64,000 bases of DNA from Streptomyces sp. V3I8. GTDB lineage: Bacteria > Actinomycetota > Actinomycetes > Streptomycetales > Streptomycetaceae. The notes beneath the pieces are model-generated. The model had not been told where the DNA came from and searched no databases. It was given only the letters and a program-made list of their open reading frames with translations. The translations under genes were made by a program, and so were the position numbers. This document shows, in pieces, positions 1 to 64,000 of the stretch. How positions within the stretch are numbered: the first letter of the stretch is position 1; every line of letters starts with the position of its first letter. The DNA lies in NCBI RefSeq assembly GCF_030817535.1, contig NZ_JAUSZL010000002.1:2728001-2792000 (forward strand), given 5' to 3'.

Positions 1-771
1 GGTGTGCTGGACGAACGACCCGTCGGCGTAGAGCCCGTCGCCCTTCGTGACGTACGGGAAGACCGGCGAGAGCGCGTCCCGGGCGAGGGCGATCTTCTCC
101 GGGGCGCGGCCGAGGATGCCGCGCAGGGCGACGGAGCGGCACAGGTCGACGCGGTTGGCGCCGGTCGAGGTGCCGGTGTAGTCGCCGAGCATGCTGTCCG
201 GGACGAAGTGGTCGACGGCGGCGCAGGCCGCGGAGACCTGCGCCTGGGTGAGGCGGCCGTACAGGGTGGCCACGATGTCCATGAGGAGGCGCGGACTGCC
301 GATCTGCCACTCCCACCAGTTGCCGTAGCGGGTGGTGGCGGGGTGGTAGACGGTCGCCGAGAGGTGGTCCAGGCCGCGCAGGACGTCCGCGAGCAGCCCG
401 GCGTCACCGGTGGACCCGGTGCCCTCCTGGACGTACGCCTGCGTCATCGTCCATAGCCTGCCGTAACTCTGGGTGATACCGGCCGGCGGGTCGTACGGGT
501 GGCCGGGCCACAGCGAGTCCGCCGTCGGCGCCATGGACGCCCCGAAGCCCCGGGCCAGCTCGCCGGTCTCGGCGAGGCGGTCGGCGTACGGCTGGGCCGC
601 CGGGTCGTAGCCGGCGCCGAGGGCGATCTCCAGCCAGCGGCGGCGGAGGGTGTCGTACGGGTCGTCGTCCGCCGCGTGGGCGGTGGCGTGTGCGGCGGCG
701 GTGGTCGCGAGGAGCGGGGCGCCCGTGGTGAGCGCCGCCGCCAGCAGGAACGTACGGCGGGTGGGAGTCAT
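1..771 (-). CDS. Polysaccharide lyase family 8 (hyaluronate/chondroitin AC-type lyase), N-terminal part
   Basis: The 3' part lies beyond the left edge; 257 codons are visible. It starts at ATG 769-771 with GGGAG about 9 nt upstream. The N-terminus has a Tat signal (TPTRRTFLLAAA) and an Ala-rich tail ending near residue 35. The lyase alpha/alpha toroid follows: YGNWWEWQIGSPR and GANRVDLCR are typical PL8 strings, and ADGSFVQHT near the cut carries the His expected to act in beta-elimination of uronic-acid polysaccharides. The catalytic Tyr would lie outside the window. The enzyme should be exported and cut hyaluronan, chondroitin or a similar polymer; xanthan lyase is the same family and cannot be excluded. 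It starts 21 bp after the stop of the upstream secreted M15-like gene, so the two are probably co-transcribed. Confidence 0.9.
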   Translation of the reverse strand, partial: MTPTRRTFLLAAALTTGAPLLATTAAAHATAHAADDDPYDTLRRRWLEIALGAGYDPAAQPYADRLAETGELARGFGASMAPTADSLWPGHPYDPPAGITQSYGRLWTMTQAYVQEGTGSTGDAGLLADVLRGLDHLSATVYHPATTRYGNWWEWQIGSPRLLMDIVATLYGRLTQAQVSAACAAVDHFVPDSMLGDYTGTSTGANRVDLCRSVALRGILGRAPEKIALARDALSPVFPYVTKGDGLYADGSFVQHT

Positions 772-792
772 CTCCTGGGTCTCCCGGCTGCC

Positions 793-1311
793 CTAGCAGC
801 CGCCGCAGTTGTAGTACAGGACGTCCCAGTGGTTGCCCTCGTCCGCGTAGATGTTGCCCGACCCGGACTGGTACTGCGGGGCCCCGTCGCCGCGCACGCC
901 GATGTAGGTGAACGTGTTCTTGACGTAGTTCGTGACGCAGGTGCTCTTGGCGTAGTCGAGCTTGTAGCCGTTCCAGTGGGAGTAGGTGCCGCTCGCGTGG
1001 CCGGTCTCGGTGCCGCCGGTGATGTTGAGCGCGCAGCCGGTGGCGCTCTTCAGCGTCTGGGCGCCCTGGGCGGTGGCCAGGTTGAGCTGTGTGAAGGACG
1101 TACAGGTGGGGGTGTTGCGGTCCGAGCAGCCGCCGGAGGACGACCAGGTGATGCCTGACCGGCTGAACATCGAGGTCGCGGTGGCGTGGCTGATCTTCGT
1201 GACGGCGGCCGCGTCGGGCGCGGCGGCGGCTCCCGTGGCGCCGCCGAGCACGACGGCGGCGGGTGCGGCGAGGAGGAGGGTGAGGGCGCTCAGGGCGGAG
1301 CGGAGCTTCAT
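793..1311 (-). CDS. Small secreted protein with M15/hedgehog-type peptidase motifs
   Basis: A 172-aa exported protein. Residues 1-31 form a Sec signal peptide ending in AAAAP. The mature part of about 140 aa holds six Cys, suggesting three disulfides. S111-H-W-N-G-Y-K-L-D119 fits the SHxxGxxxD zinc motif of M15 peptidases (VanY, zinc D-Ala-D-Ala carboxypeptidase), and E158-G-N-H161-W fits the second ExxHW motif, so His112, Asp119 and His161 are the predicted zinc ligands. This points to a compact cell-wall or peptide hydrolase, but the rest of the sequence is unlike textbook M15 enzymes and the substrate is unknown. GGAAAGG lies before ATG 1309-1311. It precedes the family 8 lyase gene by 21 bp on the same strand, so a joint extracellular degradation role is inferred. 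Confidence 0.75.
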   Translation of the reverse strand: MKLRSALSALTLLLAAPAAVVLGGATGAAAAPDAAAVTKISHATATSMFSRSGITWSSSGGCSDRNTPTCTSFTQLNLATAQGAQTLKSATGCALNITGGTETGHASGTYSHWNGYKLDYAKSTCVTNYVKNTFTYIGVRGDGAPQYQSGSGNIYADEGNHWDVLYYNCGGC

Positions 1312-1406
1312 GCGGGGCCTTTCCTGCGGATGACCGTGCCGGCGACGGGCGTGCCGGCTGGGGGATTCGGACGGCGGTGCAGGCGGAGCAAGGCGATGGT
1401 GCCCGA

Positions 1407-1524
1407 GGTCTACACGTGTCCACCAGGGGTCCGGCGGACGACCTTAGGAGTAGACCAATGACAACTTGGCGTAATCAGGACAACACGTCGCGGGCACAGT
1501 TGAAACCCGTAGGGAATAGGTCTA
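1407..1524. promoter_or_regulatory. Cluster of three GGTCTA half-sites (DasR-like) between divergent genes
   Basis: GGTCTA occurs at 1407-1412 (+), 1451-1456 (as TAGACC, -) and 1519-1524 (+) in the 281-bp gap between the secreted hydrolase pair and the YceI gene. The GlcNAc-responsive regulator DasR binds sites of the type ActGGTCTAGACCAgT. The copy at 1444-1459 read on the minus strand (ATTGGTCTACTCCTAA) has a nearly complete left half but a poor right half. The function is inferred from motif resemblance only. Confidence 0.35.
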
Positions 1525-1528
1525 TGGT
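1500..1528 (+). promoter_or_regulatory. Candidate promoter of the YceI gene
   Basis: TTGAAA at 1500-1505 and TATGGT at 1523-1528 are separated by 17 bp, a good fit to the housekeeping (HrdB-type) consensus. This leaves a leader of roughly 60 nt before the AAGGAG site at 1580-1585. Confidence 0.5.
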
Positions 1529-1592
1529 CGCCCTAGTTGAAAGTTAAACAGCTTCGGCACAGGGCCGGGGCTCGTCCCCCAAGGAGCTAGTC

Positions 1593-2207
1593 ATGGGCAT
1601 CTTCGGCCGCAAGGACACGAACGACACCACCACCACCGCGGCGCCCGCCGCCGTGAGCCCGGACCTGGCCGCCCTCACCGGCGACTACACGATCGACCCG
1701 GCCCACTCGACGATCGGTTTCGTCGCGCGCCACGCCATGGTGACGAACGTCAAGGGCGGCTTCGAGGAGTTCACCGGCAGCCTGCATCTGGACGGCGCGA
1801 ACCCGGCGCTGTCGACGGCGACCATCGACGTCACGATGGACAGCATCAGCACCGGTTCCGCCGACCGTGACGGCCATCTGAAGAGCGCGGACTTCTTCAG
1901 GACGGAGGAGTTCCCCGCGATGACCTTCCGCTCCACCGCGACGGAGGCCCTCGGCGGCGACGACTACCGCATCACCGGCGACCTGACGATCCTCGGCACG
2001 ACGAAGCCGCTCTCCATAGACCTGGAGTTCAACGGCGCCGCGAAGGACCCGTTCGGCAACGAGCGCGTCGGCTTCGAGGGCAAGGCCGAGATCCTGCGCT
2101 CCGACTGGGGCCTCACCTGGAACGCGGCGCTGGAGACCGGTGGCGTGCTCGTCTCCGACAAGATCAAGCTGACCTTCGACATCTCGGCGATCAAGAACGC
2201 CGCCTGA
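1593..2207 (+). CDS. YceI family lipocalin-like protein
   Basis: A 204-aa protein with a 28-residue Thr/Ala-rich N-terminus and then a complete YceI domain. It opens with YTIDPAHSTIGFVARHAMVTNVKGGF, continues with DRDGHLKSADFFRTEEFP and ends with a beta-strand-rich half. YceI proteins fold as an extended lipocalin barrel that binds polyisoprenoid or other amphiphilic lipids; the physiological ligand in Streptomyces is not established. There is no signal peptide, so the protein is probably cytoplasmic. AAGGAG sits 7 nt before ATG 1593. It stands alone between the divergent secreted-hydrolase pair and a hypothetical gene. Confidence 0.9.
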   Translation: MGIFGRKDTNDTTTTAAPAAVSPDLAALTGDYTIDPAHSTIGFVARHAMVTNVKGGFEEFTGSLHLDGANPALSTATIDVTMDSISTGSADRDGHLKSADFFRTEEFPAMTFRSTATEALGGDDYRITGDLTILGTTKPLSIDLEFNGAAKDPFGNERVGFEGKAEILRSDWGLTWNAALETGGVLVSDKIKLTFDISAIKNAA

Positions 2208-2245
2208 TCCGGGACGGGTTCCGCCCCGTGTCCACCCGGTCGAGC

Positions 2246-2285
2246 GCGCCCGCCCTCCGGCTCCCAGCGAGCGGACGGCGGGCGC
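2246..2285 (+). terminator. Hairpin downstream of the YceI gene
   Basis: GCGCCCGCC at 2246-2254 pairs with GGCGGGCGC at 2277-2285 across a 22-nt loop. There is no U-tract, so this is a weak terminator candidate, but it lies 40 bp after the stop codon. Confidence 0.4.
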
Positions 2286-2422
2286 TCGGCTGTGCGGGCA
2301 CGGGTGGGTAGAGGCGGGTGCGGGCGGGTCCGACCGGTCGCGCCCCGGGCCCGCGTCGGCGCCGCCGCCGGTCGTCCGGGGCGACGGGTTCCCGGCCGGT
2401 CGCCGTTCCGGTCGTCATGAGG

Positions 2423-2468
2423 TCCGGCGTCATGGACCGTATGAATCCGGCGTCGTGGACCGCCTGAA
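2423..2468. repeat. Two tandem 23-bp imperfect direct repeats
   Basis: Two adjacent 23-bp units (2423-2445 and 2446-2468) match at 20 of 23 positions, differing only at a/g, t/c and a/c. They lie in the 377-bp stretch 2208-2584 between the YceI gene and a small hypothetical gene. No convincing gene is seen in that stretch. Confidence 0.7.
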
Positions 2469-2584
2469 CGGCCGCGATGCGCACGCATGGATCAGGATCG
2501 CCGCGTACGAAAACGCGGCGGGCCGGCCGCCCGCAGCCCCTTGCCGCCGTGCGGGGTTGACTGCGGGAACGCGGGATCGACCGG

Positions 2585-2860
2585 ATGCCGTTCGTCGTCG
2601 CGGACGAGGTGCGGTGGGACCTCGCCTGCGGGCGGGACGAGGGCGGGCGGCCCCGCGGTTGGTTCCTCGTGCACGTGGCGGCGGACGCCCTGTGGCGGCT
2701 CGGACTGCATCCCGGACAGCCGGCCTCCCGCGTCGACGGGCCCTCGCCGCCCGGCTGGTGGCACGCCGCCGGTGAGCGGTACGCGCGCGGGAGGGAGCCG
2801 GTGGCCGGCCCCGGGGGCCGTGCGGATATATCCGTGCGGGGCCGGCGGGCCGCGCGTTAG
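2585..2860 (+). CDS. Hypothetical small protein (91 aa)
   Basis: Not recognised. The frame has strong G/C bias at third codon positions and a plausible composition, with Trp and hydrophobic patches in the first half (FVVADEVRWDLA, GWFLVHVAADALW). The final 25 residues are low-complexity Arg/Gly. ATG 2585 has only a weak GGGA 8 nt upstream and a stop lies in frame just before it, so no earlier start exists. The TAG at 2860 is 9 bp before the next gene, consistent with coupling to the GNAT protein. It could be a real orphan gene or a decayed fragment. Confidence 0.45.
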   Translation: MPFVVADEVRWDLACGRDEGGRPRGWFLVHVAADALWRLGLHPGQPASRVDGPSPPGWWHAAGERYARGREPVAGPGGRADISVRGRRAAR

Positions 2861-2869
2861 CCTCCCGGC

Positions 2870-3364
2870 ATGACATGGCTGCCCGCTGACTTCGTCCATC
2901 CGCTGCGCGTCGACGTGCCTGGCGGGTACCACCTGCGGCCGATCAGCGGGGCGGACGCCGCGATCGACTACCCGGCGGTGATGGGGTCGCGGGAGCGGCT
3001 CTGGTCGATCTTCGGGGAGGCCTGGGGCTGGCCCGCCGCCACCATCACGTACGAGGCCAACCGGGCGGACCTGGAACGGCACGCGGCCGAGATCGAGGCG
3101 CACGAGTCCTTCAACTACGTGCTGTTCGACGAGGCGGAGAGCGCCGAGTACGGGTGCGTCTACATCGATCCGCCGGAGAAGGCCGGCGCCGACGCCGAGA
3201 TCTCCTGGTGGGTCGTCGACGACCGGGTGGGGACCCCGCTGGAGCGGGACCTGGACGCCTTCGTGCCGCGGTGGACCGCCGAGGCGTGGCCGTTCGAGCA
3301 GCCCCGGTTCGTCGGACGGGACCTGTCGTGGAAGGAGTGGCTGGCCCTGCCGGACCGGCCCTGA
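2870..3364 (+). CDS. GNAT-like acetyltransferase family protein
   Basis: A 164-aa cytoplasmic protein. The opening YHLRPISGADAAIDYPAVM resembles the first strand and helix of a GNAT fold. The YGCVYIDPP and EISWWVVDD strings match the central strands that precede the acetyl-CoA loop. The canonical Q/RxxGxG/A loop is not clearly present, so acetyl-CoA binding may be altered and activity is uncertain. Similar proteins are annotated as N-acetyltransferases in Streptomyces. Ribosome-site support before ATG 2870 is poor. A 13-bp hairpin follows the stop. Confidence 0.65.
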   Translation: MTWLPADFVHPLRVDVPGGYHLRPISGADAAIDYPAVMGSRERLWSIFGEAWGWPAATITYEANRADLERHAAEIEAHESFNYVLFDEAESAEYGCVYIDPPEKAGADAEISWWVVDDRVGTPLERDLDAFVPRWTAEAWPFEQPRFVGRDLSWKEWLALPDRP

Positions 3365-4422
<1,058 letters not shown>

Positions 4423-4441
4423 CCACGCGGTACGCCGCACG

Positions 4442-4471
4442 CGGGCCCGGCGCCATGTCGCGCCGGGCCCG
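4442..4471. terminator. Bidirectional terminator between convergent genes
   Basis: CGGGCCCGGCGC (4442-4453) and GCGCCGGGCCCG (4460-4471) form a perfect 12-bp stem with a CATGTC loop, placed between the 3' ends of the trypsin and Gly-rich membrane protein genes. Confidence 0.8.
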
Positions 4472-4507
4472 TGGACGTGTGCGGAGGTCCCGCCGGCGGT
4501 CGGGGCG

Positions 4508-5902
4508 TCAGAAGCCTCCGCCGAAGTCACCGCCTCCGCCGCCGCCTCCGAAGTCCCCGCCACCTCCGAAGTCCCCGCCGCCCCCGACGTCACCGCCGCC
4601 GAAGCCTCCGCCGAAGTCGTCGGGATTGAAGTCGGCACCGGACACGTCCCCGCCCTCGTACCCGCCGCCTCCGCCGCCGAAGTCCCCGGAACCGTAGCCG
4701 TAGCCGCCGCCGTAGCCGGCCGCGTACGCCGGGCCGGTCATCATCGAGCCGAGCATCGTGCCGACGAGGAGGCCGGGCAGGATGCCCCCGCCGAAGTAGC
4801 CGCCCGCCCAGGGGCCGTACGCCGGACCCGCGTCCCAGTAGGGCCGCCGCCCGTACTCCGTGTCGACCTCGCGCACGGCGGGGTCGGTGCCCTCCGCCAG
4901 CCGGACCCGGTCGGCGGCGCAGACGGGCACCTCACGCGGCGCGCCGCCCGCCGGCGTCCAGGTGGCGTCGGCGACCGAGGGCCCGTGGCGCGGGTCGAAG
5001 AAGCAAGGCGCCCGGCGCTCGGGAACGGGCCGGCCCTCGCGGCGCGCGGCGAGCACGGCGAGGGAGAAGCGTCCGTCCTCCAGGGCCTCGGTGACGGCGC
5101 GCACGTCCTCGGGGCGGGTGGCCGCGCCCATGAAGGTCTTGGCCTTGTCGTAGGCGTCGAGGGAGCGCTCGTAGTCGGCGCGCATCGCGTCGTCCGCGCC
5201 GGCCTCCGCGGGATGGAAGTCGAGCCGGTCGAGTTCCTCGCCGAAGGCGGTGATGTCCTCGTCCACGACGACGCGCAGCCGCTCCAGCGCGGCCCGCTGC
5301 TCCGCCTCCCGCCTGCGGCGGTTGCGCCGCACGAGGGCGTACGCGCCGGCGCCGCCCACCACGACCACCGCGCCGGCGCCGATCAGCGCGCCCGTGTCGA
5401 CGGCGCCACCGCCGCCGTCCCAGCCGCTGGGCGCGGAGCCGCCGACGTTGGCGAGGGCCCGGTCCGTGAAGTCGTTCAGCTGGGTCTTCGCGTCCTCGCC
5501 CCGGACGCTGCTCACCAGGTTGCGCACGGCGGCGTTCGACAGGACGGAGGAGTCGGCCTTCGCGTCGAAGCGGGTACCGAGCCGGATCGCGTACAGGCCC
5601 GTGATGCCGGTGTCGGTGCGCAGGTCCCGGAAGAGGTTCTCGGTGGGGAAGTCCCCGGGGAGGACGGCGACGAACACCGGCTTGTCCGCCTTCTCGATCT
5701 TCGCGGCCAGGGCGTCGGCGTCGGCGTCGGACAGGACCCGGGTCATGGACGGATCGACGTACACGGGATGCTCGCGCAGGGCGTCCGCCACGGTCGACAC
5801 GTCCGAGGCGGCCCGGGCCTGCGAAGCCCCGGCACCGGACACCACCGTCCCGGTGAACGCGATCAGCAGGACGGCCAGCCCTCGTACCAGTACGCCTTTC
5901 AT
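4508..5902 (-). CDS. Exported single-pass membrane protein with Gly-rich C-terminus (TPM-like)
   Basis: A 464-aa protein. Residues 1-31 are a signal peptide. Residues 40-155 form an extracytoplasmic domain (VFVAVLPGDFPTENLFRDL) resembling TPM-type domains, but only loosely. Residues 171-191 are a membrane span followed by a strong stop-transfer RRNRRRRE, so the following Glu/Arg-rich helical region is cytoplasmic. Residues 375-398 contain a second hydrophobic stretch. The last 65 residues are Gly/Phe/Asp repeats such as GGGGDFGGGG, as in YgcG-type proteins. Its role is unknown; the repeats suggest assembly or surface association. It ends facing the trypsin gene across a shared terminator. Confidence 0.8.
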   Translation of the reverse strand: MKGVLVRGLAVLLIAFTGTVVSGAGASQARAASDVSTVADALREHPVYVDPSMTRVLSDADADALAAKIEKADKPVFVAVLPGDFPTENLFRDLRTDTGITGLYAIRLGTRFDAKADSSVLSNAAVRNLVSSVRGEDAKTQLNDFTDRALANVGGSAPSGWDGGGGAVDTGALIGAGAVVVVGGAGAYALVRRNRRRREAEQRAALERLRVVVDEDITAFGEELDRLDFHPAEAGADDAMRADYERSLDAYDKAKTFMGAATRPEDVRAVTEALEDGRFSLAVLAARREGRPVPERRAPCFFDPRHGPSVADATWTPAGGAPREVPVCAADRVRLAEGTDPAVREVDTEYGRRPYWDAGPAYGPWAGGYFGGGILPGLLVGTMLGSMMTGPAYAAGYGGGYGYGSGDFGGGGGGYEGGDVSGADFNPDDFGGGFGGGDVGGGGDFGGGGDFGGGGGGGDFGGGF

Positions 5903-5937
5903 ACCTCGAAGTTACTCCAGCCCCCGCCCGCCTGCTT

Positions 5938-5991
5938 TCAGGGGCGCGGGGAACTGCGCGGCAAGCCCCCACCGGGCCCGCAGACGAACGA
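5938..5991. repeat. Dispersed intergenic element, copy A
   Basis: The core AGGGGCGCGGGGAACTGCGC begins at 5940 and is followed by a CCC-rich segment ending in GCAGACGAACGA. Copies recur near 13310 (reverse), 18019, 22328 and 42462. All lie between genes. Confidence 0.8.
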
Positions 5992-6013
5992 CGTCTCCAG
6001 GCCCGGTGGATGT

Positions 6014-9000
6014 TCAGGCAGCCGTGTACGCAGCGGTCAGCTTCTCCACCGCCCGCGCATAGCGCCCCGTGAGCAGCAGGTGATCCGCGTCGGCGAAGGG
6101 CTTGGCGACAGCCGGAGTGATCCCCTGCCCGACCTTCTGCTGGACGAGCAGCCGCGCCTTGCCGACGATCGCGCGCCCGGCCTCCTCGGACCCGGCCCGC
6201 TCGGCCAGCGCGGCCGCGACGGCCAGGGCCTTCAACGTGGCCTTGCCACCCGACGGCACCTTGGTGAGCGTGGTCAGCCCCCACCCGTACGGGAACTGCG
6301 GGTCGTACGACGCGTCGCCGACGTTGATCGGCAACTGCGCCTCGGACTTCGGCCAGGTCACGGGCAGTTGACCGGTGAAGGCCCGCTTCCCGTAAAGCAC
6401 GTCCGCGACCCCGTCGCCCTCGGTGCCCGGCAGCCAGGACGCGACCAGCGCGTCGATGTCGCCGAGCTGGTCGCCGACGAGCTGCGGCCGTCCCGAGACG
6501 ACCAGGACCGCGCACTTCATGGCACCGCACACCGTGTCGACGGCGGCCCGGTCGGCGGCGGAGAGGGCCAGGTCGTGTCCGTTGCCCACATCGCCGATGC
6601 CTTCCGCGTACGGGGTCTCGCCGACGACCACGACACCCACGTCGTGCCCGCCGGTCGGTGCCGACGCGTCCTTCGAGTACGTGACCGAGCTGCCGCCGGC
6701 CTTGCGGATGCCCTCCAGGACCGTCGTCCCGTCGGTGATGTCCCCGGACGAGCCCTGCCAGGTGACGGTCCAGCCACCGCTCTGGTTGCCGATGTCGTCG
6801 GCGTTGGACCCGGCGACGTACACCTTCTGCGACTTCTTCAGCGGCAGCACCCCGCCCGCGTTCTTCAGCAGGACCTGCGACTCGGCGGCGGCCCTGCGGG
6901 CCACGGCCCGGTGCTCGGCGGAGCCGATCTTCGAGGCCCCGCTCGTGTCGGCGTACGGCTTCTCGAAGAGGCCCAGCCGGAACTTCTGCGTGAGGATGCG
7001 CGACACGGCGTCGTCGATCCGCTTCTCGCTCACGCGCCCGGCCCGCACCTCGTCGAGGAGGGTGGCGTGGAAGTCCTTGTACGCGTACGGGACCATGATC
7101 ATGTCCAGGCCCGCGTTGACGGACGTACGGACGTCGCTCGCGTAGTCGCCGGGGATCTGGTCGATGGCCTGCCAGTCGCTGATGACGAAGCCGTCGAAGC
7201 CCATGCGGTCCTTGAGGACGCCGTTGATCATCGCCGCGTTGGCGTGCATCTTCACCGGGCCCTCGGAGTCGCCGAGGATGTCCAGCGAGGAGTACGAGGG
7301 CATGAACGTGCCGATGCCCCGGTCCACCGCGTCCTGGTACGGGGCCAGGTGGACGGCCTCCAGCTCCTGCCGGGTGACCTTGGTGACGCCCTGGTCGATC
7401 GTGTACGAGCCGGTCGTGGACGAGCCGAACTCCGTGCCGCCGTCACCGACGAAGTGCTTGGCGGTGGCGAGGACCTTGTCGTCGCGCTTCAGGTCCTTGC
7501 CGTCGGCGGCGCCCTGGAGGCCCTGGATGACGGTCTCCATCGACTCGACGAGCGCCGGGTCCTCGCCGAACGACTCGTAGGTCCGGCCCCAGCGCTCGTC
7601 GCGCGCCACGCACAGGCAGGGCGCGAAGTCCCACGGGATGCCGGTGGCCCGCACCTCCGCGGCGGTCACCTTGCCGGCGTCGTACGCGACCCGGGGATCG
7701 CGCGAGGCGCCGATGCCGATGTTGTGCGGCAGGATCGTGGCGCCGGTGAGGTTGTTGTGGCCGTGCACCGCGTCCACACCGTAGATGAGCGGGATCTGGA
7801 AGCGGGTGGCCTGCGCCCGCAGCTGGAAGCCGTCGATCATCTTCGCCCAGGCCTCGGGCGTGTTCGGGGTCGGCGTGGAGCCGCCGCCGGAGAGCAGCGA
7901 GCCGAGGTCGTACGCGGCGATGTCACCCGGCGCGGTGAGCGCGCCGCGCTCCGCCTGGGTCATCTGGCCGGCCTTCTCGGCGGGGGACAGCCGCGAGACC
8001 AGGTCGGCGACCCGCTTCTTCACCGGCAGTTTCGCGTCGAGGTACGGCAGCCCGTGGGCGTCGATGACGATCTGCGGGTTCTCGGCGGGTGCCTTGGCGC
8101 CGGTGACCGTCAGCTTCAGCGGGACGGTCTCGGCGTTCTCGTCCGCCCGGTCGCGCAGGGTCGCCACCGTGACGGTCCGCGAGGTGCCGGAGGCGGTGCC
8201 GGCCGGGAAGGTCAGCTCGCCCTTGACCGGCGCGTAGTCCTTGCCGGACTCGCCGGTGCCGCCCGCCGTCTCGTACGCGACGGTGACCGGCTCCTCGATC
8301 GGGGCGGAACCGGTGGTGGCGACCGTGACCTTCACGGCGGCCGGGCGGCCCTCCTTCACCGGGTACACGGCGGCGTCGGTGACGACGTTGGCCCGCAGCG
8401 CCTGGTCCGCCTTGCCGTACAGCTCCACGCCGTCCATGGCGAACCGGTCCTTGACGCCGACCGGGAGGGTGAGCGCGTAGCCCCACATCTCGGTGAGTCC
8501 GAGGACCTGGTCGATGCCGCCGACGGGCTGGTAGTCCGTACGGTAGGTGAAGTCGGTGAAGGGGATCTCCAGCTGTTTCCAGCCGGTGAAGTCGTCGGTG
8601 AAGGAGGTCGTCCACAGCTCGGAGGCCTCGCCGTTGGCGCCGCCGTCCTTGAGCTCGAAGTTCACCTTCTTGCCGTTGCCGCGGCCGTCCCACCAGAAGC
8701 GGATGCCTTTGCTCGCCGACCAGTCGTGGGCCGGTTCGGCGAAGGCGAAGTCGTGGGTGAATCCTCCGTACCCGCTGATCTCGTACGTACCGGCGAGGAC
8801 CTTGTCGCCCTGCGGGGCGTCGTCGCGGGCGGCGAGTTCCAGCGCGGGCGGGTCGTCCGTGTCGCTGCCCCAGGTGAAGATCCCCTCGGCGGGCGGGCTC
8901 GCGAACGGGATCTCGCCCTCGAAGCTGTCGACGGGGACGGGGGCGGGTTCGTCCGCTCCGGAAGCCGGACCGGCGGCCGCGAACGGCAGCAGACCGGTCA

Positions 9001-9037
9001 GCAGGGCGGCGGAGACGAGCAGGGCGGTTCTTCGCAT
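6014..9037 (-). CDS. Secreted GH3 beta-glucosidase with N-terminal carbohydrate-binding-like and Calx-beta domains
   Basis: A 1007-aa exported glycoside hydrolase. Residues 1-28 are a Sec signal. About 35-210 is a jelly-roll domain of the CBM11/CIA30 type (IRFWWDGRGNGKKVNFELKD). About 215-315 is a Calx-beta-like segment, and about 335-690 is the GH3 barrel. The nucleophile is Asp621 in FVISDWQAI. The C-terminal sandwich supplies the likely acid/base Glu812 in VGETPYAEGIGD, the position used by barley exoglucanase. Sites KHFVGDGGT and GEDPALV line the -1 subsite. It should release glucose from beta-glucans or cello-oligosaccharides outside the cell; which linkage is unclear. It is divergent from the GH30 gene, with a shared 296-bp control region holding a 12-bp palindrome. 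Confidence 0.93.
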   Translation of the reverse strand: MRRTALLVSAALLTGLLPFAAAGPASGADEPAPVPVDSFEGEIPFASPPAEGIFTWGSDTDDPPALELAARDDAPQGDKVLAGTYEISGYGGFTHDFAFAEPAHDWSASKGIRFWWDGRGNGKKVNFELKDGGANGEASELWTTSFTDDFTGWKQLEIPFTDFTYRTDYQPVGGIDQVLGLTEMWGYALTLPVGVKDRFAMDGVELYGKADQALRANVVTDAAVYPVKEGRPAAVKVTVATTGSAPIEEPVTVAYETAGGTGESGKDYAPVKGELTFPAGTASGTSRTVTVATLRDRADENAETVPLKLTVTGAKAPAENPQIVIDAHGLPYLDAKLPVKKRVADLVSRLSPAEKAGQMTQAERGALTAPGDIAAYDLGSLLSGGGSTPTPNTPEAWAKMIDGFQLRAQATRFQIPLIYGVDAVHGHNNLTGATILPHNIGIGASRDPRVAYDAGKVTAAEVRATGIPWDFAPCLCVARDERWGRTYESFGEDPALVESMETVIQGLQGAADGKDLKRDDKVLATAKHFVGDGGTEFGSSTTGSYTIDQGVTKVTRQELEAVHLAPYQDAVDRGIGTFMPSYSSLDILGDSEGPVKMHANAAMINGVLKDRMGFDGFVISDWQAIDQIPGDYASDVRTSVNAGLDMIMVPYAYKDFHATLLDEVRAGRVSEKRIDDAVSRILTQKFRLGLFEKPYADTSGASKIGSAEHRAVARRAAAESQVLLKNAGGVLPLKKSQKVYVAGSNADDIGNQSGGWTVTWQGSSGDITDGTTVLEGIRKAGGSSVTYSKDASAPTGGHDVGVVVVGETPYAEGIGDVGNGHDLALSAADRAAVDTVCGAMKCAVLVVSGRPQLVGDQLGDIDALVASWLPGTEGDGVADVLYGKRAFTGQLPVTWPKSEAQLPINVGDASYDPQFPYGWGLTTLTKVPSGGKATLKALAVAAALAERAGSEEAGRAIVGKARLLVQQKVGQGITPAVAKPFADADHLLLTGRYARAVEKLTAAYTAA

Positions 9038-9142
9038 GGACCTTCCCTCAGCACTCGTAGAGCTGTCATGACGTGACGTCGTGCTGGGCCGCCATGGCGT
9101 GCGCCTGGCACGGCATGACCTCGCAGGACTTAAATCACGCCG

Positions 9143-9154
9143 TGAGTTAACTCA
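9143..9154. promoter_or_regulatory. Perfect 12-bp palindrome TGAGTTAACTCA
   Basis: It sits midway in the region between the divergent GH3 and GH30 genes. The arms TGAGTT/AACTCA suggest a dimeric repressor site, possibly of a sugar-responsive LacI or GntR type. No cognate regulator gene lies next to it. Confidence 0.45.
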
Positions 9155-9256
9155 TGCCCCGCCGGGCCGTCAAGACTTCACACCGAAGCCGGTACAGAGC
9201 CGAAGTCACGGCCGGATCAGGGACGTTGCCCGTTCGGAAACTGAACGCGCACCCTC

Positions 9257-9285
9257 TTGACGCGGGCCCCAAGCCGTCATTTACT
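9257..9285 (+). promoter_or_regulatory. Candidate promoter of the GH30 gene
   Basis: TTGACG (9257-9262) and TTTACT (9280-9285) are separated by 17 bp, about 45 nt upstream of the ATG at 9334. The palindrome at 9143 lies about 100 bp further upstream. Confidence 0.5.
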
Positions 9286-9333
9286 CACGCCTCGCACGCC
9301 CCATCCCCCCACCTTCCAGAAGGGCGGCGCACC

Positions 9334-11211
9334 ATGGGCATCTCCAGAAGACCCCTCCGGGTGGCCCGGCTCCTCCTCGCCGGGCTGCTCACGACGGCCG
9401 GTCTGACCACGGTCGGCGCCTCGCCGGCCCAGGCCGCGGGCGAGCAGGTCACCGCCTGGCTGACCACGACGGACGACTCCGGCGGCCGGCACGTCGTGCG
9501 GGGTCTGCAGGCGCAGACCCCGTTCGCGTTCCAGGCCGGCAGCGGCGGCTCCGGCGAGAACATCACCGTGGACGAGAACACCCGCTACCAGACCTTCTCC
9601 GGCGGCGGCGCGTCCTTCACGGACACCGCGGCCTGGCTGATGGACGGCAGCGGCGCCCTCTCCCAGGCGACCCGTGACGCGACCATGCGCAAGCTGTTCT
9701 CGCCGGCCGACGGCATCGGCCTGTCCTTCGTCCGCAACCCGATGGGCGGCTCCGACCTGGCCCGCTTCGGCTACACGTACGACGACGTGCCGGCCGGGCA
9801 GACCGACGCCGACCTCTCGGAGTTCTCGATCGCGCACGACCTCGAGGACGTGCTGCCGCTGACCAGACAGGCCAGGCAGCTCAACCCGGCCCTCACCCTG
9901 ATGGCCTCGCCGTGGACCGCGCCGGCCTGGATGAAGGACAACGGGCAGCTCAACGGCGGCTGGCTGAAGGCCGAGAACTACGGGGCGTACGCGAACTACT
10001 TCGTGAAGTACCTCCAGGCGTGGCGCGACCAGGGCGTGCCCGTCGACTACGTCAGCGCCCAGAACGAGCCGACCTGCTGCTCCGGCTACCCCTCGATGAG
10101 CTGGAACGGCTCCGGTCTCGCGTACTTCACCAAGAGTGAACTGCTGCCCAAACTGCAGGGCGCGGGCCTGTCCACGAAGGTGCTGGCCCACGACTGGAAC
10201 TGGGACACCTACGACGCGTACGCCGCCCAGGCGGTGGACGACGCGGCGGTCCGCTCGCACCCGAACTTCGGCGGGATCGCCTGGCACGGCTACGGCGGCG
10301 ACGTCGCCAAGCAGACCACGGTGCACAACCAGTACCCGCAGCTGGACGCCTTCGGCACCGAGCACTCCGGCGGCACCTGGATCGCCAACCAGCAGCGCGA
10401 GGACATGGGCAACATCATCGACTACACCCGCAACTGGGCGAAGTCGGTCACCAAGTGGTCGCTGGCCGTGGACCAGAACCGCGGTCCGCACAACGGCGGC
10501 TGCGGCACCTGCGACGGGCTGGTCACCGTGCACAACGGGGACTCCCGGCACGGGCAGGTCGACTACACGATCGAGTACTACACGATGGGCCACCTGACGA
10601 AGTTCGTGCGGCCCGGCGCCAGTCGCATCGCCTCCACGGCGAGCGCCTCCGTGCCGAACGTGGCGTGGCGCAACCCGGACGGGTCGAAGGCGCTGATCGC
10701 GTACAACGACGCGTCCGCGGCCAGGACGGTGACCGTCAACTGGGGTTCGCAGCACGCCACGTACTCGCTCCCCGGCAAGACATCGGCGACCTTCACCTGG
10801 TCCGGCGCGCAGTCGGGCGGCGGGGAGCGGTCGGGGGCGTTCGTGGGACTGGCGGGCAAGTGCCTGGACGTGGCGGGCGGTTCGGCGGCGAACGGGTCGG
10901 CCGTGCAGCTGTACGACTGCAACGGCTCGGCCGCGCAGAGCTGGACGGTCGGCGCGGACGGGTCGGTGCGGGCGCTGGGCAAGTGCCTCGACGTCACGTC
11001 GGCGTCGGTGTCCGACGGGGCGAAGGTGCAGCTCTACGACTGCAACGGGTCGGGGGCGCAGCGGTGGTCGTACAACGCGTCCACCGGTGACGTCGTGAAC
11101 GCGGCGGCGGACAAGTGCCTGGACGTGAGTGACAACGCGTCGGCGAACGGCGCGCGGACGCAGATCTGGTCGTGCACGGGGGCCGCCAACCAGAAGTGGC
11201 AGTTGCGCTAG
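9334..11211 (+). CDS. Secreted GH30 glycosidase with C-terminal ricin-type (CBM13) lectin domain
   Basis: A 625-aa exported enzyme. ATG 9334 follows GAAGGG and starts a Sec signal (cleavage near ASPAQA-A). The GH30 catalytic barrel covers about 75-400, with acid/base Glu245 (SAQNEP) and nucleophile Glu343 (FGTEHSGGTW). A small beta-sandwich completes the fold to about 490. Residues 501-625 are a CBM13 trefoil with three KCLDV starts and QxW endings (AQSW, AQRW, NQKW). GH30 members cleave beta-1,6-glucan, beta-1,6-galactan, xylan or glucosylceramide; the sequence does not decide among them, though beta-1,6-linked polymers are common for this architecture. Its divergent GH3 neighbour could finish the oligosaccharides. 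Confidence 0.93.
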   Translation: MGISRRPLRVARLLLAGLLTTAGLTTVGASPAQAAGEQVTAWLTTTDDSGGRHVVRGLQAQTPFAFQAGSGGSGENITVDENTRYQTFSGGGASFTDTAAWLMDGSGALSQATRDATMRKLFSPADGIGLSFVRNPMGGSDLARFGYTYDDVPAGQTDADLSEFSIAHDLEDVLPLTRQARQLNPALTLMASPWTAPAWMKDNGQLNGGWLKAENYGAYANYFVKYLQAWRDQGVPVDYVSAQNEPTCCSGYPSMSWNGSGLAYFTKSELLPKLQGAGLSTKVLAHDWNWDTYDAYAAQAVDDAAVRSHPNFGGIAWHGYGGDVAKQTTVHNQYPQLDAFGTEHSGGTWIANQQREDMGNIIDYTRNWAKSVTKWSLAVDQNRGPHNGGCGTCDGLVTVHNGDSRHGQVDYTIEYYTMGHLTKFVRPGASRIASTASASVPNVAWRNPDGSKALIAYNDASAARTVTVNWGSQHATYSLPGKTSATFTWSGAQSGGGERSGAFVGLAGKCLDVAGGSAANGSAVQLYDCNGSAAQSWTVGADGSVRALGKCLDVTSASVSDGAKVQLYDCNGSGAQRWSYNASTGDVVNAAADKCLDVSDNASANGARTQIWSCTGAANQKWQLR

Positions 11212-11248
11212 CCGTCCCCTGGGCCCCGCCCCCCGATCCCCGGTCCCC

Positions 11249-11288
11249 GAGCGCCGGACGGGCCGAGTTCCCGGCCCGTCCGGCGCTC
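11249..11288. terminator. Bidirectional terminator (17-bp perfect stem)
   Basis: The arms 11249-11265 (GAGCGCCGGACGGGCCG) and 11272-11288 are exact complements with a 6-nt loop. It separates the convergent GH30 and cimA genes. Confidence 0.85.
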
Positions 11289-11293
11289 GCGGG

Positions 11294-12898
11294 CTACGCG
11301 GCCGGTTCGACGCCCGCCCGCAGCAGGCCGTACGTGTACGCGTCCTCCAGCGCCTGCCACGACGCCGCGATGACGTTCTCGGCGACGCCGACCGTCGACC
11401 ACTCCCCCGCCCCGTCCGACGTCGAGATGAGCACCCGCGTCGTGGACTGCGTCCCGTGCTTGCCCTCCAGGATGCGGACCTTGTAGTCGACCAGCCCCAG
11501 CTTGGCGAGCTGCGGGTACAGCTTCTCCAGGGCCACCCGCAGGGCCCGGTCGAGCGCGTTGACCGGGCCGTTGCCCTCCGCCGTGGCGACGATCCGCTCT
11601 CCCTTGGCGAAGAGTTTGACCGTGGCCTCGTTCGCGTGGCTCCCGTCGGGCCGGTCCTCGACGATGGCCCGCCAGGACTCGACCTCGAAGTACTTGCGGG
11701 CCCTCCCCTCGGCCTCCGCCCGCAGCAGCAGCTCGAAGGAGGCGTCCGCGGCCTCGTACGTGTAGCCCCTGAGCTCGCGCTCCTTGACCCGGTCCACGAC
11801 CCGGCCGATCAGCTCGCGGTCGCCGCCCAGGTCGACGCCGAGCTCCTTGCCCTTGAGCTCGATGGAGGCGCGGCCCGCCATGTCGGAGACGAGCATCCGC
11901 ATCGTGTTGCCGACCTGCTCGGGGTCGATGTGCTGGTACAGGTCCGGGTCGACCTTGATGGCCGAGGCGTGCAGGCCCGCCTTGTGGGCGAAGGCCGAGA
12001 CACCGACGTACGGCTGGTGCGTGGACGGGGTGAGGTTCACGACCTCGGCGATGGCGTGCGAGATGCGGGTCATCTCGGACAGCGCACCGTCGGGCAGGAC
12101 CTTCTTGCCGTACTTGAGCTCCAGGGCGGCGACGACGGGGAACAGGTTGGAGTTGCCGACGCGCTCGCCGTAGCCGTTCGCCGTGCACTGGACGTGGGTC
12201 GCGCCCGCGTCGACGGCGGCGAGGGTGTTGGCGACGGCGCAGCCGGTGTCGTCCTGCGCGTGGATGCCCAGGCGTGCCCCGGTGTCGGCGAGGACGGTGG
12301 CGACGACGGCCTGGACCTGCGCGGGCAGCATGCCGCCGTTGGTGTCGCACAGGACGACCACGTCGGCGCCGGCCTCCGCGGCGGCCCGGACGACGGCCTT
12401 CGCGTACTGCGGGTTCGCGCGGTAGCCGTCGAAGAAGTGCTCGCAGTCGACGAAGACCCGGCGGCCCTGCGCGACCAGGTAGGAGACGGTGTCGCGGACC
12501 ATCTCCAGGTTCTCGTCGAGGGTCGTGCGCAGGGCCAGTTCGACATGGCGGTCGTGGGACTTGGCGACGAGGGTGACGACGGGCGCGCCGGACGCGACGA
12601 GCGCTTTGACCTGCGGGTCCTCGCTCGCCCTGCCGCCGGCCCGGCGGGTGGCCCCGAAGGCGACGAGCTGGGCGTGCCTGAAGTCGATCTCCTGCTGGGC
12701 GCGGGCGAAGAACTCGGTGTCGCGCGGGTTCGCACCGGGCCATCCGCCCTCGATGAAGCCCACGCCGAAGTCGTCCAGGTGCCGTGCGATGGCCAGCTTG
12801 TCCGCGACGGTGAGGTTGATGCCCTCACGCTGCGCGCCGTCGCGCAGGGTGGTGTCGAAGACGTGGAACGAATCGTCGAGCTCGCTGGTTTCGGTCAT
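11294..12898 (-). CDS. cimA: (R)-citramalate synthase
   Basis: A 534-aa DRE-TIM metallolyase. ATG 12896-12898 is chosen: AGGAG lies 11 nt upstream and the product starts MTETSELDDSFHVFDTTLRDG. The open frame continues 87 codons further upstream, but that stretch contains an attenuator hairpin. R19-D20-G, the GGWPGANPRD loop and HAQDDTGCA match the citramalate/isopropylmalate synthase fold, and residues from about 405 form the LeuA-type allosteric domain. The enzyme condenses acetyl-CoA with pyruvate to give (R)-citramalate, feeding 2-ketobutyrate and isoleucine without threonine. Isoleucine feedback through the C-terminal domain is expected from the family. 2-isopropylmalate synthase activity is the alternative, but the CimA-type length and motifs favour this call. 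Confidence 0.9.
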   Translation of the reverse strand: MTETSELDDSFHVFDTTLRDGAQREGINLTVADKLAIARHLDDFGVGFIEGGWPGANPRDTEFFARAQQEIDFRHAQLVAFGATRRAGGRASEDPQVKALVASGAPVVTLVAKSHDRHVELALRTTLDENLEMVRDTVSYLVAQGRRVFVDCEHFFDGYRANPQYAKAVVRAAAEAGADVVVLCDTNGGMLPAQVQAVVATVLADTGARLGIHAQDDTGCAVANTLAAVDAGATHVQCTANGYGERVGNSNLFPVVAALELKYGKKVLPDGALSEMTRISHAIAEVVNLTPSTHQPYVGVSAFAHKAGLHASAIKVDPDLYQHIDPEQVGNTMRMLVSDMAGRASIELKGKELGVDLGGDRELIGRVVDRVKERELRGYTYEAADASFELLLRAEAEGRARKYFEVESWRAIVEDRPDGSHANEATVKLFAKGERIVATAEGNGPVNALDRALRVALEKLYPQLAKLGLVDYKVRILEGKHGTQSTTRVLISTSDGAGEWSTVGVAENVIAASWQALEDAYTYGLLRAGVEPAA

Positions 12899-13012
12899 GG
12901 GTCTCAAGGCTCCTGAGGATTGGATCTCGGTCGGTACCGGAATGACCGGTTCCACCGTCCTCGTATGGTCCCTCGCGCTCTCGCCTCCGGCTGGGGGTGG
13001 GCCAGAAAAGCG

Positions 13013-13037
13013 AAAAACCCCTCGCGGGTGCGAGAGG
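13013..13037 (-). terminator. Attenuator hairpin in the cimA leader
   Basis: On the minus strand CCTCTCGC and GCGAGGGG pair across an ACCC loop (one mismatch) and are followed by five U residues (13013-13017), a classical intrinsic terminator about 115 nt before the cimA ATG. Together with the Ile-rich micro-ORF upstream this looks like transcription attenuation. Confidence 0.7.
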
Positions 13038-13092
13038 TTAGCGCGCGGGTCGAAGACGACGGTGTCCACCCGTACCTGGTCGTACGTGGTGG

Positions 13093-13128
13093 TCACTGCG
13101 GACCGGCGCGCCTGCTGCCAATAATCAT
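13093..13128 (-). CDS. Putative cimA leader peptide MIIGSRRAGPQ
   Basis: A 12-codon micro-ORF (ATG 13128, TGA 13093-13095) whose second and third codons are both ATT, a very rare Ile codon in this genome. It lies 55 nt before the attenuator hairpin, the geometry expected if stalling at scarce Ile-tRNA controls hairpin formation. Weak point: no Shine-Dalgarno is evident directly upstream. AGGAGG occurs about 35 nt earlier, next to a GTG (13159) in the cimA frame, so that reading is the competing interpretation. Confidence 0.45.
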   Translation of the reverse strand: MIIGSRRAGPQ

Positions 13129-13309
13129 GGCGGACGAGAGCACGCAGGCAGTCTGGCACAGACCTCCTGCGCGCTCACCGTCCGTCTCAGGATGCGAGCA
13201 CTCGGTGGATCACCGCGGGAACGCCGGGCCGCTCGGCCGGTCCGGCCGTCCCCCGTGGCCCCGGGGGTGCCGAGGCCGGCTCGTACCGCGTCGGCGGTCC
13301 TGGGTTGCT

Positions 13310-13343
13310 CGCGCAGTTCCCCGCGCCCCTGAGGGGCGCGGGG
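13310..13343. repeat. Dispersed intergenic element, copy B (reverse), acting as hairpin after ilvE
   Basis: The element core is inverted here (CGCAGTTCCCCGCGCCCCT) and is immediately followed by its complement, so CCCCGCGCCCCT (13319-13330) pairs with AGGGGCGCGGGG (13332-13343). The structure lies 33 bp past the ilvE stop and probably terminates it. The rest of 12,899-13,375 contains the cimA leader and promoter and no other gene. Confidence 0.7.
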
Positions 13344-13375
13344 CCGGGAGGGGCGCGGGGCCCCTGCGGGCCGGG

Positions 13376-14464
13376 TCAGCCCAGGTCGTGCATCCAGGCG
13401 TGCTTGTCCTCGGCGACACCGCGCTGGATGTCGAGGAGCGCCTCGCGGAGCTTCAGGGTGACCTCGCCGGGGCCGCCGTCGCCCTGCCGCCACTCGCCGG
13501 CGTTGCTCTTCACCGTGCCGACGGGGGTGATGACGGCCGCGGTGCCGCAGGCGAAGACCTCGGTGAGGGTGCCGTTCTCCGCGTCGCGCTTCCACTGGTC
13601 GCTGGAGATGCGGGCCTGCTCGGAGCCGTAACCGAGGTCGCGGGCGACCGTGAGGAGCGAGTCGCGGGTGACGCCCTCCAGGATGGAACCGCTCAGGGTG
13701 GGCGTGACGATCCTGTCCCCGTACACGAAGTACAGGTTCATGCCGCCCAGCTCCTCGACCCACTTGTGCTCGACGGCGTCGAGGTAGCAGACCTGGTCGC
13801 AGCCCTTGGCCGCGGCCTCGGCCTGGGCGAGCAGGGACGCGGCGTAGTTGCCGCCGGTCTTGGCGTCGCCCACCCCGCCCGGGACGGCGCGCACCCGGTC
13901 CTCGGAGAGCCAGATGGAGACGGGCTTCACACCACCGGGGAAGTAGGCGCCGGCGGGAGACGCGATCACGATGAAGAGGTACTCGTTCGCGGGCCGCACC
14001 CCCAGGCCGACCTCGGTCGCGATCATGAAGGGGCGCAGGTAGAGCGACTCCTCGCCGCCGTGCGCCGGCACCCATGCCTGGTCCTGCCGGACCAGCACGT
14101 CGCAGGCCTCGATGAAGGTCTCGACGGGCAGCTCGGGCATGGCCAGGCGCCGGGCGGAGGACTGGAAGCGCAGGGCGTTGCGGTCCGGGCGGAACGTGGC
14201 GACCGACCCGTCGGGCTGCCGGTAGGCCTTCAGCCCTTCGAAGATCTCCTGCGCGTAGTGCAGGACGTTGGTCGCCGGGTCGAGGGAGAGCGGTCCGTAC
14301 GGCGTGAGCTGTCCGTCGTGCCAGCCACGGCCCTCCGTCCACTTGATCGTCACCATGTGGTCGGTGAAGTGGCGGCCGAAGCCTGGGCTGGCCAGGATCG
14401 CCTCGCGCTCCGCTGCGGACAGCGGGGTCGCCGAGGGCTTGAGCTCGATCGTGGGCGTCGTCAT
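13376..14464 (-). CDS. ilvE: Branched-chain amino acid aminotransferase
   Basis: A 362-aa fold-type IV PLP enzyme. ATG 14462-14464 has AAGGA 10 nt upstream; a frame extension of 15 codons upstream lacks a ribosome site. Lys202 in [10 protein letters not shown] is the PLP-binding lysine, and [15 protein letters not shown] and [10 protein letters not shown] are hallmark BCAT strings. It interconverts Val, Leu and Ile with their 2-oxo acids using 2-oxoglutarate/glutamate, the last step of synthesis and first step of breakdown. It lies downstream of leuB on the same strand, but a strong terminator separates them, so it should have its own promoter in 14,465-14,686. Confidence 0.96.
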
Positions 14465-14686
14465 GAGTGGTTTGTCCTTCACCGGTTGTGTGTGACGGGC
14501 CGCGCTCACGCCCGTACTGCCAGTGGCCAGTGCGAGGACGTCCGAGCATTCCCTCGTCCGCGGCTCCGCGTTCGATTATCGCGCGGGGTGAGCCGAATGG
14601 GGCACCACCCGTGCCATGAAGGTCACGAGGGGCGAAAGGGTGTGAATGCGGCCCGGGATCGATGGTGACACCCGGCGGGGCATACG

Positions 14687-14720
14687 AAAAGCCGCCGGGT
14701 GCGGATGCGACCCGGCGGCT
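14687..14720 (-). terminator. Intrinsic terminator of leuB
   Basis: AGCCGCCGGGT (14690-14700) and ACCCGGCGGCT (14710-14720) form a perfect 11-bp stem. On the minus strand it is followed by TTTT (14687-14690), 18 nt after the leuB stop. Confidence 0.8.
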
Positions 14721-14737
14721 GGGATGGTACCGGCGGG

Positions 14738-15778
14738 TCAGCCGGATACTCGGGCGGCGAGCGCGTCGCCGATCTCCTCGGTCGTACGGGTCGTGGTGCC
14801 GCGCTCCGCGAGGTCCGCGGAGACGGCGTCCTCGATGCGGGCGGCCTCGGTCTCGTAGCCGAGGTGACGCAGCAGGAGGGCGACGGACAGCACGGTGGCG
14901 CTGGGGTCGGCCTTGCCCTGGCCCGCGATGTCCGGGGCCGAGCCGTGCACCGGCTCGAACATGGACGGGAACTCGCCGCTCGGGTTGATGTTGCCGGAGG
15001 CGGCGACGCCGATGCCGCCGGAGACGGCCGCGGCGAGGTCGGTGATGATGTCGCCGAAGAGGTTGTCGGTGACGATGACGTCGAAGCGGGCGGGGTCCGT
15101 GACGAGGTAGATCGTCGCGGCGTCCACGTGGATGTAGTCCGTGGTGACCTCGGGGAACTCCTCGGCCACCTTGTTGAAGACGTTCGTCCACAGGTGGCCC
15201 GCGAAGGTCAGCACGTTGTTCTTGTGGACCAGCGTGAGCTTCTTGCGGGGGCGGGCCTGGGCACGGGCGAACGCGTCGCGCACGACGCGCTCGACACCGA
15301 AGGCCGTGTTCACGGAGACCTCGGTGGCGACCTCGTGCGGGGTGCCCGTGCGGATCGTGCCGCCGTTGCCGGTGTACGGGCCCTCGGTGCCCTCGCGGAC
15401 GACGACGAAGTCGATCTCCGGCTGGCCGGCGAGCGGGGTGGCGACCCCCGGCAGCAGCTTCGACGGACGCAGGTTGACGTGGTGGTCGAAGGCGAAACGC
15501 AGTTTGAGCAGGAAGCCGCGCTCCAGGACACCGGACGGGACCGACGGGTCGCCGATCGCGCCGAGCAGGATGGCGTCGTGCCGCTTCAGCGCGTCCAGGT
15601 CGGCCTCGGTGAGGGTCTCACCGGTCGCGTGGTAGCGACGGGCGCCGAAGTCGAACTCCCTGGTCTCCAGCTTCACGTCCTGCGGCAGGACGGCGAGGAG
15701 GACCTTGAGGCCTTGGGCCACGACTTCCTGGCCGATGCCGTCACCGGGGATCACTGCGAGATCGATGCTGCGAGACAT
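14738..15778 (-). CDS. leuB: 3-isopropylmalate dehydrogenase
   Basis: A 346-aa beta-decarboxylating dehydrogenase. [64 protein letters not shown] and [14 protein letters not shown] are the family signature segments, including the Mg-binding Asp residues. It oxidises (2R,3S)-3-isopropylmalate with NAD+ in leucine synthesis. In a CimA route it could also oxidise the 3-methylmalate analogue toward 2-ketobutyrate, which makes the nearby cimA meaningful. It is divergent from the phosphatase lipoprotein gene across 153 bp. Confidence 0.96.
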
Positions 15779-15817
15779 GTCGGCACCCTACCCCTCGTCC
15801 CACGGGATGACATGGGG

Positions 15818-15834
15818 TGTCCGTCATCCGGACA
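15818..15834. promoter_or_regulatory. Inverted repeat TGTCCG-N5-CGGACA
   Basis: A perfect 6-bp dyad with a 5-bp spacer lies in the leuB/phosphatase divergent promoter region, 40 bp upstream of leuB and about 100 bp upstream of the phosphatase start. It could be an operator; the regulator is unknown. Confidence 0.35.
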
Positions 15835-15931
15835 AGGGCGGGTGGCGGACACCGGCGCGCGCATCGATCCGTCGGCTGCCGTTCACCCGGACGCCTGGCT
15901 GATGTCGGTGTGTGATGGGAAGTTCACCACC

Positions 15932-17542
15932 ATGAGCGCACCTCCCCCGGGGACACCCCCCGGACCTCCCGTTCCCGACGTCGGCATCCCGCCGCGGCTC
16001 GCCCGCCGGATGAGCATGGCGGAGCAGTACGAGTACCTGCGGACGAAATTCTCCCGCCGCCGCGCCCTGGTGAGCGCGGGCGCGGTGGCCGGCGGCCTGC
16101 TGACCGGCTGCTCGGGCTCCGGTTCCGGCACCGGCACGGCGACCCGTTCCGCCTCGCCGCTGACGGCCGGCTCCACGCCCACCGAACGGGTGGACGGCGC
16201 GGTCGTCACCCCCTTCGGCCGCCATCTCGCCTTCGGCGCCGACCCGAAGACCCAGATGCGGATCTCCTGGCAGGTGCCGCTCGCGGTCAGGAAGCCGTAC
16301 GTGCGGGTGGGGCTGCGGCCCGGGGAGCTGAGCCGGAGGATCGACGCCGAGGTGCGCGACCTGCACACGCCCGGGCTCCAGGGCGTACGGCTCGCCCTCG
16401 ACCAGTTCTACCTGCACGCGGCGCTGGACGGCCTGCAGCCCGGGACGACGTACTACTACGGCGTCGGGCACGAGGGGTTCGACCCGGCGTCCCGGGAACG
16501 GCGCGCCACGGTCGGGTCGTTCACCACGGCGCCCGCCCGCGCGCAGACGTTCGTGTTCACCGCCTTCGGCGACCAGGGCGTCACCCCCGACGCGCTCGCC
16601 AACGACAAGCTGATCCTCGGCCGCGAACCCGCCTTCCACCTGCACGCGGGCGACATCTGCTACGCGGACGTGACGGGCCACGGCAAGCGGTCCGACATCT
16701 ACGACCCGACCGCCTGGGACCTGTTCCTCAAGCAGACGGAGACCGTGGCGAGGACGGTCCCGTGGATGGTGACGACCGGCAACCACGACATGGAGGCCTG
16801 GTACTCGCCGAACGGCTACGGCGGCCAGTCGGCGCGCTTCACGCTGCCGGACAACGGCTTCGACGCGAAGAACGCCCCGGGCGTCTACTCCTTCACGTAC
16901 GGCAACGTCGGGATCGTGGCGCTGGACGCGAACGACGTGTCGTACGAGATCCCCGCCAACGAGGGCTACTCGGGCGGCCGGCAGACGGCCTGGCTCGACA
17001 GGCGGCTCGGGGAACTGCGCGGGCAGGTCGACTTCGTCGTGGTCTTCTTCCACCACTGCGCCTACTCGACGTCGACCCACGCCTCGGACGGAGGCGTACG
17101 CGACGCGTGGCTGCCGCTGTTCACCAAGCACCAGGTGGACCTGGTGATCAACGGCCACAACCACGTGTACGAGCGGACGGACGCCATCAGGAACGGCGGT
17201 GTGGGCAGGCCCGTGCCGGTCGGCGCGTCGACCGATCCGACGCGGGACGGGATCGTGTACGTCACCGCCGGCGGGGCGGGCAAGAGCCTGTACGGCTTCC
17301 CCTCAGGGGTGGAGGACAGCCACGAGGGGAAGGTCGCCGACCGCGAGTCCGTGGAGACCTACCACTGGACCCGGTCGAAGGACCAGAACCCCGACACCGT
17401 GGAGTGGTCGCGGGTGCGGTACACCGGCTACTCCTTCCTCTCCGTGGAGGCGCAGGCGGGCGCGACCCCCCGGCTCAAGGTGTCGGCGCTCGCGGAGAGC
17501 GGCAGGCGCATCGACCACTTCGAGGTGCGGCGCGGGGCGTGA
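15932..17542 (+). CDS. Purple acid phosphatase-like metallophosphoesterase, Tat lipoprotein
   Basis: A 536-aa exported protein. ATG 15932 follows GGGAAG; an in-frame ATG at 15902 is less well placed. FSRRRALVSAGAVAGGLLTGC combines a twin-arginine motif with a lipobox Cys, so it is probably a membrane-anchored lipoprotein. An Fn3-like purple-acid-phosphatase N-domain (about 95-190) precedes the phosphoesterase core. The metal motifs are in the family order: FGDQG, HAGDICYAD, TTGNHDME, FFHHCAY and GHNHVYER. These bind an Fe/Mn-type dinuclear centre and hydrolyse phosphate monoesters or diesters; the natural substrate is unknown. The 3' end encodes half of a terminator stem. PhoP control is plausible for such enzymes, but no PHO box was identified. 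Confidence 0.9.
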   Translation: MSAPPPGTPPGPPVPDVGIPPRLARRMSMAEQYEYLRTKFSRRRALVSAGAVAGGLLTGCSGSGSGTGTATRSASPLTAGSTPTERVDGAVVTPFGRHLAFGADPKTQMRISWQVPLAVRKPYVRVGLRPGELSRRIDAEVRDLHTPGLQGVRLALDQFYLHAALDGLQPGTTYYYGVGHEGFDPASRERRATVGSFTTAPARAQTFVFTAFGDQGVTPDALANDKLILGREPAFHLHAGDICYADVTGHGKRSDIYDPTAWDLFLKQTETVARTVPWMVTTGNHDMEAWYSPNGYGGQSARFTLPDNGFDAKNAPGVYSFTYGNVGIVALDANDVSYEIPANEGYSGGRQTAWLDRRLGELRGQVDFVVVFFHHCAYSTSTHASDGGVRDAWLPLFTKHQVDLVINGHNHVYERTDAIRNGGVGRPVPVGASTDPTRDGIVYVTAGGAGKSLYGFPSGVEDSHEGKVADRESVETYHWTRSKDQNPDTVEWSRVRYTGYSFLSVEAQAGATPRLKVSALAESGRRIDHFEVRRGA

Positions 17543-17557
17543 GGCCCCGCGCCGCAC
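17525..17557 (+). terminator. Terminator overlapping the phosphatase stop codon
   Basis: GTGCGGCGCGGGGC (17525-17538) and GCCCCGCGCCGCAC (17544-17557) pair perfectly over 14 bp. The loop carries the TGA stop, so coding sequence forms the left arm. Confidence 0.75.
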
Positions 17558-17606
17558 CGCGCGGGCGCGGCTCCCGGCTCGTGTGTCCGGTCGGCGACGG
17601 CGGGGC

Positions 17607-17735
17607 TCAGTGGCCCGTCGAGCCGCCGTTGTCCCGGCGGTCGAGGGCGCGCTGGAGCGCGGCGGCGGCGTTCTTGCGGTCGGACTCGCTGGTACGGGAG
17701 ACGTGGCGGACTCGGCGGACGGTCGTCTCGGCCAT
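17607..17735 (-). CDS. Small basic conserved Streptomyces protein (42 aa)
   Basis: ATG 17733-17735 has AGGAG 10 nt upstream. The 42-residue product starts MAETTVRRVRHVSRTSESDR and continues with an Ala-rich helix and a basic, polar end. It has no signal or membrane segment. I recognise the sequence style as a small hydrophilic protein conserved in Streptomyces, but know no function; the high Arg content would allow nucleic-acid binding. It is convergent with the phosphatase gene. A dyad that could be its operator lies about 200 bp upstream. Confidence 0.8.
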   Translation of the reverse strand: MAETTVRRVRHVSRTSESDRKNAAAALQRALDRRDNGGSTGH

Positions 17736-17930
17736 GATGAATCGACTCCTTGCCTCCGGCGGCGGACGCCGGACATGCGATGAGGGATTACGAGACGCCG
17801 GATGGGGCGGGGAGCGGCGCCGCAGGGGTTGCCTGCCAGGGGCTCCGGCTCACGACCGCCATTCGCTGGGTCGAGCGAGACGTTCGGCTGCTTCCACGCT
17901 AGGCGAGGAGCGCGCGTCTGTCTCCATGGT

Positions 17931-17948
17931 TAGTCGGACTTCCTACTA
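17931..17948. promoter_or_regulatory. 18-bp dyad TAGTCGGACTTCCTACTA
   Basis: The arms TAGTCGGA and TCCTACTA around a 2-bp centre match at 7 of 8 positions, a shape typical of dimeric repressor sites. It lies in the 463-bp gap 17,736-18,198 upstream of the 42-aa gene. The gap otherwise contains a repeat copy and the terminator of the proline operon. Confidence 0.4.
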
Positions 17949-18018
17949 TCTGAGACGGCGGATTGGCTCGCACTCTCCTGACCTGGTCTTTCCATGAGGA
18001 CGGTGACCCGTACCACTC

Positions 18019-18066
18019 AGGGGCGCGGGGAACCGCGCGCCCGGCCGCAGCCGGCCCGCGGACGAA
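18019..18066. repeat. Dispersed intergenic element, copy C
   Basis: AGGGGCGCGGGGAACCGCGC begins at 18019 (one base different from the core of copy A), followed by a CCGGCC-rich part and GCGGACGAA, as in copy A. Confidence 0.75.
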
Positions 18067-18097
18067 GGAACGCACAACCGCCGCAGGCCCACGCACG

Positions 18098-18138
18098 CCG
18101 CCCCCGGCCCGGAGGGGATGCTTCCGGGGCGGGGGCGG
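18098..18138 (-). terminator. Terminator of the proline catabolic operon
   Basis: The 17-nt arms 18098-18114 and 18122-18138 pair with one mismatch around a 7-nt loop (CCGCCCCCG... against ...CGGGGGCGG). It lies 60 bp past the stop of the P5C dehydrogenase gene. Confidence 0.6.
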
Positions 18139-18198
18139 TTCGGTGGGACGCCGGCCCGGGTGCGGGGGCGTCCCCGTTCGGGGAGGGGCGGAGGGGTC

Positions 18199-19830
18199 TC
18201 AGCCCATGTGCGGGTACGGGTAGTCGGTCGGCGGGACCAGCGTCTCCTTGATGGCGCGGGTCAGCGTCCAGCGCATCAGGTTCTGCGGGGCGCCAGCCTT
18301 GTCGTTCGTACCCGACGCGCGGCCGCCACCGAAGGGCTGCTGCCCGACGACGGCACCGGTCGACTTGTCGTTGATGTAGAAGTTGCCCGCGGCGTAGCGC
18401 AGCTTGTCCATCGTGTACGCGGCGGCGGCGCGGTCACCGGCGATGACCGAGCCGGTGAGGGCGTAGTCCGACACCGACTCCATCTGGGCCAGCATCTCGT
18501 CGTACTTCTCGTCCTCGTAGACGTGCACGGCGAGGAACGGTCCGAAGTACTCGGTCGTGAAGACCTCGTTGGCGGGGTCGGAGCACTCCACGACGGTCGG
18601 GCGCACGAACCAGCCCACCGAGTCGTCGTACGTGCCGCCCGCGACGATCGTGCAGCTCGGGTCCGCGGCGGCCCGGTCGATCGCGGCCTTGTTCTTGGCG
18701 AAGGACCGCTCGTCGATGACGGCGCCGATGAAGTTCGACAGGTCGGTGACGTCACCCATGGTGATGCCGTCGACCTCGGCCGCGAACTCCTCCTTGAAGC
18801 CGGAGTTCCAGATGGAGGCCGGGACGTACGCGCGCGAGGAGGCGCTGCACTTCTGGCCCTGGTACTCGAAGGAGCCGCGGGTCAGGGCGGTCTTCAGGAT
18901 GGCGCGGTCGGCGCTCGGGTGCGCGACGACGAAGTCCTTGCCGCCGGTCTCGCCGACCATGCGCGGGTAGGTGCGGTACTTCTCGATGTTGTTGCCGACC
19001 GTCTTCCACAGGTACTGGAAGGTCTTGGTCGAGCCGGTGAAGTGGACGCCGGCGAGGTCGCGGTGTTCGAGGGCGACCTTCGAGACCTCGATGCCGTCGC
19101 CGGTGACGAGGTTGATGACGCCCTTGGGCAGACCGGCCTCCTCCAGGAGCTGCATGAGCAGCACGGCGGCGTGGGTCTGCGTCGGGGACGGCTTCCACAC
19201 GACGACGTTGCCCATGAGGGCGGGGGCCGTGGGCAGGTTGCCCGCGATGGCCGTGAAGTTGAACGGCGTGATCGCGTAGACGAAGCCCTCGAGCGGGCGG
19301 TGGTCGAGGCGGTTCCAGACGCCGGGCGAGTTCGCCGGCGGCTGCTCGGCGAGCAGGTCACGGGCGTACTTCACGTTGAAGCGCCAGAAGTCCACGAGCT
19401 CGCAGGGACAGTCGATCTCGGCCTGCTGGGCGGTCTTGGACTGGCCCAGCATGGTGGAGGCGGCGAGGGTCTCGCGCCACGGTCCGGACAGCAGCTCGGC
19501 GGCGCGCAGGATGATCGCGGCGCGGTCGTCGAAGGACATCGCGCGCCAGGCGGGCGCGGCGGCGAGGGCCGCGTCGACCGCGTCCTGGGCGTCCTGGGCG
19601 GTGGCGTTGCGCAGGGTGCCGATGACGGCCTTGTGGTTGTGCGGCTGCACCACCTGGAACGGCTCGCCGCCGCCCATGCGCTTCTCGCCGCCGATGGTCA
19701 TCGGCAGGTCGATCGGGTTCTCGGCGAGCTCCTTGAGCTTCGCCTCCAGGCGGGCGCGCTCGGCCGAGCCGGGGGCATAGCCGTGCACCGGCTCGTTGAC
19801 GGGGGTGGGGACCTGGGTCACAGCGTCCAT
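18199..19830 (-). CDS. pruA: L-glutamate gamma-semialdehyde (1-pyrroline-5-carboxylate) dehydrogenase
   Basis: A 543-aa aldehyde dehydrogenase of the P5CDH type. Cys328 in QGQKCSASSR is the thiol nucleophile and Glu294 in MVGETGGKD the general base. NAD is bound around GVHFTGSTKTF. The long N-terminus and the end FGGGRASGTNDKAGAPQNLMRW are typical of stand-alone actinobacterial P5CDH. It oxidises glutamate semialdehyde to glutamate with NAD+, the second step of proline use. It follows the proline dehydrogenase gene by 104 bp on the same strand, forming a two-gene operon. Confidence 0.95.
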   Translation of the reverse strand: MDAVTQVPTPVNEPVHGYAPGSAERARLEAKLKELAENPIDLPMTIGGEKRMGGGEPFQVVQPHNHKAVIGTLRNATAQDAQDAVDAALAAAPAWRAMSFDDRAAIILRAAELLSGPWRETLAASTMLGQSKTAQQAEIDCPCELVDFWRFNVKYARDLLAEQPPANSPGVWNRLDHRPLEGFVYAITPFNFTAIAGNLPTAPALMGNVVVWKPSPTQTHAAVLLMQLLEEAGLPKGVINLVTGDGIEVSKVALEHRDLAGVHFTGSTKTFQYLWKTVGNNIEKYRTYPRMVGETGGKDFVVAHPSADRAILKTALTRGSFEYQGQKCSASSRAYVPASIWNSGFKEEFAAEVDGITMGDVTDLSNFIGAVIDERSFAKNKAAIDRAAADPSCTIVAGGTYDDSVGWFVRPTVVECSDPANEVFTTEYFGPFLAVHVYEDEKYDEMLAQMESVSDYALTGSVIAGDRAAAAYTMDKLRYAAGNFYINDKSTGAVVGQQPFGGGRASGTNDKAGAPQNLMRWTLTRAIKETLVPPTDYPYPHMG

Positions 19831-19934
19831 GGGTTCCGTAACTCCTTAGTGAGCGGGTGTCGCCGGACCCGCACCCGTGTCGACGGCCGGGGTGCCGGTC
19901 CTTCTCGGTGTCTCGCGTTCCTTCCCGGTCCCGC

Positions 19935-20861
19935 TCAGTTCCTGGTGAGGACCGAGCGGGCGAAGAACAGCAGGTTGGCCGGCTTCTCCGCGAGGCGGCG
20001 CATGAAGTAGCCGTACCAGTCGGTGCCGTAGGCGGTGTAGACCCTCATGCGGTGACCCTCGGCGGCGAGCCGCAGGTGCTCGTCGCTGCGGATCCCGTAC
20101 AGCATCTGGAACTCGTACTCGTCCACCTTGCGCCCGGCGCGCCGTGCGAGCTCCTGCGCGATGGAGATCAGCCGCGGGTCGTGCGATCCGACCATCGGGT
20201 ACCCGTCGCCCTCCATCAGGGTGCGCAGGACCCGGACGTACGCCTTGTCGATCTCCGGCTTCTGCTGGTACGCGACCTCGGCGGGCTCCTTGTAGGCGCC
20301 CTTCACGAGCCGTACGCGGCTGCCGTTCGCGGCGAGGCGGCGGGCGTCGGCCTCGGTGCGGAAGAGGTAGGCCTGGATGACGCAGCCGGTCTCCGGGAAG
20401 TCCTTGCGGAGCTCCTCGTGGATGGCGAACATCGAGTCGAGGGTGGTGTGGTCCTCGGCGTCGAGCGTGACCGTCGTGCCGATGGCCGCGGCGGCCTCGA
20501 CGACGGGCCGGACGTTGGCCAGCGCCAGTTCGTGCCCGCCCGCCAGGGCCTGCCCGAACATGGACAGCTTCACCGACATCTCGGCGCGCGTCCCGAGCTC
20601 CAGCTCCGCGAGGCGGCCGACCAGCTCCAGGTAGGCGTCACGGGCGGCGGCGGCCTGCTCGGGGGTGGTGATGTCCTCGCCGACCACGTCCATGGTCAGT
20701 TCCAGGCCCTGGTCCGTGAGGTCCTGGACGATCGGCACGATCTGGTCGACGCTCTCCCCGGGGATGAAGCGGTCGACGACCGGCCTGGTCACCGGGGCCG
20801 CCGAGACGAGACGACGCATCCGGTCGCTGCGCGAGGCGGCGAGAATCACGGGACCCAGCAC
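19935..20861 (-). CDS. pruB: Proline dehydrogenase (monofunctional)
   Basis: A 308-aa FAD enzyme of the short monofunctional class. GTG 20859-20861 with GGAGG 6 nt upstream is the start. GCVIQAYLFRTEADARRL, RVRLVKGAYKEP, FQMLYGIRSDE and YTAYGTDWYGYFMRRLAEKP are the conserved FAD and substrate strings of the PRODH barrel. It oxidises L-proline to 1-pyrroline-5-carboxylate and passes electrons to quinone at the membrane. It is first in the operon with P5C dehydrogenase and divergent from a PucR-type regulator, which is the likely proline-responsive activator. Confidence 0.95.
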   Translation of the reverse strand: MLGPVILAASRSDRMRRLVSAAPVTRPVVDRFIPGESVDQIVPIVQDLTDQGLELTMDVVGEDITTPEQAAAARDAYLELVGRLAELELGTRAEMSVKLSMFGQALAGGHELALANVRPVVEAAAAIGTTVTLDAEDHTTLDSMFAIHEELRKDFPETGCVIQAYLFRTEADARRLAANGSRVRLVKGAYKEPAEVAYQQKPEIDKAYVRVLRTLMEGDGYPMVGSHDPRLISIAQELARRAGRKVDEYEFQMLYGIRSDEHLRLAAEGHRMRVYTAYGTDWYGYFMRRLAEKPANLLFFARSVLTRN

Positions 20862-20934
20862 GGGGCACCTCCACAGAAGCCGGTGAACGGAGAACCACCG
20901 TGAAACCTAGGGATCCTCCCGAGCGTGAACCATC

Positions 20935-20944
20935 GACAGCTGTC
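20935..20944. promoter_or_regulatory. Palindrome GACAGCTGTC in the proline operon control region
   Basis: A perfect 10-bp palindrome between the divergent proline dehydrogenase and PucR-type genes. It is the most obvious candidate operator in this 148-bp region; binding is not proven. Confidence 0.35.
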
Positions 20945-21009
20945 ACGCATCCCACCGCAGTTCTCAGACAGATGTATGAGGGCGGGCGGAACCGGGGGAC
21001 AATGCCCAG

Positions 21010-22170
21010 GTGACGGCCGCATACGAAGGTGACTACCAGGACCTCGTCGACGAGGTCTCGGAGCTGCTCGGCGCGCCCGCGACCCTGGAGAACCGGGATT
21101 TCGAACTGATCGTGTTCGGCGCGTACGACAGTGAGGGCGACCTCGACGCGTCGGCGCTGGACCCCGTGCGCACGCGCTCGATCCTGACCCGGCGCTCGAC
21201 GACGGCGGTCCGGGAGTGGTTCGAGGGCTTCGGCATCACGCGGGCGACGGGGCCGGTGCGCATCCCGCCCACCCCGGAGGCCGGGGTCTACCGGGGCCGG
21301 ATCTGCCTGCCGGTACGGCACCGGGGCGTGGTCCTCGGCTACGTCTGGCTCCTGGACGACGACCCGGGCCCGTCGGACGCCCGGCTGGCCACGGCCATGG
21401 AGGTGACGGCGCGGATCGGCGCGCTGCTGGCGGACGAGGCACAGCACGGCGCGGACCTGACCCGGGAGCTCCGGGCCGTCCTCACGGCGGACCGCGACTG
21501 GCAGCGGGACACGGCGATCGCGGAACTACGGACGGCGCTCGGCCCGCGGGCGGACGCACCCCACACCCTGATCTGCGTGGCCCCCTGGCCGTCGCCCGAG
21601 GCGCCCTCGGTACGGACGGTGCAGGGCGCGGCGGCCCTGTGCACGATGCCGCAGGGGGCGTCGGCCCGGTCCCTGGCGGTGCTGCTCCGCCTGCGCGCGC
21701 CCGACGCCCTGGCGCCGGCGACGACAGCGGCGGGCCGGCTGCTGGAGCGGGCGGGTGAGCGGGGCGGGGCGGGCGTCGCGACGGCGCGCGGCGGTCTCGC
21801 GGAGCTGGGAACGGCCTGGCGGGAGGCGTCGGCGGCGGCGCGGGCGGTGGGAGCGGACCCCAGGCTCGGCCCGATCGCGGCATGGCGGTCGATCGGCCCG
21901 TACCGCCTCCTGACGGCGCTCCCCCCGGACGCGACCCATGATCCGGCGGTCGCCCCCCTGCTCTCCGCCACCCACCAGGAACTGGCCCGCACGGCCGAGA
22001 CGTACCTCGACTGCGCCGGCCAGGCGACGCGCACGGCGGCGGCCCTGGGCATCCACCGCCAAACCCTGTACTACCGGCTGTCGCGCGTGGAGGGGCTGAC
22101 GGGCCTGGACCTGGACGACGGCGAGGACAGGCTGCTGCTGCACATGGCGCTCAAGGCGCGGCGCCTGTGA
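21010..22170 (+). CDS. PucR family transcriptional regulator, likely of proline catabolism
   Basis: A 386-aa regulator starting at GTG 21010. The first 130 residues form a sensor-like region ([23 protein letters not shown]). The middle is a GGDEF-like, degenerate CdaR/PucR region rich in Ala. The C-terminus has the PucR helix-turn-helix ([30 protein letters not shown]). The family activates purine, amino-acid and sugar catabolic genes. Its position opposite the proline operon, with a palindrome in the shared promoter, suggests it senses proline or P5C and activates that operon, like PutR of other actinobacteria. Confidence 0.88.
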
Positions 22171-22316
22171 GACCGGCTGCGCCGGTCATGGGGTGAGTCG
22201 TTCCCGGGGTGTTCGTGGCCTGCGGGGCGCGGCCCGCCCGGCACCGGTCCGGTGATCCGCGGAACCGAGACAGCCCCCTGTCGCCCCCGCGCCCCTGCCG
22301 ACAGGGACGCGGGGAA

Positions 22317-22380
22317 GCGCAGTTTTCAGGGGCGCGGGAAACTGCGCGACCGGCACCGCCGGGCCGCGGACGGGCACCGG
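22317..22380. repeat. Dispersed intergenic element, copy D with flanking inverted arm
   Basis: The core AGGGGCGCGGGAAACTGCGC begins at 22328. GCGCAGTTT at 22317-22325 is the inverse complement of AAACTGCGC in the same copy, so this copy can fold. A second related segment (CCCCGCGCCCCTGCCG) lies at about 22275. It fills the gap between the convergent PucR-type gene and serA and may terminate both. Confidence 0.7.
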
Positions 22381-22424
22381 GCGGGGGGTTCGGGGGCGGC
22401 AGCCCCCGAACGGGTCGGGCGGCC

Positions 22425-24014
22425 TCAGACCAGGTTGACCGACCGGGCCTGCGTCGCGCCGATCTCCTCCGCCAGCTCCGTCAGGACCGGCTGCGGAACC
22501 GTGTCGTCCACGGTGAGGACGGCGAGCGCCTCGCCCCCGACGTCCGCACGGGCGACCTGCATACCGGCGATGTTGATGCCGGCCTCGCCGAGGATCCGGC
22601 CGAGGGTGCCGACGACGCCGGGGCGGTCGGTGTAGTTGAGGACGACCATGTGGTCGGCGAGCGCCAGGTCCACGTCGTACGCGCCGACGGCCACGATCTT
22701 CTGGTGGTGCTTGGGACCGGCGAGCGTGCCGGAGACCGAGACCTCCTGGCCGTCGCTGAGCGTGCCGCGCACGATGACCACGTTGCGGTGGTCCGCGGAC
22801 TCCGAGCTCGTGGTCAGCCGTACCTCGACGCCGCGCTCCTGCGCGAACAGCGGGGCGTTGACGTAACTCACCGTCTCGTCGACGACGTCCTCGAAGACAC
22901 CCTTGAGGGCGGACAGCTCCAGCACCTTGACGTCGTGCTGGGTGATCTCGCCGTACACCTCGACGTCGAGGCGGACCGCGACCTCGCCCGCGAGCGCGGT
23001 GAAGATGCGGCCGAGCTTCTCGGCGAGCGGCAGCCCCGGCTTGACGTCCTCGGCGATGACGCCGCCCTGGACGTTCACCGCGTCCGGGACCAGCTCACCG
23101 GCGAGCGCGAGGCGCACCGAGCGGGCGACGGAGATGCCGGCCTTCTCCTGCGCCTCGTCCGTGGAGGCGCCGAGGTGCGGGGTGCAGACGACCTGGTCGA
23201 GCTCGAAGAGCGGGGAGTCCGTGCAGGGCTCCTTCGCGTAGACGTCGAGGCCGGCGCCGGCGACCCGGCCCTCCTTGAGCGCCGAGTACAGCGCGGCCTC
23301 GTCGACGATCCCGCCGCGCGCGGCGTTGACGATCCGCACCGACGGCTTGACCTTGTGCAGTGCCTCGTCGCCGATGAGACCGAGGGTCTCCGGCGTCTTC
23401 GGCAGGTGCACGGTGATGAAGTCGGAGACCTCCAGCAGCTCGTCCAGCGAGAGGACCTTGACGCCCATCTGCGCGGCTCGCGCGGGCTGTACGTAGGGGT
23501 CGTAGGCGACGACCTTCATGCCGAAGGCCGACATGCGCTGGGCGACGAGCGCGCCGATGCGGCCCAGGCCCACGACACCGAGGGTCTTCTCCGCCAGCTC
23601 GACACCCGTGTACTTGCTGCGCTTCCACTCGCCGTTCTTCAGGGCGGTGTTGGCCTGCGGGATGTGGCGCGCGGTGGCGAGCAGCAGGCCACAGGCCAGC
23701 TCGGCCGCGGTCACGATGTTCGACGTCGGCGCGTTGACGACCATCACGCCGGCCTTGGTGGCGGCGGAGACGTCGACATTGTCCAGGCCGACGCCGGCTC
23801 GTGCGACGACCTTCAGCTTCTTCGCGGCGGCGACGGCCTCCGCGTCGACCTTCGTGGCCGAACGGATCAGGATCGCGTCCACGTCGGCGATCGCGGGCAG
23901 CAGCTCGGCGCGGTCCCCGCCGTTGCAGTGCCGGATCTCGAAGTCCGGGCCCAGGGCGTCGACGGTTGCGGGCGACAGTTCTTCAGCGATGAGTACGACA
24001 GGTTTCGAGCTCAC
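22425..24014 (-). CDS. serA: D-3-phosphoglycerate dehydrogenase
   Basis: A 529-aa long-type SerA, the normal actinobacterial length. GTG 24012-24014 with GAGGA 5 nt upstream gives VSSKPVVLIAEELSP; the frame is open further upstream but without a ribosome site. The NAD fold carries GLGRIGALVAQR. Catalysis uses Arg in NAARGGIVDE, the following Glu (YAKEPCTDSP) and His in TPHLGASTDEA. Then come the intervening domain and a C-terminal ACT domain (NYTDRPGVVGTLGRILGEAG) that binds serine for feedback inhibition. It commits 3-phosphoglycerate to serine synthesis. It is upstream of nothing else on its strand and has a 285-bp upstream region containing the ilvC terminator. Confidence 0.96.
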   Translation of the reverse strand: MSSKPVVLIAEELSPATVDALGPDFEIRHCNGGDRAELLPAIADVDAILIRSATKVDAEAVAAAKKLKVVARAGVGLDNVDVSAATKAGVMVVNAPTSNIVTAAELACGLLLATARHIPQANTALKNGEWKRSKYTGVELAEKTLGVVGLGRIGALVAQRMSAFGMKVVAYDPYVQPARAAQMGVKVLSLDELLEVSDFITVHLPKTPETLGLIGDEALHKVKPSVRIVNAARGGIVDEAALYSALKEGRVAGAGLDVYAKEPCTDSPLFELDQVVCTPHLGASTDEAQEKAGISVARSVRLALAGELVPDAVNVQGGVIAEDVKPGLPLAEKLGRIFTALAGEVAVRLDVEVYGEITQHDVKVLELSALKGVFEDVVDETVSYVNAPLFAQERGVEVRLTTSSESADHRNVVIVRGTLSDGQEVSVSGTLAGPKHHQKIVAVGAYDVDLALADHMVVLNYTDRPGVVGTLGRILGEAGINIAGMQVARADVGGEALAVLTVDDTVPQPVLTELAEEIGATQARSVNLV

Positions 24015-24250
24015 GTGAGTCCTCACAAGTCCATTGCGGACGGCCGTCCCGACGGCCGCAGGCGGTGGAGGGTTGCCGCGTGTTAGACGCACGACGCTGT
24101 GGGCCCGACGCGTATGTAGTGGAGCAGTCTAGTGGTGGCGCGCCGTGTTCACGCGCCTCCGCAGAAGGATCACCCGCACGTGCACATCAGCGCGCACGAT
24201 CCAGCACGCCTGTATCAGCCGTTCCGGCTGTTCGGTACGCAGCCGGGCAC

Positions 24251-24287
24251 GGCCGTGGCACCGGGGCGGCGCCCCGGTGCCACGGCC
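24251..24287 (-). terminator. Terminator of ilvC (17-bp perfect stem)
   Basis: GGCCGTGGCACCGGGGC (24251-24267) and GCCCCGGTGCCACGGCC (24271-24287) pair perfectly with a GGC loop, 13 bp past the ilvC stop. Confidence 0.85.
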
Positions 24288-24299
24288 GGACCGGTGGAA

Positions 24300-25977
<1,678 letters not shown>

Positions 25978-26003
25978 GGGTCTGCTTCCTTTACCTACGG
26001 CTC

Positions 26004-27855
26004 TCAGTCGTCTTCGTTGTCGCCGAAGTCGGGGCGGACGTCCCGGGCGGCCAGGATCTCGTCGTTCGAGGTGCCGGCGGCGACCATCGGCCACACCATG
26101 GCGTCCTCGTGGACGATGAAGTCGATCACGACGGGACGGTCGTTGACCGAGTTCGCCTCTTCGATGACCTTGTCGAGGTCGTCGGGCGACTCGCAGCGGA
26201 TCGCGTAGCAGCCCATGGCCTCGGACAGCTTCACGAAGTCGGGGACGCGGGTGCCGGCGCTCGGCTGCTTGCCGTCCGCGTCCGGGCCGCTGTGCAGCAC
26301 GGTGTTGGAGTAGCGCTGGTTGTAGAAGAGGGTCTGCCACTGGCGGACCATCCCGAGGGCGCCGTTGTTGATGATGGCGACCTTGATCGGGATGTTGTTC
26401 AGGGCGCAGGTGGTGAGTTCCTGGTTGGTCATCTGGAAACAGCCGTCGCCGTCGATCGCCCAGACCGTGCGGTCCGGTGCGCCGGGCCTTGGCGCCCATC
26501 GCGGCGGGCACCGCGTAGCCCATCGTCCCGGCGCCGCCGGAGTTGAGCCAGGTCGCCGGCTGCTCGTACCGGATGTAGTGCGCGGACCACATCTGGTGCT
26601 GGCCGACGCCCGCGGCGAAGATCGTGCCCTCGGGCGCGAGCTGTCCGATGCGCTCGATGACCTGCTGCGGCGCGAGCGAGCCGTTCGCGGGCTGCTCGTA
26701 GCCCAGCGGGTACGTCTCGCGCCAGCGGTCGAGGTCCTTCCACCAGGCGGTGTAGTCGCCGACGTGCCCCTCGTTGTGCTCCTTCTGCACGGCCTGGACC
26801 AGGTCGGCGACGACCTCGCGGGCGTCTCCGACGATCGGCACGTCGGCGGCGCGGTTCTTGCCGATCTCGGCCGGGTCGATGTCGGCGTGGACGATCTTCG
26901 CGTGCGGGGCGAAGCTGTCCAGCTTGCCGGTGACGCGGTCGTCGAAGCGGGCTCCGAGGGCGACGATCAGGTCGGCCTTCTGCAGCGCGGTGACGGCGGT
27001 GACCGCACCGTGCATGCCCGGCATCCCCACGTGCAGCGGGTGGCTGTCGGGGAATGCGCCGAGCGCCATCAGGGTGGTGGTGACGGGCGCTCCGGTGAGT
27101 TCCGCGAGGACCTTCAGCTCGGCGGTGGCGCCGGCCTTGATGACGCCGCCGCCGACGTAGAGGACGGGCCGCTTCGCCTGGGTGATCAGCCGGGCCGCCT
27201 CGCGGATCTGCTTGGCGTGCGGCTTGGTCACCGGGCGGTAGCCGGGCAGGTCCATGACCGGCGGCCAGGAGAAGGTGGTCCTGGCCTGGAGGATGTCCTT
27301 GGGGATGTCGACCAGGACCGGTCCCGGGCGGCCGCTGGAGGCGATGTGGAACGCCTGCGCGATCGCCTGGGGGATGTCCTCCGCCCTGGTGACCAGGAAG
27401 CTGTGCTTGGTGATCGGCATGGTGATGCCGACGATGTCCGCCTCCTGGAAGGCGTCCGTACCGATCGCCTGGGAGACGACCTGCCCGGTGATGGCGACCA
27501 GCGGCACGGAGTCCATGTGGGCGTCCGCGATCGGGGTGACCAGGTTGGTGGCGCCCGGCCCGGACGTCGCCATGCACACCCCGACCTTGCCGGTGGCCTG
27601 CGCGTACCCGGTGGCCGCGTGACCCGCGCCCTGCTCGTGGCGGACCAGCACGTGCCGCACCCGCGTGGAGTCCATCAGCGGGTCGTACGCCGGAAGGATG
27701 GTGCCGCCGGGAATGCCGAATACCGTCTCGGCCCCGACCTCCTCAAGGGAGCGGACGAGGGACTGCGCTCCCGTCACCTGCTCGGGGGCGGACTGCTGTC
27801 CTCCGGAACGGGGCCGCGGCTGCGGGTGGTGGGCCCCGGTGGCCTGCTCGGTCAT
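26004..27855 (-). pseudogene. ilvB: Acetolactate synthase large subunit, broken by a one-base frameshift in this sequence
   Basis: A ThDP enzyme condensing two pyruvates (or pyruvate plus 2-ketobutyrate). ATG 27853-27855 is preferred over the ATG two codons earlier because GAGAAGAG then has proper spacing. The frame is normal through [15 protein letters not shown], and the remaining 150 codons ([20 protein letters not shown] to the end) lie in the +1 frame. The shift comes from one extra G in the run 26484-26486: deleting it restores [17 protein letters not shown] and a 616-aa enzyme of normal length. ThDP Glu ([11 protein letters not shown]) and the Mg motif (GDGCFQM) are both intact. Because ilvN and the leader are intact, a sequencing error or very recent mutation is likelier than real loss. 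Confidence 0.9.
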
Positions 27856-27934
27856 CGGCATTCTCTTCTCGATGCTGAGGGTTTTTGCGAGTTTTGTGCG
27901 GTGTGCGGTTACTGGGCGACAGTCACTCGTGCAA

Positions 27935-27969
27935 CAAAAAACCCCTCGTGCCGAAAGGCAGGCGAGGGG
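27935..27969 (-). terminator. Attenuator terminator of the ilvBN operon
   Basis: On the minus strand CCCCTCG (27963-27969) and CGAGGGG (27942-27948) pair across a 14-nt loop and are followed by six U residues. It lies 57 nt after the leader-peptide stop and 80 nt before ilvB, the arrangement of a branched-chain amino-acid attenuator. Confidence 0.85.
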
Positions 27970-28025
27970 AGCGCGTCGGGTGCGGTCACTGGGAGTTCCG
28001 GTTCATCGATCCGGTGCTTCCCAGC

Positions 28026-28067
28026 TCAGCCGACGCGCTTTCCAAGTACGAGAATTCGGGTGCGCAT
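28026..28067 (-). CDS. ilvB leader peptide MRTRILVLGKRVG
   Basis: A 14-codon micro-ORF with AGGAGG 9 nt upstream of ATG 28065-28067. Codons 5-8 are ATT CTC GTA CTT, that is Ile-Leu-Val-Leu spelled with codons that are rare here, so ribosome stalling would report shortage of any branched-chain aminoacyl-tRNA. The downstream hairpin at 27942-27969 completes the attenuator. Such leaders before ilvB are known from comparative work in actinobacteria. Its promoter must overlap the end of the upstream GGDEF gene (possible -10 CATAAT at 28125-28130). Confidence 0.85.
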   Translation of the reverse strand: MRTRILVLGKRVG

Positions 28068-28100
28068 GGCACAGACCCTCCTCCCGGCGCACTGTTCGTG

Positions 28101-31100
28101 TCAAGCGGGTGGGACGGGAGTCTCATTATGTGAGCGCAGGGCGGTCCCCGTTCCGTACCCTCCGGAGGCCGCCCCCGCCGCGTACGCACTCGTGCCCCCA
28201 CCTGCGTAGACGCCGCTCGCACCACTTCCCAGGAAGACGGGTTCGACGGGGCCGTGGGGCAGCGGGTGGACCCCCACCGCGAGGGCGCGGCGCAGTCTGT
28301 ACTCGTCCAGCGGCCCGGAGAAGGCGGCCCCCTGTCCATGGGTGCAGCCCATCGAGCGCAGGGCGACGACCTGCTCGGGCAGATCCACGCCGTCGGCCAC
28401 GGACTGCAGGCCCAGGTCGCCCGCGATGCGCAGCAGTCCGCTGGTGATCTTGTTGAGGCGGGCGGACTCGACGATCCCCTCGACCAGGGTGCGGTCCAGT
28501 TTCAGTATGTCCAGGGGCAGCCGGCGCAGCACGGTGATCGTGCCGTAGCCGCTGCCGAAGCCTTCCAGGGCGATCCGGACACCGAGACGCCTGAGCGTCT
28601 TCAGGCGGCGCTCCAGCTCGTCCAGGCAGACCTTCGGGTCCGTTTCGGCCAGTTCGACGATCAGGCCGCCCGAGGGCAGTCCGTGCCGGGTCAGCAGGGC
28701 CTCCACGGAACTCAGCGGCATGGAGCGGTCGAGGAGCCGGCGGGCGGTCATCCGGACGGTGACGGGCACGGCGAGCCCGGTGGCGGCACGCTCGGCGGCC
28801 TGTTCGACGGCCTCCTCCAGCATCCAGCGGCTCAGCTCGGCGGTGCGGTCGCTGTCCTCGGCGACGCGCAGGAACTCGGCAGGGGTGAAGAGCACGCCCT
28901 GGGCCGAGCGCCAGCGCGCCTGCGCGGCCACCGCCGTGATCCGGCCGGTGTCCAGGGAGACCACGGGCTGGTGCAGCAGCGCGAACTCGCCGTCGTGCAG
29001 GGCGGCGCGCAGCCGGGTGGCCAGCTCCGCCTTACGGACGACGTCCTGCTGCATCTGCGGCGCGTACAGCTCGACGCGGCCCTTGCCCGCCGCTTTGGCG
29101 CGGTACATCGCCAGGTCGGCGTTGCGCAGCAGCTCCCCCGCGCCGAGGCCCGGCTCGGAGAACGACACGCCGATGGAGGCAGCGACCCGGACATCGTTGC
29201 CGTCGATGAGGTACGGCTGGGAAAGGGTCGTACGGAGCCGGTCGGCGAGCTCGAAGATGTGGCGCTCGCGCGCGGCGCGGTCGCGGGAGCCGTCGCCGAC
29301 GATCAGGGCCGCGAACTCGTCGCCGCCGAGCCTGGAGGCGGTGTCCCCCTTGCGGACCGCGTCCTGGAGCCTGCGGGCGGCCTGCACGAGCAGCTCGTCA
29401 CCGGCCTGGTGGCCGATGGTGTCGTTGACCGCCTTGAAGCCGTCGAGGTCGATGAAGAGCACGGCGGTGCCGTGGTCGGAGGAGCGGCGGCCGGAGAGCG
29501 CCTGTCCGACGCGCTTGGTGAACAGGGCGCGGTTGGGCAGGTCGGTGAGCGGGTCGTGTTCGGCGTTGTGCTGTAACTGCGCCTGCAGGCGCACCCGCTC
29601 GGTCACGTCCCGGCTGTTGAGGATGAGGCCGCCGTGGTGGCGCTTGACGGTCGACTCGACGTTGAGCCAGCCTCTCCCGCCGCCGGACCGGAAGCGGCAC
29701 TCGATGCGCGTGGTGGGTTCCTCGGCGGGGCTGGCGGCGAGGAAGCGGCGCACCTCGTGCACCACGCAGCCCAGGTCCTCCGGGTGGATGAGCGAGGCCA
29801 GTTCGGAGCCGACCAGTTCCTCGGCGGGGCGTCCGTAGACCCCGGCGGCGGCGGGGCTGACGTACCGGAGGATGCCGTTCGGGGCGGCGATCATGATGAC
29901 GTCGCTGGAGCCCTGCACCAGGGAGCGGAAGTGGTTCTCCTTCTGGGCCAGTTCCTGGGTGAGGGTGATGTTGTCGATGAGCATGATGCCCTGGCGGACG
30001 ACGAGGGCGAGCACGACCGTGCCTCCGGTGACGAGCACCACGCGGTCGACGCTGCGGCCGTTGAGCACGTTGTAGAGGATCCCCAGCGTGCAGACGGCGG
30101 CGGCCAGGTAGGGGGTGAGGGCCGCCAGCGAAGTGGTGAGGGGCCGGCCGGTCTGGTACCGGCTGTGGCCGCCGTCCTGGACGGGGAGGTGGGTCTGCTG
30201 CCCCTGCCGGAACCCGGGCACATGGCTGTGCACCACGTGCGTGTGCCCCTGCTCCTCGGGGCGCCCGTGCCATTGCCCCACCCAGGGGGCGTAGGCGAGG
30301 AGCAGCGAGCCGGCGAACCAGCCGGCGTCGAGCAACTGCCCGGAGCGGTAGTCGTTGTGCAGCAGCGGCGAGGTGAACAGGGCGTCGCACATCACCGTCA
30401 GGGCCAGTGCCCCGATCGCGGTGTTCACCGCGGAGCGGTTCACCGCCGAGCGCCTGAAGTGCAGGGCCAGCACCATGCTCACCAGGGCGATGTCCAGCAG
30501 CGGATACGCGAGCGACAGCGCCGTGTGGGGCACGCCCGGCCCCTCCGCCTTGGCCGCCTGGGCCAGCGCCAGACTCCAGGACAGCGTGAGCAGGGAGCCG
30601 CCGATCAGCCAGGCGTCGAGGCCGAGGCACACCCAGCCGGCCCTGCGCACCGGCCGCTTGGCGAGGACGAGCAGGCCCACGATGGCCGGCGGCGCGAAGC
30701 ACAGGAAGAACAGGTCTGCGTAGCTCGGGCTGGGCACCGGGCGGTCCAGGACGACCTCGTACCAGCCCCAGACGATGTTGCCCGCCGCCGCCATCGCGGA
30801 GGAGAGCGAGAAGAGGAGCCATGCGGGTCGAAAACGGCTGCGCCGGGTGCGGGCGCAGACGAAGCAGGAGACGGCGGCGGTCGCGGCCGCCGCGCCCAGC
30901 CCGAAGTCGCCCATGATCAGTGCGAGTTCGGGCGAACCCCAGCCGAGCGCGGAGCCCACGGCGTATCCCGCGCACAGCAGGACGAGCACGAGCTGCGGGA
31001 CCACGCCCGCGCCGCCCGCGTCACCCGCACCGCCCGCGGTGGCCGGTCCGCGGGACAGCAGCGCCCCCGGGGAGCTCACTGCGCTTCCCCGGTCCGAGCC

Positions 31101-31283
31101 GCCCCCGAGTCCCTCTGGTCCCGGTGGGCCGGCTGGGCATGCCTCTTGCGGCCACCCGGCCGGCGGTGGTGCCGGCCGCCGTGGCCGCTCCTGCGCGTGG
31201 GCGGACACCAGGGTCGCCGTTGACGGCCCCGCCGCGTCGGATCGTTGGTCCATAGGCCGTGCATCGCCCGTCGCCCCCCTCAC
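28101..31283 (-). CDS. Membrane GGDEF/EAL protein: PAS, intact diguanylate cyclase, degenerate EAL
   Basis: Up to 1060 aa. GTG 31283 has AGGAG abutting it; ATG 31253 is a possible start. About eight to ten hydrophobic helices (95-330 and 385-440) anchor it. A PAS domain (about 465-580) follows. The cyclase has GGDEF at 653-657 and an RKGD inhibitory site at 644-647, exactly five residues before it, so c-di-GMP synthesis with product inhibition is predicted. The EAL domain (about 760-1010) has lost its catalytic residues: AVAAQARW replaces the EALxRW region, EGFGSGY replaces DDFGTGY and VADGVD replaces VAEGVE. It is probably a c-di-GMP-binding or purely structural domain. It looks like the CdgE-type protein of streptomycetes (recalled, not aligned). 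Confidence 0.9.
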   Translation of the reverse strand: MRGATGDARPMDQRSDAAGPSTATLVSAHAQERPRRPAPPPAGWPQEACPAGPPGPEGLGGGSDRGSAVSSPGALLSRGPATAGGAGDAGGAGVVPQLVLVLLCAGYAVGSALGWGSPELALIMGDFGLGAAAATAAVSCFVCARTRRSRFRPAWLLFSLSSAMAAAGNIVWGWYEVVLDRPVPSPSYADLFFLCFAPPAIVGLLVLAKRPVRRAGWVCLGLDAWLIGGSLLTLSWSLALAQAAKAEGPGVPHTALSLAYPLLDIALVSMVLALHFRRSAVNRSAVNTAIGALALTVMCDALFTSPLLHNDYRSGQLLDAGWFAGSLLLAYAPWVGQWHGRPEEQGHTHVVHSHVPGFRQGQQTHLPVQDGGHSRYQTGRPLTTSLAALTPYLAAAVCTLGILYNVLNGRSVDRVVLVTGGTVVLALVVRQGIMLIDNITLTQELAQKENHFRSLVQGSSDVIMIAAPNGILRYVSPAAAGVYGRPAEELVGSELASLIHPEDLGCVVHEVRRFLAASPAEEPTTRIECRFRSGGGRGWLNVESTVKRHHGGLILNSRDVTERVRLQAQLQHNAEHDPLTDLPNRALFTKRVGQALSGRRSSDHGTAVLFIDLDGFKAVNDTIGHQAGDELLVQAARRLQDAVRKGDTASRLGGDEFAALIVGDGSRDRAARERHIFELADRLRTTLSQPYLIDGNDVRVAASIGVSFSEPGLGAGELLRNADLAMYRAKAAGKGRVELYAPQMQQDVVRKAELATRLRAALHDGEFALLHQPVVSLDTGRITAVAAQARWRSAQGVLFTPAEFLRVAEDSDRTAELSRWMLEEAVEQAAERAATGLAVPVTVRMTARRLLDRSMPLSSVEALLTRHGLPSGGLIVELAETDPKVCLDELERRLKTLRRLGVRIALEGFGSGYGTITVLRRLPLDILKLDRTLVEGIVESARLNKITSGLLRIAGDLGLQSVADGVDLPEQVVALRSMGCTHGQGAAFSGPLDEYRLRRALAVGVHPLPHGPVEPVFLGSGASGVYAGGGTSAYAAGAASGGYGTGTALRSHNETPVPPA

Positions 31284-31377
31284 TCCTGCTGTCTCTCAGT
31301 CCCCGGCGCCGAATGGTGCGTGGCGCAGCCCCTGTCGGGACGATACACCAGTCTCGTCACTCAGGGACATAGTTCCT

Positions 31378-31390
31378 CTACGCTCCGTGA
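31378..31390. promoter_or_regulatory. BldD-like half-palindrome upstream of the GGDEF gene
   Basis: CTACGCTCCGTGA matches the BldD consensus TNAC-N5-GTNA at 7 of 8 fixed positions, about 95 bp upstream of the putative start of the GGDEF/EAL gene. BldD with c-di-GMP is known to repress several cdg genes in Streptomyces. Motif match only. Confidence 0.3.
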
Positions 31391-31485
31391 CGATCAACGG
31401 CGATGTGGCCACGGCGCGCACCCGAGGGACTGCGGAGGGTACCCATGAACGTCCTTCGTACGCGCGCGGCCGGGAAGGGGGAGGT

Positions 31486-32433
31486 CTACGAGCCCGTCGT
31501 AAGGAGCACGTTCCGCAGTGGCTCCCGGTTCACGAACCGGCTCAGCTGGTCCGCGAGAAGCCGGTGGGCGCGTGGGAGGAACGCCGAGGTCGGGCCGCCC
31601 ACGTGCGGGCTGATCAGCACGCCCGGCGCATGCCACAGGGGGTGGCCCGGGGGCAGCGGTTCGGGGTCGGTGACGTCCAGGGCGGCCCGGAGGCGGCCGC
31701 TCCCCAGCTCGGCGAGGAGCGCCCCGGTGTCGACGACGCCGCCGCGGGCCATGTTCACGAGGAGGGCCCCGTCCTTCATCCGGGCCAGGAAATCAGCGCC
31801 GGCCAGGCCTTTCGTCTGCTCGGTGAGGGGTGTGACGAGGACCACCACATCGGCTTCCGGAAGGAGCTCGCGCAGGGCGGACATCGGATGCACGGGGCCG
31901 CGCGCGGTCTCACGTGCGGAGCGCGCGACGCGCGCCACCCGCGCGAGCTCGAACGGTGCGAGCCGGTCCTCGATGGCGGAACCCACTGCTCCGTACCCGA
32001 CGATCAGGACGCTCCTGTCCGCGAGCGCGGGACGGAACCCGGACCGCCACTCCTCGCGGTCCTGTCCGCGGACGAAGTCGGGGATGCCGCGCAGCGAGGC
32101 GAGGATCAGGGTGAGGGCGAGTTCGGCGGTGCTGGCGTCGTGCACCCCGCGCGCGTTGCACAACCGCACCCCCTCGGGTAGGAGTCGCAGGCCGGACTGC
32201 ACGTGGTCGATACCGGCCGACAGGGTCTGCACGACCTGCACGGAGGTCATGGCGGCCATGGGGCGCACCGAGACCTCGGCGCCCTTCATGTAGGGCACGA
32301 CGTAGAAGGCGCAGTCGGCGGGGTCGGCGGGGAAGTCGTCCTCCCCGTTCCAGCGGCGGTAGCCGGGGCCCTTGGGGAGGCCGTCGATCTCGTCCTCGTG
32401 AAACGGGAGCCACACTTCGTACGTCATGGTCAT
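31486..32433 (-). CDS. D-2-hydroxyacid dehydrogenase family protein
   Basis: A 315-aa NAD(P)-dependent oxidoreductase. ATG 32431-32433 is used; ATG 32427 is an equally possible start, and neither has a clear ribosome site. The Rossmann motif is VGYGAVGSAIEDRL. The catalytic set is Arg in NMARGGVVDT, Glu in DVTDPEPLPPGHPLW and His in ISPHVGGP, as in glyoxylate/hydroxypyruvate and phosphoglycerate dehydrogenases. The substrate is probably a short 2-oxo acid but is not determined by sequence. It is divergent from the aldo/keto reductase gene (69-bp gap). Confidence 0.88.
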   Translation of the reverse strand: MTMTYEVWLPFHEDEIDGLPKGPGYRRWNGEDDFPADPADCAFYVVPYMKGAEVSVRPMAAMTSVQVVQTLSAGIDHVQSGLRLLPEGVRLCNARGVHDASTAELALTLILASLRGIPDFVRGQDREEWRSGFRPALADRSVLIVGYGAVGSAIEDRLAPFELARVARVARSARETARGPVHPMSALRELLPEADVVVLVTPLTEQTKGLAGADFLARMKDGALLVNMARGGVVDTGALLAELGSGRLRAALDVTDPEPLPPGHPLWHAPGVLISPHVGGPTSAFLPRAHRLLADQLSRFVNREPLRNVLLTTGS

Positions 32434-32502
32434 GAGGCTATGCGAAGCACCCGTGGACGTAGAGGCTGGTTTGGGGTGCCGCGAGAGGGAGGGCACGGCC
32501 AG

Positions 32503-33516
32503 GTGGAGCGCAGGACGATCGGGGCGGCGGCGCTCGAGGTGGGGGCTGTCGGCCTCGGGTGCATGCCGATGAGCTGGGCGTACTCGGGTTCGCGGCAGCG
32601 GGGTGCCGCGTCCCTGCGGACCGTGCACGCCGCCCTCGACCGGGGCACGACGCTCCTGGACACCGCCGACATGTACGGGCCCTTCACCAACGAGCTGCTG
32701 GTGGGGCGCGCGCTGAAGGGGCGGCGCGCGGAGGCCTTCGTGTCGACCAAGGTCGGTCTGCTGGTGGGTGAGCAGCACATCGTGGCCAACGGCCGTCCCG
32801 GCTATGTGAAGCGGGCCTGCGACGCCTCCCTGCGGCGGCTGCAGACGGACGTCATAGACCTCTACCAGCTGCACCGCGAGGATCCCGAGGTGCCGGTCGA
32901 GGAGACGTGGGGCGCGATGGCGGAGCTCGTCTCGGCGGGGAAGGTGCGGGCCCTGGGGCTGTGCGCGGTGGGCGCGCGCTCCGGCCGCGGACCGGGGTCG
33001 CGGCTGCACGACGGGACGATCCGGACGCTGGAGCGGGTGCAGCAGGTCTTCCCGGTGAGCGCGGTGCAGGCCGAGCTGTCGGTGTGGTCGCCGGAGGCGC
33101 TGGAGACCCTGCTGCCGTGGTGCGAGGCGCGCGGCGTCGGTTTCCTCGCGGCGATGCCGCTGGGCAACGGCTTCCTGACCGGGACGCTCACCCCGGGCGA
33201 GGGGTTCGAGCGCGACGACCTACGGGCCCGGCATCCTCGTTTCACCGCCGAGATGATGGCCGCGAACCAGCCGATCGTCGTCGGACTGCGCCGCATCGCC
33301 GCCCGCCACTCGGCCGCGGCGCCGGGGGCGGAGGTCACCCCCGCGCAGGTGGCGCTCGCCTGGGTGCTGTCGCGCGGACGGCACGTCGTCCCGGTGCCCG
33401 GGGCCAAACGCGAGCGCTGGGTCGCGGAGAACGCGGGGGCGGCCGGGCTGCGGCTGACGGCCCGGGACCTCGCCGAGGTGGCGGGACTGCCCGCGGCGCT
33501 GGGCTCCTGGGACTGA
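32503..33516 (+). CDS. Aldo/keto reductase
   Basis: A 337-aa AKR barrel. GTG 32503 has GGAGG about 9 nt upstream; the longer open frame lacks support. The catalytic tetrad is visible: Asp in LLDTADMYGPF, Tyr in the same segment, Lys in VSTKVG and His in YQLHREDP. The NADPH phosphate site is VPVPGAKRERWVAENAGA. It reduces aldehydes or ketones with NADPH. It resembles the YhdN/AKR13-type group found in many streptomycetes; the specific substrate is unknown. Confidence 0.9.
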   Translation: MERRTIGAAALEVGAVGLGCMPMSWAYSGSRQRGAASLRTVHAALDRGTTLLDTADMYGPFTNELLVGRALKGRRAEAFVSTKVGLLVGEQHIVANGRPGYVKRACDASLRRLQTDVIDLYQLHREDPEVPVEETWGAMAELVSAGKVRALGLCAVGARSGRGPGSRLHDGTIRTLERVQQVFPVSAVQAELSVWSPEALETLLPWCEARGVGFLAAMPLGNGFLTGTLTPGEGFERDDLRARHPRFTAEMMAANQPIVVGLRRIAARHSAAAPGAEVTPAQVALAWVLSRGRHVVPVPGAKRERWVAENAGAAGLRLTARDLAEVAGLPAALGSWD

Positions 33517-33523
33517 GACACCG

Positions 33524-33542
33524 GGACCGGAGCGCCCGGTCC
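33524..33542 (+). terminator. Short hairpin after the aldo/keto reductase gene
   Basis: GGACCGG (33524-33530) pairs with CCGGTCC (33536-33542), 8 bp past the stop. It is a weak terminator candidate. Confidence 0.4.
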
Positions 33543-33639
33543 GGGCGGGGTCCGGGGATTCGATGTGCGTGATCGGGAACTCGTGGGGCGCGAGCGGTGT
33601 ATGAAAAGGAGAGCCTGCCGCGTCGAAGGGATCCTGATC

Positions 33640-34812
33640 GTGCAACGACGAGCTGTGACGGCCGTGTTGGCCGCAGCCGCGCTCCTGGTGACGGCCGGGT
33701 GCTCCTCGGGGGACGACTGGGAGCCGGACGGCGGCAGAAGTACGTCCGCGGACGGTTCCGGGCCGGGCGCCTCCGCCTCGGCCCCGGCCTCCGGGCAGCC
33801 GGCCGGGGAGACCCCGCCGGCCAAGGGCTCGGTGAAGGTCGTGCGGACCGTCACCGAGGGCCTGAAGACGCCCTGGGGCCTGGCGCCGCTGCCCGAGGGC
33901 GGGCTCCTGGTCTCCTCGCGGGACGAGGGGACGATCACCCGGGTCGACGAGAAGACCGGCAAGAAGACGGAGCTCGGCTCGGTGCCCGGCGTCGCCCCCG
34001 GCGGCGAGGGCGGCCTGATGGGCCTGGCCCTCTCGCCGTCGTACGCCTCGGACCACATGGTCTACGCGTACTTCACCTCGGACTCCGACAACCGCGTCGT
34101 GCGCATGCAGTACGACGCCAAGAGGCCCACCGGCGAACAGCTGGGCGCGCCCGACACGGTGTTCCGGGGCATCCCGAAGGGCACGAACCACAACGGCGGC
34201 CGGATCGCCTTCGGTCCGGACAAGATGCTGTACGTGGGCACGGGCGAGACCTACGTCACCGAGCTGGCCCAGGACAAGAAGTCGACGGGCGGCAAGATCC
34301 TGCGCCTGACCCCGGAGGGCGAACCGGCGCCGGGCAACCCCTTCGACTCACCGGTCTACTCGTACGGCCACCGCAATGTGCAGGGCCTGGCCTGGGACGG
34401 CAGGCAGCGCCTGTTCGCGTCGGAGTTCGGCCAGGACACCTGGGACGAGCTGAACCACATCAAGCCGGGCGGCAACTACGGCTGGCCGGACGTGGAGGGC
34501 AGGACGGACGACTCCAGGTACGAGAGCCCGGTCGACCAGTGGAGCACCGACGAGGCCTCCCCGAGCGGCATCGCCTACGCGGAGGGTTCCCTCTGGATGG
34601 CGGGGCTGCGCGGGAAGCGGCTGTGGCGCATCCCGCTCGACGGCACGAAGGAGTCGGCGGACCCGCAGGCCTTCCTGGAGGGCGAGCACGGGCGGCTGCG
34701 CACGGTGGTCTCGGCGGGCGGCGGCAAGCTGTGGCTGGTCACGAGCGAGACGGACGGGCGGGGCACCCCGGGCCGCGGCGACGACAAGATCCTGGAACTG
34801 AAGGTGACGTGA
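33640..34812 (+). CDS. PQQ-dependent sugar dehydrogenase-type lipoprotein
   Basis: A 390-aa exported lipoprotein. GTG 33640 is chosen because AAGGGA lies 8 nt upstream and it yields VQRRAVTAVLAAAALLVTAGC, a classic lipobox signal. A short acidic linker precedes a six-bladed beta-propeller of the glucose/sorbosone dehydrogenase family. TPWGLAPLPEGGLLVSSRDEG starts it, GTNHNGGRIAFGPDKMLYVGTGE holds the His-Asn-Gly PQQ/active-site segment, and YSYGHRNVQGLAWD and GGNYGWPDVEG are further family marks. It should oxidise a sugar or related polyol at the cell surface if PQQ is available; many homologues have no proven activity. Confidence 0.88.
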   Translation: MQRRAVTAVLAAAALLVTAGCSSGDDWEPDGGRSTSADGSGPGASASAPASGQPAGETPPAKGSVKVVRTVTEGLKTPWGLAPLPEGGLLVSSRDEGTITRVDEKTGKKTELGSVPGVAPGGEGGLMGLALSPSYASDHMVYAYFTSDSDNRVVRMQYDAKRPTGEQLGAPDTVFRGIPKGTNHNGGRIAFGPDKMLYVGTGETYVTELAQDKKSTGGKILRLTPEGEPAPGNPFDSPVYSYGHRNVQGLAWDGRQRLFASEFGQDTWDELNHIKPGGNYGWPDVEGRTDDSRYESPVDQWSTDEASPSGIAYAEGSLWMAGLRGKRLWRIPLDGTKESADPQAFLEGEHGRLRTVVSAGGGKLWLVTSETDGRGTPGRGDDKILELKVT

Positions 34813-34818
34813 CGGGCG

Positions 34819-34837
34819 CCGCCCGGTGTCCGGGCGG
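34819..34837. terminator. Terminator between the sugar dehydrogenase and DUF6191 genes
   Basis: CCGCCCGG (34819-34826) and CCGGGCGG (34830-34837) form a perfect 8-bp stem with a TGT loop between the convergent genes. Confidence 0.55.
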
Positions 34838-34857
34838 GACCTCCCGGACCGTCCTGC

Positions 34858-35094
34858 TCACGCCGGTCGGTCCCGGTCGTCCTGCTCACGCCCGGTGTCC
34901 TGCTCGTCCCGGTCGTCCTGCTCCCCCGCGGGCTGCGTCGGCACGCGGACCGTCACCTTGCCCGACGCGAGGTCTATGGGGCCTCGTCCGGGGTCGCCGT
35001 CGTTCAGGTCCACCCGGGTCAGTTCCAGCCGCTTGCGTTCCTCCTCGGTGTGCTTGCGGCCCGGTGCGAAGAGATCTTCGATCATGTTGAACAC
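34858..35094 (-). CDS. Small DUF6191-type protein
   Basis: A 78-aa protein. GTG 35092-35094 with GGGAG 5-6 nt upstream gives VFNMIEDLFAPGRKHTEEER. The first 55 residues (RLELTRVDLNDGDPGRGPIDL) match the conserved small actinobacterial DUF6191 family as I recall it. The last 25 residues are degenerate DDRDEQD repeats, seen at DNA level as tandem CCGGTCGTCCTGCTC copies, so the tail has probably expanded by slippage. It is cytoplasmic and its function is unknown. Confidence 0.8.
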   Translation of the reverse strand: MFNMIEDLFAPGRKHTEEERKRLELTRVDLNDGDPGRGPIDLASGKVTVRVPTQPAGEQDDRDEQDTGREQDDRDRPA

Positions 35095-35147
35095 GGTGGC
35101 TCCCTCGGCCCGGCGTCTCCTCCAGCGTAGACCTCACCGCCGGGAAC

Positions 35148-38100
35148 TCAGCCGGCCCGGCCCGCCGGGCGGGCGCCGGCCGGCTCCGGCGGGAAGAGGC
35201 GCATCCGGTGGGCCACCGCCGCCGCCTCGCCCCGGCCCGAGACGCCGAGCTTGGCGAGGATGTTCGAGACGTGGACGCTGGCCGTCTTCGGGGAGATGAA
35301 GAGCTTCTCGGCGATCTGCCGGTTGCTGCGGCCGGCGGCCACCAGGCGCAGGACGTCGCGCTCGCGGCTGGTGAGGCCGAGCGCCTCGGCCGGGTCGGCG
35401 GGCGCCGGGGAGACCGGATCGGCCGCCCGCGCGAAGGTGAGGCGGGCGCGCCGACCGAGCAGGGAGACCGCGTCGGCGAGCGGACGCGCGCCTAAGTGAT
35501 CGGCGGCGGCCCAGGCCAGCCGCAGCAGTTCGGTGGCACGGCCCCGCTCCTCCTCCGTACCGCCGGAGCCCAGCAGGGACCCGGCGAGCCGGTACCGGAC
35601 ACGGGCCAGGTCGTACGGGCGTTCCAGCGGCTCGAAGGCGGCGACCGCCTCGGACCAGTCGTCCGGGGTGTCGCGGTCCTCGGCGCGCAGCAGTTCGGCG
35701 CGCACCCAGCGCTCGTGCGCCTGCCAGACGGGCACGTTCGTGGTGAGGGACTTGGCGGTCGCCCGCAGCCGTTCGACGAACCCGGCGCGGTCGGGTTCGG
35801 TGGCGGGCAGGCCGCGGGCGTCGGCCTCCGCGGTCGCGGCGGCGAGCAGCAGGGGCCAGCCGTAGCGCTGGGTGCCCGGCGGGAAGCCGAGCTCCAGCGC
35901 CCGTGCCAGCTCCGCGCGGGCGTCGGGGAGGCGGCCCTGTCCGGCGGCGGTCTCGACCGCGATCGTGGTCAGGGGCAGTACGTACTGCGGCACGGTGTCG
36001 TGGGTTCCGAAGTGGCCGCGTGCCTGTGCCAGTCGCTCGCCGGCGGCGGCGAGGTCGCCCCGGGCGAGCGCGACCCGGGCCTGGAGCGTGGCGCGGAAGC
36101 CGCGGGGTTTGGCGCTCTGGCCGACGCGCTCCGCGTTGTACCCGGCCTCGACGGCCTCGTCCCAGCGGCCCAGGGAGAAGAGGGACTCGCAGAGATTGCC
36201 CCAGACCCAGGCCTCGTTGTCCAGCTGGCCCAGTCTGCGGGTGAGTTCGGCGCCCTCGCGGAGGATGTCGACGGCCTCCAGGGAGCGGCCGACGCTCTCC
36301 AGGAAGGACGGGAGGTTCACATGGGCGCGGCCCATCACGTAGGCGGCGCCGAGTTCCGTGGCCCGCTCCTTGACCTCGTGCACCTCGGCGAGTCCGGCGT
36401 CGATGTCGCCCGACTCGACGAGGAGTCCGCCCAGGGTGAGCCGCGCGTTCAGCTCGATGTCGCGCGCCCCGACCATGCGCGCGTACTGCACGGCGCGCTC
36501 GGCGGCCTGGAGGGCGTCCGGGCCGGGGCGGTGCACCATCGACCAGTTGGCGACGTGGGCGAGGACGTCGGCGTGCACCTCGGACGGCGGCAGCCCCCGG
36601 ACGAGGTCCTGGGCGGTGGCGAGTTCCTCCCAGCCGTCGCCGCGGCCCTGCGCCTCGACCAGGCGGGAGCGCTGGATCCAGAACCAGGCGGCGCGCAGGG
36701 GGTCCCCGTCGTCCTCCAGGAGGTGCAGGGCCCGCTTGGTGATCTTCAGTGCGCGTTTGCGCTCCCCGGAGAAGCGGCCCGCGACGGCGGCCTCGGCCAT
36801 CAGGTCGAGGTAGCGCAGCGGGGTGGTCGCCGGGTCGCAGCCGCACGGAGGGTACACCTCGGTGTAGTCGACGGGGCGCAGCTCGGCGCGTACCGCCTCG
36901 GGGGCCGTCTCCCACAGCTCCATCGCCCGTTCCAGGAGCCGCAGTTGCTCCGAGTAGGCGTGCCGGCGGCGGGCCGCGACGGAGGCGTCGAGGACGGCGG
37001 GCAGCGCCTTGGCGGCGTCGTGCGCGTGGTACCAGTGGCTGGCCAGCCGGGCGGCGCGCTCGCCGGCCGGGACGAGCGTGGGGTCCGCCTCCAGGACCTC
37101 CGCGTACCGGCGGTTGAGGCGGGAGCGCTCCCCCGGCAGCAGGTCGTCCCCGACGGCCTCGCGCACCAGGGAGTGCCGGAAGCGGTAGCCGTCGCCGTCG
37201 GGCGTCGGGAGCAGGATGTTGGCGCCGACGGCGGCCCGCAGCGCCTCGATGAGGTCGTCCTCGCCGAGCCGGGCCACGGCGGCGAGCAGCCGGTACTCCA
37301 CGGTGGAGCCGCCCTCGGCGACGATCCTGGCCACCCGCTGGGAGCTCTCGGGCAGGCTCTCGACCCGGACGAGGAGCAGGTCGCGCAGGGAGTCGGTGAG
37401 GCCGGCGCAGCCGCCGTCGCGGGCGGCCACGGCCAGTTCCTCGACGAAGAAGGCGTTCCCGTCGGAGCGGGCGAAGATGTCGTCGACCTGGGCCGGGCCG
37501 GGCTCGGCGGCCAGGATCCCGGCGATCTGGCGGGCGACCTCGGGGCGGCTGAAGCGGCCGAGTTCGATCCGTCCCACGGTGCGCAGCCGGTCGAGTTCGG
37601 CGAGCAGGGGACGCAGCGGGTGGCGGCGGTGGATGTCGTCGGCGCGGTAGGTGGCGACGACGAGGAGGCGGCCGCTGCGCAGGGTCCGGAAGAGGTAGGC
37701 GAGGAGGTGGCGGGTCGAGGCGTCCGCCCAGTGCAGGTCCTCCAGGAGGACGACGACCGGGCGGTCGGCGGCGACGCGCTCCAGCAGGCGGACGGTGAGT
37801 TCGAAGAGGCGGGCCGTGCCGTCCTCGTCGTGCCGGCCGCGTGGGCTCTCCCCCAGCTCGGGCAGCAGCCGGGCCAGTTCCTCCTCCTGGCCCGCGGACG
37901 CGGCGGCCAGTTCCCCGGGCAGGTGGCGGCGCAGGGCCCGCAGGGCACTGGAGAAGGGTGCGAAGGGCAGTCCGTCGGCGCCGATCTCGACACAGCCGCC
38001 GACCGCCACGACGGCGCCCTCGCGGCAGGCGCCCGCCGCGAACTCCTCGATGAGCCTGGTCTTCCCGACGCCGGCCTCACCGCCGAGCAGCAATGCCTGC

Positions 38101-38207
38101 GGCTCGCCCGCGGCGGCGCGGGCGAGCGCGTCGTTCAGTACGCCCAGTTCGTCGGCCCGGCCGACGAAGACCGGACTCACGGACCTGGTCTCCACAGCGC
38201 CGAGCAT
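35148..38207 (-). CDS. Large LuxR-family regulator with AAA ATPase and TPR-like region (LAL type)
   Basis: A 1019-aa regulator from ATG 38207. Starts upstream (GTG 38330) would place a perfect 18-bp hairpin inside the coding region and are disfavoured; GTG 38180 with GGAG 9 nt upstream is another option. After VSPVFVGRADELG the ATPase has Walker A GGEAGVGKT (about residue 49) and Walker B VVVLLEDLHWADA. A long helical TPR-like middle part follows. The last 65 residues are a LuxR helix-turn-helix (LTSRERDVLRLVAAGRSNRQ). LAL proteins activate secondary-metabolite or catabolic genes on an inducer; none of those targets is adjacent here. The 35,095-35,147 spacer to the small DUF6191 gene has no clear terminator. 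Confidence 0.88.
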   Translation of the reverse strand: MLGAVETRSVSPVFVGRADELGVLNDALARAAAGEPQALLLGGEAGVGKTRLIEEFAAGACREGAVVAVGGCVEIGADGLPFAPFSSALRALRRHLPGELAAASAGQEEELARLLPELGESPRGRHDEDGTARLFELTVRLLERVAADRPVVVLLEDLHWADASTRHLLAYLFRTLRSGRLLVVATYRADDIHRRHPLRPLLAELDRLRTVGRIELGRFSRPEVARQIAGILAAEPGPAQVDDIFARSDGNAFFVEELAVAARDGGCAGLTDSLRDLLLVRVESLPESSQRVARIVAEGGSTVEYRLLAAVARLGEDDLIEALRAAVGANILLPTPDGDGYRFRHSLVREAVGDDLLPGERSRLNRRYAEVLEADPTLVPAGERAARLASHWYHAHDAAKALPAVLDASVAARRRHAYSEQLRLLERAMELWETAPEAVRAELRPVDYTEVYPPCGCDPATTPLRYLDLMAEAAVAGRFSGERKRALKITKRALHLLEDDGDPLRAAWFWIQRSRLVEAQGRGDGWEELATAQDLVRGLPPSEVHADVLAHVANWSMVHRPGPDALQAAERAVQYARMVGARDIELNARLTLGGLLVESGDIDAGLAEVHEVKERATELGAAYVMGRAHVNLPSFLESVGRSLEAVDILREGAELTRRLGQLDNEAWVWGNLCESLFSLGRWDEAVEAGYNAERVGQSAKPRGFRATLQARVALARGDLAAAGERLAQARGHFGTHDTVPQYVLPLTTIAVETAAGQGRLPDARAELARALELGFPPGTQRYGWPLLLAAATAEADARGLPATEPDRAGFVERLRATAKSLTTNVPVWQAHERWVRAELLRAEDRDTPDDWSEAVAAFEPLERPYDLARVRYRLAGSLLGSGGTEEERGRATELLRLAWAAADHLGARPLADAVSLLGRRARLTFARAADPVSPAPADPAEALGLTSRERDVLRLVAAGRSNRQIAEKLFISPKTASVHVSNILAKLGVSGRGEAAAVAHRMRLFPPEPAGARPAGRAG

Positions 38208-38255
38208 CGCACAGGGGTCCGACACCGCGGCACTGGTTATCCGGCGCCCGGTGAC

Positions 38256-38295
38256 GGTCCCGGGCCCGTCCGCGACGGCGGACGGGCCCGGGACC
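38256..38295 (-). terminator. Perfect 18-bp hairpin upstream of the LuxR-AAA gene
   Basis: GGTCCCGGGCCCGTCCGC (38256-38273) and its exact complement (38278-38295) flank a GACG loop. It is best read as the terminator of the 62-aa gene at 38393-38581, and it argues that the LuxR-AAA protein begins at or below 38207. Confidence 0.75.
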
Positions 38296-38392
38296 CCCGA
38301 GGACGTGCCCGGGACCGGGGGAGCGGTCACCGTGTCCTCGTCCCGGTCGGGGCGGCCGACCCCCGTACGGCCGCCCTTCCGTGCCCCGGCGT

Positions 38393-38581
38393 TCACGCGG
38401 CGCGCGCGAACCGGGATCCGTGGTGACCGTTCACCCGCCCTTCGGTGTCGTCGCGGCCGGATCGCGCGGCCTCGCGGCGGGCGGCCCGGCGGCTGCGGGC
38501 GACCTCGCGGGCCATGCGGTAGTTGTCGGCGTCCCGGATCATCTCCGCGGACCGGATCTGCTGGATCTCGTACTCGAACAT
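38393..38581 (-). CDS. Small conserved Streptomyces protein (62 aa)
   Basis: ATG 38579-38581 has AGGGG just upstream. The product begins MFEYEIQQIRSAEMIRDADN and is highly charged and helical, with an Arg/Ala-rich middle (REVARSRRAARREAARSG). I recognise it as one of a family of short helical proteins common in streptomycetes, of unknown function. It precedes the LuxR-AAA gene on the same strand but is cut off by an 18-bp hairpin. Confidence 0.75.
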   Translation of the reverse strand: MFEYEIQQIRSAEMIRDADNYRMAREVARSRRAARREAARSGRDDTEGRVNGHHGSRFARAA

Positions 38582-38719
38582 CCCGTACCCCTGGTGGATC
38601 ACGACGTGCGGAGAGCGACCCGGGAGGGTCACTGCCTGCTCCGCTCGTCCGCGATGTCTCCACCTTCGTCTCCGAGGGGGGTGCGCCACATCGGGAGAGT
38701 TCCGCATCTTGGACGCGCG

Positions 38720-38770
38720 AGGGGCCTTAGTCCCGCCGCAGGTGACTCGCGGCGGGACTAAGGCCCCTCA
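38720..38770. terminator. Perfect 21-bp stem terminator
   Basis: The arms 38720-38740 and 38750-38770 are exact 21-nt complements (cores GGGGCCTTAGTCCCG and CGGGACTAAGGCCCC) with a 9-nt loop. It lies 24 bp after the stop of the acidic membrane protein gene and is the strongest hairpin in the window. Confidence 0.8.
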
Positions 38771-38794
38771 GGACGTGCGGTTCCCCGTAGGCGC

Positions 38795-39406
38795 TCAGCC
38801 GGTGCTGGGCATGCCGAGCAGGACGTCGGTGTACTTGAGGACGGCCAGCAGCAGGCCGACGACGCCGAGCGAGACGCCCGCCCAGGCGACGGACTTGACC
38901 CACGGGGACCGGACGGCGATACGGTCCGGGTCGCCGAACGCGGGCCGCACCAGCACCACCACCCCGACGATCAGCGCGACCAGCGCGAACAGGCCGGCGA
39001 CCAGCGCGTTGGCGTTCCAGGAGTCGGCGTACACCTGCTTGATCTGGGTGGCCACGGGGGCGCCCTGCACGGTCTCCAGCTGGCCGTACAGCGAGTCGCG
39101 GGCCTGGGCGACCGTACCGACCCAGCTGCCCGTCAGCGAGACGACGCCCAGTGCGGCGGACACGACGGCGGCGGCGCCGAGGCCGACACCGGTGACCGGC
39201 GCGGCCGCGACCGGCTCGTTCCCGTCGGCATCCCCGTCGGCGTGCTCGTCGTCCTGGCCCCCGGCGCTCTCCGGGTCGTCCCTGACCTCCTCGACCTCAC
39301 CGATCGCGGACGTCCCGTCGTTCTTGGCGAGGTCCACGCTCTCGTCGTCGCGCCGTGCCTCGGTGCCGGTCTCGATCCCGGCCTCGTTCTCTGTCTTGGT
39401 TCCCAT
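38795..39406 (-). CDS. Acidic-tailed three-span membrane protein
   Basis: A 203-aa protein, ATG 39404-39406 (a GTG three codons earlier is possible). Residues 1-66 are very acidic and disordered (EVEEVRDDPES, DDEHADGDADGNE). Three hydrophobic helices follow at about 71-93, 134-154 and 171-192, with a polar loop of 40 residues after the first. I do not recognise a family with a known function; similar architectures are annotated as hypothetical membrane proteins in Streptomyces. It follows the GNAT gene on the same strand. Confidence 0.7.
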   Translation of the reverse strand: MGTKTENEAGIETGTEARRDDESVDLAKNDGTSAIGEVEEVRDDPESAGGQDDEHADGDADGNEPVAAAPVTGVGLGAAAVVSAALGVVSLTGSWVGTVAQARDSLYGQLETVQGAPVATQIKQVYADSWNANALVAGLFALVALIVGVVVLVRPAFGDPDRIAVRSPWVKSVAWAGVSLGVVGLLLAVLKYTDVLLGMPSTG

Positions 39407-39435
39407 GCCCCGCACCGTACGGACGCTGTCTGAGA

Positions 39436-39450
39436 ATTTCTTAAAGAAAT
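39436..39450. promoter_or_regulatory. AT-rich dyad ATTTCTT-A-AAGAAAT
   Basis: A perfect 7+1+7 inverted repeat overlapping the TAA stop of the GNAT gene and lying 30 bp before the membrane protein gene. Such AT-rich sequence is exceptional here. It may be an operator or promoter element of the downstream gene. Confidence 0.4.
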
Positions 39451-40016
39451 CGGGATTCCTGTGTGTGACGCATGGCGCGCCACTCCGGCGCGAGGACCGA
39501 CCAGATCTCCGTGTCCTGGCGTACGCCCCGGTGGGACCAGCTCTCCCGCAGGACGCCCTCGCGGCTCATGCCGAGCCGTCGTGCCACGTTCAGGCTGGGC
39601 TCGTTGGCGGTGGCCGCGTGCCACTCCACGCGGTGCATGCCGCGCTCGTCGACCGCCCAGTCGATGAGGACGCGGATCGCGCGCGTGATGAGCCCGCGGC
39701 CCGCCGCCGCGGGCTCCAGCCAACAGCCGACCTCGCAGGTGCCGTGCTCCGCGTCGAAGGTCCGGAAGAGCACGCCGCCGACGAGCAGGCCGTCCAGCCA
39801 CACGCCGTGCAGGCTGCCCGTGTCGGCGGCCTTGCGGTCGGCGTACGACTGGAGGAGCTTGCGCGCCGAGGCCACGTCCGTGGCGCGCGACCCGAAGGAG
39901 ATGTACCGCTGGACGAACTCGCGTCCGCGGTCGAGGTGGGTGAGGAACTCCTCGGCGTGCCACGGCTCCAGGGGCCGCAGTTCCGCGCCGTCGTCACCCA
40001 GGGATGTCGCGTACAT
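39441..40016 (-). CDS. RimJ/RimL-type GNAT N-acetyltransferase
   Basis: A 191-aa acetyltransferase with the RimL-type order: LRPLEPWHAEEFLTHLDR, then GVWLDGLLVGGVLFRTFD, CEVGCWLEPAAAGRGLITRAIRVL (acetyl-CoA loop AAAGRG), and HRVEWHAATANEPSLNVARRLGMSREGVLRE. It acetylates an amino group, of a ribosomal protein, amino acid or drug; this is not decided by sequence. AAGGAG lies about 10 nt before ATG 40016. Its first 23 nt overlap the end of the MMPL exporter gene, so translation is probably coupled and a resistance or export role together is possible. Confidence 0.9.
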   Translation of the reverse strand: MYATSLGDDGAELRPLEPWHAEEFLTHLDRGREFVQRYISFGSRATDVASARKLLQSYADRKAADTGSLHGVWLDGLLVGGVLFRTFDAEHGTCEVGCWLEPAAAGRGLITRAIRVLIDWAVDERGMHRVEWHAATANEPSLNVARRLGMSREGVLRESWSHRGVRQDTEIWSVLAPEWRAMRHTQESRFL

Positions 40017-42249
40017 CCGGCTGTCGCTCCTTCACCGTCACGTCCGGCAGCGCGTCCTCGCGCGCCCCGGGGATCCTCGCACGCCCGCCGGCGCCGGCGG
40101 TACGGATTTCCGGCGGCTCGATGCTCAGGCGCGGCAGGCGCCGGTCGAGCCAGCCCGGCAGCCACCAGTTGGCTCCGCCCAGCAGGTGCATGAGGGCGGG
40201 CACCAGGAGCGTACGCAGCACGAAGGCGTCCAGGGCCACGGCGGCGGCCAGTGCCACGCCGAACATCGCGATGACGCGGTCGCCGCTGAGCACGAAGGCC
40301 AGGAAGACCGCGATCATGATCACGGCGGCGGAATTGATCACGCGGCTGGTCTCGGCGAGGCCCACGCGGACGGCCCGGCGGTTGTCGCCGGTCTCCAGCC
40401 ACTCCTCGTACATCCTGCTGACCAGGAACACCTGGTAGTCCATGGAGAGCCCGAAGAGCACGGAGACCATGATCACGGGCAGGAAGGGCTCGATCGGGCC
40501 GGCCCGGCCGAGGCCCAGCAGTTCGCTGCCCCAGCCCCACTGGAAGATCGCGACGACGACCCCGAAGGCGGCGGCGACGGCGGCGACGTTCATCGCGGCG
40601 GCCTTCAGCGGGATGCCGACGGACCGGAAGGCCAGCAGCAGCAGGACGCAGCCGAGACCGATCACCACGCCCACGAACAGCGGCAGTTTGCCGACGATGA
40701 CATCGGCGAAGTCGTCGTACCCGGCCGTCGTGCCGCCGACCTTCAGGTCGAGGGTGGTGCCGGTCGCGGCCCGCGGCAGCACCTCCTCGCGCAGCCGGTC
40801 GACGAGGTCGCTGGTCGGCCGGGACTGCGGCGAGGACTCCGGTACGACGGTGAGGTAGGCGGTGTCCCCGTCGCTGTCGTACGTCACCGGGGTCGCGGTC
40901 CGCACGCCCTCGGTCTCCCGGAGCGTGGCGTCGAGGTTGTCCAGGGCCAGCCGGTCCTGGGCGCCGGCGACGGGGGTGACGAGGATCAGCGGCCCGTTGA
41001 GACCGGGCCCGAAACCGTCGGCGATCAGGTCGTACGCCTGCCGGGTGGTGGCCGTTCCCGGGTTGTTGCCCTGGTCGGAGGTGCCCAGGTGCAGCGAGAA
41101 CATGGGCACCGCGAGCAGCGCCATGACGGCGAGGGCGGCGCCGCCGAGGAGCTTCGGGCGGCGTTCGACGAAGGCGGACCAGCGGGCGGCGAACCCGGTG
41201 GGGACCTCCGGTTCGGGTCCGTGCCCGGCCAGCCGGCGGCGTTCGCGGCGGCTGAGCGCGCGCATGCCGATGAAGGAGAGCAGGGCGGGCAGCAGGGTCA
41301 CGGAGGCCGCGACCGTCAGGACCACGGTCAGGGAGGCGGCGATCGCGACGCCGTTGAGGAAGCCGAGCCGCAGGATGAGCATGCCGAGCAGCGCGATGCA
41401 GACGGTGGCGCCCGCGAAGACGACGGCGCGCCCGGTGGTGGCCACCGCGTTCCGTGCGGCCTCCTCGACCGGCAGGCCCCGTTTCAGGCCACGGCGGTGT
41501 CTGGTCACTATGAACAGCGCGTAGTCGATGCCGACGCCGAGCCCGATCAGCATGCCGAGCATGGGCGCGAAGTCGGCGACGGTCATCAGGTGCCCGAGGA
41601 GCACGATGCCGGCGTACGCGGTGCCGACGCTCACCAGGGCGGTGGCGATGGGCAGCAGGGACGCGGCGAGGGAGCCGAAGGCGAGGAGGAGGACGACCGC
41701 GGCGACCGCCACGCCGACGATCTCCGCGAGGTGCCCGCCGGAGGACTCGGTGAGGGCGACGGCCTGCCCGCCCAGTTCGACCTGGAGTCCGTCGGCCTCG
41801 GCGGCCTTCGCGGCGGAGACGACCGCCGCGGCCTCGCCCCGGTCGATGTGCTCGGCCGGGTCGTCGAAGGTCACGGTGGCGTAGGCGGTGTGCCCGTCCG
41901 CGCTGACCTGGCTCGCGGCGTGCCCCTCGTAGGGGCTGACGACCGAGGCCACGCCGGGCAGGCCGGCGATCGTGTCGAGGGCGCGGGTCATGGTCTGCTC
42001 GGTGTCGGCGGCCCGCACCGGGTCGGTGGCGGAGTGCCAGACAACGATGTCTCCGTCGCCGCCGAGGCCGGGGAAGTTCTCCTGGAGCAGTTCGGTGGCC
42101 CGGCCCGACTCGGTGCCCGGCACCTGGTAGTCGTTCGAGTACGCCGATCCGGCGGCGAGGGCGGCGGCGGCCGTCCCGCCGAGGGCGAGGAGCCAGAGCA
42201 GGAGGGCGACAAGGCGATGCCGGACGCACCACCGTGCTAGAGCTGCCAC
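39994..42249 (-). CDS. MMPL/RND-family membrane transporter
   Basis: A 751-aa transporter with twelve predicted helices in two halves. GTG 42247-42249 with GGAG 8 nt upstream is the start. Each half has one N-terminal helix, a large extracytoplasmic loop (about 35-170 and 390-530) and five helices. GMLIGLGVGIDYALFIVTRHRRGL and SVLFGLSMDYQVFLVSRMYEEW are the conserved proton-relay helices, with Asp and Tyr in each. Family members export lipids, siderophores or antibiotics by proton antiport. A transport substrate cannot be named here; the overlapping GNAT gene is the only clue. Confidence 0.92.
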   Translation of the reverse strand: MAALARWCVRHRLVALLLWLLALGGTAAAALAAGSAYSNDYQVPGTESGRATELLQENFPGLGGDGDIVVWHSATDPVRAADTEQTMTRALDTIAGLPGVASVVSPYEGHAASQVSADGHTAYATVTFDDPAEHIDRGEAAAVVSAAKAAEADGLQVELGGQAVALTESSGGHLAEIVGVAVAAVVLLLAFGSLAASLLPIATALVSVGTAYAGIVLLGHLMTVADFAPMLGMLIGLGVGIDYALFIVTRHRRGLKRGLPVEEAARNAVATTGRAVVFAGATVCIALLGMLILRLGFLNGVAIAASLTVVLTVAASVTLLPALLSFIGMRALSRRERRRLAGHGPEPEVPTGFAARWSAFVERRPKLLGGAALAVMALLAVPMFSLHLGTSDQGNNPGTATTRQAYDLIADGFGPGLNGPLILVTPVAGAQDRLALDNLDATLRETEGVRTATPVTYDSDGDTAYLTVVPESSPQSRPTSDLVDRLREEVLPRAATGTTLDLKVGGTTAGYDDFADVIVGKLPLFVGVVIGLGCVLLLLAFRSVGIPLKAAAMNVAAVAAAFGVVVAIFQWGWGSELLGLGRAGPIEPFLPVIMVSVLFGLSMDYQVFLVSRMYEEWLETGDNRRAVRVGLAETSRVINSAAVIMIAVFLAFVLSGDRVIAMFGVALAAAVALDAFVLRTLLVPALMHLLGGANWWLPGWLDRRLPRLSIEPPEIRTAGAGGRARIPGAREDALPDVTVKERQPDVRDIPG

Positions 42250-42461
42250 GGACGAGCTCCCTGGATGATTTGTGGATCTTTATCAGTACTTGCCCGCAAA
42301 GAACGCATGACCGATGTGTTGTCACTCTTCCAGCCGAAAGTGATTGTTGGCCTCATTCGTGGTTCTCCTCACAGAAATGCGAGGTTGTTCACACGACAAT
42401 CCAATGAACTCTGTCGTCCCACGCCGGCCTCGCAGACTCGCCGGGGCGGAAGGGTTCTCCG
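42250..42461. other. AT-richer promoter region of the MMPL gene
   Basis: The stretch 42250-42420 is unusually A/T-rich for this chromosome (for example GATTTGTGGATCTTTATCAG). It contains no plausible gene on either strand and probably holds the MMPL promoter; no repressor gene is adjacent. The remainder of the 344-bp gap to gatB is a repeat copy and the gatB terminator. Confidence 0.5.
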
Positions 42462-42500
42462 AGGGGCGCGGGGAACTGCGCGACCAGCCACCGACGGCCC
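42462..42500. repeat. Dispersed intergenic element, copy E
   Basis: AGGGGCGCGGGGAACTGCGC starts at 42462 and is followed by GACCAGCCACCGACGGCCCG, identical in core to copy A at 5940. Confidence 0.8.
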
Positions 42501-42535
42501 GCACCCGACGCACGACCGATTCCTGGCGGCACGCC

Positions 42536-42573
42536 GAAGGGGCGGCCACCTGACAACAGGTGGCCGCCCCTTC
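42536..42573 (-). terminator. Terminator of the gatCAB operon
   Basis: GAAGGGGCGGCCACCTG (42536-42552) and CAGGTGGCCGCCCCTTC (42557-42573) form a perfect 17-bp stem with an ACAA loop, 21 bp past the gatB stop. Confidence 0.85.
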
Positions 42574-42593
42574 GGGACAGGAGAGACCGGGGG

Positions 42594-44105
42594 CTAGCCC
42601 TCGACGCCGAGCTTCTCCAGGATCAGTTCCTTGACGCGGGCGGCGTCGGCCTGACCGCGGGTGGCCTTCATGACGGCGCCCACCAGGGCACCGACCGCCG
42701 CCACCTTGCCGCCGCGGATCTTGTCCGCGACGCCCGGGTTCCCGGCGATGGCCTCGTCGACGGCGGCCGTCAGCGCGCCCTCGTCCGAGACGACCTTCAG
42801 ACCGCGCTTCTCGACGACCTCGTCCGGCGTGCCCTCGCCCTTGACGACGCCCTCGATGACCTGACGGGCCAGCTTGTCGTTGAGGGAGCCCTCGCCGACC
42901 AGCGCGGTCACCCGGGCGACCTGCTCGGGCGTGATGGCGAGGGCGTCCAGGGACACCCCCGTCTCGTTGGCCGTGCGCGCCAGCTCACCCATCCACCACT
43001 TGCGGGCGGACGTCGCGTCGGCGCCCGCCGAGATCGTGGCGACGATGAGGTCGATGGCCCCGGCGTTGAGCATCGACTGCATGTCGTGGGCGTTGACCCC
43101 CCACTCCTCGCGCAGCCGGTTGCGGCGGGCCAGCGGCTGCTCGGGCAGACCCGCGCGCAGCTCCTCGACCCACTCACGGGACGGGGCGACCGGCACGAGG
43201 TCGGGCTCGGGGAAGTAGCGGTAGTCCTCCGCCTCCTCCTTGACCCGGCCCGAGGTCGTGGAGCCCGTGTCCTCGTGGAAGTGACGGGTCTCCTGGATGA
43301 TCGTGCCGCCGTCGTTCAGTACGGCCGCGTGCCGCTGGATCTCGAAGCGGGCCGCACGCTCGACGGAGCGCAGCGAGTTGACGTTCTTCGTCTCGCTGCG
43401 CGTGCCGAACTTCTCCCGGCCGTGCGGGCGCAGCGACAGGTTCACGTCGCAGCGCATCTGGCCCTGCTCCATCCGGGCTTCCGAGACACCGAGCGCCTTG
43501 ATGAGTTCGCGCAGCTCGGCGACGTACGCCTTGGCGACCTCGGGGGCACGCTCGCCCGCGCCCTCGATCGGCTTGGTGACGATCTCGATGAGCGGGATGC
43601 CGGCGCGGTTGTAGTCGAGCAGCGAGTGCGAGGCGCCGTGGATACGGCCCGTCGCGCCACCGACGTGCAGCGACTTGCCGGTGTCCTCCTCCATGTGGGC
43701 GCGCTCGATCTCCACGCGGAAGACCTCGCCGTCGTCCAGCTGGACGTCGAGGTAGCCGTTGAAGGCGATCGGCTCGTCGTACTGGGAGGTCTGGAAGTTC
43801 TTCGGCATGTCCGGATAGAAGTAGTTCTTCCGGGCGAAGCGGCACCACTCGGCGATCTCGCAGTGCAGCGCGAGGCCGATCTTGATGGCGGACTCGACGC
43901 CGATCGCGTTGACGACCGGCAGTGCGCCGGGCATGCCGAGGCAGGTCGGGCAGGCCTGCGAGTTGGGCTCGGCGCCCAGCTCGGTGGAACACCCGCAGAA
44001 CATCTTGGTCCTGGTGCCGAGCTCGACATGGACCTCGAGGCCCATGACGGGGTCGTACGACGCGAGCGCGTCCTCGTACGACACCAGGTCAGTCGTGGCA
44101 GTCAC
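42594..44105 (-). CDS. gatB: Aspartyl/glutamyl-tRNA amidotransferase subunit B
   Basis: A 503-aa kinase/tRNA-binding subunit of the amidotransferase. [23 protein letters not shown] and the zinc Cys pair in [17 protein letters not shown] open the cradle domain. [30 protein letters not shown] and [22 protein letters not shown] (first 20 residues show it) are signatures. The YqeY-like tail ends with [19 protein letters not shown]. GatB phosphorylates Glu-tRNA(Gln) or Asp-tRNA(Asn) and uses ammonia channelled from GatA. It is last in the operon gatC-gatA-small protein-gatB. Confidence 0.97.
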
Positions 44106-44121
44106 GATGAAACTTTCCCTC

Positions 44122-44364
44122 TCAGCCCAGCAGGACGTCTTCGTCGCCCAGGCGCTTGAGCTCCCGGTAGAGGATGGCGAGCCCGGTGACGATGGCGGCG
44201 GCGGACACGGTGGCGTCGATCAGCCGCAGGGTGTCCCCGTCGCTGCGGGCCAGTTTGATCTGCTTGGCGACGCTGATCGCGCCGAACGCGGTACTGCCGA
44301 GCGACACGTACAGCCCGGTCTTCGACTTCTTGAAGTTCTTCGCCTTCTTGGCCATGGCACTCAC
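44122..44364 (-). CDS. Small membrane-associated protein inside the gat operon
   Basis: An 80-aa protein. GTG 44362-44364 overlaps the gatA stop as GTGA and has GGAGG 10 nt upstream; ATG 44355 is an internal alternative. The N-terminus is Lys-rich ([11 protein letters not shown]). Two moderately hydrophobic segments follow ([16 protein letters not shown] and [19 protein letters not shown]) with a charged turn between. I recognise no family with a function. Its tight coupling between gatA and gatB suggests conservation in streptomycetes rather than a role in amidotransfer. Confidence 0.8.
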
Positions 44365-45866
44365 AGGGACGGAGCCTCCTCGATCAGCGGGTGGCCCCAG
44401 CGTTCCACGAAAGCGGCCTCGACGGCGGCTCCCACCTTGTACAGGCGGTCGTCCTTGAGGGCCGGCGCGATGATCTGGAGGCCGACGGGCAGGTTGTCCT
44501 CGGGTGCGAGGCCGCAGGGCAGCGACATCGCGGCGTTGCCCGCGAGGTTGGTCGGGATGGTGCACAGGTCCGCGAGGTACATCGCCATCGGGTCGTCGGC
44601 GCGCTCGCCGATCGGGAAGGCGGTGGTCGGGGTCGTCGGGGAGACGATCACGTCGACCTGCTCGAACGCCTTCTCGAAGTCCCGCGTGATGAGCGTACGG
44701 ACCTTCTGGGCGCTGCCGTAGTACGCGTCGTAGTAGCCGGAGCTGAGCGCGTACGTGCCGAGCATGATGCGGCGCTTGACCTCGTCGCCGAAGCCCGCCT
44801 CACGGGTGAGGGCGGTGACGTCCTCGGCGGAGCGCGTGCCGTCGTCGCCGACGCGCAGGCCGTAGCGCAGGCCGTCGAAGCGGGCGAGGTTGCTCGAACA
44901 CTCGGACGGGGCGATGAGGTAGTACGCCGACAGGGCCAGGTCGAAGGAGGGGCAGTCCAGCTCGACGATCTCGGCGCCCAGCTCCTTGAGGAGCGCGACC
45001 GACTCGTCGAAGCGCTGCACGACACCGGCCTGGTAGCCCTCGCCGCGGAACTGCTTGACGACACCGACGCGCATGCCGTCCACGCTGCCGTTGCGGGCGG
45101 CCTCGACGACGGCCGGGACCGGCTCGTCGACGGAGGTCGAGTCCAGCGGGTCGTGTCCGGCGATGACCTCGTGCAGCAGGGCCGCGTCCAGGACCGTACG
45201 GGCGCAGGGGCCGCCCTGGTCGAGGGAGGACGAGAACGCCACCATGCCGTACCGCGACACCGCGCCGTACGTGGGCTTCACGCCGACCGTGCCGGTGACG
45301 GCGGCGGGCTGGCGGATGGAGCCGCCGGTGTCCGTGCCGATGGCGAGGGGTGCCTGGTAGGAGGCGAGGGCCGCGGACGAGCCGCCGCCGGAGCCGCCGG
45401 GGATCCGCGTCAGGTCCCAGGGGTTGCCGGTGTGCCCGTACGCGCTGTTCTCGGTGCTGGACCCCATGGCGAACTCGTCCATGTTGGTCTTGCCGAGGAT
45501 GACGACGTCGGCCGCCTTGAGCCGCGCGGTGACCGTGGCGTCGTAGGGCGGGATCCAGCCCTCCAGCATCTTCGAACCGACGGTGGTCGGGATGCCCTTG
45601 GTGGTGAAGATGTCCTTGAGGGCGAGGGGTACGCCGGCCAGCGGGCCGAGCTTCTCGCCCCGCGCCCGCTTCTCGTCGACCGCGCGGGCCTGGGCGAGCG
45701 CCCCTTCCCGGTCGACGTGCAGGAAGGCGTGCACCTTCTCGTCGACGGCCCCGATGCGCGCGAGGTGGGCCTCGGTGACCTCGACGGCGGTGAGCTCGCC
45801 GGCGGCGATCGCGGCGGCGATCTCGGCGGCGGTGAGCTTGATGATGTTGACGTTGCTGTCCGTCAT
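44361..45866 (-). CDS. gatA: Aspartyl/glutamyl-tRNA amidotransferase subunit A
   Basis: A 501-aa amidase-signature enzyme. The catalytic triad is Lys84 (PLALKDIF), cis-Ser159 ([11 protein letters not shown]) and nucleophile Ser183 ([12 protein letters not shown]). [20 protein letters not shown] and [20 protein letters not shown] are diagnostic for GatA rather than other amidases. It hydrolyses glutamine and passes ammonia to GatB, giving Gln-tRNA(Gln) or Asn-tRNA(Asn). It starts 5 bp after the gatC stop and its stop codon overlaps the start of the next gene. Confidence 0.97.
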
Positions 45867-45871
45867 GGTGA

Positions 45872-46168
45872 TTAGTCCTCCCCCAGGATCTGCGGCACCT
45901 TGAAACGCTGCTGTTCCTGGGCCGGGGCGCCGGAGAGCGCCTGCTCGGGGGTGAGCGACGGACGGACCTCGTCCGCACGCATGACGTTCGTCAGCGGCAG
46001 CGGGTGGGAGGTCGGCGGTACGTCTTGGTCGGCGACCTCGCTGACGCGGGCGACCGCGCCGATGATGTCGTCGAGCTGCCCGGCGAAGTGGTCGAGCTCT
46101 TCGCTTTTCAGCTCCAGACGCGCCAGTCGGGCGAGGTGGGCGACCTCCTCGCGCGTGATGCCAGCCAT
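45872..46168 (-). CDS. gatC: Aspartyl/glutamyl-tRNA amidotransferase subunit C
   Basis: A 98-aa subunit with [21 protein letters not shown] and the conserved end [10 protein letters not shown]. GatC wraps GatA and stabilises the A-B interface. It is first in the operon and preceded by a 184-bp region that also holds the 3' hairpin of rmdB. Confidence 0.96.
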
Positions 46169-46304
46169 GCAGCGATCCTCAGGGGTGAGTGCGTGTGGTG
46201 TGCCCCAATCCTATGGGGCGCGCGAACTTCCCCGTACATCGGTTTCCCGTAGGCCGCACGAGGCGCGGGCGGGCGCCGACGACGGGTCACCCCCACGGGA
46301 AACG

Positions 46305-46343
46305 CCCACCCGTCGACACGCCCGTCGCGGGCAGGCGGGTGGG
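46305..46343 (-). terminator. Terminator of rmdB
   Basis: CCCACCCG (46305-46312) pairs with CGGGTGGG (46336-46343). An inner CCCG/CGGG stem extends the structure. It lies just past the rmdB stop. Confidence 0.6.
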
Positions 46344-46352
46344 AAAGGTTTT

Positions 46353-48695
46353 TCACTCGTCCCCGGCCACCGCGGGCAACGCGGCCTTCGGCCGCTGCCA
46401 CCCCCGCGACCCCCGCGCCAGCAGCCACGCCGTGGCCTCCTCCGGAGGCATCGCGGCGGCCACCAGCCATCCCTGCACCGCGTCGCACCCCAGGTCCCGC
46501 AGCCGCTCCCACGTCTCGTCGTCCTCGACGCCCTCGGCCACGACCAGCAGCCCCAGCGAGTGGGCGAGGTCGACGGTGCAGCGCACGATCTCCGCGTCCT
46601 CGTTGTCCACGACGAGCCGCGCCACGAACGACCGGTCGATCTTCAGCTCGCTCACCGGCAGCCGCCGCAGGTGCACCAGCGACGAGTACCCGGTCCCGAA
46701 GTCGTCGAGCGACATCTTCACGCCGTGCCCGGTCAGCCCCTCCAGGGTGTCCGCGGCCCGCTGCGGGTCCTCCAGCAGCACGTGCTCCGTGATCTCCAGC
46801 TGGAGCGACCCCGCGGGCACCCCGTGCCGGGCGAGGCGCGCGGCCACCGACCCCGCGAACCCGGGCGTGTGCACGTCCCGGGGCGACACGTTGACGGCGA
46901 CCGGCACGTGGAGCCCCTGGGCCCGCCAGCGGGCGACCTGGGCGAGCGCGGTCTCCAGTACGTACTCCGTGAGGTGAGGCATGAGACCGGACGACTCGGC
47001 GATGGCTATGAACTCGTCCGGCGGCACCCGCCCGCGCTCGGGATGCACCCACCGCACGAGCGCCTCCAGGCCAGCGACCTGCCCGTCGAAGCGCACCTTC
47101 GGCTGGTAGTGCAGCTCGACGTCCCCCGCGTCGAGCGCGCGGCGCAGGTCCCCGAGCAGTCCGAGCCGGTCGGGGGTGTTGGAGTCCCGCTTGGACTCGT
47201 AGACCTCCACCCCCGTGCGGTCCCTCTTCGCCTGGTACATCGCGACGTCCGCCCGCCGCAGCAGCCCCTCCGCGTCCAGCGCGTGGTCGGGGAAGACGGC
47301 GAGTCCGGCGCTGGCCTCCAGCACGAGCGTCAGCCCGTCGAGGTCGAGCGGCGACCCGAGCGCGGTCACGAGGGTGCGGGCGACCCGCGTCGCGGACGTC
47401 GTGGAGTCGACGACGGGCAGCAGCACGGCGAACTCGTCCCCGCCGAGCCGCGCGGCCTCCGCCCCGCGCGGCAGGGCGACCCGCAGCCGGTCCGCTATCT
47501 GCAGCAGCAGCCGGTCCCCCGCGAGGTGCCCGAGCGTGTCGTTCACGGACCTGAAGCGGTCCAGGTCGATCAGCATCAGAGCGGAACGCGCACCGATCCG
47601 TTCGGCGTCGTCCAGCGCCCGCCAGGTCCGTTCGAGGAGCCACTGGCGGTTGGGCAGTCCGGTGAGGGGGTCCCGCAGTTGCTCCTCGGCCCGGGCGCGC
47701 ACCATCCAGAGCGTGGAGTCGAGCGCGATGAGCGGGACGGCGAAGAGCGGCAGGAGCGCGGGCAGGGCGACCGCGACGACACAGATCAGCGGCGCGATGC
47801 CGAGCAGCGCCACGGCGACCAGGCCGTGCCTGACCAGGGCCGTACGGGCCACGGTCGGCAGTCCGCCGGTACGGGGCGCGTGGAGGTACCACAGGAGCGC
47901 GCGGCTCACCGCGAGATACGCCCCGGCCACCAGCACCACCTGCGGCACGGTGTAGACGGTCCAGGTCTCCGGTTTCCAGGGCGTCTCGACCGACGGTGCC
48001 CGTCCGAACACGGTCAGCACCAGCGCGCCGGCGCCGATGCCGAGGATGTCCACCGCGCCGTGCAGGATGCCCTGCCGCCAGCGGTGGCGCCTGGCTATGC
48101 CGACGAGCACGACGACGGTCAGGCTGACCATGCCGGCCGGCACCCAGCCGTAGAGCAGCAGGACGGCGAGGGTGAGGGCCGTGCCGGAGCCCGTACCGCC
48201 CCACCAGCGGGACCGGCCGAGGGCGACCAGGTGGCCGACGATGACGCCGACGAGGGCGGCCAGCGCCCAGCCGGCGGAACCGGAGGGGAAGAGTGCGTGG
48301 TGGTCGGTGAAGGCATGGTGGAAACCCGCGCCCAGCACGAGGGCGGCGGCCGCGACGACCGCCGCGGGCAGCGCGGGCCACGACGGCTGCCGGTCGGCCT
48401 CGTGCCCCGCGGACTGGGAGGCGTGGTGCCGGTGGACGGCGGGGACGGCGGGGACGGCGGTGGAGCGGGCCGGGCCGCGCCCGGCCGCCGCGCCGCGCTG
48501 TTCTGCCGTGTGTCCCGCCGCCGCGTGTCCTGCCACGTGTCCGGGGCCGTCCGGCCGCTGCGCGGGCCTGGTGACGCCGAGGTTCACCCCGAACGCCCGG
48601 CTTCGCTCCAGCAAGGGGTGCCACCACCGCCGTGCGCCGGTCGTCCGGCGTGGGCGCAGCCGTGAGTCCGGGGCGGCGCTCTCGGTCGGTTCCAT
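46353..48695 (-). CDS. rmdB: RmdB-type membrane GGDEF-EAL protein (c-di-GMP turnover)
   Basis: A 780-aa protein from ATG 48695, which has AGAGGGA 6 nt upstream; 83 further in-frame codons upstream are not supported. A disordered Arg/Ala-rich region (1-110) is followed by seven or so membrane helices. The cyclase domain has GGDEF near residue 418 but no RxxD inhibitory site (PRGA occupies it). The EAL domain is complete: LEALVRW near 543, NVSPRDVH, LDDFGTGYSSL, LKIDRSFV and VVAEGVED. Phosphodiesterase activity is therefore expected, with possible cyclase activity. Its position next to ligA matches S. coelicolor rmdB as I recall it, a gene affecting aerial development together with rmdA. Confidence 0.9.
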   Translation of the reverse strand: MEPTESAAPDSRLRPRRTTGARRWWHPLLERSRAFGVNLGVTRPAQRPDGPGHVAGHAAAGHTAEQRGAAAGRGPARSTAVPAVPAVHRHHASQSAGHEADRQPSWPALPAAVVAAAALVLGAGFHHAFTDHHALFPSGSAGWALAALVGVIVGHLVALGRSRWWGGTGSGTALTLAVLLLYGWVPAGMVSLTVVVLVGIARRHRWRQGILHGAVDILGIGAGALVLTVFGRAPSVETPWKPETWTVYTVPQVVLVAGAYLAVSRALLWYLHAPRTGGLPTVARTALVRHGLVAVALLGIAPLICVVAVALPALLPLFAVPLIALDSTLWMVRARAEEQLRDPLTGLPNRQWLLERTWRALDDAERIGARSALMLIDLDRFRSVNDTLGHLAGDRLLLQIADRLRVALPRGAEAARLGGDEFAVLLPVVDSTTSATRVARTLVTALGSPLDLDGLTLVLEASAGLAVFPDHALDAEGLLRRADVAMYQAKRDRTGVEVYESKRDSNTPDRLGLLGDLRRALDAGDVELHYQPKVRFDGQVAGLEALVRWVHPERGRVPPDEFIAIAESSGLMPHLTEYVLETALAQVARWRAQGLHVPVAVNVSPRDVHTPGFAGSVAARLARHGVPAGSLQLEITEHVLLEDPQRAADTLEGLTGHGVKMSLDDFGTGYSSLVHLRRLPVSELKIDRSFVARLVVDNEDAEIVRCTVDLAHSLGLLVVAEGVEDDETWERLRDLGCDAVQGWLVAAAMPPEEATAWLLARGSRGWQRPKAALPAVAGDE

Positions 48696-48892
48696 TCCCG
48701 TCCCTCTCACAGCCGGCGGTGCCCACGCCACGCGGCCCGATGCCCGGCCGGAGGCACAGGAAACCCCCTGGTCCCTCACCGGCACCGCGTCCTGAGACCC
48801 TTCCCCCGGCCCTCGAAGAGCAGGGGGATGCCCCGGCCGCAGTTGGGCACGGCAGGCGCACACCTCAACAGTAGGCCGCAGAAGGCCTTCAC

Positions 48893-48917
48893 GGGCAGCC
48901 GTCGTCCACGGTTGCCC
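48893..48917 (-). terminator. Terminator of ligA
   Basis: GGGCAGCCGT (48893-48902) and ACGGTTGCCC (48908-48917) form a 10-bp stem with one G-U pair and a 5-nt loop, 59 bp past the ligA stop. The rest of the 281-bp gap to rmdB shows no gene. Confidence 0.55.
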
Positions 48918-48976
48918 GAATGCGACCCGGGCACCCGTATGCATCTGATATGCGCCGAACAGGCGGTCTTCAACCC

Positions 48977-51226
<2,250 letters not shown>

Positions 51227-51235
51227 TTACTGTGA

Positions 51236-52255
51236 CTACTCTGGGTTGTCCGCGAGTGATCTTGCCGCCCGGACGCAGTGGGCGAGCGCCCTGCGCGCGT
51301 ACTCGGGGGAGGCGCCCGCGAGTCCGCACGACGGGGTGAGCGTGACCGCGTCCGCGAGAAGCCCCGGACTCAGCCCCAGCCTGCGCCACAGCGTCCTGAC
51401 ACCCATGACGCTACCGGCAGGGTCCGACAACGGGCCGTCCGTCCCCGGCACGACACCGGCGAAGAGCCGCGTCCCCGCTTCCACCGCTTCCCCGATCGTG
51501 TCGTCGTCACGCTCCGTCAGAAGCGCGAGGTCGAAGGAGACGGCGGTCGCCCCGGCCCTGCGCAGCAGCGCGAACGGCACGTCGGGGGCGCACGAGTGGA
51601 CGACGGACGGGCCGCCGCCCCGCACCCCGATGACGTCCCGCAGGGTGGCCTCGACGACCTGCCGGTCCACGGCCCGGTGGGTGCGGTAACCGCTGGCGGA
51701 CCTCACGTGCCCACGCAGTACGTCGACGAGCGAGGGTTCGTCGAGCTGCAGGACGACCTCGGCACCGGGGACGCGCCGGCGTACATCGGCGAGGTGCTCG
51801 CGCAGGCCCTCGGCGAGCGAGCCGGCGAGGTCGCGGCAGGCTCCGGCGTCGGAGAGCACCACTTCTCCGCTGTGCAGCTCCAGGGCGGCCGCGAGCGTCC
51901 AGGGCCCCACCGCCTGCACCTTCAGCGGTCCTTCGTACCCCTGGGTGAACTCCTCCAGGGCGTCGAGGTCCTCGCCGAGCCAGGACCTGGCGCGCTTGGT
52001 GTCGCGGCCCGGCCGGTCCCCCAGCCGCCAGCCGCTGGGCTCCACGCGCGCGTACAGCTCGACGAGCATCCCCGCGGTCCGGCCGATCATGTCCGCGCCG
52101 GGGCCCCGGGCGGGCAGTTCCGCCAGATACGGCATGCCCGTCTCCGGGCCTTCGAAGGTCCCGGTCACGGACTTGGCGGCCTCCCGGGCGTCGCCGCCCG
52201 GCATCGACCCGACGCCGGTGGCGGGGCCGGGCCTGAACTCGCTGTTTTCGCTCAC
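51236..52255 (-). CDS. Core-MetE-like methionine synthase family protein
   Basis: A 339-aa protein matching only the C-terminal catalytic half of cobalamin-independent methionine synthase. ATGVGSMPGGD begins the barrel, QLDEPSLVD is the substrate loop, and zinc would be held by VVHSCAP (His and Cys) and LTPSCGLAG (Cys). Such core-MetE proteins in actinobacteria and archaea may transfer methyl groups to homocysteine from other donors; the activity is not proven in Streptomyces. GTG 52253-52255 has a poor ribosome site. The gene lies immediately upstream of ligA on the same strand. Confidence 0.82.
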   Translation of the reverse strand: MSENSEFRPGPATGVGSMPGGDAREAAKSVTGTFEGPETGMPYLAELPARGPGADMIGRTAGMLVELYARVEPSGWRLGDRPGRDTKRARSWLGEDLDALEEFTQGYEGPLKVQAVGPWTLAAALELHSGEVVLSDAGACRDLAGSLAEGLREHLADVRRRVPGAEVVLQLDEPSLVDVLRGHVRSASGYRTHRAVDRQVVEATLRDVIGVRGGGPSVVHSCAPDVPFALLRRAGATAVSFDLALLTERDDDTIGEAVEAGTRLFAGVVPGTDGPLSDPAGSVMGVRTLWRRLGLSPGLLADAVTLTPSCGLAGASPEYARRALAHCVRAARSLADNPE

Positions 52256-52338
52256 CCGGGCAGCCTACGGAGTCGACGGGCCGGGGCGGGTACGAGGGCC
52301 GGCACGAAGGCCGGGCCGTCGGCGTCCCCGGCGGTCCG

Positions 52339-53028
52339 TCAGCGTCCCGGACGCACCGTCAGGTCGTTGACCTCGGCGTCCCTCGGCAGGTCCAGCGCCA
52401 TGACGACGGCCGTCGCGACGGACTCGGGGTCGATCCACTTCGAGGGGTCGTACTCCTTGCCCTCCTGCTGGTGGACCTTGGCCTGCATGGCGCTGGCGGT
52501 GCGGCCCGGATAGACCGAGGTGACGCGGACGCCGTTCGCGTGCTCCTCGTGGCGCAGCGAGTCCGCGAGGGCCTTCAGGCCGTGCTTGGACGCGGCGTAC
52601 GCGGACCAGTCGGCGTACGCGTTGAGTCCGGAACCGGAGTTGACGAAGACGACGTGGCCCTGGGTGAGCCGCAGTTGCGGCAGGAGGTGGCGGGTCAGCT
52701 CGGCGGGCGAGATCAGGTTCACGTCGAGCTGGTGGCGCCAGGTCCTGGGGGTCAGGTCGCCGACCCGGCCGAGGTCGATGACGCCGGCGATGTGCAGCAG
52801 CGAGTCGACCCGGTCGGGCAGCGTCTGGTGGGAGAACGCCCAGGACAGCCGGTCCGGGTCCGCGAGGTCGCCGACCAGGGTGCGCGCGCCGGGGAACTCG
52901 GCGGCCAGTTCCTTCGCGCGGCCCGCGTCGCGCGCGTGCAGCACGAGGTCGTCCCCGCGCGCGTGGAGGCGGCGGGCGACGGCCGCGCCGATGCCGGAGC
53001 CGGCTCCGGTGATCACATGAGTAGCCAT
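52339..53028 (-). CDS. Short-chain dehydrogenase/reductase
   Basis: A 229-aa classical SDR. ATG 53026-53028 gives MATHVITGAGSGIG, so TGAGSGIG is the cofactor site; an ATG three codons earlier is possible. The motifs NSGSG and YAASK give the Ser-Tyr-Lys catalytic set. The C-terminal SVYPGRTASAMQAK is typical of small sepiapterin-reductase-like SDRs. It is NADPH-dependent with unknown substrate. It precedes the core-MetE-like gene by 83 bp on the same strand and follows a secreted protein gene with a strong terminator in between. Confidence 0.88.
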   Translation of the reverse strand: MATHVITGAGSGIGAAVARRLHARGDDLVLHARDAGRAKELAAEFPGARTLVGDLADPDRLSWAFSHQTLPDRVDSLLHIAGVIDLGRVGDLTPRTWRHQLDVNLISPAELTRHLLPQLRLTQGHVVFVNSGSGLNAYADWSAYAASKHGLKALADSLRHEEHANGVRVTSVYPGRTASAMQAKVHQQEGKEYDPSKWIDPESVATAVVMALDLPRDAEVNDLTVRPGR

Positions 53029-53087
53029 GCCGACCATGCTCGCAGCATCCGCGCGTCCGCCCCGACGCCAGGGTCCGGGCCCAGGGT

Positions 53088-53125
53088 CCGGGCGGGCCGT
53101 CCGTCCCGCCGGACGGCCCGCCCGG
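53088..53125 (-). terminator. Terminator of the DUF5707 gene (16-bp perfect stem)
   Basis: CCGGGCGGGCCGTCCG (53088-53103) and CGGACGGCCCGCCCGG (53110-53125) with a 6-nt loop, 4 bp past the stop codon. Confidence 0.8.
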
Positions 53126-53128
53126 CGG

Positions 53129-53584
53129 TCAGCGGACGGTGAACCCGGCCGCCCCGGTGTCCAGGGTCGTGGTGCCGTTCTCGGCGGTGGCCAGGACGGC
53201 GACGTGCCAGTCACCACGCGGGGACGACTCGGCGTCGGGGCCGGTGACCGCGATGGTGTAGGTGCAGCGCGCGGTGTCGCCGTGCGACGGCTCGCAGACG
53301 GCCGGCTCCGCCGCGGCCATGTCCTTCGTGGTCAGCCCCTCCTCGGCGAAGGACGAGCTCTCCGGCCACGCGAGCACCTTCACGCTCTCGACCCCGGAGG
53401 ACGCCGTGACGTCGGTGACGAAGGTCAGCGAGCCGTCGCGGTCGCCGCCGGGAGCGGTGTAGCGGGCGGCGCTGTCCGCCAGGGTGGGCGGCTGCTCCCC
53501 GGCGTGGGCGAGGGCGAAGGCCCCGGCACCGCCGAGCAGGACGGCACCGGCGGCGACGGCGGACAGGGCGACACGACGGGACAT
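53129..53584 (-). CDS. Secreted DUF5707-type protein
   Basis: A 151-aa exported protein. ATG 53582-53584 has GGAG 6 nt upstream and starts MSRRVALSAVAAGAVLLGG, a Sec-type signal. The mature part (SARYTAPGGDRDGSLTFVTDVTASSG, then VKVLAWPESSSFAEEGLT) is a single beta-sandwich-like domain. Two Cys (PAVCEPSHG and ARCTYTI) likely form a disulfide. I recognise it as the Streptomyces DUF5707 family; its function is unknown. The gene stands upstream of an SDR gene. Confidence 0.8.
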   Translation of the reverse strand: MSRRVALSAVAAGAVLLGGAGAFALAHAGEQPPTLADSAARYTAPGGDRDGSLTFVTDVTASSGVESVKVLAWPESSSFAEEGLTTKDMAAAEPAVCEPSHGDTARCTYTIAVTGPDAESSPRGDWHVAVLATAENGTTTLDTGAAGFTVR

Positions 53585-53756
53585 GGGGTTCTCCGCGACT
53601 GACTCGGCTGGATCGGACCGGCGCGCCTGGACTGCGCCGCTGCACCGATACTCGCCGTGCACCGTCCCGCCGGTCATGAGCGCACCTACTCAGTTCGGCC
53701 TGGGTACGCGCCCACCGGGGACCACGCGCGACGCGCGCTCCCGCACGCGCGCGTGC

Positions 53757-54296
53757 TCACTGCGTGCCGCGGCTCTCCTCCAGGTAGGCGAGCGCCCCCA
53801 CGGCCTCCTCCGCGAAGAACACCAGATCGGTGAGCGGCACGGGCAGGAACCCCTCGGCCTCCATGCGCAGGAACTGCTCCTTGAGGCCGTCGTAGAAGCC
53901 CGCCGTGTTGAGCAGGACGACCGGCTTGTCGGTGTGCCCGTGCTTCTTCAGCTCCAGGATCTCGGTCGCCTCGTCGAGCGTGCCCGTCCCGCCGACCATG
54001 ATGACGACGGCGTCCGCCTTCCGCAGGAGCAGTGCCTTGCGCTCCGCGAGGTCCCGGGCGACGACCATCTCGTCCGCGTCCTTGCGCGCCCTGGCGCCGA
54101 GGAACTCCACGGAGACGCCCACCAGCCGCCCGCCCGCCTCCCGCACGCCGTCGGCGACGACCTTCATGAGCCCGACGTCGGATCCGCCCCACACGAGCGT
54201 GTGCCCGCCCTTGCCGAGCAGTTCGGCGAACTCGCGGGCGGGCCGGGTGTAGCGCTCGTCCAGGTCGGCGGCGGAGAGGAAGACACAGATGTTCAT
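53757..54296 (-). CDS. LOG family protein (TIGR00730-type Rossmann fold)
   Basis: A 179-aa protein of the LYSINE DECARBOXYLASE-LIKE/LOG family. GGSDVGLMKVVADGVREAGG is the nucleotide-binding front part. ARDLAERKALLLRKADAVVI and GGTGTLDEATEIL supply the RK(A) and GGxGTxxE signature (the leading Pro of PGGxGT is Val here). LOG enzymes release cytokinin bases from nucleoside monophosphates; bacterial members are often nucleotide phosphoribohydrolases with a housekeeping role. It stands alone, divergent from the DUF427 gene. ATG 54296 has a poor ribosome site. Confidence 0.82.
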   Translation of the reverse strand: MNICVFLSAADLDERYTRPAREFAELLGKGGHTLVWGGSDVGLMKVVADGVREAGGRLVGVSVEFLGARARKDADEMVVARDLAERKALLLRKADAVVIMVGGTGTLDEATEILELKKHGHTDKPVVLLNTAGFYDGLKEQFLRMEAEGFLPVPLTDLVFFAEEAVGALAYLEESRGTQ

Positions 54297-54414
54297 GGAC
54301 TCAACCTACGGGTCACCGCGGGGGAAGAACACGAGGACGCCCGACGCTGTACCTGTGCAGGACGTGGCCGCGTCCCCGCGACCGCCGCACGACCTCTACC
54401 GAGGAGTGGAAACC

Positions 54415-54747
54415 GTGACCAAGGGCCATCACATCACCGTCGAGCAGGGCACCGAGCACGTCCGGGCGGTCCACAACGGCCGGGTACTGGCCGACAGCAC
54501 ACGCCCGCTGGTGCTGCGCGAGACGGGCCTCCTGCCCCGCTACTACCTCCCGCCGCAGGACGTCCACGTGGACCTGCTGACCCCGTCGGAAACCTCCACC
54601 CACTGTCCCTTCAAGGGCGACGCGTCCTACTGGTCGCTCCCGGACGCCCCGGACCTCGTCTGGGCGTACCCCGACCCGAAGCCGGAGGTCGCCGGGATCA
54701 AGGACCACTTCTGCTTCTACGAGGTGGAAACCGTCACCGCCGAGTGA
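54415..54747 (+). CDS. DUF427 domain protein
   Basis: A 110-aa protein from GTG 54415 with GGAG 8 nt upstream; the in-frame upstream region is not coding. VRAVHNGRVLADSTRPLVLRE, LPRYYLPPQDV, STHCPFKGDASYW and AYPDPKPEVAGIKDHFCFY are the conserved DUF427 strings. These contain His, Cys and Glu residues of a possible metal or nucleotide site. The family (also called nucleotidyltransferase-9-like) has no proven biochemical role. It is cytoplasmic, and is followed by a short micro-ORF and a small basic protein gene on the same strand. Confidence 0.88.
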   Translation: MTKGHHITVEQGTEHVRAVHNGRVLADSTRPLVLRETGLLPRYYLPPQDVHVDLLTPSETSTHCPFKGDASYWSLPDAPDLVWAYPDPKPEVAGIKDHFCFYEVETVTAE

Positions 54748-54806
54748 CGCCGGGGCGGCGGAAACGTTGGTGCGCGGCGCCGGCGGAACCGGGTAACGTC
54801 TTTGCC

Positions 54807-54836
54807 ATGTTCTTCCAGACGCCGATTTACGAGTGA
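54807..54836 (+). CDS. Possible micro-ORF MFFQTPIYE
   Basis: A 9-codon frame (ATG 54807, TGA 54834-54836) in the leader between the DUF427 and DUF6243 genes. It contains the rare Ile codon ATT and a GC-rich dyad (GACGGG...CCCGTC) follows. There is no clear ribosome site. It may be a leader peptide or chance; it is listed because the rest of 54,748-54,931 is otherwise non-coding. Confidence 0.3.
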   Translation: MFFQTPIYE

Positions 54837-54931
54837 GCGCGTGACGGGCCCCCGCTGACATCCTCCGACGTGGCCGCCCGTCCCCCACCGACGAATCCGT
54901 AGATCATTTCATCTCATTACCGGGAGAACCC

Positions 54932-55153
54932 GTGACCGTGAGCAAGAACATCAACAACCCCGTGGGTCAGGGCGGCGGCAAGCGCAAGAAGCAGTCCCGC
55001 GCCGAACGGCAGAACAACGGCCCGCACCGCAACCTCGACCGCCAGGGCGCGGCCGACCAGAAGGCGGAGCTGGTGCGCAAGATGCGTGAGAAGACGGCGG
55101 CGGCGGCCGAGGGCGCCGGGCAGACGGACGACGACAGCGCAGCACAGAGCTGA
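54932..55153 (+). CDS. Small basic DUF6243-type protein
   Basis: A 73-aa protein from GTG 54932 with GGGAG 6 nt upstream. KRKKQSRAERQNNGPHRNLD and DQKAELVRKMREKTAAAAE give a strongly basic N-half and a helical C-half. I recognise it as the conserved Streptomyces DUF6243 family, function unknown. No signal or membrane segment. The gene ends in an 18-bp terminator. Confidence 0.8.
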   Translation: MTVSKNINNPVGQGGGKRKKQSRAERQNNGPHRNLDRQGAADQKAELVRKMREKTAAAAEGAGQTDDDSAAQS

Positions 55154-55187
55154 CGCACCGCCGCCGCGGGGCGGCGGCACCGCACAC

Positions 55188-55226
55188 GGCAGGGCCCGGA
55201 GCGCGCCACGCGCTCCGGGCCCTGCC
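55188..55226 (+). terminator. Terminator (18-bp perfect stem)
   Basis: GGCAGGGCCCGGAGCGCG (55188-55205) and its exact complement 55209-55226 with a CCA loop, 35 bp past the DUF6243-type stop. Confidence 0.85.
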
Positions 55227-55362
55227 CCGTATCAGGGCTCGGCTCCCGGCCGGCCACCGCGCCTCGACCGATCACCCGGGGCAGCCGGTCCCGCCCCTTC
55301 GGGCACCCGTCGTGCCCCGAGGCTTCCTGCCCTGGTACCTGTGTGGCGTTTAACGTCCGGGA

Positions 55363-56811
55363 GTGAGCCTTTGGACTTCCCTGGAACCCGCCTCCGCGAC
55401 CGTGGACCCGGGTGGCAGTACGACGGTACGGCTGCGTCTGCGCAACACCGGCGACGTGGTGGACGAGTACCGCTTCGAGGCGGTCGGTGATCTGGCGCCC
55501 TGGACGACGGTGGAACCGCAGGTCCTGCGTCTGTATCCGGGGACGACGGGCTCGGTGGACCTGACGTTCACGCCGCCACGGACGCCCGACGCGACGGCGG
55601 GCCCCAACCCGTACGCGGTGCGGATCACCCCGACCGAACATCCGGAGGCAGTCACCGTCCCGGAAGGCAACTTGACGATCACTCCCTTCACGGAGCTGCG
55701 GGCGGAGTTGGTGCCGCCGACGGTGAAGGGCCGTTTCCGTGGACGTCCGAAGCTGGCGGTGGACAACCTCGGCAACACGAAGCTGACGGCCTCGATCGGC
55801 GGCAGCGACAACGGCGATCAGCTGTCGTACGACATCCATCCGTCGAACGTGCAGATCGAGCCGGGGCGTGCGGCGTTCGTGAAAACGACGCTCAAGCCAC
55901 GGCAGATCATCTGGTTCGGCTCGAAGGAGGACCGGCCCTACACCCTGGCCGTACAGCGCTCCGGGGTGAAGCCGCTGGACGTGGCGGGCACCTATGTCCA
56001 ACGAGGCTTCCTCCCCCGCTGGCTCGCCACCTTCCTGGGCATCTTCGTGGCACTGGCGATCACCTTCGTGATGCTGTGGATCGCCTACCAGCCCAGAGTC
56101 ACCAGCGCCGCCCGGGAGAAGCTCCAGGAAGCCGGCGTCAGCACCCTGGCACCCTCCCCCTCACCGACGCCCGGAGCATTGAAGGCCCCCTCCGCCCCGG
56201 CCACGCAGCCCCCGGCCCCGACCGGGACGAAGGCCGCGGACGGAGACGGCGCGGGGGGTGGCGGCGGCGCGAAGGACGACGGTTCCGAGAAGAAGAAGGA
56301 GACCAAGGCTCCGGAGCGGACCGCGGCGACCGCCGTCCGGGAGCTGGCCGAGGACGACCCGGACGGACGGCACATCTGCTACCGGGCCTACGTGAAGGGC
56401 AAGGGCTGGACGAACGCCGTCTGCGACGGCCAGACGGCCGGCACCGTGGGCAAGAACACCCCGCTCAAGGCCGTCAACATCGCCGTGGCCGGAACCAACG
56501 GCACGGCGGGCGCCGCCTTCGTCCACGACCCGGGATCGACCAACGGCGAGGGGCACTTCCCCGACCCGTGGTCGGACGCCGCAGACGGCGCCGACAACTA
56601 CGTCGGCAGCGCCAAGGAGGACGCCCCGGACATGCTGGGGTTCACCCTCAACGTCGACAACGGCGCCGGCCCGGTCTGCCAGGTCGTCCACGTCCACAAC
56701 GACGCCTGGCTCGCCCGGGAATGCGACGAGCCCAAGGCCGGGTACGACTTCACCTACGCCGGCACCCACAACAACGTCCTCTGGCTGGAGGCGTTCAAGC
56801 TCACGGTGTGA
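55363..56811 (+). CDS. Membrane protein with two Ig-like domains and a C-terminal ChW-like domain
   Basis: A 482-aa protein. GTG 55363 is nearly abutted by GGGA, so the initiation site is unusual. Residues 1-110 and 111-215 are two beta-sandwich domains of the COG1470 type (SLWTSLEPASATVDPGGSTT, RLRNTGDVVDEYRF). Residues 218-243 form one membrane span. A Pro/Ala/Gly/Lys-rich linker (250-325) follows. Residues 342-482 resemble the clostridial hydrophobic-W domain (ICYRAYVKGKGWTNAVCDGQ, TAGTVGKN). There is no signal peptide; orientation is uncertain, but the linker and ChW-like part may lie outside, where such domains bind sugars or other proteins. The gene ends 11 nt inside the convergent HATPase gene. 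Confidence 0.82.
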   Translation: MSLWTSLEPASATVDPGGSTTVRLRLRNTGDVVDEYRFEAVGDLAPWTTVEPQVLRLYPGTTGSVDLTFTPPRTPDATAGPNPYAVRITPTEHPEAVTVPEGNLTITPFTELRAELVPPTVKGRFRGRPKLAVDNLGNTKLTASIGGSDNGDQLSYDIHPSNVQIEPGRAAFVKTTLKPRQIIWFGSKEDRPYTLAVQRSGVKPLDVAGTYVQRGFLPRWLATFLGIFVALAITFVMLWIAYQPRVTSAAREKLQEAGVSTLAPSPSPTPGALKAPSAPATQPPAPTGTKAADGDGAGGGGGAKDDGSEKKKETKAPERTAATAVRELAEDDPDGRHICYRAYVKGKGWTNAVCDGQTAGTVGKNTPLKAVNIAVAGTNGTAGAAFVHDPGSTNGEGHFPDPWSDAADGADNYVGSAKEDAPDMLGFTLNVDNGAGPVCQVVHVHNDAWLARECDEPKAGYDFTYAGTHNNVLWLEAFKLTV

Positions 56812-57286
56812 CCCGTACCGGCCTTGTGGGCAGGGAGAGCTCGAACCACATGGTCTTGCCGCCCGGCCCGTACGGCCCCTCCCCTATGGCACACCCGCCC
56901 CAGCGGTCGGCCACGGTGTCGAGGATGACCATGCCCCGGCCGCCGTCCGCGTGCACGCTCACCGGCGCAGGCGGCGCCGGCGAAGGCAGGTCGGGGCTCA
57001 TGTCCCACACGCTGACACGCAGCACGGGGTGCAGCCAGTGCAGCCGCACGGAGGCCGGGCCCTTGGTGTGCCGCACCGAGTTGGTCGCGAGCTCGGTGGT
57101 CAACAGCTCGGCCCGGTCCGCCAGTTCGGCGAGGTGGTACGCGGTCAGGACCGCGCGGAGGGTCAGTCGGGCGATGCCCGGGCTGCGGGGATCGCAGGGG
57201 AAGTGGAGTTCGTAGATCCAGGAAGCCGTGAACGGCAAGGGCTCGGGGTGCGGGCCGTCGGGCCGGACGTCGAGGGCGGGACTCAC
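56801..57286 (-). CDS. HATPase (anti-sigma/AbaA-type) regulatory ATP-binding protein
   Basis: A 161-aa protein from GTG 57284-57286 with GGAGG 6 nt upstream. It carries the SpoIIAB/RsbW-like HATPase fold: ELATNSVRHT is the N-box, LRVSVWDMSP the beta-sheet and DGGRGMVILDTVADRWG the G1/G2 loop. In streptomycetes such proteins form a trio with XRE/DUF5753 and DUF397 genes, as in the whiJ cluster. Here the XRE and DUF397 genes are divergent, with the control region between. It could act as an anti-sigma factor or bind the XRE protein. Confidence 0.87.
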   Translation of the reverse strand: MSPALDVRPDGPHPEPLPFTASWIYELHFPCDPRSPGIARLTLRAVLTAYHLAELADRAELLTTELATNSVRHTKGPASVRLHWLHPVLRVSVWDMSPDLPSPAPPAPVSVHADGGRGMVILDTVADRWGGCAIGEGPYGPGGKTMWFELSLPTRPVRVTP

Positions 57287-57308
57287 GCGGCACCTCCAGG
57301 GGTGCGGG

Positions 57309-57324
57309 GCGCTCCGCGGAGCGC
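57309..57324. promoter_or_regulatory. 16-bp perfect palindrome GCGCTCCGCGGAGCGC
   Basis: It lies 23-38 bp upstream of the HATPase gene start, covering its likely ribosome-site and promoter side. A second dyad TGCCTG-TCGG-CAGGCA follows at 57374-57389. Either can be an operator or an RNA structure. Confidence 0.4.
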
Positions 57325-57455
57325 GTGGAGAGTGGTCGGGGCCGCCGGTTCCGGACCTCGCGCCACGACGGTGTGCCTGTCGGCAGGCATGCCGGTGCGC
57401 TTCCGCTGGGCGCGGGGCCTGAACGGTGACCTGAGCCACACCATAGGCCCTGCGA

Positions 57456-57493
57456 TTTAACCCGTGCCATTACTTCAACCTAAACGGGTTAAA
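57456..57493. promoter_or_regulatory. Operator-like inverted repeat TTTAACCCGT-N18-ACGGGTTAAA
   Basis: Two exact 10-bp arms (57456-57465 and 57484-57493) 18 bp apart lie 65-102 bp before the XRE start. The A/T-rich arms stand out here. The spacing of 28 bp between arm centres (nearly three helical turns) suits binding of two XRE-type dimers at the promoter, probably autoregulation. Confidence 0.55.
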
Positions 57494-57557
57494 TACCCAA
57501 TGCGAGTGGACTCGCGCTTCCGGCATCGGCACACTGTGCGCGAGCAAGGAGGCCCCC

Positions 57558-58406
57558 ATGGCACCGAATCCCCCCTCAATCCGGCAACGCCGTTTCGGCC
57601 TTGAGCTTCGACGGCTGCGCGAAGCGGCCGGCATGTCAGCACCCGCCGCAGCGAACTCCCTGGGCACGGACCGGACGAACATCTCCAACATCGAGGCAGG
57701 CCGCTACGGCATCGGCGAGGAACGGCTCCGGAGGCTGGCGAGCATCTACGAGTGCGCCGACGAGGATCTGATCGAGACTCTCGTCTCCATGACCGGTGGG
57801 CGCAGAGCAGGTTGGTGGGACGACTACCGAGGGAAGATCCCGTCCGGCCTGCTCGACATCTCGGAGATCGAGCATCACGCGGTCCGCCTGCGAACGGTCC
57901 AGACCTCGCATCTGCCGGGACTGTTCCAGACCGAGGATCACGCGCGGGCCATGTTCGACCTCGTCGTGCCGAAACCGCCCCGTCTGCAGATCGAACTCTG
58001 CGTCGCCCATCGCCTTGCCCGGCAGTCGGTGATCACCGGCACCGATCCGACTCCGTACACCGGTGTCATCCACGAAGCGGCCTTGCGAATGCAATTCGGC
58101 GGCAGGGACGTGACGCGAGCGCAGCTTCAGCACTTGCTGGACGAGAACGAGCGCGACAACGTGACGTTGCTGGTCATCCCCTTCGCCAACGGGGGCTTCC
58201 CCATGGCGGGAGACTCCATCCTTTACGCGGTGGCGGCCAACCCACACCTGGACACAGTGCACATGGACTCACCGGCAGGCCCCTTGTTCTTCGACTCACC
58301 CACCCAGTTGCAGAACTTCCGAGTGCGGCTGGACTTGGTCGGACAAGTGGCGTTGACTGCCAAAAAGTCGACCGATTTCATCCATCGGATCGCCAAAGAA
58401 CTGTAG
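57558..58406 (+). CDS. XRE-family regulator with DUF5753 domain (WhiJ-type)
   Basis: A 282-aa regulator starting at ATG 57558 with AGGAGG 5-9 nt upstream. Residues 12-66 are a Cro/CI-type helix-turn-helix (RFGLELRRLREAAGMSAPAA, TNISNIEAGRYGIGEERL). The rest is the DUF5753 module (WWDDYRGKIPSGLLDISEIE, then LPGLFQTEDHARAMF, LQHLLDENERDNVTLLVIPF). It should bind the inverted repeat upstream and be modulated by the DUF397 protein, as in WhiJ systems that control development. It is divergent from the HATPase gene and 14 bp before the DUF397 gene. Confidence 0.9.
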   Translation: MAPNPPSIRQRRFGLELRRLREAAGMSAPAAANSLGTDRTNISNIEAGRYGIGEERLRRLASIYECADEDLIETLVSMTGGRRAGWWDDYRGKIPSGLLDISEIEHHAVRLRTVQTSHLPGLFQTEDHARAMFDLVVPKPPRLQIELCVAHRLARQSVITGTDPTPYTGVIHEAALRMQFGGRDVTRAQLQHLLDENERDNVTLLVIPFANGGFPMAGDSILYAVAANPHLDTVHMDSPAGPLFFDSPTQLQNFRVRLDLVGQVALTAKKSTDFIHRIAKEL

Positions 58407-58419
58407 AAGGGAGCGCGTC

Positions 58420-58602
58420 TTGCCCGAGGTGCACTGGCGCAAGTCGTCCTTTTCCGGGGACGGCGGCAACAACTGCGTCGAGATAGCGGCCACCGGCCCC
58501 GAGGCCATAGCGCTTCGCGAGAGCGACAGCCCGGCCGCCGTGCTCACGACGGACCGGGCCGCGCTGCGCGCGCTGGTGCGGAGCCTCAGGCCAAGGCCCT
58601 GA
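58420..58602 (+). CDS. DUF397 small partner protein
   Basis: A 60-aa protein from TTG 58420, with AAGGGAG about 8 nt upstream. [28 protein letters not shown] and RAALRALV are the DUF397 signature. It is the small acidic partner of the WhiJ-type regulator and is thought to antagonise or modulate it. The gene overlaps the convergent mnmA by 17 bp at their 3' ends. Confidence 0.9.
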
Positions 58603-59713
58603 TCCGCTCCGTCGTCGCGATCGTCGCCGAGCCCACCACGCGCGTGCCCTCGTACAGGACGACCGCCTGGCCGGGGGCCACCCCGCGCACCGGCTCCGTG
58701 AAGGCGACCTCCAGGGCGCCGTCCACCAGCTCGGCGCGGACCTCCGTCTCGCCGCCGTGGGCACGCAGCTGGGCCGTGTACGTGCCGGGGCCGGTCGGGG
58801 CCGCGCCGCACCAGCGGGGCCTGATCGCCGTCAGGGCGGTGACGTCGAGCGCGGCCACCGGGCCGACCGTCACCGTGTTGTCCACCGGCGAGATGTCCAG
58901 GACGTAGCGCGGCTTGCCGTCGGGCGCCGGCGTGCCGATGCGCAGGCCCTTGCGCTGGCCGATCGTGAAGCCGTACGCGCCCTCGTGGCTGCCGACGACC
59001 GCGCCGGACTCGTCGACGATGTCGCCCTCCGCCTTGCCGAGGCGCTTGGCCAGGAAGCCCTGGGTGTCGCCGTCGGCGATGAAGCAGATGTCGTGCGAGT
59101 CCGGCTTCTTGGCGACGGCCAGGCCCCGGCGCTCGGCCTCCGCGCGGATCTCGTCCTTGGTGGTGAGCGTGTCGCCCAGCGGGAACAGCGCGTGGGCGAG
59201 CTGGCGGTCGTCCAGGACGCCGAGGACGTACGACTGGTCCTTGGCCATGTCGGAGGCGCGGTGCAGCTCGCGCGTGCCGTCCTCGTTCACCAGCACCTTC
59301 GCGTAGTGGCCGGTGCAGACCGCGTCGAAGCCGAGGGCGAGCGCCTTGTCGAGCAGGGCCGCGAACTTGATCTTCTCGTTGCAGCGCAGGCAGGGGTTCG
59401 GGGTGCGGCCGGCCTCGTACTCGGCCACGAAGTCGTCCACCACGTCCTCGCGGAAACGCTCGGCGAGGTCCCACACGTAGAACGGGATCCCGATGACGTC
59501 CGCGGCCCGGCGGGCGTCGCGCGAGTCCTCGATGGTGCAACAGCCGCGCGCGCCCGTACGGAACGACTGCGGGTTCGCCGAGAGGGCGAGGTGCACACCG
59601 GTCACGTCGTGCCCGGCTTCCGCGGCACGGGCGGCGGCGACGGCGGAATCCACGCCACCGGACATGGCGGCCAGGACGCGGAGGGGGCGGGGGCGCTGCG
59701 AGGTCTCAGTCAT
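58586..59713 (-). CDS. mnmA: tRNA-specific 2-thiouridylase
   Basis: A 375-aa PP-loop enzyme. [10 protein letters not shown] is the ATP-binding PP-loop. The sulfur-relay Cys pair lies in [13 protein letters not shown] and [14 protein letters not shown] and [12 protein letters not shown] are family strings. It adenylates and thiolates U34 of Lys, Glu and Gln tRNAs, using sulfur from a cysteine desulfurase, which is encoded two genes upstream (62006-63175). ATG 59713 has GAGGAG 2 nt upstream, an unusually short spacing. The end overlaps the DUF397 gene by 17 bp. Confidence 0.96.
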
Positions 59714-59773
59714 AACTCCTCAAGGGTACGGGTCCCCGGGAACCGGAGCCCGCGGGTATCCGTTGACGATCAC

Positions 59774-60487
59774 ATGGGGGAGACGACCGACGACTCGGAC
59801 CGGCGCATCGGACGCCGCGCGCTGCTCATCGGGGGCGCCGCGGCGGCCGTGGGCACCGCCGTGCTGGCCCGGGACGAACTGGGCCGCCTGTGGTGGCGCA
59901 CACCGGGCGTGGAGAAGCCGCGCAAGGAGGGTGAGGTCGACTTCCGCGGCGCGCGCTGGGTGGCGGCGTCCCCGGCGAACTGGCGGCGGGCGGACCGGCC
60001 CGACGACTTCGGCATAGACCGCGTGATCGTCCATGTCACGCAGGGCAGCTTCAAGAGCGCGGTGAAGGTCTTCCAGGATCCCGGCCACGGCGCCGCCGCG
60101 CACTACATCGTGGGCCGGGACGGCCGCATCACGCAGATGATCCGCGAGCTGGACGTGGCCTTCCACGCGGGCAACCGCGATTTCAACGAGCGCAGTGTCG
60201 GCATCGAGCACGAGGGGTTCGTCGACCGGCCCGAGGACTTCACGGACGAGATGTACGAGGCGTCGGCCCGCCTGACGACCCGGATCTGCGCCCGCTACGA
60301 CATCCCCGTCGACCGGGAACACATCATCGGCCACGTCGAGGTCCCGGGGACCGACCACACCGACCCCGGCCCGCACTGGGACTGGGGCCGGTACATACCC
60401 CTGGTGCGTGAGGCCGCGAAGCGGGCGGCTTCCCCGACACCCACCCCGACCTCGCCCCCGACGCCCACTCCCACGGCCGGCGCGTAG
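59774..60487 (+). CDS. Tat-exported N-acetylmuramoyl-L-alanine amidase (Amidase_2/PGRP type)
   Basis: A 237-aa exported amidase. RRIGRRALLIGGAAAAVGTAV is a Tat signal (at most 20 residues quoted: RRIGRRALLIGGAAAAVG). The zinc amidase domain has its ligands in VIVHVTQG (His), HIIGHVEVPG (His) and DHTDPGPHW (His/Asp). AAHYIVGRDGRITQMIRELD is the conserved central sheet. The C-terminus is a Pro/Thr linker (TPTPTSPPTPTPTAGA) with no obvious attachment domain. It should cleave the muramoyl-Ala bond of peptidoglycan. ATG 59774 has no ribosome site, so the mRNA may be leaderless. It is divergent from mnmA and convergent with the PASTA gene. Confidence 0.9.
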   Translation: MGETTDDSDRRIGRRALLIGGAAAAVGTAVLARDELGRLWWRTPGVEKPRKEGEVDFRGARWVAASPANWRRADRPDDFGIDRVIVHVTQGSFKSAVKVFQDPGHGAAAHYIVGRDGRITQMIRELDVAFHAGNRDFNERSVGIEHEGFVDRPEDFTDEMYEASARLTTRICARYDIPVDREHIIGHVEVPGTDHTDPGPHWDWGRYIPLVREAAKRAASPTPTPTSPPTPTPTAGA

Positions 60488-60497
60488 GCCGGTCGGG

Positions 60498-60517
60498 CCG
60501 GACTGGGCCCGGTCCGG
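60498..60517. terminator. Short hairpin between convergent amidase and PASTA-protein genes
   Basis: CCGGAC (60498-60503) pairs with GTCCGG (60512-60517) around an inner GGGCCC. Weak but correctly placed in the 41-bp gap. Confidence 0.4.
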
Positions 60518-60528
60518 TCCGGTCCGGC

Positions 60529-61839
60529 TCACGGGGCGACGGCCCCCGCGTCCACACCGGCGTCGGTTCCGCCGTTCGCATCCGCACCCGCGTCCGTGCC
60601 ACCGTCCACCTCGGTGTCCGTGCCTGCGTCCACGCCGGTGTCCGTACCCCCGTCCGTGGCGTCGGTCCCCTCGCCGACCGTCAGCGCCACCGTGCTGCCA
60701 CGCTCCACCCGGCCGCCCTCCGGGTCCTGGCCGACGACGAGGCCCACCTGGTCGGCGGGCGCACCCTGGAGGGCCACCGCGGGGACCAGACCGGCTTGGC
60801 GGATCAGCTCCTCCGCCTCGGCCAGCGGCCTTCCGGTCACCGAGGGCACGTCCACCAGGTCCTGCGTCGCGGTGCCGGAGACCGTCAGGGTCACCGTGGA
60901 GCCGGCGGCCACCGCCGTGCCGTCCACCGGGTCGGTACCGGTGGCCAGCCCGGTCTCCACGTCGGACGCGTCGACACGTTCGGTCTGCACGGTGAGGCCC
61001 AGATCCGTCAGCGCCTCTGTCGCCCGGCTCTCGCTCATGCCCCTGACCGCCGGCACCGTGACCTGCCGCTCCTTCTCGGCGGGCGGCGCGGGCAACGCGA
61101 TCGGAACCTGCCGGTCGGGGTTGTCCAGGTCCACCGCGACCAGGGTGGTCTGCCTCTCGTCGGCCTTCTCGACCCGTACGACGCGGCCCTTGTCGACGTT
61201 CCACTTCTTGTTGCCCTTGTTCCTGCCCCCGAACTTGATGTCGACGTCCCCGGGGTCGTGCTCGCTGACGGTCAGCGGGTTGCCGCAGTTGCACTTCACA
61301 CGCGGTACGCCGAAGAGGTCGACCAGTACGGCGGTGCCCGCCTCCAGTACGGCGTCGTAGCGGTTCGCCCTGCCCTTCCTGTAGCCGTGGTTGCCCACGA
61401 GGGTGTCGTTGGCGAGGACCACCTCGGTGAGGGACCCGACGAACGCCCGCACCTTCTTGTTCCTGGCACTGATGCCGAGCGTCCTGGCCCAGGCCGACTT
61501 CTTCCCGGCGTTGCCGACGGTCAGGAGGAAGTCCAGTAGCAGGCCCGTGTCACAGACGTCCAGCCGGCGGCTGCCCCCGTACAGGCCCTGCTCGCTGCCC
61601 CGGTGCGAGCCGCCCTTGTCGGTGAGGTTCCCCTTGAGGCCGACGCCGTGGCCGAGGTCACCGGTGAAGAACGCGTTCTCGGCCACGTATCCCACCGCCT
61701 CGGCCGCCGCCGCACGGGCCACCACGGGGCCGATCGCGCACCCGAGGCCCGACGCGGATCCGAGGACCAGGGCGAAGGCGACGAACGCCCCCGCGGTCCT
61801 GCGGGTGAACATACGAAATCGCCTGTCGGCGCGCGCCAT
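60529..61839 (-). CDS. Secreted DUF6777 protein with two PASTA domains
   Basis: A 436-aa exported protein from ATG 61837-61839 with GGGGG 7 nt upstream. The signal region (13-45, RRTAGAFVAFALVLGSASG) is long and may stay uncleaved. The DUF6777 domain (about 55-195) has GLYGGSRRLDVCD, KKVRAFVGSLTEVVLANDTLVG and PRVKCNCGNPL, with a paired Cys motif. PASTA 1 (about 259-324, VTVPAVRGMSESRATEAL) and PASTA 2 (about 332-396, VDVPSVTGRPLAEAEELI) follow. The tail of 40 residues is T/D/G/A repeats (GGTDAGADANGG). PASTA domains bind muropeptides; DUF6777 is of unknown function. It faces the amidase gene, suggesting a cell-wall role. Confidence 0.87.
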   Translation of the reverse strand: MARADRRFRMFTRRTAGAFVAFALVLGSASGLGCAIGPVVARAAAAEAVGYVAENAFFTGDLGHGVGLKGNLTDKGGSHRGSEQGLYGGSRRLDVCDTGLLLDFLLTVGNAGKKSAWARTLGISARNKKVRAFVGSLTEVVLANDTLVGNHGYRKGRANRYDAVLEAGTAVLVDLFGVPRVKCNCGNPLTVSEHDPGDVDIKFGGRNKGNKKWNVDKGRVVRVEKADERQTTLVAVDLDNPDRQVPIALPAPPAEKERQVTVPAVRGMSESRATEALTDLGLTVQTERVDASDVETGLATGTDPVDGTAVAAGSTVTLTVSGTATQDLVDVPSVTGRPLAEAEELIRQAGLVPAVALQGAPADQVGLVVGQDPEGGRVERGSTVALTVGEGTDATDGGTDTGVDAGTDTEVDGGTDAGADANGGTDAGVDAGAVAP

Positions 61840-62005
61840 GTCGTGCCCCCCGTTCGCGCCCGGACCGGACGGTCCGCCGGCGTCAACGGTCCCAGCAGCA
61901 AGGGTTTTCAGCCCCCCTCGCCGCATGGCCGGGGAGACGTATTTCGGCTCGGCCCGGTGCCGCGGCCGCGCTCCGTCACCGGGCCGACCGTCCGCACGAC
62001 AGCCC

Positions 62006-63175
62006 TCAGGTGAGTCCGGCCGTCCTGGCCCGTTCCACCGCCGGGCCGATCGCCTCGCCGACCGCCTCCACGTCCGCCCGCGTCGAGGTGTGGCCGAGGG
62101 AGAAGCGCAGGGTGCCGCGGGCCAGGTCGGGGTCGGTGCCGGTGGCCAGGAGGACGTGGCTGGGCTGGGCCACGCCCGCCGTGCACGCGGAGCCCGTGGA
62201 GCACTCGATGCCCTGGGCGTCGAGCAGCAGGAGCAGCGAGTCGCCCTCACAGCCCGGGAACGTGAAGTGGGCGTTCGCGGGGAGGCGGCCCCCCTGCGAC
62301 GGGTCGCCGCCGAGGATCGCGTCCGGCACCGCCCTGCGTACCGTGTCGACCAGGCCGTCGCGCAGCGCGCCGATCTCGCGGGCGAACCACTCCCGCCGCT
62401 CGGCGGCGATGCGGCCCGCCACCGCGAACGCGGCGACGGCGGGCACGTCCAGCGTGCCGGAGCGCACGTGCCGCTCCTGCCCCCCGCCGTGCAGGACGGG
62501 CACCGGGTTGTACGCACGGCCCAGCAGCAGCGCGCCGATGCCGTACGGGCCGCCGACCTTGTGGCCCGAGACGGTCATCGCGGCAAGTCCCGAGGCCCCG
62601 AAGTCGACGGGGACCTGTCCGAAGGCCTGGACCGCGTCGGCATGCAGCGGGACGCCGAACTCCGCCGCCACGTTGGCGAGTTCACGGATCGGCATGATCG
62701 TGCCGATCTCGTTGTTGGCCCACATGACGGTCGCGAGGGCGACGTCGTGGGGGTTGCGTTCGATGGCCTCGCGCAGGGCCTCGGGACGGACGCGGCCGTA
62801 CCGGTCGACCGGGAGGTACTCGACCGTGGCGCCCTCGTGCTCGCCGAGCCAGTCGACGGCGTCGAGGACGGCGTGGTGCTCGACGGGGCTGGCCAGGATC
62901 CGGGTGCGGGCCGGGCCCGCGTCGCGGCGGGACCAGTACAGGCCCTTCACGGCGAGGTTGTCGGCCTCGGTGCCGCCGGAGGTGAACACCACCTCGCTGG
63001 GACGGGCGCCGAGGGCGTCCGCCAGGGTCTCCCGGGATTCCTCGACCGTCCGGCGGGCGCGACGGCCGGCGGCGTGCAGGGAGGAGGCGTTGCCGGTGAC
63101 GGCGAACTGGGCGGTCATCGCATCGACCGCCTCCGGGAGCATGGGCGTGGTCGCGGCGTGGTCGAGGTATGCCAT
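62006..63175 (-). CDS. Cysteine desulfurase (NifS/IscS-like, group I)
   Basis: A 389-aa PLP enzyme. [18 protein letters not shown] opens it, VEHHAVLD and ANNEIGTI bind the cofactor phosphate, SGHKVGGP holds the PLP lysine, and STGSACTAG has the persulfide-forming Cys. It mobilises sulfur from cysteine, here most likely for MnmA-dependent tRNA thiolation and Fe-S clusters. ATG 63173-63175 has a weak ribosome site. On the same strand as mnmA, but the PASTA gene and the divergent amidase lie in between, so it has its own promoter. Confidence 0.95.
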
Positions 63176-63259
63176 GGTGTGCCCGATTCTAGGGCCCGCC
63201 CCCGGGTGACCCGGTCCGGCGGGGGCCGTACGGGCCCGACCCGGGGCCGGCGGCCGGGC

Positions 63260-63607
63260 TCAGAAGCTCCAGGACAGGGTGTTGTCCGCCGACATGAAGG
63301 CGAGCAGGACCAGGAGGTCGGCGACGCCCAGGCCGAGGCCGAGGAAGGCGCGTCCGCGGCGGCCGGTGCCCCGCAGGAGGGCCGCCGAGGCCAGGACGAT
63401 GGAGACGGGGCCCAGGACGACGTTCAGGGCGAGCAGGCCGACGAGGCCGAGGATGAACGACGCGACGGCCATGCCGTCGGCGTCGCGGACGGTGTCACGT
63501 CCGGCGTTCCGGCGCCGCGGCGCGACGGCGGCGGACGTGGCGCCGACGGGCGTGGCGCCGGTGGACCTGGTGCGCGTGGTGCTGGTGGTGCTGGTGGTGA
63601 GTTCCAT
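63260..63607 (-). CDS. DUF4190-type two-span membrane protein
   Basis: A 115-aa protein from ATG 63605-63607 with GGGAG 7 nt upstream. The N-terminus is a Thr/Ser/Arg-rich tail (TTSTTSTTRTRSTGATPVG), followed by DADGMAVASFILGLVGLLALN and a second hydrophobic stretch ALLRGTGRRGRAFLGLGLGV. This is the DUF4190 pattern: two membrane helices with a basic cytoplasmic loop between. Function unknown. It follows the 54-aa membrane protein by 55 bp on the same strand. Confidence 0.8.
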   Translation of the reverse strand: MELTTSTTSTTRTRSTGATPVGATSAAVAPRRRNAGRDTVRDADGMAVASFILGLVGLLALNVVLGPVSIVLASAALLRGTGRRGRAFLGLGLGVADLLVLLAFMSADNTLSWSF

Positions 63608-63662
63608 GTGTCTGCTCCCGGCGGGCGGTGGTGCGCGGACGGGTCGGAAGGGCGACGGCGGC

Positions 63663-63827
63663 TCAGCCGGAGGTCCCGCGGCGGCGGCCGTGGCGCTCGC
63701 GGACCGCGAACACGGCCAGCCAGACGCCGATGACCACGGCGGCGACGAGCGTGAAGGAGAGCGGGGCGTGGGCCACGGTGCCCAGCACGACGCCCAGCAG
63801 CAGAAGCGCTGCGACGAGGAACAGCAT
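63663..63827 (-). CDS. Small hydrophobic membrane protein (54 aa)
   Basis: ATG 63825-63827 has GGGAGG 6 nt upstream. The product begins MLFLVAALLLLGVVLGTVAH and carries a second hydrophobic stretch (LVAAVVIGVWLAVFAV), then a basic RERHGRRRGTSG tail. It is a two-helix membrane peptide with a cytoplasmic basic end. It heads an operon with the DUF4190-type gene, in front of paired operator-like repeats. Confidence 0.8.
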   Translation of the reverse strand: MLFLVAALLLLGVVLGTVAHAPLSFTLVAAVVIGVWLAVFAVRERHGRRRGTSG

Positions 63828-63887
63828 GAGATGCCTCCCGTGAAGTCCGGCGAGTTGCCACTCGACGATTCGGTGAACGCTTGTCGT

Positions 63888-63959
63888 AACAGTTGTTCAC
63901 TGACTACCCAGTCTAGCGCGCTCGCCGACTTCCTCATTCCGGAGAACAGTTGTTGACTG
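63888..63959. promoter_or_regulatory. Paired AACAGTTGTT operator-like sites
   Basis: AACAGTTGTTCACTG (63888-63902) and AACAGTTGTTGACTG (63945-63959) are 15-bp direct repeats with one mismatch, 57 bp apart start to start. Each contains the dyad AACA..TGTT. They flank the likely -10 (CTAGAC on the minus strand at 63911-63916) of the small membrane protein operon and also lie just before the divergent start at 63966. A TetR-type repressor encoded there is the obvious candidate binder. Confidence 0.6.
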
Positions 63960-63965
63960 CATGGC

Positions 63966-64000
63966 ATGAGTCACAGTCCCGGCGTCCGGCAGGCGCAGAA
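63966..64000 (+). CDS. N-terminal start of a probable TetR-family regulator (cut by window edge)
   Basis: Eleven codons are visible (MSHSPGVRQAQ), closely matching the usual opening of TetR-type regulators before the HTH (VRQAQKxxTRxALLxAA). It is divergent from the small membrane protein operon, and the paired AACAGTTGTT sites lie between. An ATG at 63961 is in another frame. Too short for certainty. Confidence 0.5.
   Translation, partial: MSHSPGVRQAQ

Follow-up and report, generated by a model that had tools for sequence, protein, structure and literature searches.

The ilv locus and its upstream elements

The window, by which we mean the whole stretch of 64,000 nucleotides analyzed here, is part of the 8.85-Mb contig (C2) of a Streptomyces genome, hereafter abbreviated as G000, the assembly of which comprises 9.32 Mb in 4 contigs. 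On the minus strand it carries, in this order, a leader peptide, the gene ilvB for the large subunit of acetolactate (acetohydroxyacid) synthase, the gene ilvN for its small, regulatory subunit and the gene ilvC for ketol-acid reductoisomerase. The ilvN gene (25450..25977, minus strand) adjoins ilvB and is intact from start to stop codon, with ACT and ALS_ss_C domains and a match of 199.9 bits to TIGR00119 that is the sole one in the G000 genome. Also intact is ilvC (24300..25418, minus strand), as recognized from the list of open reading frames and from Pfam, the coordinates being those of the longest possible ORF.

Upstream of ilvB the minus strand reads as a conserved leader peptide, MRTRILVLGKRVG (28026..28067), which includes codons for Ile, Leu and Val, and then as an attenuator-like terminator hairpin of the form CCCCTCG...CGAGGGG with a run of T (27936..27969). 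For comparison we used a homologue set consisting of the best 80 of at least 592 confirmed stretches, the 80 all being Streptomyces loci. In this set a peptide that contains MRTRILVLG[KQ]R is found upstream in 79 of the best 80 loci, the script having located none in the remaining one (L080), and all of the best 80 have GAGGG or GAGGGG with four or more T behind it. The fold z-score for 27930-28067 is -3.46. Since a scan of the window with Rfam returned no family at the gathering threshold, the attenuator is described here from its sequence only. For ilvN, ilvC and the leader of ilvB, domain matches, start and stop codons and the reading of the leader bear out the first-pass annotation, which had considered these two genes and both leader elements to be undamaged.

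In domain order, sequence, gene order and the presence of an upstream leader, the locus resembles biosynthetic IlvB (TIGR00118; NF005860) and the ilvBNC genes of Streptomyces, such as S. coelicolor SCO5512-5514. It differs from biosynthetic IlvB in that the C-terminal TPP-binding domain is spread over two reading frames owing to an extra base in G000.

One extra base divides ilvB between two frames

The ilvB gene (26004..27861, minus strand), recognized from the list of open reading frames, TIGR00118 and Pfam, starts at 27861 (ATG CCG ATG) and reads as an acetolactate synthase large subunit up to ...AAMGAKA; past residue 459 the reading leaves this frame, and what remains lies in another one and ends with the stop codon TGA at 26006-26004. 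The first frame matches positions 2-424 of the TIGR00118 profile with 619.9 bits, a score that alone exceeds the curated cut-off of 538.35 bits, and the other frame matches positions 426-555 with 126.2 bits. The Pfam domain TPP_enzyme_C (PF02775) is cut at the lesion, with profile positions 1-43 in one frame and 44-151 in the other, the latter within the 159 C-terminal codons (26007..26483, minus strand), and the N, M and C domains of this TPP enzyme do not occur together in one chain. The detached C-terminal part retains the GDG motif of the TPP-binding domain, which belongs to the cofactor site, and its best solved relative is 6wo1, the catalytic subunit of an acetohydroxyacid synthase. When the pieces are combined, the gene has 618 codons from the first ATG and 616 from the second; the length of 616 amino acids proposed previously hence stands if counted from the second ATG, whereas the C-terminal portion, given then as 150 codons, actually has 159. 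The site of the extra base is GGG on the plus strand (26484..26486; CCC on the coding strand), where relatives are one base shorter, and this is also where the one-base lesion had been placed before.

Beyond the lesion the shifted frame contains no stop ahead of ilvN, so that the sequence as it stands has a single ORF of 803 amino acids (25450..27861, minus strand; list of open reading frames and Pfam) that ends with the whole small subunit. It begins with the N and M domains, continues with 43 positions of the C domain and then some 169 residues that are out of frame, and closes with the whole IlvN. As far as can be read from the sequence, neither this chain nor the detached C-terminal piece should be an active enzyme. 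The full-length model NF005860, which needs more than 881 bits in one frame, is presumably not reached by G000 ilvB, because the best E-value here is 2.9e-251 and the entries that pass show 0.

Conservation of the frame in relatives and across the genus

Among the matches listed, the nearest loci are those of S. apricus (L009) and S. tauricus (L010), the best segments of which are 97% and 95% identical, respectively. DNA identity over about 10.5 kb is 93.9% for S. apricus and 92.8% for S. tauricus, values which indicate that these two organisms and G000 are probably different species. The interval from the codons of ATGGGCGCC to a TGG codon measures 36 nt and is in frame in all of the best 80 Streptomyces loci (of at least 592), and G000 has one base more over this interval, a difference that shows directly at 26486 in the alignment with L009 and L010. 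All three of the syntenic genomes that served as references for the comparison of frameshifts (G007, G009 and G013) likewise have this interval in frame, and G000 is one base longer there than each of them. A lesion common to the relatives was rejected on the basis of the 80 in-frame loci. Four of these (L012, L014, L050 and L051) had been suspected on account of a tblastn match that reached residue 477, and all four are in frame.

The distribution of complete ilvB was then evaluated in 200 Streptomyces genomes, G000 among them, which were sampled evenly from a larger group and are each at least 95% complete. A match to NF005860 over its cut-off, corresponding to full-length ilvB, is present in 196 of the 200; the other four are G090, G163 and G205, which were confirmed, and G000, for which the absence is presumed from the E-value. 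In G205 there are two pieces of ilvB that end at contig edges, and G163, an assembly of about 1040 contigs, has no ilvB-like piece among its nine matches; two of the three exceptions besides G000 look like cases of assembly fragmentation. G090 possesses two copies (C1:272419-274454 and C3:742865-744292), both without the middle of the gene, since they match profile positions 8-296 and 21-297 and then 515-613 and 515-612, with about 845 and 250 nt in between; the missing middle could be masked, misassembled or real. We also observed that the ilvB match of G113 (C1:4886851-4888695), which is over the cut-off, contains one TGA.

Codon comparison with S. apricus, made without gaps and leaving out shifted entries, such as L011 and L014, in which non-synonymous differences are very numerous, gave 15 synonymous and 2 non-synonymous differences in the 159 codons downstream of the lesion, and 7 synonymous and 6 non-synonymous differences in the last 100 codons before it. 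These counts indicate that the downstream part has been under selection until very recently. The lack of decay after the lesion is compatible with an error or with a mutation that has only just arisen, and not with an old pseudogene.

Search for substitute enzymes in the G000 genome

The first-pass annotation had proposed to search the genome for a second large subunit of acetolactate synthase, and this search found none over the TIGR00118 cut-off in G000, the ilvB locus alone passing it. A genome search with PF02775 gave 13 matches, which consist of the two pieces of ilvB, eight enzymes typed with NCBIfam and three others. The eight typed TPP enzymes, none of which is over the TIGR00118 cut-off, are full-length and comprise a glyoxylate carboligase, two IolD, a pyruvate dehydrogenase, one enzyme of the PRK08273 type and three that remain below the cut-offs, as judged for each of these three among its best 25 NCBIfam matches. 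The three other matches, namely C2:5070170 (107 bits, in a frame of 382 amino acids) and two weak ones, are absent from the TIGR00118 list. Further along the pathway, ilvD and ilvE are present over their cut-offs, the latter inside the window (C2:2741388-2742323). With no second large subunit over the cut-off, a real lesion of ilvB would remove the first step of the pathway, and since this is the only broken one among the steps checked, G000 taken literally would be auxotrophic.

Other frameshifts in G000 and in reference genomes

The earlier claim that no other gene of the window is damaged holds for the 30, 29 and 29 genes that could be compared with the three references (43,165 of the 64,000 bases). 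A discrepancy with L009 at 32477 was considered as a second lesion and rejected, for it lies upstream of the likely start of the neighboring gene.

About 27 kb ahead of the first base of the window, and about 54 kb from ilvB, the gene for D-Ala-D-Ala ligase (G000:C2:2,700,028-2,701,108; L116) is likewise split between two frames by a one-base insertion. It is the only match of G000 over the TIGR01205 cut-off. The insertion lies at about 2,700,988 of C2 and makes the gene one base longer than in three of three references. Its exact placement shifts by several bases with the alignment, falling in a C run against G013 and G009 and a few bases downstream against G007; for the insertions in ilvB and in the ligase gene alike, the best placement is within a run of C that precedes GG. 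D-Ala-D-Ala ligase is indispensable for a cell with peptidoglycan.

The frequency of such lesions was estimated with a census that spanned 0.8 of the 9.3 Mb of G000, the candidates being sorted by eye. With a single reference, there were 5 candidates among 199 genes in G000 and 9 among 197 in G007, and the genes with internal stops numbered 16 and 28, respectively. With three references and 400 kb for each genome, the census produced 11 clusters in G000, 19 in G007, 14 in G013 and 11 in G009, of which 5, 2, 3 and 1, respectively, had the support of two or more references. Of the five backed clusters of G000, those of ilvB and the ligase gene were kept as internal one-base frameshifts, each with the support of all three references; the third was dropped as the product of an over-long start of ilvB, as were those at joined positions 284,132 and 319,708, which have homology on one side only. 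Most of the dropped entries of the census lie at gene starts or between neighboring genes, because the ORF picker takes over-long starts.

An extension to 800 kb against G007 gave 9 candidates among 408 genes of G000, and the reciprocal test 11 among 394 genes of G007, including one uncertain two-base case. Only ilvB and the ligase gene were judged to be clean internal one-base frameshifts among these 408 genes of G000; the candidate at joined position 774,462 lies in a stretch of low complexity and is doubtful, and that at 454,960, of low identity (68%/68%), was left out of the sorting. A nucleotide census, run besides the 400-kb pairs, found 9 uncompensated indels among 329 genes of G000 and 10 among 327 genes of G007.

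Altogether, two clean one-base cases were judged in G000, one in G013 and none in G007 and G009. The case of G013 (C1, joined position about 75,477 of L160-L179) is a frameshift against three of three references, situated close to the 3' end of a gene that has about 1,300 codons. Because G013 also carries a one-base insertion with such support, lesions of this kind are not special to the G000 assembly, and G000 does not stand out much by their number. The telling point is that both clean cases of G000 strike indispensable single-copy genes. A different kind of change was seen in G007 (C1, joined position about 225,047 of L129-L148), where an insertion of 32 nt with the inverted repeat CCCCCAC...GTGGGGG breaks a 179-codon gene whose frame is open in both G000 and G013.

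Origin of the extra base

The first-pass annotation rightly named assembly error and true mutation as the two readings of the extra base. We consider it most probable that this base is a one-base indel error left behind in the consensus of an assembly made from long reads. The single-copy ligase gene is broken in a similar way, which a living strain could hardly tolerate, so that spurious one-base insertions are very probably present in indispensable genes of the G000 assembly; it is very unlikely that one living strain would bear genuine lesions in ilvB and in the ligase gene at once. The error would have been made by sequencing or consensus calling, one such process would explain both insertions, and the living strain would most likely carry an ordinary, intact ilvB. 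Long reads are suggested only by the small number of contigs (4 for 9.3 Mb). A published study on homology-based polishing describes the systematic nanopore errors that survive polishing as consisting mainly of indels in homopolymers, by which reading frames are shifted (PMC8011154). The G000 cases resemble the residual indels described there in being one-base changes in a C/G run by which conserved genes are frameshifted with respect to their homologues. They are unlike them in that the run of ilvB is very short (CC to CCC), not the classic long homopolymer; besides this short run, the completeness of 100 and the contamination of 0.22 speak for a good assembly and so against an error. Speculatively, cytosine methylation at a GGCCGG site may have misled base calling, given that GGCmCGG and GCCmCG are m5C motifs of S. 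coelicolor according to a published report (PMC10148868). The ilvB site reads GGCCGG in 71 and GGCGGG in 9 of the best 80 loci (of at least 592), and the motifs thus fit the site in ilvB, not that in the ligase gene; methylation as the cause is a guess.

The opposite reading is that a real and recent one-base insertion has killed ilvB by cutting its C domain, in a Val/Leu/Ile auxotroph propagated on rich medium. The base does stand in the assembly, inside a contiguous contig, the genome offers no other large subunit over the cut-off as a rescue, and the absence of decay downstream is equally compatible with a very recent event. Yet a real mutation would leave the similar lesion in the only D-Ala-D-Ala ligase gene to be explained too, and the other parts of the pathway that were checked are intact or present; we therefore regard this reading as unlikely, with a small chance of being true. 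It is hardly credible that the lesion is real but silent, with ribosomal frameshifting or transcriptional slippage restoring the frame in a fraction of the products. CCC before GG is not known to be a slippery run, and the extra base occurs in none of the best 80 loci (of at least 592), so that there is no conserved programmed site of frameshifting among them. Nothing specific favors such a rescue, although a review mentions that frameshifting can correct indels (PMC5009743). Just as far-fetched appears the takeover of the function by another TPP enzyme, for instance those at C2:1649475 or C2:8105763. Both are full-length and have acetolactate synthase models as their best matches (PRK05858 'acetolactate synthase' for the former), but they remain below the cut-offs of these models (509.4 vs 587 bits and 386.3 vs 538.35 bits, respectively), the next family of C2:1649475 is 2-hydroxyacyl-CoA lyase, and the genome has one ilvN only.

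Assembly error being the preferred reading, the statement that the lesion destroys ilvB, with the ensuing auxotrophy or need for a second large subunit, is not upheld as biology: there is no second large subunit over the cut-off, the ligase gene is broken alike, and the rest of ilvB and the pathway genes checked are undecayed. That the strain truly lacks a working ilvB, either as a natural branched-chain auxotroph or by having recruited an unclassified TPP enzyme, seems improbable to us.

Consequences for the interpretation of the genome

Left uncorrected, the extra base would produce a false pseudogene or a false IlvB-IlvN fusion protein of 803 amino acids, since an annotation pipeline could take the ORF spanning large and small subunits for a real fusion, and it would lead to a false prediction of amino acid auxotrophy. 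The ligase gene is a second core gene of the G000 assembly that is affected, and together these cases are a quality warning to anyone who bases metabolic models on the genome. As a biological feature, the frameshift in ilvB most likely means nothing. Were it real, it would make G000 a rare auxotroph, given that almost every sampled genome of the genus has ilvB whole (196 of 200).
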